Positions 1 through 34,404 of a stretch of 34,404 nt of DNA are shown in pieces. A model generated the notes under the pieces. The model did not search any database, was not told where the DNA came from, and saw only the letters and a list, made by a program, of their open reading frames with translations. The translations under genes were made by a program, and so were the position numbers. Numbering within the stretch: the stretch's first letter is position 1; the number at the start of each line of letters is the position of its first letter. Origin of the DNA: Pirellula staleyi DSM 6068 (lineage in GTDB: Bacteria > Planctomycetota > Planctomycetia > Pirellulales > Pirellulaceae); the NCBI GenBank assembly GCA_945900945.1, contig CAMDKL010000057.1:1-34404 (forward strand). Direction: 5' to 3'.

Positions 1-6
1 GGCGCT

Positions 7-110
7 AAAGCAATTCGAAAAACGCTAGCGATATGAAAATCCACGATTCGAAACAACATTTAGCATTGCGGACAGATCCATTGTATCGCTAGCATTTTTC
101 GAATTGCTGT
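7..110. repeat. Long imperfect inverted repeat (arms 7-33 and 84-110)
   Basis: The 23-base arm at 11-33 is the reverse complement of 84-106 with a single mismatch. The pairing extends outward to 7 and 110 with one further mismatch. The 50-base spacer has no obvious coding content. Such arms could form a large stem-loop in RNA or be the ends of a small non-autonomous element; the sequence alone does not decide. It sits next to decayed recombinase sequence, which makes a mobile-element origin reasonable. Confidence 0.6.
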
Positions 111-501
111 GGATTCGTTGGTACGTTTTTATTGGCCGGTTGCCTAATGTGGCGAGCAATCGTTTTCAGCGTTCGGTTGAGCGTGGGTGTTGCATCTCGT
201 TTCTTCAGGATCATTTCTCTAAAAGGAATTAGCCTCAAAATTGGAATGCAAGCTAATTTCTGTCGTGGCGTGACACGTTTGGTCGCAGGCATGTCTTGCC
301 GAGGATGTGCAACGCATGCAACCCAGAATTCCCTGCTATTTGCAGGGCCAATAACAACGACAGTGGAAAAGCTGTCAGCAAATGCGTTGCTTAGCAATGC
401 CTTCCGTTCGCATCGCAAAGAAGGTCGACGGCATGCTTAAAAACCAATTGATTCTATGGCAAAAAACGCTGCGGACTGAGCCATTCAAAAAATAATTCCG
501 C
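111..501. other. Non-coding stretch, nothing recognised
   Basis: Short overlapping reading frames exist on both strands here, but none shows a recognisable family motif, a ribosome binding site or a sensible start. I see no gene, RNA or repeat that can be supported. Confidence 0.4.
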
Positions 502-600
502 TCGGAATCCCCACGTAAAGAACCCACCCCCGAGGACCGCCTTAGCCAAGTCGCTTCCCTACTCGCCGCTGCCATTCTGCGCATGCGCCCGCCAAAAATC
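502..600 (+). pseudogene. Remnant of a small recombinase-associated ORF
   Basis: The frame beginning near 502 reads EDRLSQVASLLAAAILRMR at 532-588. This resembles the short helical proteins (motif R-L-x-x-V-A-x-I-L-A-x-G-x-L-R-L-R) that I recall accompanying serine recombinases in planctomycete mobile elements. There is no start codon in a normal context. Downstream the frame runs into low-complexity sequence that overlaps the recombinase fragment in another frame. Function cannot be inferred; it is best read as a decayed piece. The assignment rests on one short motif. Confidence 0.3.
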
Positions 601-607
601 CCAATCT

Positions 608-844
608 ATGGAGTTGATGAAGGGGGACTCTCCGAACGAGCCAACGTTGGCTCGACTCGCGGAACTAGACGAACGAACAGCGCAGTCGGAATTGGAACTC
701 CACCAGCTGCACATTCGCATAAGCCAGTTAAAAGCATCGCAACTAGCGGACGCGGAGATACAAGTCGCATTCGGTGATTTCGACACCCTGTGGAAATCCG
801 TGTCGCAGCGTGAACAAGGCAAGCTAATGGAAGTGCCAGCTTGA
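608..844 (+). pseudogene. C-terminal fragment of a large serine recombinase
   Basis: The 78-residue frame contains ARLAELDERTAQSELEL, a coiled-coil type stretch, followed by ADAEIQVAFGDFDTLWKSVS and REQGKLMEV. Large serine recombinases of the zinc-ribbon type end with a coiled coil and a motif of the form A-L-x-x-F-D-x-x-W-x-x-L-x-x-x-E-Q-A-R-L-L-x-L-L-V. Here the reading frame stops right where the final LLVERVDYD-like segment should begin. The catalytic N-terminal resolvase domain and the Cys-rich domain are absent. It is therefore a dead remnant, probably from an integrated element lost by deletion. Confidence 0.4.
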
Positions 845-964
845 CGAGTTCTCGTACGCAAATGTCCAGAATGTCTCGAGACGCCGTTTCGCCACAACTC
901 ATCGGCGTTTGGTACCAGCACAAATCCGTTTCCGGAAATAATTTTCTAAAAGATTGCTTTATGC

Positions 965-993
965 TTGTTTTATGTTTGCCAGGATAATATAAA
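965..993 (+). promoter_or_regulatory. Candidate sigma70-type promoter for the DUF1559 gene
   Basis: TTGTTT at 965-970 and TATAAA at 988-993 are separated by 17 bases, close to the standard -35/-10 arrangement. They lie about 180 bases upstream of the DUF1559 start, in otherwise AT-rich sequence. Around the -10 lies a partial palindrome with GGATA...TATCC arms (982-1000). No other promoter candidate of similar quality was seen between 845 and 1174. This is a motif-only prediction. Confidence 0.35.
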
Positions 994-1174
994 TATATCC
1001 TTTAAGGACGGTTTTAGGGCTATACGATGAACTTACGCGGTTCAGTCTCGTTCTCTAAAACGAAATAATTTCCAACACCCCCACCACGCTCACCCCTCAC
1101 CTTATTGGCCTTAGTCAAATTCGTTTTGGCGAATGCTTTCTGTCATACGTAATTTTTATTGGGAGAACAGTGTC

Positions 1175-2296
1175 ATGACGAAGAAAAATCGCGTCAAGTT
1201 ATTTGCGTCCAACAAATTTGGCTTCACGCTTGTCGAGTTGTTGGTGGTGATTGCCATCATTGGTATTTTGGTAGGGCTGCTTTTACCCGCAGTCCAAGCC
1301 GCACGAGAGGCGGCGAGGCGTATGCAATGCACAAACAACCAGAAACAACTCGTCCTTGCGATGCATAACTTCCACGATACTTTTCGGAAGTTTCCTCCAT
1401 TGCGAGGAGGTCCAATTGGAGGCGATCAAAATCGCTGTGGCGATAAGTTCGGCCTCGTTTTCGCACTCCCCTACATCGAACAGGGGCCAAGATCAAACCT
1501 AATCACGAGCACCGGGACTACGGTAGTCGCTTGGAACAACGTTTATACTCCGTTTCTTGGAGAAATGTCGGTCCTGCTTTGTCCCTCGTCCCCTCTCGCA
1601 GCGAACAATCCGGTAACTTCGAATCAACCGCAACGCAGCTACCACTTGTCAATGGGCACAACCGTCGGAACCAACGTCTCGGCTGCGGGAACGAGCGCGA
1701 CAATCACCGACAACAACTACTTCGGTCGGGTAAATGGGCTTTTCGGTTATGATAAACCGGGCGCCACTGCACCGCTTTGCGTCACACCCGAACTAAAAAA
1801 GAATATGGGTTCGATTACCGATGGCACGAGTAATACGGTCGCGTTGTCTGAAAAAGTAACAGGAGATCGAGGTTCCCGTTCGGTACTCGGTCTGGCGACT
1901 TATCCGATGACTAATCTAGATGCGAATGCCGCTCAGTGTCTCGCCACCGCGACCAATGGCCTTTACAACCCGGGCCGTCTCCTTTCCGATTGGAATATGG
2001 GAGGCATCTGGGCCTTCGGTCACCCCAATTGGGCCGGATTTTCGACTATTTTGCCCCCGAATAGCCCTTCATGCTACGAACGCAACAATAACAATCCGAG
2101 CAACGCGGTGGGTGTCTTCTCGGTCAGCAGTCGCCATACAGGCGGCGTGGTGATCGGGATGGCGGACGGTAGTATTCGCTTCATCGCTCAGTCTATCGAC
2201 TGCGGCAATTACGGACTCGCTCCAAATCGAAACTATGGTGTGTGGGGTGCGCTGGGCACGATCGCTGGTGGTGAAGTGAATTCGCTCGGCGACTAA
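1175..2296 (+). CDS. DUF1559 family protein with type IV pilin-like N-terminus
   Basis: This protein of about 373 residues has a prepilin-type cleavage/methylation site: a short basic leader, then [19 protein letters not shown], then [17 protein letters not shown]. Near the C-terminus is [19 protein letters not shown], the H-x-x-G-G...DGS motif that closes DUF1559 (SBP_bac_10-like) proteins. These are known as large paralogous families in planctomycetes. They are thought to be exported through a type II secretion/pseudopilus route; their role is unresolved. I place the start at 1175 rather than 1133 because GGGAGA at 1161-1166 is correctly spaced from that ATG and the leader then has the usual length. 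The small lipoprotein that follows is a common partner of DUF1559 genes, so the two are probably co-transcribed. Confidence 0.93.
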
Positions 2297-2369
2297 ATCG
2301 CTTTCCGTGAAATCGCGAGTGAAAGTTCTTTTTTCGCATTTTTTACCTTTTTTTCCTCGGGACATTATC

Positions 2370-2807
2370 ATGCTTCGTCGTTCTATGCTTGGACTCATTG
2401 GCCTCGCTTTGCTGGTTGGGTGCAATTCCGAGAGCGTAACTGGAACAGTTCCAGCCAGCGGCAAAGTGACGTACAAGGGGGCTGCCGTCGAAGGTGCGAT
2501 CATCACCTTCGTTCCCGAGGGGAGCGGTCGCCCCGCGACTGCGACGACGGCAGCAGGCGGTGTATTTAGCCTGACGACTGTCGATGCCTCGGGCGCGATG
2601 CCAGGAAAATACAAAGTCACCGTCGATAAGGTTGAATACGGAGCAGGAGGCTCTTCAAGCATGGAAGCGGCCTCAACTGGCAATACCGACGAAGGGAAGG
2701 TGAAACGTGCGTTACCCGCGAAATACGCAGAGGCTGCCTCGACTCCGCTGACGACAGAGGTGCCCTCGGGCGGCAAAAAGGATATCGACCTCGCGCTCGT
2801 CGATTGA
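2370..2807 (+). CDS. Small secreted lipoprotein with carboxypeptidase-regulatory-like fold
   Basis: The product is about 145 residues. It begins MLRRSMLGLIGLALLVGC, a lipoprotein signal peptide with the lipobox cysteine at residue 18. The mature part reads GKVTYKGAAVEGAIITFVPE and then a glycine/threonine-rich stretch ending in MPGKYKVTVDKVEYG. This is the pattern of the transthyretin-like carboxypeptidase-regulatory domain, for which many planctomycete lipoproteins are annotated. It lies 73 bases after the DUF1559 stop on the same strand; that pairing is frequent in planctomycetes, though the mechanism is unknown. The frame can be extended upstream to 2307, but only the ATG at 2370 places the signal peptide at the N-terminus. 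Confidence 0.85.
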   Translation: MLRRSMLGLIGLALLVGCNSESVTGTVPASGKVTYKGAAVEGAIITFVPEGSGRPATATTAAGGVFSLTTVDASGAMPGKYKVTVDKVEYGAGGSSSMEAASTGNTDEGKVKRALPAKYAEAASTPLTTEVPSGGKKDIDLALVD

Positions 2808-3524
2808 ATCGCGTATCGAAAGGGTTGCCCAGCTGCCAATTCCTAAAATTGTTGCAGGGAGATTCTCCACACGTTCCTCTTCATTCCAATGCAATATTGC
2901 GGGACAAGGTGCAAGCGGATTGTCCAAGCCTGTGGCGAGTGTCCGATTCCCTCCTAGACGCTCCCTCAATATCCATAGTCATGGCTCGCCTGCTAGCTTA
3001 CCATATCAGTTGACTGCGAAATTCCCAAATTGGTTGCCAGGATTCACGGCTGGTTGGCTAGGGTTCAAGTGTGTGGGGTGGAAAAAAATGGGGATGCCTC
3101 GAAACTGGTAATTTTCTTTCGGAAGTAGGAGGTCATCCCTATTGCAAGCGTCCGCTTCCCCTCGCTCACGCTTCGGGATTAAAACAACAAGACCGTGACT
3201 ATTTAAAGAACAATTTCTATACGATGGACAGCTACTTAGCCACAGCAAAGGGGAAATCCGTTTTTTTTTGGTAATGTTGAAGTTTCTGATTACGATAGCT
3301 TCGTACCTTGTTTCCGCTAGGGCTGACATTTCGGATATTGGGCTAAAAGTTCAGATAAGTCTGAGGTAGTCGCATAGCTAATATCAGTCATTAGTAGAGC
3401 ATGGAAATGTAACGTTGATCCCTTGGTGCTCGATGCTTTTTTTAATTGGCTTTGCCGTAGAATTTCGCTGCGAGTTTTGTTTACGTTTATTCGATTTTTC
3501 GATAGAGATTATAGAGGTTGCGGT
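2808..3524. other. Intergenic region upstream of the chemosensory operon
   Basis: About 700 bases without a supportable gene. Visible items are a run of nine or more T at 3261 and a small hairpin TACGA-TAGCT-TCGTA at 3291-3305. Several short reading frames cross the region, but none has family motifs or a ribosome binding site. The promoter of the operon that begins at 3525 should lie here, but I cannot pick it out with confidence. Confidence 0.4.
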
Positions 3525-5186
3525 ATGGGGCTTTCCAATCTTCGATTTAGAACCCGCATGATCATCTTGATTGTAATTTTCGCCGTAGGCTTTGTAGCTT
3601 CGGAGATTTTGCACAGGAAGGTGCTTTCGGAAATGCAGGTCAATGGTCCGCTCTACCAGCGGATTGCGCAGGGCAAAGACATCGTGGCAGATGTGTTACC
3701 TCCGCCCGAATACCTGGTCGAATCCTATCTGGTTATTCATAGAATTATGAATGATGCAGAAATAGAGGAGCGGGACTCGTTGATTTCCCAATTCGGTGCC
3801 TTGGAGGACCAGTACTATGAGCGACATAAGTTCTGGCTGCAGGATCTTAAGGAGCCGAAACTGAGTCAAATTAAGGAACAGCTAACGGTTAAGTCGTATC
3901 AACCTGCCCAGGCCTTTTATCGGCAGATTCGTGAAAAAATTCTCGGAAAGATCGGGAAGGAACCTGCCACGCCTGAAATGCTCGAAGCGTTCAATGGGCC
4001 AATCCGCAAGTATTATCAAGAACACCGACAAGCGATCGATGCTACGGTCCAACTATCCAATAGGCTCGTGGAAGATTTACAACTAGAAGCGTCCCAAAAC
4101 ATTAGTTGGTGGAATACCTGGCTGACCGTCTTTAGTAGTAGTTTACTTTTGTTGGTGCTAGTCGTAGGCTGGGCCATCGCGCAAAGCATCCTTGTGCCTA
4201 CGAACAAGCTGATCAATCGAATGAAGGATATCGCCGAGGGCGCTGCCGACCTAACACAGCGGGTTGATTTTAACTCTCACGATGAAATTGGTCACCTAGG
4301 CCAACTGATCAACGCAGTCATTTCGCGGATTCATGATTTGATCAGCCATGTCAGAATGTCAAGCGTACAACTGCATGCCACGGGAACCGAAATAGGAGCA
4401 GCGGCAAGCGAACAGGACACCCACGCTCAGAATTTCAGTGCTTCAGCGGCGGAGATTGCGAGTGCCGTTAAGGAGATATCGGCAACGGGGCAGGAATTGC
4501 AATCAACCACCAATGATCTTCAAAGCCGGGCTGATCAGGCTTCCAATCTGGCGGATGCCGGCCGTTCATCGCTAAACAATATGCAAGAGAGTATGCAACG
4601 ACTGGCAGATGCCACAATTTCGATCTCGACGAAATTAGGCGTTGTACGTGAAAAAGCAAGCGGCATCAATTCGGTGGTTACAACGATTACGAAGGTGGCA
4701 GATCAAACGAACCTGCTATCCATTAATGCGGCAATCGAAGCTGAAAAAGCTGGAGAAGCTGGACGAGGCTTCTTGGTGGTCGCTCGCGAGATTCGTCGAC
4801 TGGCCGACCAGACTGCGGTAGCTACGCTAGACATCGAGCAGATGGTCCGTCAGATGCAAGCGGCGGTTTCGTCGGGTGTCATGGAGATGGATAAGTTTCG
4901 TGAGGATGTGCGAAGTGGGATTACCCAAACATCGAATATCTCCGGACAGATGACGCAAATCTTGGATCAGGTACACTCCTTAACACAGCAATTCCATGGC
5001 GTGCGTGAGGCGGTTTCACAGCAATCGATTGGTGCTCGCCAAATCGATGACGCGATGACCCAGTTGGTCGGTGGGGTACGTCATGTGGCTGGAGCTGCGA
5101 AAGATTTCAACCAGGCGGCCGCGAACCTCCGAGAATCGGTGGGTACGTTGCAGGCCGAGGTTTCGCAATTCAAGGTATCGGGCTAA
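3525..5186 (+). CDS. wspA-like: Methyl-accepting chemotaxis protein, WspA-like
   Basis: About 553 residues. TM1 is near residues 12-28. It is followed by a helical periplasmic sensor region of about 165 residues, TM2 near 196-220, a HAMP segment (ILVPTNKLINRMKDIAEG) and a cytoplasmic coiled coil. The hairpin tip reads VADQTNLLSINAAIEAEKAG then RRLADQTAVATLDIEQMV. The EAEKAGE...RRLADQTAVAT wording is the signature I recall for WspA receptors, rather than for general chemotaxis receptors (EAARAGE...KLAERT). Its role would be to sense a stimulus at the membrane and control the CheA encoded four genes downstream. The start at 3525 is preferred over 3423 because AGAGG at 3513-3517 lies just upstream and TM1 then falls at the N-terminus. 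First gene of a seven-gene operon; the next starts 3 bases later. Confidence 0.9.
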   Translation: MGLSNLRFRTRMIILIVIFAVGFVASEILHRKVLSEMQVNGPLYQRIAQGKDIVADVLPPPEYLVESYLVIHRIMNDAEIEERDSLISQFGALEDQYYERHKFWLQDLKEPKLSQIKEQLTVKSYQPAQAFYRQIREKILGKIGKEPATPEMLEAFNGPIRKYYQEHRQAIDATVQLSNRLVEDLQLEASQNISWWNTWLTVFSSSLLLLVLVVGWAIAQSILVPTNKLINRMKDIAEGAADLTQRVDFNSHDEIGHLGQLINAVISRIHDLISHVRMSSVQLHATGTEIGAAASEQDTHAQNFSASAAEIASAVKEISATGQELQSTTNDLQSRADQASNLADAGRSSLNNMQESMQRLADATISISTKLGVVREKASGINSVVTTITKVADQTNLLSINAAIEAEKAGEAGRGFLVVAREIRRLADQTAVATLDIEQMVRQMQAAVSSGVMEMDKFREDVRSGITQTSNISGQMTQILDQVHSLTQQFHGVREAVSQQSIGARQIDDAMTQLVGGVRHVAGAAKDFNQAAANLRESVGTLQAEVSQFKVSG

Positions 5187-5189
5187 TCC

Positions 5190-5654
5190 ATGTTGCAGCT
5201 GATGTGTTATGCCGGCGATATGCGATTTGCCATTCCCATTCCCAATGTCGTAGAGGTGGTCGCTCGCCCTGTTTTCGAAGCGATTCCCTCGGCTCCCGGG
5301 TGGGTCGCTGGTTCCTTTGTCCATCGCGGCGTCGTAACCCCCGTAATTGATTTTGGTAACTTGGCCAACTTAGGTCAGGCTAGATTATTGTGGAGCAGCC
5401 GTGTGATTGTCGTGAACTGCCCGCGCGAAGGGACCGTACAACGCATCGGCATTTTGTTTGACAAAGCCAACGCAGCACAGGTAGCGGACAGGGCTGTAAC
5501 CCAAGAGACTACACCAGTTCAGATCTTACCTTGGGGACCAACGCTGATCGATGAAAACGGAACCTATTGCGTCCTGGATATGGCGGAGTTGCTTTCCCCG
5601 ATGCGTCATTCGCAGTTGTTTCCACACTTGGACCATACGGAGAAAGGATGCTAA
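5190..5654 (+). CDS. wspB-like: CheW-like adaptor, WspB-like
   Basis: A 154-residue single CheW domain: it starts MLQLMCYAGDMRFAIPIPNV, followed by VVEVVARPVFEAIPSAPGWV and the conserved HRGVVTPVIDF strand. CheW proteins are SH3-like adaptors that tether CheA to receptors. This is the first of two distinct CheW proteins in the operon, and a plain CheW directly after the receptor matches the position of WspB in Pseudomonas. It begins 3 bases after the receptor stop and ends 4 bases before the methyltransferase gene, so translational coupling is likely. No enzymatic residues are expected. The specific name is inferred from order; the CheW fold assignment is secure. Confidence 0.88.
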   Translation: MLQLMCYAGDMRFAIPIPNVVEVVARPVFEAIPSAPGWVAGSFVHRGVVTPVIDFGNLANLGQARLLWSSRVIVVNCPREGTVQRIGILFDKANAAQVADRAVTQETTPVQILPWGPTLIDENGTYCVLDMAELLSPMRHSQLFPHLDHTEKGC

Positions 5655-5658
5655 CTAG

Positions 5659-6981
5659 ATGGCAGACATCGATTCAGACCACATGACCAAGATCGCCGAC
5701 ATGTTGCGGCAACGAATCGGGCTTAATTCTGAATCGGTTGGTAGGCAGACGCTGCAGCAGGCAGTTTTCCTGCGAATGTCTGCGATCAACTTGCACGATA
5801 CTTCCCGATACCTCACTAGATTGCAGTCCGATCCCGTTGAGTGGCTCGAATTCATCGAGGAGATCGTCGTTCCGGAATCCTGGTTTTTCCGAGAGATATC
5901 ACCATTTGAATGCGCTCGTTTGTTCGCCCAGCAAGCGATAAAGCAGGGGAATCCAAGAGAGAAATTGAGATTCTTGAGTGTGCCTTGTTGTCGCGGTGAA
6001 GAGCCCTATTCTTTGTCAATGACCTTGATGGATGCGGGTTTTCTACCTCATCAATTTGAGATCATTGGTTGCGATTTGAGCGAACGGTCACTCTCAATTG
6101 CTCGTCGCGGATGTTATCGGGAAATCTCCTTCCGTGAAAAGGGCCTCTTTTCAAAACGTTTGACCGCAAAGTATTTCCGGCAGCATGACAAGGAATGGGA
6201 ACTGGGCTTTGACGTCCGTAGTACTGTTACTTTCCGACAGGCGAACCTGACAGCAACCGATTTCCTATGGGAGGAAACTTACTTTGATATGATCATTTGC
6301 CGGAACTTGATGATCTATATGACTGAAGATGCTCGCCGGATCGCGCTCGGCCATTTCAACCGATTGCTTGCACCGGCAGGTCTCTTGTACTTTGGGCATT
6401 CCGAATGTCGCTTAGGCACCCAAGCTGGACTCACTGCGTGGAACAAATGTTTTCCTGCGGCCTTCACCCTACCAACTCAATCCACTTTCATTGAAACAAC
6501 CTCGAAGGCATCAGTCCCACCACGACTGAATTATGACGATCCCAGGACAGCCCTGGAAATCGAACAGGTCTGGAGTCGACCTAAAGCAGAGACTCCAGCG
6601 AGTGTGGTGATTCCAGTCATGGCTAACGTCGCAGCCGCTGCGTCGAATCTGGCACTGCAAGTCGACGGGCAAGTCGAGGAACTCACCCAGGCGCGGGACT
6701 TGGCCAATCGCGGACAACTACATGAAGCCGAAACACTCTGCCAAAAGCTGCAGCATAGATGTGCTTACGATGCAGATCTGCTGTGCTTGCGAGGAGTCAT
6801 TCAGCAAGCGTATGGCAATCTCCATTTAGCCGAATCGTATTACCAAAAATCTCTATTTGTCGCGCCCAATCATGTGGAATCGCTAACGCACTTATTGCTC
6901 TTTCATCAACTAAGAGGCGAGCCTGTGCAGGCGATGAATTATCAACGTCGGTTGGAACTGGCTAAAAGCCGAGGTAGCTAG
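5659..6981 (+). CDS. wspC-like: CheR-type receptor methyltransferase with C-terminal TPR, WspC-like
   Basis: 440 residues. The N-terminal helical CheR domain is followed by the SAM-binding domain: FLSVPCCRGEEPYSLSMTL near 105-123, an acidic GCDLSERSLSIARRG motif, and MIICRNLMIYM near 210-220, all standard CheR motifs. Residues ~340-440 form tetratricopeptide-like helices (ANRGQLHEAETLCQKLQ, AYGNLHLAESYYQKSLFVAP). A CheR with a C-terminal TPR is the WspC architecture. It would use S-adenosylmethionine to methylate glutamates on the receptor encoded upstream, tuning its activity against CheB. The central linker (about 275-335) is Ala/Pro-rich and not conserved in character. Confidence 0.9.
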   Translation: MADIDSDHMTKIADMLRQRIGLNSESVGRQTLQQAVFLRMSAINLHDTSRYLTRLQSDPVEWLEFIEEIVVPESWFFREISPFECARLFAQQAIKQGNPREKLRFLSVPCCRGEEPYSLSMTLMDAGFLPHQFEIIGCDLSERSLSIARRGCYREISFREKGLFSKRLTAKYFRQHDKEWELGFDVRSTVTFRQANLTATDFLWEETYFDMIICRNLMIYMTEDARRIALGHFNRLLAPAGLLYFGHSECRLGTQAGLTAWNKCFPAAFTLPTQSTFIETTSKASVPPRLNYDDPRTALEIEQVWSRPKAETPASVVIPVMANVAAAASNLALQVDGQVEELTQARDLANRGQLHEAETLCQKLQHRCAYDADLLCLRGVIQQAYGNLHLAESYYQKSLFVAPNHVESLTHLLLFHQLRGEPVQAMNYQRRLELAKSRGS

Positions 6982-6986
6982 CATCT

Positions 6987-7691
6987 ATGAACCAGTACAT
7001 TCTCCCCAATGAATTACCGCAAATCTCCAATCCCATTGAGGAAAAACAACATTGTTGGAATCTTATTGGTGTGCATGGAGACCATAGCTGCCCAGAGATA
7101 CCCAAGTTTGTCCATTGTCAGAACTGTCCTGTATATGTTAGTGCAGGCTCCGAGCTTTTTAACCGCGAACCGCCTAGCGAGTGGCTGGAGGAACATACAC
7201 GACGACTCGCCGAACTGGATGCGGCATTGGAAAGTAACGCGGTTACCGTGCTGATTTTTCGCTTGGGTGAGGAATGGATGGCGTTCGATGTACGATCGAT
7301 CCTTGAAGTGGCTGAACCTCGCGTTGTCCACCGCGTGCCTCACCGCACAGGCAGCCATCTAGAAGGCGTCGTAAACATCAGGGGTGAATTGCAGTTATGT
7401 GTTTCCTTGGCAAGCCTGTTACGCCTCAGTAGCGACAGGCATGAGTCCGCTGAACCTCGCGGACAACAACGGTTTCTTGTAGCTGAACACGCCCGTCAGC
7501 GTTGGGTATTTCCCGTCGATGAAGTCTCGGGAGTCCATCACTTGGGAGTCCGCCAACGCACCGAAGTACCTGCGACTCTGCGACGAAGTGCTAGAAGCCT
7601 ATCGAGCGACGTCTACGATTGGGATGGAAAGTATGTCTGTCGATTAGATGCCGATAGAGTCCTCGCAGACTTACAGAGAGGCTTTCAATGA
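6987..7691 (+). CDS. wspD-like: CheW-like adaptor with Cys-containing N-terminal extension, WspD-like
   Basis: 234 residues. An N-terminal extension of about 75 residues carries CWNLIGVHGDHSCPEI and HCQNCPVYVSAG, i.e. Cys residues at conserved spacing (C...C...CxxC). A CheW domain follows: VLIFRLGEEWMAFDVRSILE, then HLEGVVNIRGELQLCVSLAS. The CWN-x-IG...CP...C-x-NCPV preamble is what I recall for WspD proteins, and distinguishes it from the plain CheW at 5190. The cysteines could bind a metal or form a structural cluster, which is inference. The stop overlaps the CheA start by four bases (ATGA at 7688-7691), implying coupled translation and a fixed ratio with the kinase. Confidence 0.88.
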   Translation: MNQYILPNELPQISNPIEEKQHCWNLIGVHGDHSCPEIPKFVHCQNCPVYVSAGSELFNREPPSEWLEEHTRRLAELDAALESNAVTVLIFRLGEEWMAFDVRSILEVAEPRVVHRVPHRTGSHLEGVVNIRGELQLCVSLASLLRLSSDRHESAEPRGQQRFLVAEHARQRWVFPVDEVSGVHHLGVRQRTEVPATLRRSARSLSSDVYDWDGKYVCRLDADRVLADLQRGFQ

Positions 7692-10630
7692 GTTCTTCGG
7701 AAATCGATTCCACGCTTTTGGATTTATTCCGCGAAGAAGTCCGTGGGCAAGTTAACGTACTCAATCAAGGACTAGTGGAATTGGAGCGGAGTTCCGATCC
7801 CAGTCAGGTCGAGCCTCTGATGCGTGCAGCGCATTCGATCAAAGGCGCGGCACGATTGATCGGTGTTGATCCCGCAGTCAAGCTCGCACATGTCATGGAG
7901 GATTGCCTGGTGGCTGTACAGCATGGAGCGTTACAGCTAACTCCCGCAGGCATTGATTACCTACTTGCTGGTAGCGATTGGTTGGCCCGGTTCGGCGAAT
8001 ATGCCGGCAATGGCTTCTCTGAATGGTTCTCGCCATACCAATCGACCATCAGTCAACTGATTCAAGATCTGGAACGTGTGCTCCTCGGGGAGTCGTTAGC
8101 AACTCCGCTCAAGATTGAATCAGCGTCGGCTTCTTCTGCGGCCAGCGAATTACCAAAACTCGCTGAAACAGTTCAGGGCGCCGAGGCTGTCACTATGAGC
8201 GTAGAACCATGGAATACCTCAGTGGCGACGGATATTGATCCAGACTCACTGACTCTGTTTCAAAGTGATATATTGAACAGCTTGGAAACTTTGAGAACTC
8301 GTACTAAAGCTTGGCATGAACGACCATTGACGGCTGAAGAGTACGCCGATTCCCAACTGGCGGCGAGAAATATACGTTGCGTAGCTGTCCTGTTTCGCAT
8401 CGAACCACTTACCCAAGTATCAAGCTTGCTTGAAAATGCGTGGCGGTCGGTTGCGCTCGAACACAGCAAGTTAAACGATGTTGTTTTCGATGTGCTAATG
8501 CGTGCGACTGATTTGCAGCAGCGCTTGGCCGAAGCTGTCGGACAGAATTACGAGCAACATGTAGCGGAAAATTCTTCCCAGATCGACGTCGTGCTTCGTG
8601 AACTCAGCGAGCAGGGCAGGTCTGCTGACTTGAAGCCCACGTACGCGCCACCCATGGTAACTCAACAAGCTACCATTAACCTCTCTACCAGGAACACAGA
8701 TGCCTCCGATTTCAATGCGCTCAGTTCTATTACAACTACTTCTGTGGCAAGCCCTTCGGTCGAGCCAGATCGTCTAGCCAAAAAACCGGTGCCGCCGAAA
8801 CCTGCGTCGGCTCCTGGGGCAATGGAACCCGAAGACACCGAAGTCCGCGTGGTCAGGGTAACCGCCAAGAACCTAACTCGTTTAATGGGGTTGGCAGGCG
8901 AGTCGCTGGTGGAAGCCCGGTGGCTACAGCCTTTTGCGCAGTCGCTTTTGAATTTGAAGCGAGATCAGGATCGCCTGACAGATGTCATTGATGAATTGGC
9001 CGAGTCCCTCTCGCCGGCAGATGCCGCTGCCAGCCATAGCTTCATCAAAGAACTGCGGCAAAAACTGTCCCAGAACCGCAACATGCTGGGTAATCGCATC
9101 GAGGAGTTTGAAAGCCACGCGCGGCGATCCGACGACTTGAATAGTAGACTCTACAACGAAGTGATTGCCAGTCGGATGCGTCCGATGAGTGATGGAGTGC
9201 AGGGATATCCTCGCATGATTCGCGATATCTCCCGACAATTGGGCAAGTCGGTAAATTTTGAGATCGTCGGCGAAACCACACCCGTCGACCGTGATATCCT
9301 GGAAAAACTCGATGGCCCGCTGAATCATATCCTCCGGAACGCGCTCGATCACGGTATCGAGACAACAGCCGAAAGAATAGCAGCCGGCAAACCGGAGACG
9401 GCAAACCTTCGCATGGAAACCAGGCACAACGCGGGCATGTTCGCCATCACGATTTCCGACGACGGGCGCGGCATCGATTTAGAAAGGCTTCGCGCGAAAA
9501 TCGTAGACCGAAAACTGAGCACGACGGAAATGGTATCTCGCATGACCGACGCAGAGCTTTACCAGTTTCTGTTTTTACCAGGCTTCTCGACTCGAGGAGA
9601 GGTTACGGAACTGTCTGGCCGTGGTGTAGGTTTGGATGTGGTGCATACCATGGCCACATCGGTCGGCGGCACGGTACGCGTGCAGTCTCAACTGGGCCGC
9701 GGTACAAGTTTCCACTTGAATCTACCAATTACGCTTTCGGTGATCCGCGCTGTGCTGGTCGACGTAGCTGGTGAACCCTACGCCTTCCCACTTAATCGCA
9801 TCGACCGATTATTACGCGTCTCACCAAATACCATCGGCTCGGTGGAGCATCGACAATTTCTACGCGTGGATGGTCAAAACGTAGGAGTAGTGTTGGGAAC
9901 GCAGATACTCCGTATGACGAAGAATCTTAGGACTCCACCACCGTCCGCAGAGACATCTACCAATCCAGCAACATCGCCTACCGCTGACGAACTATTTTTA
10001 GTGCTGTTCAGTAATCACGCGGATCAATATGGTTTGTTGGTCGATGGTTTTCTGGGCGAACAAGATTTGGTGGTGCGGCCCCTCGACCATCGCTTGGGTA
10101 AAGTGCCAAACGTGAGTGCAGCCGCCGTTTTAGACGATGGGGCACCTGCCCTGATCATCGATGTCGATGACGTGCGACGCGCCATCGAAATAATATTGGA
10201 AACCGGCAAACTCGAGCGGACCGACGAAGGCAAACGTCGTCAGGGGGACGGCAGAAAAAAACGCATACTAGTCGTGGACGACTCTATTACAGTACGGGAA
10301 GTAGAACGACAACTATTGTCGTCTCGAGGCTACGACGTAACGGTCGCTGTCGATGGCGCCGATGGTTGGAATATCGTCCGAGACGGTGATTTTGATCTGG
10401 TGATTAGCGACGTTGATATGCCCAACATGAACGGGATCGAGTTTACCAAGAAAATTAAAGCAGACTCTCGCTTACAACGCCTACCGGTGGTCATCGTGTC
10501 GTATAAGGATAGCGAGGAAGATCGCATGAGGGGCCTGGATGCAGGCGCGAATTACTACTTGACCAAAAGTAGTTTCCACGACGAATCTTTGATTGATGCG
10601 GTGTACACTTTAATCGGTGAGTCGCAGTAA
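7688..10630 (+). CDS. wspE-like: CheA histidine kinase with fused C-terminal receiver, WspE-like
   Basis: 980 residues. Domains in order: Hpt with the H-box AAHSIKGAARLIG (phospho-accepting His49); a second Hpt-like helical region (about 186-265) where the His is replaced by Arg (AARNIRC); a low-complexity linker; the dimerisation helices with RLMGLAGESLVEARWL; the HATPase with N-box RNALDHGIE, G1 DDGRGID and G2 SGRGVGLDVV; a CheW-like regulatory domain (SVIRAVLVDVAGEPYAFPLN); and a receiver (RILVVDDSITVREVE, DLVISDVDMPNMNG, YLTKSS). This is WspE architecture plus an extra degenerate Hpt, which explains the greater length. It would phosphorylate the CheB and the output regulator encoded downstream; the fused receiver may be a phosphate sink or adaptation element (inference). 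Confidence 0.92.
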   Translation: MSSSEIDSTLLDLFREEVRGQVNVLNQGLVELERSSDPSQVEPLMRAAHSIKGAARLIGVDPAVKLAHVMEDCLVAVQHGALQLTPAGIDYLLAGSDWLARFGEYAGNGFSEWFSPYQSTISQLIQDLERVLLGESLATPLKIESASASSAASELPKLAETVQGAEAVTMSVEPWNTSVATDIDPDSLTLFQSDILNSLETLRTRTKAWHERPLTAEEYADSQLAARNIRCVAVLFRIEPLTQVSSLLENAWRSVALEHSKLNDVVFDVLMRATDLQQRLAEAVGQNYEQHVAENSSQIDVVLRELSEQGRSADLKPTYAPPMVTQQATINLSTRNTDASDFNALSSITTTSVASPSVEPDRLAKKPVPPKPASAPGAMEPEDTEVRVVRVTAKNLTRLMGLAGESLVEARWLQPFAQSLLNLKRDQDRLTDVIDELAESLSPADAAASHSFIKELRQKLSQNRNMLGNRIEEFESHARRSDDLNSRLYNEVIASRMRPMSDGVQGYPRMIRDISRQLGKSVNFEIVGETTPVDRDILEKLDGPLNHILRNALDHGIETTAERIAAGKPETANLRMETRHNAGMFAITISDDGRGIDLERLRAKIVDRKLSTTEMVSRMTDAELYQFLFLPGFSTRGEVTELSGRGVGLDVVHTMATSVGGTVRVQSQLGRGTSFHLNLPITLSVIRAVLVDVAGEPYAFPLNRIDRLLRVSPNTIGSVEHRQFLRVDGQNVGVVLGTQILRMTKNLRTPPPSAETSTNPATSPTADELFLVLFSNHADQYGLLVDGFLGEQDLVVRPLDHRLGKVPNVSAAAVLDDGAPALIIDVDDVRRAIEIILETGKLERTDEGKRRQGDGRKKRILVVDDSITVREVERQLLSSRGYDVTVAVDGADGWNIVRDGDFDLVISDVDMPNMNGIEFTKKIKADSRLQRLPVVIVSYKDSEEDRMRGLDAGANYYLTKSSFHDESLIDAVYTLIGESQ

Positions 10631-10663
10631 CGCGTACCAACTAGATCAAGTGGAAGGATGCCT

Positions 10664-11713
10664 ATGCGGGTAGCAATCGTAAACGACATGTCTTTGGCGA
10701 TCGAGGCGTTGAAACGCCTGATTCTCACTAATTCTGAGTATAAAATCGCTTGGACTGCTGCAAACGGCGAAGCGGCCATCCGAAATTGTCTCGCGGATAG
10801 ACCCGATGTCATTCTCATGGATCTGGTGATGCCGGGAATATCAGGCGCCGAAGCCACCCGCGAAATCATGAAAAAATCGCCGTGTGCTATTCTGGTAGTC
10901 ACTGCCACCGTAGCCGGTAATTTCAAATTGGTAAACGAAGCCATGGGATACGGCGCCTACGATGCGGTGGAAACGCCGTCGAACAATGGCAACAGCGATA
11001 GTGCTTCCAGGCTAATGGCTAAGCTAGTTAACGTGGAACGCATCAACCAACGCCTGCAAAGAAACACAACGACTGCACCCGCTTCTTTAACCAAGCCTGC
11101 ATTTATCCCACCTGGAGGGTCGTACTCGCTTTCCAATCTACCTCCGGTCGTCGCAATGGGCGCTTCGACCGGCGGTCCCGCAGCTCTGGAAATGATTCTG
11201 TCCCAACTAAAGCCAACTTTCCCAGCAGCTATTTTGGTCGCACAGCACATCGGAGAACAGTTCGCAGCCTGCCTGGTCCAATGGCTGACCAGTCGCTGCA
11301 AAATTCTTATTCGAACAGCAGAGCCAGGCAATCGGCCCGAGCCAAGTATCGTATACATCGCCGCTACTTCCAATCACTTGATTCTGGCTAGCGACGGCAC
11401 GCTGCAGTATTCACCACATCCGATCGACAATCCGTATCGTCCTTCCGTGGACGCCTTATTTAATAGTATCGCCGACGCAGGTTGCAAGCCATGCGTGGCA
11501 GTACTACTGACAGGTATCGGAAATGACGGTGCCCGAGGCTTATTGCGTCTGCGGCAGACCAGATGGCATACAATTGCCCAGGAGGAGACCAGTTGTGTCG
11601 TTTATGGCATGCCTCAAGCTGCAGCGAAACTAGGTGCGGCGTCGCAAATCCTACCACTGAAAGAAATCGCGTGCAATTTGGAAGCTTTTTTGGGCAGTTC
11701 GTCCCCACGTTGA
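10664..11713 (+). CDS. wspF-like: CheB-type receptor methylesterase/response regulator, WspF-like
   Basis: About 350 residues. The N-terminal receiver has PDVILMDLVMPGISGAEATR with the phospho-accepting Asp. The C-terminal methylesterase has the catalytic serine in VVAMGASTGGPAALEMI, the histidine in VAQHIGEQFA and the aspartate in LLTGIGNDGARG. It would remove methyl groups from the receptor and thereby down-regulate the pathway. Two ATGs are possible, at 10658 and 10664; GGAAGG at 10652-10657 abuts the first and is correctly spaced for the second, so 10664 is chosen. It lies 33 bases after the kinase stop. In Pseudomonas, WspF occupies exactly this place and its loss locks the pathway on. 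Confidence 0.92.
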   Translation: MRVAIVNDMSLAIEALKRLILTNSEYKIAWTAANGEAAIRNCLADRPDVILMDLVMPGISGAEATREIMKKSPCAILVVTATVAGNFKLVNEAMGYGAYDAVETPSNNGNSDSASRLMAKLVNVERINQRLQRNTTTAPASLTKPAFIPPGGSYSLSNLPPVVAMGASTGGPAALEMILSQLKPTFPAAILVAQHIGEQFAACLVQWLTSRCKILIRTAEPGNRPEPSIVYIAATSNHLILASDGTLQYSPHPIDNPYRPSVDALFNSIADAGCKPCVAVLLTGIGNDGARGLLRLRQTRWHTIAQEETSCVVYGMPQAAAKLGAASQILPLKEIACNLEAFLGSSSPR

Positions 11714-11805
11714 CCCAATCGCTAACCATAATACAACCACCAAATAAATCCTGACGTTACATCAATCTCCACTCGACTCGCCTCACCAAGCAACCAATAC
11801 TCCAA

Positions 11806-13008
11806 ATGCAGCACCAACAATCCTCTGCGGAAAGGAACCAAACCGGTTCCGAATTCCCGATCATCGTACTGCTAGTAGACGACCAACCGATCATCGGTGA
11901 AGGGGTGCGTAAAATGCTCGCGAAAGAAAGCGACATCACCTTCCATTTCTGTAGCGATCCTACGAAGGCGATAGAATTGGCGATGCGGGTCCAGCCAACC
12001 GTCATTCTGCAAGACCTGGTTATGCCGGATGTTGACGGCTTGCTCTTGGTGAAGTTTTATCGAGCGAACAAAGCTACACGCGAGATCCCGTTGATCGTAC
12101 TCTCCAGTAAGGAAGAACCGGAGACAAAAGCTAAAGCCTTCGCTTTAGGGGCAAATGATTACCTGGTGAAACTACCTGATCGCGTGGAATTGGTGGCGCG
12201 TATCCGCTATCACTCCAACAGCTATATACGTCTGCTGGAACGGAATGCAGCGTACGCTGCGCTCGCCGAAAGCCGATTGCACATGGCCCAAGACATTGAG
12301 GCTGGTGCAAAATATCTGTATTCATTGTTGCCGGAACCCACCACAACACCGCTCCAGATCGATTGGCGATATGTTCCCTGCACCGATTTAGCCGGTGACA
12401 CGCTGGGCTATAACTGGATCGACCCCGACCATTTAGCAATTTATGTCCTTGACGTCGCGGGACATGGTATCGCTTCAGCCCTACTGTCGGTTTCGATTAT
12501 GAACGTACTGCGCGCCAGGACGCTACCAAATGTCGATTTCCAACATCCCGGTCAGGTGCTCGGCGCGCTAAATACCTCTTTCCGCGCCGAGGAATGCGGG
12601 AACAAATTTTATACGATCTGGTACGGAGTCTATTGCCAGAGCCGTCGCACACTCAGCTGGGCCGGTGGTGGCCATCCCGATGGATTACTATACGACCCAG
12701 TCACGCCAAACACGCCAATACGTCTGGAATCCCAAAACCCACTCATGGGCGTGATGGAATGGGATGAGTTCCTGACGGGATCGGTTCAGGTTACCGCTGG
12801 ATCACGACTGTATATCTATACAGACGGCGCTCATGAAATCCACAAGACCGACGGCTCGGAGTGGCTTTTTGAGGAGTTCTTGGAGTATATGAGTCAACCA
12901 CCTGAGGGCGATGTCTCACTCATGGATCGCCTGCTGTGGCACGTTCGTGAACTGAGTGGTTCGCAAACGTTAGATGACGATTTCACCACCATCGAAGTCC
13001 GTTTCTAA
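11806..13008 (+). CDS. Response regulator: WspR-like receiver fused to SpoIIE/RsbU-type PP2C phosphatase
   Basis: 400 residues. The receiver (about 18-145) has IIVLLVDDQPIIGEGVRKML and PTVILQDLVMPDVDGL with Asp70 as phospho-acceptor. It then has LIVLSSKEEPETKAKAFALG and ANDYLVKLPDRVELVARIRY, followed by HSNSYIRLLERNAAYAAL. These phrases and the helical extension match what I recall of WspR, including Asp70 itself. The GGDEF domain expected after this helix is absent. Instead residues ~190-400 form a SpoIIE-type PP2C phosphatase with the metal-binding motifs DLAGD, LDVAGHGIAS, WAGGGHP, YTDGAHE and a terminal DDDFTT. The output would therefore be dephosphorylation of a Ser/Thr-phosphoprotein, typically a STAS anti-anti-sigma factor, not c-di-GMP synthesis. 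No STAS or RsbW-like kinase gene is in the window. No clear ribosome binding site precedes 11806. Confidence 0.92.
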   Translation: MQHQQSSAERNQTGSEFPIIVLLVDDQPIIGEGVRKMLAKESDITFHFCSDPTKAIELAMRVQPTVILQDLVMPDVDGLLLVKFYRANKATREIPLIVLSSKEEPETKAKAFALGANDYLVKLPDRVELVARIRYHSNSYIRLLERNAAYAALAESRLHMAQDIEAGAKYLYSLLPEPTTTPLQIDWRYVPCTDLAGDTLGYNWIDPDHLAIYVLDVAGHGIASALLSVSIMNVLRARTLPNVDFQHPGQVLGALNTSFRAEECGNKFYTIWYGVYCQSRRTLSWAGGGHPDGLLYDPVTPNTPIRLESQNPLMGVMEWDEFLTGSVQVTAGSRLYIYTDGAHEIHKTDGSEWLFEEFLEYMSQPPEGDVSLMDRLLWHVRELSGSQTLDDDFTTIEVRF

Positions 13009-13014
13009 AATCGT

Positions 13015-13230
13015 GATCCTCTGAAGCTTGGCTGGCCGTAGCTCCAATGCAACGCGGTTGGAGCCAGCGGTTGCTTGAGGACCCAACTTGCCTACATAGG
13101 TGCCACCGATCGTGTATTGGAATACATTGTAAGACGGTTTACTGTCGTTGACCACCGACAGATAGGTTCCATCGGTCACAATGTCCTTCAGAGTCCATTG
13201 AATCGCACCACTCACAGCGTTGTTCGTCAC
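13015..13230 (-). pseudogene. Fragment of a secreted beta-propeller-like repeat protein
   Basis: Read on the minus strand, this piece gives IVTDGTYLSVVNDSKPSYNV followed by FQYTIGGTYVGKLG. This resembles the repeats in the C-terminal part of the neighbouring protease (for example IATDGTNIWIVDSRADRVYY). It has no proper start: a stop lies just upstream in frame and only a GTG is available. The frame then continues antisense into the end of the phosphatase gene. It looks like a leftover of a second repeat-containing secreted protein removed by deletion or recombination. The similarity is by eye over about 35 residues. Confidence 0.4.
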
Positions 13231-13435
13231 TCCAGTTGTCGATCACAAGTCGGGCCGGAGCTAGCCCAACTTCCCCAACAAGATTTTTGAGAATTTTCTT
13301 TTTGGGGTTTTGCGTTGTGTAGTGTTGTGATTCTTTCCCTATGGTACAGCTGTGGATGGCTTAAGGGTTGGCGACTTTCTGAAATCAAATGTAGTGGAAA
13401 CGGGCTTCTACTAGACGGTGGTTTCTCAATCAGTA

Positions 13436-13525
13436 GGGTCAGACCCTGTTTCCGGTTTTTTCGGAATTTTCGTAGACAAATTGGCTAGTCAAGCCCAGTC
13501 GTAAACAGTAAACAGGGTCTGACCC
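13436..13525. repeat. REP-like inverted repeat pair (16-base perfect arms)
   Basis: GGGTCAGACCCTGTTT at 13436-13451 and its exact reverse complement AAACAGGGTCTGACCC at 13510-13525 flank 58 bases. Each arm itself contains the near-palindrome GGGTC-A-GACCC. Repeats with this GGGTCAGACCC core are known to me from many bacterial genomes near REP-associated tyrosine transposases (RAYTs). A head-to-head pair fits a REP doublet moved in trans by such an enzyme. No transposase is present here. The inverted repeat itself is read directly; the REP assignment is recalled. Confidence 0.7.
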
Positions 13526-13816
13526 CATGATGGATGCTTCCACCACGTCCACGTCGCAAAGCTTCGTAAGCCAACGGAAATCATCGACTCGAACTGCCAT
13601 TCGATGAGTGGCTACCGGTACGTGCAAATTCGGGGAAACCAATCGCGTTCCCCACTAAATGCTACTATTCTCACCCCGGCCCGAATTGTGATCGACGCCC
13701 CATCATCTACCACCAGTCCGAAAAAAATCCAGCGATCACAACAAGGTAGCAAGCCCAGCGTTGTTAGATGGGCACTCCCGTTGTACTACCAGGCCTGAAG
13801 CCATGGATAACTGAGT

Positions 13817-16800
13817 TTAAAATCCACCGTTTTCGAAGAGGTCCGCAATTGCTAGATCGGCGAGGCAACCGTGCAACTTTTGGCTTCGTAAACTCGAGGA
13901 TCCGGCGTTTTTCTCGCTAATGTTTTCCTCGCTAGTATTCGCAGTCACAGGCTCTCCTGTGAGCACTCGATCGGAAGGATTCGAATTGGAGCGAGGGCGT
14001 ACCACAATTGAGGTTTCATCAACGCTACTATGCAATCTGAATCGATGGACTCCCGCAGAGACGTCCGCCTCCAGGGAACGGGTGCTTTGCATTACGATAG
14101 AACTCGAACCGAGGCTCGTCGCAGGGGGTGCAGCGATTGCGATGGATTGGGACGCGGAGATCGTTTCGTCAATCCATCCGGTCGCTGATGCCGGCGGAGG
14201 ATCTGCGATGCCTTGAGGGTTGGTGTTTCCGGTTGCTAATGCGAAGGAACTGGTCAGTGCGTTTGTGCCAGTGCGTCCATTTGCGTACTTGTAGACGCGA
14301 TCAGTACCGCTATCCACAACCCAGATGGCATTAAGATCCTGGGTAGCGTTTGATGGGTCGAGCGTGATTCCCCTTGGCGCCGAGTTCGCCGAATTTAGCT
14401 TCCACGACGTCGCGGTACCGGAGACCAACCCGTTCGTGCCGAGAGCATACCTGTACACGGTATCGGTCGCTGCGTCATTAACTACCCAAAGGTACGGGAT
14501 ACTGTCCGTTACCCCAAAAACCACATCCTTAGGACTTGTGTTTCCGGTAGCCAATGGGAACGATGTCGCCGTTTTCGTACCGGTAGTGCCTAGTGCTGCG
14601 GCCCTCGCATAGTAGTAGACCCGATCCGCACGGGAGTCGACGATCCAGATGTTGGTGCCGTCCGTTGCAATCCCTTCAACGGTTGCGTTCGCTGCGAGTG
14701 TACCTGCAGTCCAAAAGCCAAGAGTAGCCCCAGTGTTGTTGTACACATAAACACTCTTGTTATTATCGACCACCCAGAGTGATGTGGCTTCGCTAGTGGT
14801 TGCAATGCCTCGCGGTGCTGTGTTGGCGATGTCGATTGCATAATTCTTGATCGAGCCACCATTGCTGTCGTAGCGATAATTCTTGTTAGTTATACCATCA
14901 TCCACGACGAAGAATTTCGTCGGCGGTTCGGATTCGTTGTCCAAATTGGTAAGGGAAAAATCGGCAGGATTGACCCTACTGTAAAGCAGGTCCGCCGAAG
15001 CCGCCGCTCGGAGTATCACGTTGTATACGATATTTCCATCGAAAATCGTATCGTCCACACCATTGATAGTGACGGTGACAGGTATGTTCCAATTCGTATC
15101 GGTGAAGAGGGCTTGAATTGGGCTAACCGTTCCCTCCGTCGTATCATTGGAACTAAACGGAATCGTCACGCTGGCCAACGGTTGTGACCTTAATTGGATC
15201 GTAAAGGTAACGCTGGCTCCCGCCTCGGAAGTTGTCGATCCGGAAGGTGTGCTCACGTTGATCCCAGCGGTATCGTCGTCGGTATTGGAGAGACTCGTAT
15301 CCGCTGGATCGAGGCCGTTGTAGAGCGTGTCCGTAGAACTGGTTATTCCGAATTGGATGGTGTACGCCATGTTTCCATCGTCGATATTATCATTGACACC
15401 GGTCACTGTGACGGATTGCGGTGTACTCCAGTTCGTTGTTGAGAAAACCAAACTCGCTACACTGACCGTTCCCTCCGTAAGATCGCTCGAGGAAACCGGT
15501 ATCGTAACATCGGCCGTCGGAGCCGAGAGCAGCGATACGTTGATGGTCACGGTACCGCCAGCTTCGGTGGTAGCAGTCCCGCTTGGTGCAGCAACGGACA
15601 CTCCTGCTGTCCCATCAAGGAAATCAAGAGTCCTCTTGAGAAACTCTTTTTGGTTATTCGGGCTGACTGCCGACGTGCTAATCGACTCGAACGGAACCGC
15701 CGAAAAGACGATTCCGAATCCGCCCGCAGAGTAATCGCCTCGGTAGGCAACCGCAGTGAATGGATTGGTGGTGGTCGTGAGTCCGTGAGTCAGCAAACCA
15801 GCGGCTCCGGCTACGGGTGACACAGCATCGCCGAACATCGCTGGATAGTCTGCTGGTTTCGCGATCGCCAAAGTCATACCATTCGTGATCGGATTCCCTG
15901 CGACTCCGGTTTCTGTATGGTTTGCCGTGATAAAGTCACTGTTGTACGCAGCAACTTTTAAGTAGTTTTGACGGAAGGTGGCCGAGTTGGCATTAGTGCC
16001 GAAGTTATAAATAATGTCTTGCCCTGAGATAAACATACGACCGCCGCCATTGAGATAACTCGCGATTTGCGTTTGCTCGTTCAGCGACAACCCAGCCGCA
16101 AGCGTCGCGGTAGACGTCGAAAAGTCGTAGCCCGTGTTCCAGATTACGGTCTTGTATCTCGACATATCGGTAGCCGAAGGTGTGTTTCCAGCAACCGATG
16201 AATCCCACACGTCAAAATCGAGTGCATTCGCGGTCAATGCATTTTTAAAGAAGGTTTCGTAGCCAGCACCCAGGTCGTCATCTACGAACAGAATCGTGGC
16301 CGGAGCGAGAGTCACAAACGAGAGCACCGCAGACGTAGTGGTGTTCCCCACCGCATCGGCAGACTGCACTTGATAGTAGTACGTCGTGCTAGGACTGAAA
16401 CCGGACAACATCGCGCTGTGAGCCGTTGTTAAACTTGTATTGACTGACGAGTTGTTGAGCGTGCTAGGGCTCGTGCCGTACAAAACAACCGTTGACGAAG
16501 CTTCATTAGAGTTCCAATCGATCTTGCTCGTCAACCGTTGAGGCGCAGATGCAATTCCAGAGAGCGTTGGGGCGAGCAAATCGACAGTGGCGTTTGTGGA
16601 TTTGCTGATGGCAGAATAGGTGGCGGTAATCGTGTCACCATTGGAAACAGCCAAATTGCCGTCTCCCGCGAGCGACGTTGTGAACAATCCAAACGATCCA
16701 GAGAAAAGACCAGTATTGCTCCCCGTTTCAGTAAGGGTAATCGTTTCGGTAATGGGCTCACTGGTACTTTGGACTGTGATTCGGATGGTATCTGCGACAG

Positions 16801-18361
16801 TACTACTCAAATTGTCTGCTGCATTGTTCACCAAAACATTCGCAGTCGCTGGTGCGGTATATGCGCTCCTATCGAGAACGATAGAAGCCGCTTGCTGGAG
16901 GGCTCCGTAGACGTTGAGCCGTCCACCAGTAACCGTTTTTCCAGCGAGTGATGAAGTTGACGTCGCACTGCTCAAGATTGCGGACTTGATGCTCGCCGCA
17001 CTGTAACCGGCCGCTTGGACCGACGCAAAAAGGGCAACGGCACCCGTGACGTGAGGTGTTGCCATCGAGGTTCCGTTGTAACTCGCATAGGTGCTTGTTG
17101 GGACGGAGGAATTGATATCTACGCCCGGGGCCCCGATATCGACTGTTGTTGCACCGTAGCTCGAAAAACTCGCGATGGCGCCTGCGCTGTCGATCGCAGC
17201 CACAGCGATCACGGAATCGTAAGATGCTGCGGTCTCAGTGGTTGTAGCGAAGGTGGTGTTGTAATTCGAAGGATAAGAAGCAGTTGTATCGTTGTTTGCA
17301 GTGGAGTTACCGGCGGCGGCTACGAAAAGGATGTTGCTCTTCGCGCTGCGGATGATCGCATCGTGCAGCGTTTGAGAATACCCACCTCCACCCCAAGAGT
17401 TGTTGGTCGCCACGATGTTGATTCCGTGCCGAGTCTTGAGATCGGTCAAGTAATCCAAGGCCTTGACCGCATTCGCCGTGCTCCCCCCGTTGGTTCCGAG
17501 GAACTTGGTGGAAATCATCGTCACATCCCAGTTCACTCCTGCGACGCCTGCGCCGTTCCCGCCATCGCCACCGATCGTCCCTGCAACATGGGTGCCGTGC
17601 GCGTCACCACCAGCGTCGTAGACGGTTTTGTCGTTGTTTACAAAGTCCCATCCATTGACGTCATCGATGAACCCATTGCCGTCGTTGTCGATTCCGTCAT
17701 CGGCGGTTTCATAAGGATTGACCCAAATATTGCTCGCCAAGTCTGGGTGAGTGATTTGGACACCTTCGTCAATGATTCCCACGAAGACGCTCGACTTACC
17801 GATGATGTTATCATTCCATGCCCTTTCAGCTTGGCTGCCGAAAGCATTCGTTGTACCCGTCGGCCCGACCGCCGACGGCGTGTCAGAGCTATGCATGCCC
17901 CACAGCGAGCCGTTGGTGTAATAGGTATCATTGCTGATAACGGAAGGTTTGTAGAGGTAATTGGGTTCCGCATAGACAACAGATGTATTGTTTGCAAGAG
18001 CCGCGAGCGCTTGGGATACGGAGACACCATTGCCAAGCTTGATCCGTTCCATCTGCCCCATGCCAGACGCCCGCATGGTCTTCGTAAAGATTTGTTCCGC
18101 AACATCGCCGTTTGTGGCTGCTCGCGCGATCCCACGCTGAGAATCATTTGCAACTGGCTGGTACTGGACTAGGATCTCATTTGGTACGAACTCGTAGGCG
18201 ATGGGGCGATGGGACCATCCCAAGTCCGCAGCCAACAACGTCCGAAGCTCAAGTTGCTCGAAGCCTAGAACCAGTGTACGAAGCCTGCTTGCTCGTTTGC
18301 TGGAGTTGTTTTGAACTAACTTGGATGCCCACGCATACCTTTTGCGAGAAATCCTAGACAT
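13817..18361 (-). CDS. Large secreted subtilisin-like (S8) protease with mosaic C-terminal domains
   Basis: 1514 residues. The N-terminus carries the planctomycete export-type motif FEQLELRTLLAAD (34-46). A pro-region (EILVQYQPV...VVYAEPNYLY) precedes the S8 domain with catalytic Asp198 (VGIIDEGV), His255 (DAHGTHVAGT), oxyanion Asn352 (VAAAGNS) and Ser432 (NGTSMATPHVTGA). A calcium-site-like DDGIDNDGNGFIDDVNG insert is present. After it come an Ig/fibronectin-like segment, a ThuA/GATase-like alpha/beta segment (ILFVDDDLGAGYETFF...GGGRMFISGQD), two Calx-beta/cadherin-like repeats (each with STDTLYNGLDPADTSL-type ends), and propeller-like repeats (WVVD...D-x-VY-x-Y). It is presumably a cell-surface or secreted protease. 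The start is supported by GGAG nine bases upstream on the minus strand. Confidence 0.92.
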   Translation of the reverse strand: MSRISRKRYAWASKLVQNNSSKRASRLRTLVLGFEQLELRTLLAADLGWSHRPIAYEFVPNEILVQYQPVANDSQRGIARAATNGDVAEQIFTKTMRASGMGQMERIKLGNGVSVSQALAALANNTSVVYAEPNYLYKPSVISNDTYYTNGSLWGMHSSDTPSAVGPTGTTNAFGSQAERAWNDNIIGKSSVFVGIIDEGVQITHPDLASNIWVNPYETADDGIDNDGNGFIDDVNGWDFVNNDKTVYDAGGDAHGTHVAGTIGGDGGNGAGVAGVNWDVTMISTKFLGTNGGSTANAVKALDYLTDLKTRHGINIVATNNSWGGGGYSQTLHDAIIRSAKSNILFVAAAGNSTANNDTTASYPSNYNTTFATTTETAASYDSVIAVAAIDSAGAIASFSSYGATTVDIGAPGVDINSSVPTSTYASYNGTSMATPHVTGAVALFASVQAAGYSAASIKSAILSSATSTSSLAGKTVTGGRLNVYGALQQAASIVLDRSAYTAPATANVLVNNAADNLSSTVADTIRITVQSTSEPITETITLTETGSNTGLFSGSFGLFTTSLAGDGNLAVSNGDTITATYSAISKSTNATVDLLAPTLSGIASAPQRLTSKIDWNSNEASSTVVLYGTSPSTLNNSSVNTSLTTAHSAMLSGFSPSTTYYYQVQSADAVGNTTTSAVLSFVTLAPATILFVDDDLGAGYETFFKNALTANALDFDVWDSSVAGNTPSATDMSRYKTVIWNTGYDFSTSTATLAAGLSLNEQTQIASYLNGGGRMFISGQDIIYNFGTNANSATFRQNYLKVAAYNSDFITANHTETGVAGNPITNGMTLAIAKPADYPAMFGDAVSPVAGAAGLLTHGLTTTTNPFTAVAYRGDYSAGGFGIVFSAVPFESISTSAVSPNNQKEFLKRTLDFLDGTAGVSVAAPSGTATTEAGGTVTINVSLLSAPTADVTIPVSSSDLTEGTVSVASLVFSTTNWSTPQSVTVTGVNDNIDDGNMAYTIQFGITSSTDTLYNGLDPADTSLSNTDDDTAGINVSTPSGSTTSEAGASVTFTIQLRSQPLASVTIPFSSNDTTEGTVSPIQALFTDTNWNIPVTVTINGVDDTIFDGNIVYNVILRAAASADLLYSRVNPADFSLTNLDNESEPPTKFFVVDDGITNKNYRYDSNGGSIKNYAIDIANTAPRGIATTSEATSLWVVDNNKSVYVYNNTGATLGFWTAGTLAANATVEGIATDGTNIWIVDSRADRVYYYARAAALGTTGTKTATSFPLATGNTSPKDVVFGVTDSIPYLWVVNDAATDTVYRYALGTNGLVSGTATSWKLNSANSAPRGITLDPSNATQDLNAIWVVDSGTDRVYKYANGRTGTNALTSSFALATGNTNPQGIADPPPASATGWIDETISASQSIAIAAPPATSLGSSSIVMQSTRSLEADVSAGVHRFRLHSSVDETSIVVRPRSNSNPSDRVLTGEPVTANTSEENISEKNAGSSSLRSQKLHGCLADLAIADLFENGGF

Positions 18362-18741
18362 AAAACTAAACTCCGTGATTAAGGTGACAGGCTATCTGCT
18401 CGCACGACGCAATCTCGATTGAACGGAAGTTCTGTGCCAATCGTTCCAAAACGTGCTGCAGATACTGTGTTCGTTGTAGTTAGCCTTGTCAATACATTTA
18501 CAAACGAAATTGCTAAAGAAATCAATCCCAGCTCTGCGTCAGGAAATTCGGGACTTTTCACGACGAGAACTCGGCAATACTAGTCTGGGTAATGCTCCAG
18601 GGGAAACGGACGATTCCTGGCTGGCGGCATCGCTCGAATGTGCGCCACGCCGCAATTTGCTTGACGCAGGTCACAAACCAGACAAAAATACGTCAGAGCG
18701 GACTTTTTGTACAGGGCGAGGGGTGCGCAGAATAGCTGACT
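18362..18741. other. Upstream region of the protease gene
   Basis: About 380 bases between the protease start and the acetyltransferase stop, both on the minus strand. A TTGACA hexamer on the minus strand (18487-18492) could be a -35 element for the protease, but the best -10-like match is at non-ideal spacing. The plus-strand frame across the region has no family motif. Nothing else is supportable. Confidence 0.3.
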
Positions 18742-19527
18742 TCAGACGTTGCCCCACGCGTAGAAGTCGATGCTACACACTTCCTTGAATCCGAGCTTAG
18801 CGCAGATCGGCGCAGACGTTTTTCGATCGCCTTGCAACACCGCCGTGTCTTTGCCCATGCTACGGGCCTCCGCCAGCCGTTTGGCCATCATCGCAGTGTA
18901 GATCCCGTGGCCACGGTGTTCGTTAAGCGTGGCCGCACCTTGCATCACTGCGATGGTGCTGTCTGGACGCGAGAACATGCTGGAGACCGACACCGGACCC
19001 TCGACACCGTCCAGAAACGCGAGATAGTGACTTCCGGACTCGACGAGCGGCAACACGTCGCAGTAAACGGCGGCCAACTGCTCGGGCAAGGGATAGCCGG
19101 CTGTGTACAGGCGAATGACGTCATCTCGATCCGCGCTGGTCGCCTGTCGCACGGTCACTGATGGGTTGCACCGGATGTCGCGCTGCATGTCGGTCAGCGC
19201 CAGCCCGGCTTGTTCGATCACTCTCGAGAATCCAGCGGCTTCAAGCCTGCTGGCCAGATCGACCGGCGTGGAAGATGGATTGAGCCACCAACCGACCGCG
19301 TGACGGCGCTTGGCGAAGAAGTCCTGCACCTGCTCGATGACGGCATCAGCATTCTCTTCCGTGAGGGTGGATACGCCGACGAGATTGCCGACCGGATGGG
19401 ACACGTGAGGGGTGGCATGCGCTCGAACGCCCGGGAAGGTCGGTAGCTCCCAGCGTCCAGGCAGTTCTGGAAACATGAACATGCTGTTCTCAAGGGTATG
19501 CAGGATCGATCTCGCGCGCGCGCTCAC
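18742..19527 (-). CDS. GNAT family N-acetyltransferase
   Basis: 261 residues. The C-terminal half is a GNAT domain. VTVRQATSADRDDVIRLYTA forms the first strand and helix. Acetyl-CoA-binding motif A is AVMQGAATLNEHRGHGIYTA (R205-G-H-G), followed by a helix MMAKRLAEARSMG. The fold ends with the motif-B-like SAPICAKLGFKEV. The N-terminal ~120 residues resemble a second, degenerate GNAT-like half with no acetyl-CoA loop. The substrate is unknown. The first start is GTG at 19527; an ATG at residue 16 (before FMFPELPGRW) is an equally good alternative. The gene is visibly richer in G+C than its neighbours and stands alone next to mobile-element debris, so acquisition by transfer is plausible. Confidence 0.85.
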   Translation of the reverse strand: MSARARSILHTLENSMFMFPELPGRWELPTFPGVRAHATPHVSHPVGNLVGVSTLTEENADAVIEQVQDFFAKRRHAVGWWLNPSSTPVDLASRLEAAGFSRVIEQAGLALTDMQRDIRCNPSVTVRQATSADRDDVIRLYTAGYPLPEQLAAVYCDVLPLVESGSHYLAFLDGVEGPVSVSSMFSRPDSTIAVMQGAATLNEHRGHGIYTAMMAKRLAEARSMGKDTAVLQGDRKTSAPICAKLGFKEVCSIDFYAWGNV

Positions 19528-20159
19528 TTGGTTCTCGCTTTGGTTGTAGGGGGCTTTGGCCGGCTTGCGATGTCCGCTCGTCTGTGCACACGTTGTTGCG
19601 CTCCGTCGGCGGGAACGTATAGATGCATGGAACTACTGACTGTTAACTGTTAGGAAATTTGATTTTCGCTGATTATACTCGGGACACTCGCTCATTCAAG
19701 GGTTGCCGTTTTTGGGCGATGGCCAGCGAAATTATGCATGCCTGAGCACAAATGCGCGTCGATGAAGGCAAACGACGCGATGATCGCGTAGTTGGGACGC
19801 AGCGTCCTGGTGCCGATCTGCGTCGGGGATGATTAACCCAGGTCTGGGATGAATTAGAAACTCGCCAGGAAGGTGTCGATGTCGACGTAAGTCAACCCCT
19901 GCGACTTGTCGGATCTTTTGGTGGATTCCTGACGATTGGACTTTGGAAGGCTCCACGACTCTGCCAAATACTGTGGAAACTCTGCCAAATACTGTGGAAA
20001 CGCTTGCAGAAATGCAGTCCATCGAGTCCGTGAACGTGATCGCCAATATCAAACCGCTCGGTATCGATGGCCTCCTTCACCCAAGCCGTCGACCGTGAAC
20101 TATTCGGGTTCTTCGGATAGTCAGATACCGTTGCTTCAACCAAAAAAGGAGCAACCATC
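19528..20159. other. Intergenic region with a 21-base tandem duplication
   Basis: About 630 bases without a supportable gene. The clearest structure is the tandem 21-base repeat at 19958-19999, listed separately. The stretch from about 19730 to 20100 has coding-like composition in shifting frames with frequent stops, as in a decayed gene, but I recognise no family. A CAACC...AAAAAAGGAGCAACC sequence precedes the ATG at 20160 and supplies its ribosome binding site. Confidence 0.35.
19958..19999. repeat. Perfect 21-base tandem duplication
   Basis: Two identical 21-base units, 19958-19978 and 19979-19999, each beginning ACTCTGCCAAATACTG. They differ at no position, which suggests a recent slippage or duplication. 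The length is a multiple of three, so it would be frame-neutral if the region was coding (it reads TLPNTVE twice in one frame). Confidence 0.85.
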
Positions 20160-20657
20160 ATGATTCAAAAACAAGTTCTCATCCCCGATCGCGTTCGCCG
20201 CCTACCCAAATGTGATCGGTCGTGGGTCGACAGACGCGTTCAATGTCAATTCGCGTCCAAGCTGTCTGGCGATGCCGTCTTCCTTTACTTCACGCTGGTC
20301 GCAGTCAGCGACAAGAACGGGTTGTCTTTTTACAGCGACAACTCGTTGGCGCTGATGATACGCATTTCGCTGCCCGCTCTATCCAAAGCTCGGCAGGAAC
20401 TCATGCGCGATGCGTTGCATTACAAAACCGTGGACGCAGCTTACGTCGAATCGCTTGTTGTCCAAGCCCGTCGCAAAGCGTCGCTTCCATCACCGACGAC
20501 GGTGCAGCCCAAAAAAAGAACTGGTTCAACTGGAACTAGACATACCCGACCCAGGTCGATACGACCGATTTATCCACGAGGACGACGATGCGAACCGAAG
20601 AAGAAACTCACTAAGGCGTTGAGACACAAGGCACGCAGCGAAACAACCAAACTCTAA
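20160..20657 (+). CDS. Putative DNA-binding protein of mobile-element type, probably frameshifted
   Basis: The 165-residue frame starts after a good AGGAG site. It opens VLIPDRVRRLPKCDRSWVDR, then GDAVFLYFTLVAVSDKNGLS and LALMIRISLPALSKARQELM. This is a helical, winged-helix-like arrangement that I recall from uncharacterised planctomycete proteins encoded in transposon-like gene groups. The second half turns basic and unstructured. At the run of seven A (20511-20517) the +1 frame offers a more natural continuation (KKELVQLELDIPDPGRYD, ending at 20622). The gene is therefore probably disrupted by a one-base indel there. Function is not known; replication or transposition regulation is a guess. 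No transposase follows. Confidence 0.5.
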   Translation: MIQKQVLIPDRVRRLPKCDRSWVDRRVQCQFASKLSGDAVFLYFTLVAVSDKNGLSFYSDNSLALMIRISLPALSKARQELMRDALHYKTVDAAYVESLVVQARRKASLPSPTTVQPKKRTGSTGTRHTRPRSIRPIYPRGRRCEPKKKLTKALRHKARSETTKL

Positions 20658-20671
20658 GCTGCTCTAAGCTG
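20652..20671. repeat. Short direct repeat (2 x 10 bases)
   Basis: CTCTAAGCTG occurs twice in tandem at 20652-20661 and 20662-20671, across the stop of the preceding ORF. Further on, CCTCG-CGAT-CGAGG (20697-20710) and GATCG...CGATC (20703-20720) form overlapping small dyads ahead of the esterase gene. They may be regulatory, but nothing shows this. Confidence 0.5.
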
Positions 20672-20776
20672 ATTGTGCTGCTATGGTACAAAAACCCCTC
20701 GCGATCGAGGATAATCGATCAGACCGTTGAGTGTAAGCTCCATTTTTCTTCCTTCCCAAGAAGTTCCTGACCCCTC

Positions 20777-21655
20777 ATGCGACTGCTCTCCTTTTTCTCT
20801 CTCTATCTAATTACTGCGATCAGTTCCGCAGCTCCACCCGATGATCAATACGTACTCGGACCAGATTCCGTCTCCCGACATCCAGGGACTCCTGTCGGGA
20901 ATGTCGAAAAGCTCGAGTGGAGTGACAGCAAGGTCTTTCCTGGTACAACCAGAGATTGGTGGATCTATGTTCCGGCGCAATACGACAGGAAGAACCCGGT
21001 TTGCTTGATGGTTTTTCAAGATGGCGGAGGTGTTGTTAGCGAGACTGGTTCGACACGTGCTCCGATCGTGTTCGACAACTTAATTCACAAAAAAGAAATG
21101 CCGGTTACGGTTGCAGTCTTTATCAATCCTGGTCGATTGAAAAGTCAAACAGATCCAAAAGAGAAACCAGGTAATCGCAGTTTTGAATATGACACTCTAT
21201 CTGATCAATACACTCGCTTTCTGTTGGAGGAGATCATTCCCGCTGTGAGCAGCAAAGTGAAACTCACGTCGGATCCAGAGGGTTGGGCGATTTGTGGAAA
21301 TTCGTCTGGCGGCATTTGCGCTTTTACAGCGGCATGGGAGCGTCCGGACAAATTCCGTAAAGTAGTTAGTCACATCGGCTCTTTTACCAACATAAGAGGC
21401 GGCCACAATTACGAAGCACTTATTCGCAAGACCGAGAAAAAGCCAATTCGCATTTTCTTGCAGGATGGTGCAAACGACCTGGACAACCAACACGGTAACT
21501 GGCCATTAGCAAACCAAATGATGGCCAAGAGTCTTGCGTTCAAGGGTTACGACTACAAGTTCGAGTACGGCGAAGGAACTCACAATCCGAAACACGGTGC
21601 CTCAATTTTCCCGGATACCTTGCGATGGCTTTGGCGAGATTACAAGCCATCATGA
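20777..21655 (+). CDS. Secreted esterase of the alpha/beta-hydrolase fold (putative esterase, PF00756-like)
   Basis: 292 residues with a signal peptide (about 1-18, cut near ITAISSA|AP). The body shows RDWWIYVPAQYDRKNPVCLM, typical of Fes/esterase-D-like enzymes, then FQDGGG as the oxyanion-side loop. The nucleophile elbow is ICGNSSGG (Ser176), with an acidic residue in FLQDGANDLDNQHGNW and the histidine in GEGTHNPKHGAS. It would hydrolyse an ester on an extracellular or periplasmic substrate. Pairing with a sulfatase suggests decorated polysaccharide as substrate, which is inference. The stop overlaps the sulfatase start (ATGA at 21652-21655), so the two are translationally coupled. Confidence 0.88.
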   Translation: MRLLSFFSLYLITAISSAAPPDDQYVLGPDSVSRHPGTPVGNVEKLEWSDSKVFPGTTRDWWIYVPAQYDRKNPVCLMVFQDGGGVVSETGSTRAPIVFDNLIHKKEMPVTVAVFINPGRLKSQTDPKEKPGNRSFEYDTLSDQYTRFLLEEIIPAVSSKVKLTSDPEGWAICGNSSGGICAFTAAWERPDKFRKVVSHIGSFTNIRGGHNYEALIRKTEKKPIRIFLQDGANDLDNQHGNWPLANQMMAKSLAFKGYDYKFEYGEGTHNPKHGASIFPDTLRWLWRDYKPS

Positions 21656-23067
21656 GAATATTCTTCGCGATAAGCTTTCTATTGGCGTTCTGCTTTTTTA
21701 AGGTGCATTCACATGCTATGGAATCAACACCGCCAAACATTTTGTTGCTGATGTCCGATGATCTGACAAGAACCCTTGGTTGCTACGGTCATCAGCTTGC
21801 AAAGACTCCAAACCTGGATGCATTGGCTAAGCGAGGTGTACTCTTCGAGCGCGCCTATTGCCAGTTTCCTCATTGCAATCCGTCTCGTGCATCAATGCTC
21901 TCCGGCATGCGTCCTATTACCACTGGAGTCACCAACAATACGGACAACCTGTACATTAACATTCCCGGTGTCGTGACGCTTCCACATTATTTTCGAAAAA
22001 ATGGCTATGCGACTGCGCGGTGTGGCAAAATATTTCATCTCGGCGTGCCTTCGGGTGATGAAAGTATGGATGACCCAAACGCTTGGGATTTTGGTACACC
22101 ATTCAAAGACGAACGGCCTTATCCGCCAAAACGCAAGAGCGTTGTCGTCGTTGAGACTACCGAAAAAAAGGGCCTTCCTTGGACGGAATCCACCGGAACG
22201 GACGAGGATCTGGTCGATGGGAATTTTGCGAAAATTGCCGTCGAGTGGTTGGAGCAGCGAGATCCCACGAAACCTTTTTTCCTTGCGGTGGGTTTTCATC
22301 GACCGCATCTGCCTCTTGTTGCACCAGCAAAGTATTTTGACCTCTATCCGTTTGACGATATCAATTTGCCAACCGAGCCAGCCGATGACGAGTCGGACAT
22401 ACCGCTTCCAGCCCGCAATGGCTCCGTGCCGGGATATGCCCTCTCAACGACGCCGGAGCAACGTCGGGCTGCCATCCGCGGCTACCTTGCGACCGTCAGT
22501 TTTATGGACGCCCAAGCGGGACGCGTGCTGGACTCCTTGAAACGGCTCTCAATCGACAAGAATACGATCGTCGTCTTCATGGGCGACCATGGATGGCATT
22601 TGGGAGAGCATGGGCTATGGCACAAACGAAGCCTCTTCGAGGAAAGCGCAGGAGTGCCATTTATGATTTTCGACCCCAGCGCAAAACAAAATGGATTGCG
22701 GAGTGCAAGTCTGGTTGAGCTACTCGACGTCTATCCGACGCTCTGCGATTTGGCAGGCCTTCCGCTTCCGAATAACTTGCAGGGCAAGAGCCTCCGACTG
22801 GTTCTCGAGGACAAAGACGCCAAGGTGCACGACTTTGCATTGACACAGGCTCGCCGTGGTTCCAAAGCCGAGTATTGGGGCCGCAGCATCCGTACACAGC
22901 GGTGGCGATGTACTGAATGGGACGAAGGGCGTAACGGTATTGAACTTTACGATCACGACTCCGACCCACACGAGTTCACCAACCTTGCAAACGATCCTCG
23001 TCACGCGCCGATTGTCAAAGAACTTCGTGCACTGCTCGCTGCTGAACTGGAAGTGTCAGAGAAATGA
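21652..23067 (+). CDS. Secreted sulfatase, iduronate-2-sulfatase-like
   Basis: About 471 residues with an N-terminal signal peptide (MRIFFAISFLLAFCFFKVHS). Metal-binding Asp residues lie in NILLLMSDDLTR. The formylglycine motif C-x-P-S-R is at Cys75 (HCNPSRASMLSGMRP), so the enzyme needs a formylglycine-generating enzyme, not present in this window. GFHRPHLPLVAPAKYFDLY and MGDHGWHLGEHGLWHKRSLF are the wording of the iduronate-2-sulfatase subgroup (S1 family). It would remove sulfate from extracellular polysaccharide; sulfatases are strongly expanded in marine planctomycetes. The upstream start at 21625 is rejected because only the ATG at 21652, which overlaps the esterase stop, puts the signal peptide at the N-terminus. 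Confidence 0.93.
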   Translation: MRIFFAISFLLAFCFFKVHSHAMESTPPNILLLMSDDLTRTLGCYGHQLAKTPNLDALAKRGVLFERAYCQFPHCNPSRASMLSGMRPITTGVTNNTDNLYINIPGVVTLPHYFRKNGYATARCGKIFHLGVPSGDESMDDPNAWDFGTPFKDERPYPPKRKSVVVVETTEKKGLPWTESTGTDEDLVDGNFAKIAVEWLEQRDPTKPFFLAVGFHRPHLPLVAPAKYFDLYPFDDINLPTEPADDESDIPLPARNGSVPGYALSTTPEQRRAAIRGYLATVSFMDAQAGRVLDSLKRLSIDKNTIVVFMGDHGWHLGEHGLWHKRSLFEESAGVPFMIFDPSAKQNGLRSASLVELLDVYPTLCDLAGLPLPNNLQGKSLRLVLEDKDAKVHDFALTQARRGSKAEYWGRSIRTQRWRCTEWDEGRNGIELYDHDSDPHEFTNLANDPRHAPIVKELRALLAAELEVSEK

Positions 23068-23209
23068 AACTTCTTTTGATTGGTGCCGTTCACATTGTGA
23101 TGCTGCCATTGATAAGTTTGTTTACAACTCACTAGGCGAACAACCTGTTCACAGAAGAAGTGCTGACCTATGGATCAATGATTGGTGACAACGCCATGCC
23201 ACAGGAGAA

Positions 23210-23518
23210 GTCATTATCGGGCGATACGCGGAAGAGCGTCGCACTAAACGCGGTGATGGCCCACCTGCGACATTTGACTTTCTGGGTTTTACGCACATCA
23301 GCGGCAAGACTCGTCGAGGCGATTTCACGATCCACCGCAAGACGTCGAGGAAGAAATTCCAAGCTATGTGGCTCAACGATCTGCGGCGACGCAGCCAACG
23401 TGGACGCAACCTAACATGGGATAAGTTCTCGAAGCTAAGTAAACGCTGGCTACCGACGCCGACAATCCTTCATCCTTATCCCACCGTGCGGTTCTCGAAA
23501 CGTCAACATCCGAGGTAA
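23210..23518 (+). pseudogene. Truncated group II intron maturase/reverse transcriptase (C-terminal relic)
   Basis: The frame reads VIIGRYAEERRTKRGDGPPA, then TFDFLGFTHISGKTRRGDFT and IHRKTSRKKFQAM. These match the end of the reverse transcriptase domain of group II intron proteins (F-D-F-L-G-F-T-H...GKTRRG-F). It then jumps directly to WLNDLRRRSQRGRNLTWDKF and KRWLPTPTILHPYPTVRF, the extreme C-terminus of the same proteins. The maturase (X) region of some 50-60 residues that should lie between is missing, as is everything N-terminal including the YADD active site. It has no start codon. An RNA domain V-like sequence follows immediately, as expected for a group II intron 3' end. Confidence 0.8.
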
Positions 23519-23590
23519 GAGCCGTATGCGGTAGTTCCGCACGTACGGATCTGTGCGGGGGGCGGCCAGCAATGGCCGTTCATACCGCGA
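23519..23590 (+). ncRNA. Group II intron domain V/VI relic and 3' end
   Basis: Directly after the maturase stop, 23519-23552 forms a 34-base hairpin of domain V type: GAGCCGTATGCGG, a short loop, then CCGCACGTACGGATC. It retains the AGC triad at the base of the stem. The following G-rich linker leads to a hairpin CGGCCA-GCAA-TGGCCG (23563-23578) with a GNRA-type loop, taken as domain VI. The sequence ACCGCGA near 23584-23590 resembles the 3' boundary I recall for this intron group. The 5' part of the ribozyme is missing, so it cannot splice on its own. Confidence 0.7.
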
Positions 23591-23843
23591 TAGTTAGTTT
23601 TGGTAAAGTGGGCTGTAATACGGTTTTTGTATGCCAGGACAAAAGCGAGCCGCTCGCCCCAGCAGACTTTAGCTCGGGCAGCTCCCAGAACGCACCCGGC
23701 AGAGGTATTGGCAATCCTTCGTCTGGATTTTTTTGGCTAAACGATCTACACTAGGATTGGGCAAAACTATCCACTTAAACCTTTCCCGCCGACATCGATT
23801 CGTTCTGAATCCCCCAACCTAGATATTGCCAGGAGCCTCAACG

Positions 23844-25115
23844 ATGCATCCGTTCCTTTCTCGACGTCGATTTGTGCTGAAGTCTGTTGCCGGAGCACTG
23901 GCCGTCCCCGCTTTGCCCTCCCTCGCTGAGGATGCCATCGGAAAGCGGTCGGTCGCCGATGTCGCCCCAGGTGCGGGTGTCAGCGCACGTCGTTTTGTAG
24001 CCATCGGCAACCTACTCGGCTTTCAACGTAAGCAGTTATTTCCCGAAGCCGTTGGCAAAGAGTTTGAAACAACGAAGCTATTGGAGCCTCTGGACCCGGT
24101 ACGCGATCGGATAACGCTGTACCGCGGCCTCAATCACGGATTGAAAGGTGGACACTTTGCCGTCCACACGTTTTTGTCTGGCGTACTGCATCACGAGGCA
24201 AAAAATCGTCCCGATGGGAACGTTACCGTAGATCAATTCATTGCCGATGCGATTGGTAGTCAAACCCGATTTGCTTCACTCACTGTTGGGTCCGAGGATG
24301 GCATTCATGGTGGATGTCAATTGGCCTGGACTCGTTCCGGTATTCGTGTTGCTCCTATTACAGGTCCCGGTGCTCTTTTTGAAAAGCTCTTTGTTGAGGA
24401 CTCCTTGGGTCAGCGTGAAAAGCAAAAGATTGCTAACGGCCTGCAAGCTTCGATTCTAGACTCGATGGTCGACGAAGCGAGAACCTTGTCGAGTCAAATC
24501 AACCGCGAAGATAGCGCCAAGCTCGATCAGTACCTCTGCTCGGTTCGAGACGTAGAAAAGCGACTCCAAGTGAAATCGCAGTGGGTCGATCAGCCGAAGC
24601 CCAAGGCTCCTCTGGACCGGCCCGCAGATCGCAATACGGTTCATGATTTGCCATTGCTCTACGAAATGATTGCACTGGCCCTTCAGACCGACTCCACGCG
24701 AGTCGCAACGCTTGAGATTGGTGGTAGCTTTTTGCCTCAAGACTTAGGCATCGACAAGTCCTATCACGGTCTATCGCACCACGGCAATGACCAACAGGCA
24801 ATCGATGACCTAATTAAACTGGAACATTATCAAATCGAGCACTTCAGCAAATTCTTGATGCGCCTTGCAGAGATCAACGACGGAGATGGGTCGCTATTGG
24901 ATTCAACGGCAGTTTTGTTTGGCAGTGGTATCGCCGACGCCAATTCTCATACCAACGATGATTTGCCAATCATCATGGCAGGAGGCGGTTATGGACGAGG
25001 TGAGTTCAAACACATGACCGAGCGAGTACCACTGTGCAATTTGTTCCTGGACATCATTCAGCGGTTCGGGATTCCGGCAAATTCGTTCGGAACCAGCACC
25101 GGACCATTCTCCTGA
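23844..25115 (+). CDS. DUF1552 family secreted protein with Tat-type signal
   Basis: About 423 residues. It opens MHPFLSRRRFVLKSVAGALA, a twin-arginine-type signal (SRRRF) cut near LPSLAE. The body shows FVAIGNLLGFQRKQLFPEAV, RITLYRGLNHGLKGGHFAVH and, near the C-terminus, LLDSTAVLFGSGIADANSHT followed by DDLPIIMAGGGYGRGEF. These are DUF1552 hallmarks, a family confined largely to planctomycetes and verrucomicrobia and usually encoded beside DUF1592-type cytochrome proteins. Biochemical function is unknown; the fold is alkaline-phosphatase/sulfatase-like in tone. The start at 23844 is chosen because AGGAG at 23831-23835 is properly spaced; the frame is open back to 23826. It lies 16 bases before the next gene. 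Confidence 0.9.
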   Translation: MHPFLSRRRFVLKSVAGALAVPALPSLAEDAIGKRSVADVAPGAGVSARRFVAIGNLLGFQRKQLFPEAVGKEFETTKLLEPLDPVRDRITLYRGLNHGLKGGHFAVHTFLSGVLHHEAKNRPDGNVTVDQFIADAIGSQTRFASLTVGSEDGIHGGCQLAWTRSGIRVAPITGPGALFEKLFVEDSLGQREKQKIANGLQASILDSMVDEARTLSSQINREDSAKLDQYLCSVRDVEKRLQVKSQWVDQPKPKAPLDRPADRNTVHDLPLLYEMIALALQTDSTRVATLEIGGSFLPQDLGIDKSYHGLSHHGNDQQAIDDLIKLEHYQIEHFSKFLMRLAEINDGDGSLLDSTAVLFGSGIADANSHTNDDLPIIMAGGGYGRGEFKHMTERVPLCNLFLDIIQRFGIPANSFGTSTGPFS

Positions 25116-25131
25116 TAGGAACGCACTTGGA

Positions 25132-27660
25132 ATGAACACATGGTTTCGACCATTGGGTGCACGCCTCATGCTGCTTCACTCGAAGAGTTTGATTGCAACT
25201 GCGACCTTTCTGTGGCTAGCATCGATGGGCTCCTTTGCTGCATGCGAAGAGCGGACGGAGACGCTTTCCAAGTTCTTGAAGGCATATTGCATCGATTGTC
25301 ACAATCAACAAGATGCGCAGGGGGAACGAGAATTCGACTCGTTGCGGTTACCGCTTGATTCGGAAGCACATCTCATTACGGCCGATGAGATCGTTGATCA
25401 ACTCACCTTGCGGCAGATGCCACCACCTGATTCGGATCAGCCAACGACTGAGCAGCGCATTGCGATCGTAGAGTTTCTTCGTGCAGACATGCGAGACGCG
25501 CGGAGTCGCCTTCAGAGCACGGGTGGCAGAACGGTGATGCGTCGACTGACCAATCGGGAATACGAAAACACGTTAGCCAATCTCTTTTCGCGTCGCGTCG
25601 ATACTTTGGGGCTGACGACCGAGTTTCCGTCTGAGACCGTCAGCCGAAACATAGATCGAATCGGTTCCGAAATGATCACTTCGGGCGCGTTGCTGGATCA
25701 GTACTTTAGTGCAGCCAATCGTCTAGTCGAACTTCGACTGAACAAACCAGAGACACCGCCTAAAGATTGGCATTTTCAAGGCCACTTTGTGCAATACGAA
25801 GAGCTCTCGGGTCCTCACAAATCCGTCTTCAATTACCGATACCTTTGTCTTTACGAACAACCCAACACCGATACGCGGCAAGGTGGATATGGTCACATCG
25901 AAGATTTTCTACAGGGGGTCCCCGTGTCAGGGCTCTACGATATCGAAGTGCATGCTCAAGCCATGCATCGCGACACGCACTACGATCCCAAGATCTTTCG
26001 GATCGACTTTTCTGAACCGTTTCAGCTAGCCGTTGTACCAGGCGATATCAAGCGAGGTCACATTCATTATCCGCAATCCATCGAGCCTATTCTTGGACAA
26101 GCAGTTGTTCCAGACAAAGAAGCGGAGTGGATCCCATTTCGAGTTTGGCTGGAAGAAGGTCAGACACCCCGTTTCATTTTCCCCAATGGACCCTATGAGT
26201 CGCGAGCTTCGGTCCTCGAAACCAATAAGAAATACAAAGAGGAACTGAAAGTCGAGAAAGACCCAGGCGTGAGCCGTGCCAAGTTGCTGACGGATGGTGC
26301 ATTGCCCCATATCCGGATTGATGAAGTCAAGATTCGGGGACCATTGCCAGAGCCAAACGGCACTGCGGAAGAGATCGCAATCTTTGGACAGAAAGGTTTT
26401 CAATCTGAGCATGCGATCGAACAGCTTTGTGCATTTGCGGAGCGCGCTTTCCGCCGGCCAATCCAACATCCAGATCGATCTCGCATTGAAAAGATCTATC
26501 GTAAGCGAATAGAGGAAAGAGCCTCTGAACGCCAAGCGGCTTTGGATGCAATCAAAATGATCCTCTGCTCACCTTCCTTTCTCTATCTTTGCGAACTTAC
26601 GCCCGAGGAGGAGCCGAAGCTGAGACCTTATGATCTTGCGTCCAGGCTTTCGTACACGCTCTGGGGAATTTCGCCCGACGATGCATTGTTGCAGTCTGCC
26701 GCAGCTGGACAGCTCGCGGAACCTGTCTTATTCAAGGAGCATGTGCTCCGAATGTTAGCGGACCCTCGATCCGACGAATTCGTACGACGGTTCCTTGATA
26801 GTTGGTTGAATCTGCGCGTTATCGGTTCTCTGCCTCCGCCTCGGCAAACAGCAAATGAATACTATTCCGAAGATTTACCCACTTCGATGAAAGAAGAAGC
26901 GAAGCACTTTTTTCGCCATCTACTGGATTCGAACGGTCCGGTGACCGACTTCATCGACTCCGACTATACCTTCGTGGATAAGAAACTGGCAAAGCTCTAC
27001 AAGTTGCCACAGAAAGACACGTTGCAATTGGCCGATGGATTTCAAAAAGCTCTATTGACCGATCGAAATCGACGCGGTGGTGTGCTTGGAATGGCAGGAG
27101 TGTTAACCGCGAGTGCTAACGGAGTGGACACATCCCCTGTAACTCGGGGCGTTTGGGTCATGGAGAACATGTTGGGCACGCCACCACCAGCACCGCCTGA
27201 CGAAGTCCCCGCAATTGAATCCGACGTAAGTGGCGCTACCACTATTCGGGAGCGTCTTGACAAGCACAGAGCCGACGCAACCTGCAACGTATGCCATCGC
27301 AAGATCGATCCCATGGGCTTTGCACTGGAACACTTCGATCCGATCGGACGCTTTCGTGACCAATACGGAAAGCTCAAGGGGGACAAGCCGACGCCTAAAG
27401 TGGATCCTTCCGGTACGTTTCCTTCCGGTGAGAAGTACGCGGACTTTTCGGAGTTCAAACGATTGTTAATCGAAACACGCAGTGATTTTTTTGTTCGCCA
27501 CATGATCGAAACGATGCTGTCGTACGCTATCGGAAGGCATGTGGAGCGTAACGATCGATCGGAAATCGAGGAGATCATGCAACGGGTTAAAGAAGATGCT
27601 TTCGGTCTTCGAAACATGGTTGTCGAAGTGCTGACGAGCGAAATCTTTCGTTCGCGCTGA
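25132..27660 (+). CDS. Planctomycete cytochrome-c-type protein (DUF1587/1595/1592/1588/1585)
   Basis: 842 residues with a signal peptide (to about residue 37). A haem-binding CIDCH (53-57) in the N-terminal planctomycete cytochrome C segment is followed by DUF1587 (RRLTNREYENTLANLF). Next come DUF1595 (CAFAERAFRRPIQHPDRSRI), DUF1592 (LASRLSYTLWGISPDDALL; FIDSDYTFVDKKLAKLYKLP), and DUF1588 (NRRGGVLGMAGVLTASANGV, then a second haem site CNVCH at 718-722 with RKIDPMGFALEHFDPIGRFR). DUF1585 closes the protein. Between DUF1587 and DUF1595 is a carbohydrate-binding-like insert. Both c-type haems point to a periplasmic redox role; the substrate is unknown. It follows the DUF1552 gene by 16 bases, the usual partnership, here with DUF1552 first. 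Confidence 0.92.
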   Translation: MNTWFRPLGARLMLLHSKSLIATATFLWLASMGSFAACEERTETLSKFLKAYCIDCHNQQDAQGEREFDSLRLPLDSEAHLITADEIVDQLTLRQMPPPDSDQPTTEQRIAIVEFLRADMRDARSRLQSTGGRTVMRRLTNREYENTLANLFSRRVDTLGLTTEFPSETVSRNIDRIGSEMITSGALLDQYFSAANRLVELRLNKPETPPKDWHFQGHFVQYEELSGPHKSVFNYRYLCLYEQPNTDTRQGGYGHIEDFLQGVPVSGLYDIEVHAQAMHRDTHYDPKIFRIDFSEPFQLAVVPGDIKRGHIHYPQSIEPILGQAVVPDKEAEWIPFRVWLEEGQTPRFIFPNGPYESRASVLETNKKYKEELKVEKDPGVSRAKLLTDGALPHIRIDEVKIRGPLPEPNGTAEEIAIFGQKGFQSEHAIEQLCAFAERAFRRPIQHPDRSRIEKIYRKRIEERASERQAALDAIKMILCSPSFLYLCELTPEEEPKLRPYDLASRLSYTLWGISPDDALLQSAAAGQLAEPVLFKEHVLRMLADPRSDEFVRRFLDSWLNLRVIGSLPPPRQTANEYYSEDLPTSMKEEAKHFFRHLLDSNGPVTDFIDSDYTFVDKKLAKLYKLPQKDTLQLADGFQKALLTDRNRRGGVLGMAGVLTASANGVDTSPVTRGVWVMENMLGTPPPAPPDEVPAIESDVSGATTIRERLDKHRADATCNVCHRKIDPMGFALEHFDPIGRFRDQYGKLKGDKPTPKVDPSGTFPSGEKYADFSEFKRLLIETRSDFFVRHMIETMLSYAIGRHVERNDRSEIEEIMQRVKEDAFGLRNMVVEVLTSEIFRSR

Positions 27661-28426
27661 ACGAAAAGCAGGGCTGCCAGCTCCCCGAAAGTAAGCACAC
27701 GGACAGCCCACACACGGACAGAACGTTCGCGCCAATCGACGTACGTTAGAATCAAGTTTCCACCCTCGTAACTCATTGATGGATGTTCGGCATTTACCAG
27801 CGTGAATCCTGATTCAATGAGCTCAGCGGTTGGCATCTGGCAGACTCTGTATCGGATGAAGGAGCTCGGTGATGTTTTCGATGGATGGGTTCTGACTGAA
27901 TGCGATAGCTTGTTCTTAAACCGGTTTGGGACCGTTTTCACTAAAGTTTGGGGAGTACGATTCCCCCACAATTAGCCACTTCAGGCTAACCGATCTAGCA
28001 GGCGTAGTCTAATCGACTGACTCCAACGCCACAGTGATTTGAACCAACTTGTGGACGGCGCTGGGCGTTGGGTAAGGAGGCTATGGCTATGTCCACATGT
28101 GCATGGGAAGCCTATGGCTAACAGCGATTCCCGGCGAGCGTCAAAGTCCAATGATTCACAACGCGCGTGAATGCTATCGCGGCGCGATGATTTTTCTAAT
28201 TCCCTGTATTTTGACTTCACCGGTTTGTTGAGTTTACCACTTGGAACACAACTTTGGTCACGGGCAAAAGAATCTATCCACGGTAAGTGTTTCATCCGTT
28301 GATGCCGAAAGGCGTTGAGCACTGGTTATCCGTCGTAGATTGGGACCTTGGGCTCTGGAGCAATTCGCTTAGCGTTCGCCTGATTATTCTTGAATCCTTT
28401 AGCTAACTATCTCGGCTAGGACTATT
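27661..28426. other. Intergenic region with a possible minus-strand gene remnant
   Basis: About 770 bases. On the minus strand, 27660-27860 reads AELIESGFTLVNAEHPSMSY then EGGNLILTYVDWRERSVRV. This looks like protein-coding sequence (a Y-V-D-W-R-E strand) that runs antisense into the end of the cytochrome gene. It may be the head of a truncated gene, family unknown. CACACGGACAG occurs twice close together (27698-27723), and CTATGGCT twice near 28082 and 28113. The remaining minus-strand frame at 27981-28322 has no supportable content. Confidence 0.3.
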
Positions 28427-28471
28427 GACTACCTGCGTAGGCATAGGTTCAAATGACTACTTGAATAGTCA
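28427..28471 (+). promoter_or_regulatory. Candidate BlaI operator dyads
   Basis: Two inverted repeats sharing a GACTA half-site lie upstream of the repressor gene: TGACTA-CTTGAA-TAGTCA (28454-28471, perfect 6-base arms) and GACTAC-CTGC-GTAGGC (28427-28442, one mismatch). Their centres are 28 bases apart. BlaI/MecI/CopY repressors bind dyads built on TACA/TGTA, and some actinobacterial BlaI sites carry GACTAC...GTAGTC arms, so the fit is good. TTGACT at 28425-28430 overlaps the first dyad and could be a -35 box, giving repression by occlusion. Autoregulation is inferred. Confidence 0.55.
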
Positions 28472-28487
28472 CTTTATCTACCGGTAG

Positions 28488-28898
28488 ATGATCTTTAGCA
28501 TGCACCAACGTCAATTGCCCCTGGGTTCAACTGAGATTGAGATCTTGCGTTTTCTTGCCGACCGATCTCCCACTAGAGTCGGTGATGTTGCCGAATATTT
28601 TGCGGCGACATCTGGGCAAGCTCGTACCACGATTCTTACGATCATGGAACGTCTTCGAAAAAAGGGGTATCTGACTCGCAGACAAACCAAAGGTGTGTTT
28701 CATTATTCGCCAAAGGTTCCACAGGACGATTTGTTGCGAGGACTGGTTAAAACGTTTGTCGACACAACCCTAGCTGGATCCGTATCTCCGTTTGTGGCTT
28801 ACCTCTCCGAAAGCGGTCCTGTATCTGACCAGGATCTAGCGCATCTTAAGCAATTGGTTCGGGAACTCGAACAGGTCAGAAAGAAAGGTGACCAATGA
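28488..28898 (+). CDS. blaI-like: BlaI/MecI/CopY family transcriptional repressor
   Basis: 136 residues. A winged-helix domain reads PLGSTEIEILRFLADRSPTR, then ATSGQARTTILTIMERLRKK and GYLTRRQTKGVFHYSPKVP, the standard BlaI/MecI pattern. A C-terminal helical dimerisation part follows (DLLRGLVKTFVDTTLAG). Such repressors are inactivated by proteolysis when the partner M56 peptidase is triggered. Here that partner starts four bases before this stop (ATGA at 28895-28898). No beta-lactamase is nearby, so the regulon is something else, most simply this operon. The start may be 28488 or 28500 (MHQRQLP); neither has a strong ribosome binding site. Dyads resembling BlaI operators lie just upstream. 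Confidence 0.9.
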   Translation: MIFSMHQRQLPLGSTEIEILRFLADRSPTRVGDVAEYFAATSGQARTTILTIMERLRKKGYLTRRQTKGVFHYSPKVPQDDLLRGLVKTFVDTTLAGSVSPFVAYLSESGPVSDQDLAHLKQLVRELEQVRKKGDQ

Positions 28899-29989
28899 TC
28901 GTCATTGAAAACATGCTCGATAGTTGGATGGCGGCGATGTGGAGGGCCAGTTGGCAGGGAGGATTGATGGCTCTGGTGGTATGGTTCTTTCTTCTCATTG
29001 TTCCGTCCATTCCCGCTCGATTTCAGAGCTGGCTTTGGCGAATGGTGATGCTTAAATTCTTGGTGGCGTTCCTATGGCAGGCGCCTCTCGAACTTCCTTT
29101 GCTTCGAGCCGGGGAGTCAACAGTTTCGATGGCAAACGTATTTTCGTTGGATGATGCCATTCCACCAGAGAGTGTTTATTTGTTAACGGACCAATCACTT
29201 AATATCGTGCAACCGATTTGGATTGCTTTTGTAGTTTGGATTGCAATAGTCCTGTGGCAATTTTCTCGGCTTGCCTTGGCTTGTCGCAATGCCCGCCAGC
29301 TCAGGGGCGGTTGTCGACTAACCGAAAACAAACAACTTCTAAAAGTCCTAAAGAGATCCTCCAGGTTGATTGGTTTTTCAACGCCCCCGCTCGTGTTCGA
29401 GTCAAAAGGTCAGGGAAGCCCACTACTCGTCGGTATTTTACGGCCAGCGATTGTGTTGCCGAATATTACATTGAGCCGGCTCAATGCTTCTGAACAGCGG
29501 CTGGTTATCAGCCATGAACTCGCTCATGTTGTACGACGCGATCTAATTTGGAGCCTCGTTGCTGCGGTCATTCGCGCAGTGTTTTTCTTTCACCCGCTGG
29601 CTTGGGTCAGCGAGCGGAAACTGGGTTTGACTCAAGAGATGGCCGCCGATGAACTTGCGATTGAAATCCAAATGCATGATCCGGCCAAATATGCGTCTTT
29701 GTTAGTTTCTGTGGTCAGTAAGCTCGGTCCAGTACGACTAGTTCCCACGATGTCCGTGGGAGCGGTAGGATCGAACAACACTCTCAAGCAACGGTTATTT
29801 GCCATGCGTTTTATGAAATTGTCTCCCCGCAAGGTGCCATCGTATACGGTCTCGTGTTGGGGCTTGTCGCTGTACCATGCCTGGTACCCTGTACTTTTGT
29901 TGCAACGACTATTTCAGCAGCGGAACAGTCCGGGTCGAAGGAGTCAACCATCATTGGTAAATTCGTATCTGTCAAAGACGGCATCCTGA
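28895..29989 (+). CDS. blaR1-like: BlaR1-like M56 metallopeptidase, C-terminus shifted out of frame
   Basis: The frame gives 364 residues. TM1 (GGLMALVVWFFLLIVPSI), TM2 (RMVMLKFLVAFLWQAP) and TM3 (IWIAFVVWIAIVLWQF) precede the zinc-peptidase segment: HELAH at 207-211 in RLVISHELAHVVRRD, then AVFFFHPLAWVSERKLGLTQ and EMAADELAIE with the third ligand. It should sense a signal outside and cleave the BlaI-like repressor inside. After about residue 308 the frame turns into basic, non-membrane sequence. The -1 frame instead continues with VYGLVLGLVAVPCLVPCTFV, a proper fourth transmembrane helix, and then the module domain annotated as the next gene. A one-base deletion around 29815-29850 is therefore likely, and the intact protein would be about 625 residues. 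Confidence 0.88.
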   Translation: MIVIENMLDSWMAAMWRASWQGGLMALVVWFFLLIVPSIPARFQSWLWRMVMLKFLVAFLWQAPLELPLLRAGESTVSMANVFSLDDAIPPESVYLLTDQSLNIVQPIWIAFVVWIAIVLWQFSRLALACRNARQLRGGCRLTENKQLLKVLKRSSRLIGFSTPPLVFESKGQGSPLLVGILRPAIVLPNITLSRLNASEQRLVISHELAHVVRRDLIWSLVAAVIRAVFFFHPLAWVSERKLGLTQEMAADELAIEIQMHDPAKYASLLVSVVSKLGPVRLVPTMSVGAVGSNNTLKQRLFAMRFMKLSPRKVPSYTVSCWGLSLYHAWYPVLLLQRLFQQRNSPGRRSQPSLVNSYLSKTAS

Positions 29990-30771
29990 AGGTAGGTGCG
30001 GTAGACGAGCGGAGTGAGTCGCCCAAGGAATACGAATGGAAGATCGCAGAAGAAACTAAGGTGATTAGCCATATTCGCGGCGCCGCAAAGGAAGGCACCG
30101 CCCGCGATGCGTTTAAACTTTGGGAACCTGGCGCGATGATTGCTGTTAAGTTGATCGACAACAAAGTCATGTTCGTCGAGCTGGGCAAAAAAAGTTCAGC
30201 GGATAGGGTTCCCGAGAGGTCTGCGGACGGATCCAGTCAAGCGGTAAAATCTGGATGGGGCGAGTTCGTGTCGTTCAAGGGCGGTACGCTAACACTCGAG
30301 AGTAATGCTGGAATCCCGTTGAACTGGAACAATCTTCAACATGCCAAAACTATGGTATGGAATCAGGAGGCGGGCGTTTATGCTCCGAAAAGTTCGTCCG
30401 AAGCCTTAGGTCAAATCAAGCCCCGTACATGGACAAGTGTGCGCATCAACAAGGACGAAATCGTTATCCACGTGGGAGCGAAAAAGGGACGAGTAACCGG
30501 TACCCTCGTTTCCTTTAAAAATGACCGACTGTTGATCCTCGGTCAGAATCTTGGTGAATCATTTACCAAGAAATACGGCAACAACATGCAGTTCAATAAG
30601 TTCCGTGGCGATGTCCCGTTTTACGAGAGCATCGACGGCAGCGAGTATAAGTTGATTGGCACTGCGAATAAGTTATTGGGCAATGTTGAAGAAGGGACGA
30701 TCCTTACCGTCCACTCAGAGGGGGACGACAATATTACTCGGATCGATATGGGCACACCGAGAAAAAAATAA
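29854..30771 (+). CDS. FVSFK-module protein A; probable sensor domain of the M56 receptor
   Basis: 305 residues if started at GTG 29854, but the frame is open upstream through GAIVYGLVLGLV and joins the M56 gene in the -1 frame. The hydrophobic stretch, ending in TTISAAE, is either the fourth transmembrane helix of a BlaR1-like protein or a signal peptide. Three modules follow: residues 31-113 (IIGKFVSVKDGILKVG), 133-211 (WGEFVSFKGGTLTLES, type I) and 213-305 (TGTLVSFKNDRLLILG... FTKKYGNN... DGSEYKLIGTANKLL, type II). Each module looks all-beta, with an OB/SH3-like strand rhythm. No enzymatic motif is visible. I do not recognise the family. Type I and II modules recur in the next two genes. 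Confidence 0.75.
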   Translation: MLGLVAVPCLVPCTFVATTISAAEQSGSKESTIIGKFVSVKDGILKVGAVDERSESPKEYEWKIAEETKVISHIRGAAKEGTARDAFKLWEPGAMIAVKLIDNKVMFVELGKKSSADRVPERSADGSSQAVKSGWGEFVSFKGGTLTLESNAGIPLNWNNLQHAKTMVWNQEAGVYAPKSSSEALGQIKPRTWTSVRINKDEIVIHVGAKKGRVTGTLVSFKNDRLLILGQNLGESFTKKYGNNMQFNKFRGDVPFYESIDGSEYKLIGTANKLLGNVEEGTILTVHSEGDDNITRIDMGTPRKK

Positions 30772-30793
30772 TCAGTTCTCAAACTCTCAATGG

Positions 30794-30813
30794 CGCGGTT
30801 TGCATGCACCGCG
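30794..30813. other. Small hairpin between module genes A and B
   Basis: CGCGGT (30794-30799) and ACCGCG (30808-30813) form a perfect six-base stem with an eight-base loop in the 158-base gap. There is no T-tract after it, so it is not a classical intrinsic terminator; it may stabilise or attenuate the transcript. Weak. Confidence 0.3.
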
Positions 30814-30929
30814 AGCAAGATTAGAAACACGCTTGTGTCACTACCAATATGACCAAGCTAGTAGCATCAGATTGAACCGTTCACTGTGATTGCTGAGTTA
30901 TTTAAACACCTAAACCGAGGTCGTCTGTT

Positions 30930-32144
30930 ATGCTTTTTTTGAAACCCTTTGCGTCTCGAAACGCAATCGTAAGTTGTTTCTTTATAGGAACCTATGTTTT
31001 TACTGGGTTTGCCGGGATCGTGCCGGGGCATTTAGTTTCGGCTGATGAACCCAAAGCAGTAAAAGCCACTCAAATGAAACAAAGTGGGGCCGGTGAATTC
31101 GTGTCGTACAAGGATGGCACGCTCACGCTTCGAGGTGGAGGCGGAGTCTTGATTTGGGCTAGCATTGTCGAGAACTACAAGACATTCCAAAGACCTGACG
31201 ACGGAAGCGAAGCAAAAAAGGTGGGCACTGTCGAAGCCTTGAGCAAACTCACACCCGGTATGGCGGTACGTGTGAATGTAGAAAAAACTGAAATCTACTT
31301 TGGGGTGGATGAACAAACCCATGGAACATTTGTATCTTACAAGGATGGTAAGCTCACGCTGATTGGTCGCGAGGAGGAACTTGGGCCGAGTTTTACCAAA
31401 AAATATGGCACCACCTTGAGTCCTCAGATCGATCCAAAGACTCCCGTTTTCGAAAGCGTTGACGGTAGTGCGTTTCAACCGATAGGCACGGCGGAAGCCT
31501 TGAGTTCTGTCAAGGAAGGAACGATTGTCACCTTGCGCGGAAAAAACGACAGGGTTAACCTTATCCAACTCGGCGTGCCCAACAAGGCGGTAGGGCAGAA
31601 GGAGAAGGTCGATCAAAAAGAAAAGTTCGGTTTTGGCAGGTTTGTGTCGTTCAAGAACGGCGAACTGACACTCGAGAGCAATTCTGGAGAACTCATCGTA
31701 TGGCGGAACATTGCTGAGAAGACCAAGACCTTTGTTTTCGAGCCTAACGCTGGTGATTACAAAATCGTGGAAGACGGCACTAGCGCCTTGAACCAAGTTA
31801 GGGCAGGCAGGTATATGATGGTCGGCGACAAACGAGGCTTCATCCGCATTGGGGCGAGAGTCGAGGTAGTCCGGGGCACGTTCGTGTCATTCAAGAATGA
31901 CCGCCTGTTAATGCTCGGAAAAGAACTCCCATCGAGTTTCACCAAAAAATACGGGAACAATCTCCATTACAACAGATTCCGCGACGATGTCCCTGTCCAT
32001 CAAAGCGTCGATGGTGGCGACTATATACTGATTGGCACTGCCAACAAGGTCTTGGGTGACGTCAAAGAAGGAACGCTTCTGGCTGTTCATGGTGAAGGTG
32101 ACGACAACATCACTCTCATCCAGATCGGCAATCCGAAGAAGTAA
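30930..32144 (+). CDS. FVSFK-module protein B, secreted, four modules
   Basis: 404 residues with a signal peptide (about 1-38, cut near GHLVSA|DE). The start is supported by GAGG at 30917-30920, nine bases ahead. The mature protein is four modules in strict alternation. Type I is at 52-128 (GAGEFVSYKDGTLTLRGGGG) and 233-310 (GFGRFVSFKNGELTLES). Type II is at 130-219 (HGTFVSYKDGKLTLIG... PSFTKKYG... VFESVDGSAFQPIGTAEAL) and 314-404 (RGTFVSFKNDRLLMLG... GDDNITLIQIGNPKK). The last module closely resembles the last module of protein A. So the underlying unit is a type I-type II pair of about 180 residues, duplicated here. Secretion without anchor suggests a soluble periplasmic or extracellular role beside the M56 receptor. 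Function unknown. Confidence 0.88.
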   Translation: MLFLKPFASRNAIVSCFFIGTYVFTGFAGIVPGHLVSADEPKAVKATQMKQSGAGEFVSYKDGTLTLRGGGGVLIWASIVENYKTFQRPDDGSEAKKVGTVEALSKLTPGMAVRVNVEKTEIYFGVDEQTHGTFVSYKDGKLTLIGREEELGPSFTKKYGTTLSPQIDPKTPVFESVDGSAFQPIGTAEALSSVKEGTIVTLRGKNDRVNLIQLGVPNKAVGQKEKVDQKEKFGFGRFVSFKNGELTLESNSGELIVWRNIAEKTKTFVFEPNAGDYKIVEDGTSALNQVRAGRYMMVGDKRGFIRIGARVEVVRGTFVSFKNDRLLMLGKELPSSFTKKYGNNLHYNRFRDDVPVHQSVDGGDYILIGTANKVLGDVKEGTLLAVHGEGDDNITLIQIGNPKK

Positions 32145-32285
32145 CTCGCCGCCATAACCGGAGGCTAGCGCCTTTCGGCTGATCAATAAATCCCCTGTGA
32201 ATAATCCGGGCCAGCGCCAATGGCTCAAGTTTGCAATAAAGTAACTGCCAATTCCAACTGCATTTTCTATCGAAGGATGTTCGCA

Positions 32286-33248
32286 ATGCATTTCATGAAG
32301 GCCCACTTCTCCCTCGTCGTCAGCATTGGCATCGCGCTTGGAGCGATCACTTTGCTGAGCCTCGACCGACATACACTGATTGCGGCTGACGGACCGAAAG
32401 CGATCAAATCGGGCAGCGGCACGTTTGTCTCGTTTAGGGATGGCAGGCTCACGATCAAAGGCAAAGCCGGCCTCGTCGTTTACGAAAACGTCGGCGAGAA
32501 GTTTCAAACATTTCAGAACAACGAGAACGGCCCCGGTTCGAAACGTGTTGGCACCGTCGACGCATTAAGCGGTGCAAATTTGGAAGGCAACGTCAAATCC
32601 TTGAGGCGCGTCATCCCGGGAACTGTCGTTCGCGTGAACGTCGAAAAGAGCGAGATCCATTTCGGTTTGGACCATCGCGTTTGCGGCACGTTTGTTTCCT
32701 ATCGTGATGGCCAGTTGAAGCTTCTTGCCGCCGCTGCTCCAACGGGTTTCGTCCAGGAACGGACGGGCGACGTTTTGCTTGCGATTGATCCAAACATTCC
32801 GGCCCTCGAGAGCATCAATGGTGGAGACCTTAAGGTTGCTGGCATCGTTGGTGAGGTTTTGAAAACCGTCAAGCCAGGCACGCTACTCACCGCCCGTAGC
32901 GAATACGATGTCGACATCATCGAGGTGATCGAGATCGGTGAGCCGCGGCGCAGGATGGAGCGCTACATCGGACAAACAAGAGGGCCTGTCCGAGGTACGT
33001 TTGTGTCGTTCGAAAACAGCATTCTCCGAATTCATGGCAAGGGTGTTTCGTATAGGGCAGACAACGAATATGTCAGGCTAATCGCTTGGCGAGTCCCTGA
33101 CGACGTTCCAATTGTCGAAAGCATCGACGGCGGTAGGTACCAACCCTCAAATGCTGATGCTTTGAAAACCCTTAAGGAAGGATCGATCGTTACGATTCGC
33201 AAGGTCGAGGATATCATCCTGGGCGTCCAAATCGGGGTCGCCAAGTAG
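32286..33248 (+). CDS. FVSFK-module protein C, secreted, three diverged modules
   Basis: 320 residues from ATG 32286, chosen because GAAGG at 32272-32276 is well spaced; the frame is open back to 32220. The signal peptide is VVSIGIALGAITLLSL, cut near LIAADG. Modules are at 42-130 (GSGTFVSFRDGRLTIKG, type I, with an insert near residues 95-107), 132-222 (CGTFVSYRDGQLKLLA... ESINGGDLKVAGIVGEVL, type II) and 235-320 (RGTFVSFENSILRIHG... ESIDGGRYQPSNADALKTL, type II-like). It is the most diverged of the three paralogues. The bases just upstream of and at the start (RMFAMHFMK if read from 32274) resemble RLFAMRFMK in the M56 gene, hinting at origin by duplication of the M56-module fusion. Confidence 0.85.
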   Translation: MHFMKAHFSLVVSIGIALGAITLLSLDRHTLIAADGPKAIKSGSGTFVSFRDGRLTIKGKAGLVVYENVGEKFQTFQNNENGPGSKRVGTVDALSGANLEGNVKSLRRVIPGTVVRVNVEKSEIHFGLDHRVCGTFVSYRDGQLKLLAAAAPTGFVQERTGDVLLAIDPNIPALESINGGDLKVAGIVGEVLKTVKPGTLLTARSEYDVDIIEVIEIGEPRRRMERYIGQTRGPVRGTFVSFENSILRIHGKGVSYRADNEYVRLIAWRVPDDVPIVESIDGGRYQPSNADALKTLKEGSIVTIRKVEDIILGVQIGVAK

Positions 33249-33318
33249 ATCAACTCGGCCTTCAACTTGCACGCCTCTAACCACTTTCACTTGAACGAAC
33301 CGGGATAGGAATATCGTT

Positions 33319-34404
33319 TTGAAAAATCTTCTAGCCTTACTTTGCGCACTGCTATTCAACACTGCAATGTTCACCACTGCGGCACTCGGTTCCGAAACTG
33401 TTGTTTTTCAGGCGCGAACAGCGAGCAGTGGCAAATGGTCCGATGCAGAAACTTGGGTCGAAAGACGCCAGCCGCAAGCGGGCGATTTTGTTCAGGTTCG
33501 TACGGGGCACACGGTCACCTATGATGTCCATTCGGATACTGCACTGCGTATGGTGCACATTGCGGGTACTCTCACTTTTTCGCGAGAGAAGTCGACATTA
33601 ATGGATGTCGGGCTAATTAAAATAGAGTCCGGCGAAACCACTACCGAGGATGGTTTTGACTGCCATGAAGCGGACCACGCATCGCCGTCAGTCGGTTCTC
33701 TTGCCGTGTTGGAAATGGGAACGCCCGAGTCGCCTATTCCCGCCGGTGTGAATGCGACCATTCGCTTACGACATTTTAAAGGCACAAATTCGGAAACATT
33801 GCCCGCGATTTTGGCGTGTGGAGGACGCTGGGATGTGCATGGCGCTTCTATGAAGAGAACTTGGCTAAAACTTGCGAGGCCTGCCAAGGTCGGTGATTCG
33901 CAGGTGGCAATTGAGCAACCGACAACCGACTGGCGTGTTGGCGATCGAATCATCATTACAACAAGCGTATTAGGTGGGCCTGAAACGGGTAGCAGTTTTC
34001 GCAAGACAGGCGGTAGACCCAAGCCGGTTGGCACTGAGGAACGAATAATCACTGGCATCGGTGATTCGACCCTTTCGCTGGATCGTCCCCTCAACAAAGT
34101 GCATTGTGCAGAGGGACAAATGCGTTGTGAGGTTGCGAATCTCTCGCGGAACATAGTCATCGAATCGACTGATCCGTCGGGTGTGCGGGGGCATACGATG
34201 TATCACCACGGATCGTCCGGTGGCATCAGCTACGCGGAGTTTCGGCATTTGGGTAAAGATGGCGTACTGGGCAAATATGCAATCCATTTCCATCTCGTTC
34301 GGGACACAATGCGAGGCAGCGGCGTCATGGGTGCGAGCATTTGGGATTCGCATAATCGGTGGATCACGATTCACGGTACGGATCATCTGCTTATTCGCGA
34401 TTGC
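33319..34404 (+). CDS. Secreted G8-domain / right-handed beta-helix protein (partial, runs off the window)
   Basis: The frame is open from a TTG at 33319 to the last base (362 codons, no stop). TTG is chosen because GATAGGA at 33304-33310 is eight bases upstream and the product then starts with a signal peptide (KNLLALLCALLFNTAMFTTA). After cleavage comes SSGKWSDAETWVERRQPQAG, then DFVQVRTGHTVTYDVHS and RMVHIAGTLTFSRE, the G8 domain pattern (found in CEMIP, TMEM2, fibrocystin-like and bacterial proteins). Further on, DWRVGDRIIITTS and later YAIHFHLVRDTMRGSGVMGA then RWITIHGTDHLLIRDC match the parallel beta-helix part of the same proteins. Extracellular polysaccharide binding or cleavage is possible, but catalytic residues cannot be judged from a partial protein. 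Confidence 0.82.
   Translation, partial: MKNLLALLCALLFNTAMFTTAALGSETVVFQARTASSGKWSDAETWVERRQPQAGDFVQVRTGHTVTYDVHSDTALRMVHIAGTLTFSREKSTLMDVGLIKIESGETTTEDGFDCHEADHASPSVGSLAVLEMGTPESPIPAGVNATIRLRHFKGTNSETLPAILACGGRWDVHGASMKRTWLKLARPAKVGDSQVAIEQPTTDWRVGDRIIITTSVLGGPETGSSFRKTGGRPKPVGTEERIITGIGDSTLSLDRPLNKVHCAEGQMRCEVANLSRNIVIESTDPSGVRGHTMYHHGSSGGISYAEFRHLGKDGVLGKYAIHFHLVRDTMRGSGVMGASIWDSHNRWITIHGTDHLLIRDC

Follow-up and report, generated by a model that had tools for sequence, protein, structure and literature searches.

The window analysed here is a 34,404-nucleotide stretch of DNA from Pirellula staleyi DSM 6068 (contig CAMDKL010000057.1), and it contains a chemosensory operon of seven genes on the forward strand. 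The first encodes a 587-residue chemoreceptor in the WspA position (3423–5186), with HAMP (PF00672, 38 bits) and MCPsignal (PF00015, 113 bits) matches, and is followed by a CheW in the WspB position (5190–5654; PF01584, 62 bits). A CheR methyltransferase occupies the WspC position (5659–6981; PF01739, 124.5 bits), with a weak TPR_1 match (20.8 bits, E 3.2e-4) that lies below the curated cut-off of 27.8, and a second CheW the WspD position (6987–7691; PF01584, 76.6 bits). In the WspE position is a CheA (7688–10630) in which Hpt, HATPase_c, CheW and Response_reg all score over their cut-offs, the last being a C-terminal receiver at residues 860–972 (93 bits), and in the WspF position a CheB (10658–11713; PF00072 and PF01339, with the NCBIfam CheB model NF009206 also over its cut-off). 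Analysis with Pfam places the gene at 11806–13008, which encodes a receiver-phosphatase, seventh in an operon of wspABCDEFR order. This gene order recurs, with a receiver-GGDEF gene at its end, on the annotated plasmids pMLb of Mesorhizobium japonicum and pAZKH of Azoarcus sp. KH32C (GGDEF assigned by BLAST). Given the six upstream genes and the matching proteobacterial order, the window therefore carries wspABCDEF with a phosphatase in the place of wspR. No STAS or HATPase_c_2-type (RsbW) match was found by Pfam among the six other operon genes of the window. The prediction that led to this analysis was made from the seventh gene, and was silent on the upstream Wsp genes (3423–11713) and on the wide spread of the architecture. 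The remaining genes of the window are of planctomycete type, including members of the DUF1559, PSCyt1 and PSD families; convergent with the Wsp operon, on the reverse strand at 13820–18361, lies a gene for a subtilase of 1514 residues that has a domain of the purple acid phosphatase N-terminal type.

The gene at 11806–13008 is intact, starts with ATG and encodes a 400-residue product. A receiver is found at residues 21–134 (11866–12207; Response_reg, 69 bits against a cut-off of 30), with the predicted phospho-acceptor Asp70 encoded at 12013–12015, and a SpoIIE-type PP2C/PPM phosphatase domain at residues 207–400 (12424–13005; PF07228, 117 bits against a cut-off of 25). Beyond these two domains Pfam gave no match at E ≤ 0.001, including none to GGDEF, HATPase or HisKA; because the C-terminal GGDEF domain is absent, the protein is not filed here as WspR. 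When the protein was compared with PDB sequences using phmmer, the top matches were two WspR entries (3bre, E 1.4e-55, 192 bits; 3i5a, E 6e-53), whilst the best match outside WspR was RssB of Pseudomonas aeruginosa (3eq2, E 1.8e-21, 80 bits), a difference that puts the likeness to WspR far beyond the level of a generic receiver. Among 108 distinct proteins of the same type, the window protein included, the receiver residues D25, D26, D70 and K122 are invariant, as are D198, D216, H220, D340 and G341 of the phosphatase; D391 and D392 are present in 107 of 107 members of the same set. We take the conserved acidic residues of the phosphatase (D198, D216, D340, D391 and D392) to be metal ligands. 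Judged by these domains and residues, the product joins a WspR-type receiver to a phosphatase of the SpoIIE/RsbU type that has kept its metal-site residues, and the original prediction, which had read both a WspR-like receiver including Asp70 and a phosphatase with its metal-binding motifs, is borne out on both points.

An AlphaFold2 model built from 4 sequences (mean pLDDT 68, pTM 0.46, confidence under 50 from residue 163) is of moderate confidence and serves for the helix and the fold, not for geometry. In the model, residues 126–174 (12181–12327) form one continuous helix, at low confidence past residue 163, that joins the receiver to the phosphatase. Foldseek matched the modelled receiver and first helix to WspR (3bre, 63% identity, 1.4 Å), and the modelled phosphatase part to SpoIIE (5ucg) and SiaA (6k4e) at 3.7–3.9 Å. 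The best full-length match was to RssB of P. aeruginosa (3f7a, E 1.6e-20), with a poor superposition (rmsd 11 Å), and would favour a client-binding adaptor resembling RssB that is no longer an enzyme; we regard such a role as very improbable, since the acidic metal-site residues are invariant in 107 or 108 sequences and RssB of E. coli falls, on a long branch, outside the WspR-type set in the receiver tree described below.

The association of the receiver-phosphatase with Wsp genes is maintained across lineages. Just over half of the distinct proteins (55 of 108, window included) are encoded in Wsp-type operons, called where the catalytic part of CheA is at least 46% identical; the gene lies after cheB in 34 of these 55 and ahead of the receptor gene in 21. 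Another 13 are divergent beside a gene for an Hpt-STAS fusion, 12 of which also have a more distant CheA-MCP cluster in the stretch read, whilst 23 have other che genes nearby (in most cases CheB immediately upstream, and some of them on short contigs), and the remaining 17 have no che genes in the stretch read. A second copy in the window genome is of the Hpt-STAS kind (G000, C29:226–1428), and the Hpt-STAS fusion gene divergent from this paralogue is found at 1588–2445 of locus L075. One Wsp operon (L082) contains a receiver-HATPase_c_2 gene. At the level of sequence, the Wsp pathway with a phosphatase output is a real and recurrent variant whose architecture is firm.

When the whole protein was used as the query, full-length relatives covering both domains at no less than 42% identity were found at 99 places in 96 of 297 genomes of the class; part of the 99 were counted from the search listing alone (including those in G127, G167 and G048), and the count leaves out partial matches (e.g. 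in G285 and G287) as well as weaker ones below 38%. Eight more matches in the class cover the receiver alone, at 49–60% identity, and these proved to be class III nucleotide cyclase fusions (6 by Pfam, 2 by BLAST). A query of receiver plus linker, which gives phosphatases no advantage, returned 24 places in 20 of 392 genomes of the phylum: 20 phosphatase fusions, three with an HD_5-type HD domain, one HisKA-HATPase-REC protein and none with GGDEF. Receiver-phosphatases of this type are thus frequent within the class but sparse across the wider sample of the phylum. At two loci of the window's own genus (L071 and L072), the sole match to the whole-protein query is a HisKA-receiver-SpoIIE protein (Pfam on L071). 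Outside the phylum, a gammaproteobacterial record (L027) holds a full Wsp operon with a receiver-phosphatase. Among 185 genomes of the gammaproteobacterial class there was a match in 37: two full-length receiver-phosphatases of 46–48% identity (in G749, the L027 genome itself, and in G887, the latter at C1:2315715–2316842), one weaker match (G768, 36%) and, in 32 genomes, 34 uninterrupted places that match the receiver alone. The gammaproteobacterial receiver-phosphatases of L027 and G887 could reflect transfer or misbinning.

The receivers in all loci split into two groups when compared with that of the window, with WspR-type receivers scoring at least 118 bits and others at most 79, in a comparison that lists matches of at least 60 bits. 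The distinct WspR-type receivers comprise 108 fused to a phosphatase, 8 to a cyclase, 5 to GGDEF, 3 to an HD-type domain and 1 to a histidine kinase, with 2 truncated; the figure of 108 is not a frequency, because most loci came in through queries with the window protein, and the 24 phylum places are the fairer sample. All GGDEF-fused WspR-type receivers are proteobacterial, the 5 and a further 4 that were added giving 9. Side by side with these are loci with other outputs. In L060–L067 a WspR-type receiver is followed, after a linker of the same length (51 residues), by a class III adenylate/guanylate cyclase; the L060 protein sits at an Hpt-STAS chemosensory cluster, where other loci have a receiver-phosphatase, and those of L061–L067 have no che genes in the stretch read. 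In L121, L122 and L123 (family f105) the receiver is followed by GAF and an HD_5-type HD domain, an output that may possibly degrade c-di-GMP. On the question raised by the original prediction, whether a WspR GGDEF protein is encoded elsewhere in the genome, the window genome has three GGDEF matches, none with a receiver matching that of the window at 60 bits or more. A search for WspR-type REC-GGDEF proteins with full-length Azoarcus WspR in 397 class and 392 phylum genomes found none among the returned loci and 15 GGDEF candidates, the searches scoring 5–8 candidates per genome so that a rare REC-GGDEF protein could escape. The class and phylum queries made with the window protein and its receiver likewise yielded none. 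Among the matches examined, the REC-GGDEF receivers of the phylum score at most 79 bits against the window receiver and are therefore of another type.

The length of the linker is almost constant. Counted from K122 to the output motif, 104 of the 108 phosphatase fusions, all 8 cyclase fusions and all 9 GGDEF fusions have a distance of 51 residues. In the other four phosphatase fusions (families f52 and f78, and two from f105) it is 44 residues, one heptad less; these shorter linkers need at least three changes on the receiver tree, a single clade of them not being rejected (p 0.078). The value of 51 shared across output families depends on the choice of motif, but neither the uniform length inside each family nor the step of exactly seven does. 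Constant length with a step of seven is what would be expected of a coiled coil obliged to keep its register. Nor are steps of one heptad peculiar to WspR-type proteins: in a control set of 24 further REC-GGDEF proteins, picked out by a simple pattern, the distance was 30, 37, 44, 51 or 58 in 23 and 55 in one. Passages of PMC12143880 describe RsbU as activated when a coiled coil in its linker brings the phosphatase domains together as a pair, cite RssB as an example with a receiver, and propose that sensor domains are exchangeable among phosphatases, kinases and GGDEF proteins by means of a coiled-coil linker; Wsp is not mentioned in the main text of that paper.

Phylogenetic trees were used to place the window receiver and CheA. 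The first receiver tree (90 rows, 130 columns; phosphatase rows thinned from 109 to 55) unites the WspR-type rows in one well-supported set of 73 (96*), save four divergent rows from f105, and the nine proteobacterial WspR receivers form a clade within it (98*); other planctomycete REC-GGDEF receivers, CheA receivers and RssB fall outside. In the second, from which long branches were removed and 8 long or truncated rows left out, a 95* branch separates all 76 WspR-type rows from the rest, and the support for the proteobacterial clade is 87, unstarred. In both trees the window receiver is inside the WspR-type set and outside the proteobacterial GGDEF clade, so that its original assignment to WspR stands for the wider set and not for the clade of GGDEF-linked receivers. 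The CheA tree has 45 rows and 369 columns, similar Wsp rows having been thinned out and 8 of the 10 outgroup CheA rows retained. In it, a 100* clade unites the seven CheA proteins from GGDEF systems, amid 30 from other systems, and the window CheA belongs to an 11-row clade (98*) of CheA proteins from phosphatase-type Wsp operons. The AU test did not reject trees in which all non-GGDEF systems were held as one clade, either for CheA (p 0.525, the held tree being slightly better) or for the receiver (p 0.348). As neither test is decisive, the claim that the pathway was re-wired from c-di-GMP synthesis, made in the original prediction, is not repeated here, and the reverse direction is equally allowed.

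In the receiver and CheA trees alike, the GGDEF clade is flanked on several sides by the phosphatase version. A broader idea, which we put forward tentatively and hold to be doubtful, is that the receiver with its heptad-register helix acts as a socket for at least five enzymes (phosphatase, diguanylate cyclase, class III nucleotide cyclase, HD-type hydrolase and histidine kinase), several of them under one array, and that the phosphatase is the older Wsp output from which the c-di-GMP-producing WspR is derived. It seems that the same Wsp sensor is able to drive different enzymes.

For the window operon itself, the reading that we favour, and consider reasonably probable, is a Wsp-type (ACF class) pathway in which the response regulator carries a Ser/Thr phosphatase in place of the diguanylate cyclase and acts on a STAS protein. 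The receptor/CheW array would control CheA (WspE), which would phosphorylate Asp70 of the receiver-phosphatase. The phosphorylated receivers would then pair, and the continuous helix would relay this pairing to give an active phosphatase dimer, as has been proposed for RsbU, RsbP and RssB. The active enzyme would strip the phosphate from a serine of a STAS-domain protein encoded elsewhere in the genome, and the dephosphorylated protein would bind a new partner, either an anti-sigma factor or another protein, whilst CheR and CheB would reset the receptor as in Wsp. Confidence is highest for the phosphotransfer, lower for the coiled-coil activation and lowest for the STAS target. The sign of the regulation is not fixed by anything in the sequence, and phosphorylation could turn the phosphatase off, not on, although this seems rather unlikely: WspR is activated by phosphorylation, the kept linker register suggests the same pairing logic, and phosphorylated HsbR dephosphorylates HsbA according to passages of PMC6482189.

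The STAS step in the favoured pathway is likely by family. SpoIIE-type phosphatases usually act on STAS proteins, and passages of PMC9239204 agree that these are the usual targets. At locus L194 of another genome (G386; 8000–9927) STAS (PF01740) and HATPase_c_2 genes come directly after a receiver-phosphatase gene, all three on one strand. At L070 (6533–10131) an operon of protoglobin-STAS, STAS, HATPase_c_2 and small SpoIIE genes is ended by a receiver-less phosphatase that is 54% identical to the catalytic domain of the window protein. We take this gene set to correspond to the make-up of the RsbR-RsbS-RsbT-RsbX stressosome. The phosphatases of L068–L070 (family f1, genus g3) are 54–55% identical to the window catalytic domain (Pfam on L070), and their operon is apparently a stressosome with a globin sensor. 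Across the Wsp loci, a STAS gene is present in the stretch read in 1 of 55 and an HATPase_c_2 gene in 4 of 55, the latter also in 2 more of the 23 loci with other che genes. The 6.47-Mb window genome has 7 STAS and 9 HATPase_c_2 matches, and because these counts imply about one of each by chance, the 1 and 4 in 55 are near the expectation from gene density.

These counts bear on a different target. In 54 of the 55 Wsp loci the stretch read contains no STAS gene, and Planctomycetes are rich in Hanks-type kinases, so the phosphatase might act on proteins phosphorylated by such kinases instead of on STAS proteins; against this are the SpoIIE-type match itself (PF07228, 117 bits) and the STAS and HATPase_c_2 genes at L194 and L070, and we consider it distinctly unlikely.

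The Hpt-STAS fusion was considered as a simple substrate and rejected: with the acceptor position taken, as an assumption, from SpoIIAA/RsbV, alanine or proline occupies it in 14 of 14 distinct domains (13 beside receiver-phosphatases, some of them close relatives, and one beside the L060 receiver-cyclase). It looks, from these sequences, as if a phospho-blind STAS domain had been built into the chemosensory cluster. Partner-switching control, as stated in the original prediction, therefore went too far: it is inferred from the phosphatase family, with a STAS gene in 1 of 55 Wsp loci and alanine or proline at all 14 Hpt-STAS acceptor positions. STAS proteins of the window genome that have a serine at the acceptor position include those on contigs C6, C53, C19 and C1. 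The one on C6 adjoins an RsbW-type gene, no SpoIIE match was found on C6, and this RsbV-RsbW pair is a natural candidate for the partner. Of 248 class genomes, 187 contain a relative of the C6 RsbW, but family f16, which is rich in receiver-phosphatases, has no member among those 187, and this absence weakens the case for the pair as an obligate partner.

A STAS target would also allow the pathway to reach c-di-GMP one step later, with the dephosphorylated STAS protein switching a separate diguanylate cyclase, like SiaC-SiaD and HsbA-HsbD of P. aeruginosa. The genome has both the three GGDEF matches and STAS proteins with a serine at the acceptor position, and precedents are described in passages of PMC6482189 and PMC9239204; but three GGDEF matches in 6.47 Mb are few, the Wsp loci examined contain no GGDEF except for the proteobacterial WspR ones, and we think this route fairly improbable.

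If the favoured pathway is correct, a well-studied surface-sensing and biofilm pathway would end in an enzyme that makes no c-di-GMP of its own in about one-third of the class genomes sampled (96 of 297), and this would be rarer in the phylum sample, where a WspR-type receiver is found in 20 of 392 genomes. WspR has been reported in Planctomycetes (passages of PMC6461901 and PMC9119077), and these reports may rest on the receiver alone. The loci would also provide a natural experiment for the exchangeability proposed in passages of PMC12143880, with one kind of receiver and one kind of operon joined to several enzymes through linkers one heptad apart.

Parts of this architecture have already been published. 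According to passages of PMC3447774, CheR-TPR clusters contain receivers fused to many outputs, including a 2C-type phosphatase and a mononucleotidyl cyclase; the REC-phosphatase 2C regulators of these CheR-TPR/ACF clusters show the same fusion in a cluster with CheR-TPR, whilst the passages draw no tie to WspR and the main text does not contain ‘Planctomyc’. Passages of PMC8552884 describe WspH of Burkholderia, which is likewise encoded in a Wsp operon and joins a WspR-type receiver to an output other than GGDEF. The view of the original prediction that a WspR-type receiver is unknown in such a role does not stand in that form, given the phosphatase fusions of the former and the different output of the latter. 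In the titles and abstracts found, with subscription journals mostly outside the coverage, there was no Wsp operon with a phosphatase output.

WspH is encoded on the 5′ side of its operon, as in 21 of the 55 Wsp loci here, and the two gene positions (34 after cheB and 21 before the receptor) recall those of WspR and WspH in passages of PMC8552884, in which the B. cenocepacia wsp mutants tested showed no significant change in c-di-GMP. The output of WspH is a hybrid histidine kinase and not a phosphatase, and HisKA and HATPase are absent from the window protein; a protein of WspH architecture, with a WspR-type receiver and HisKA/HATPase, is encoded at L198 in another genome. HsbR/CrsR also combines a receiver with a PP2C phosphatase, and serves a partner switch and the choice of biofilm growth. 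It differs in having a third, kinase/anti-sigma domain, whereas the window protein ends at the phosphatase; moreover, according to passages of PMC6482189, the input to HsbR comes from HptB and not from a Wsp array. The P. aeruginosa protein RssB (3eq2/3f7a) has the receiver, helical linker and PP2C fold in common with the window protein, but scores 80 bits over the whole protein where WspR scores 192 over the receiver. The phosphatases RsbU and RsbP are related through the catalytic domain, a kin of which (54%) ends the stressosome-like set of L070, but take their input through an RsbT-binding or PAS domain where the window protein has a WspR-type receiver. The closest comparison is with WspR of Pseudomonas (3bre/3i5a), whose receiver is about 60% identical; operon order and gene position are shared with annotated proteobacterial Wsp loci, and WspR fusions likewise have 51 residues from the receiver lysine to the output motif. 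The two differ at the end of the pathway, which in WspR is a GGDEF domain and in the window protein a SpoIIE-type phosphatase.
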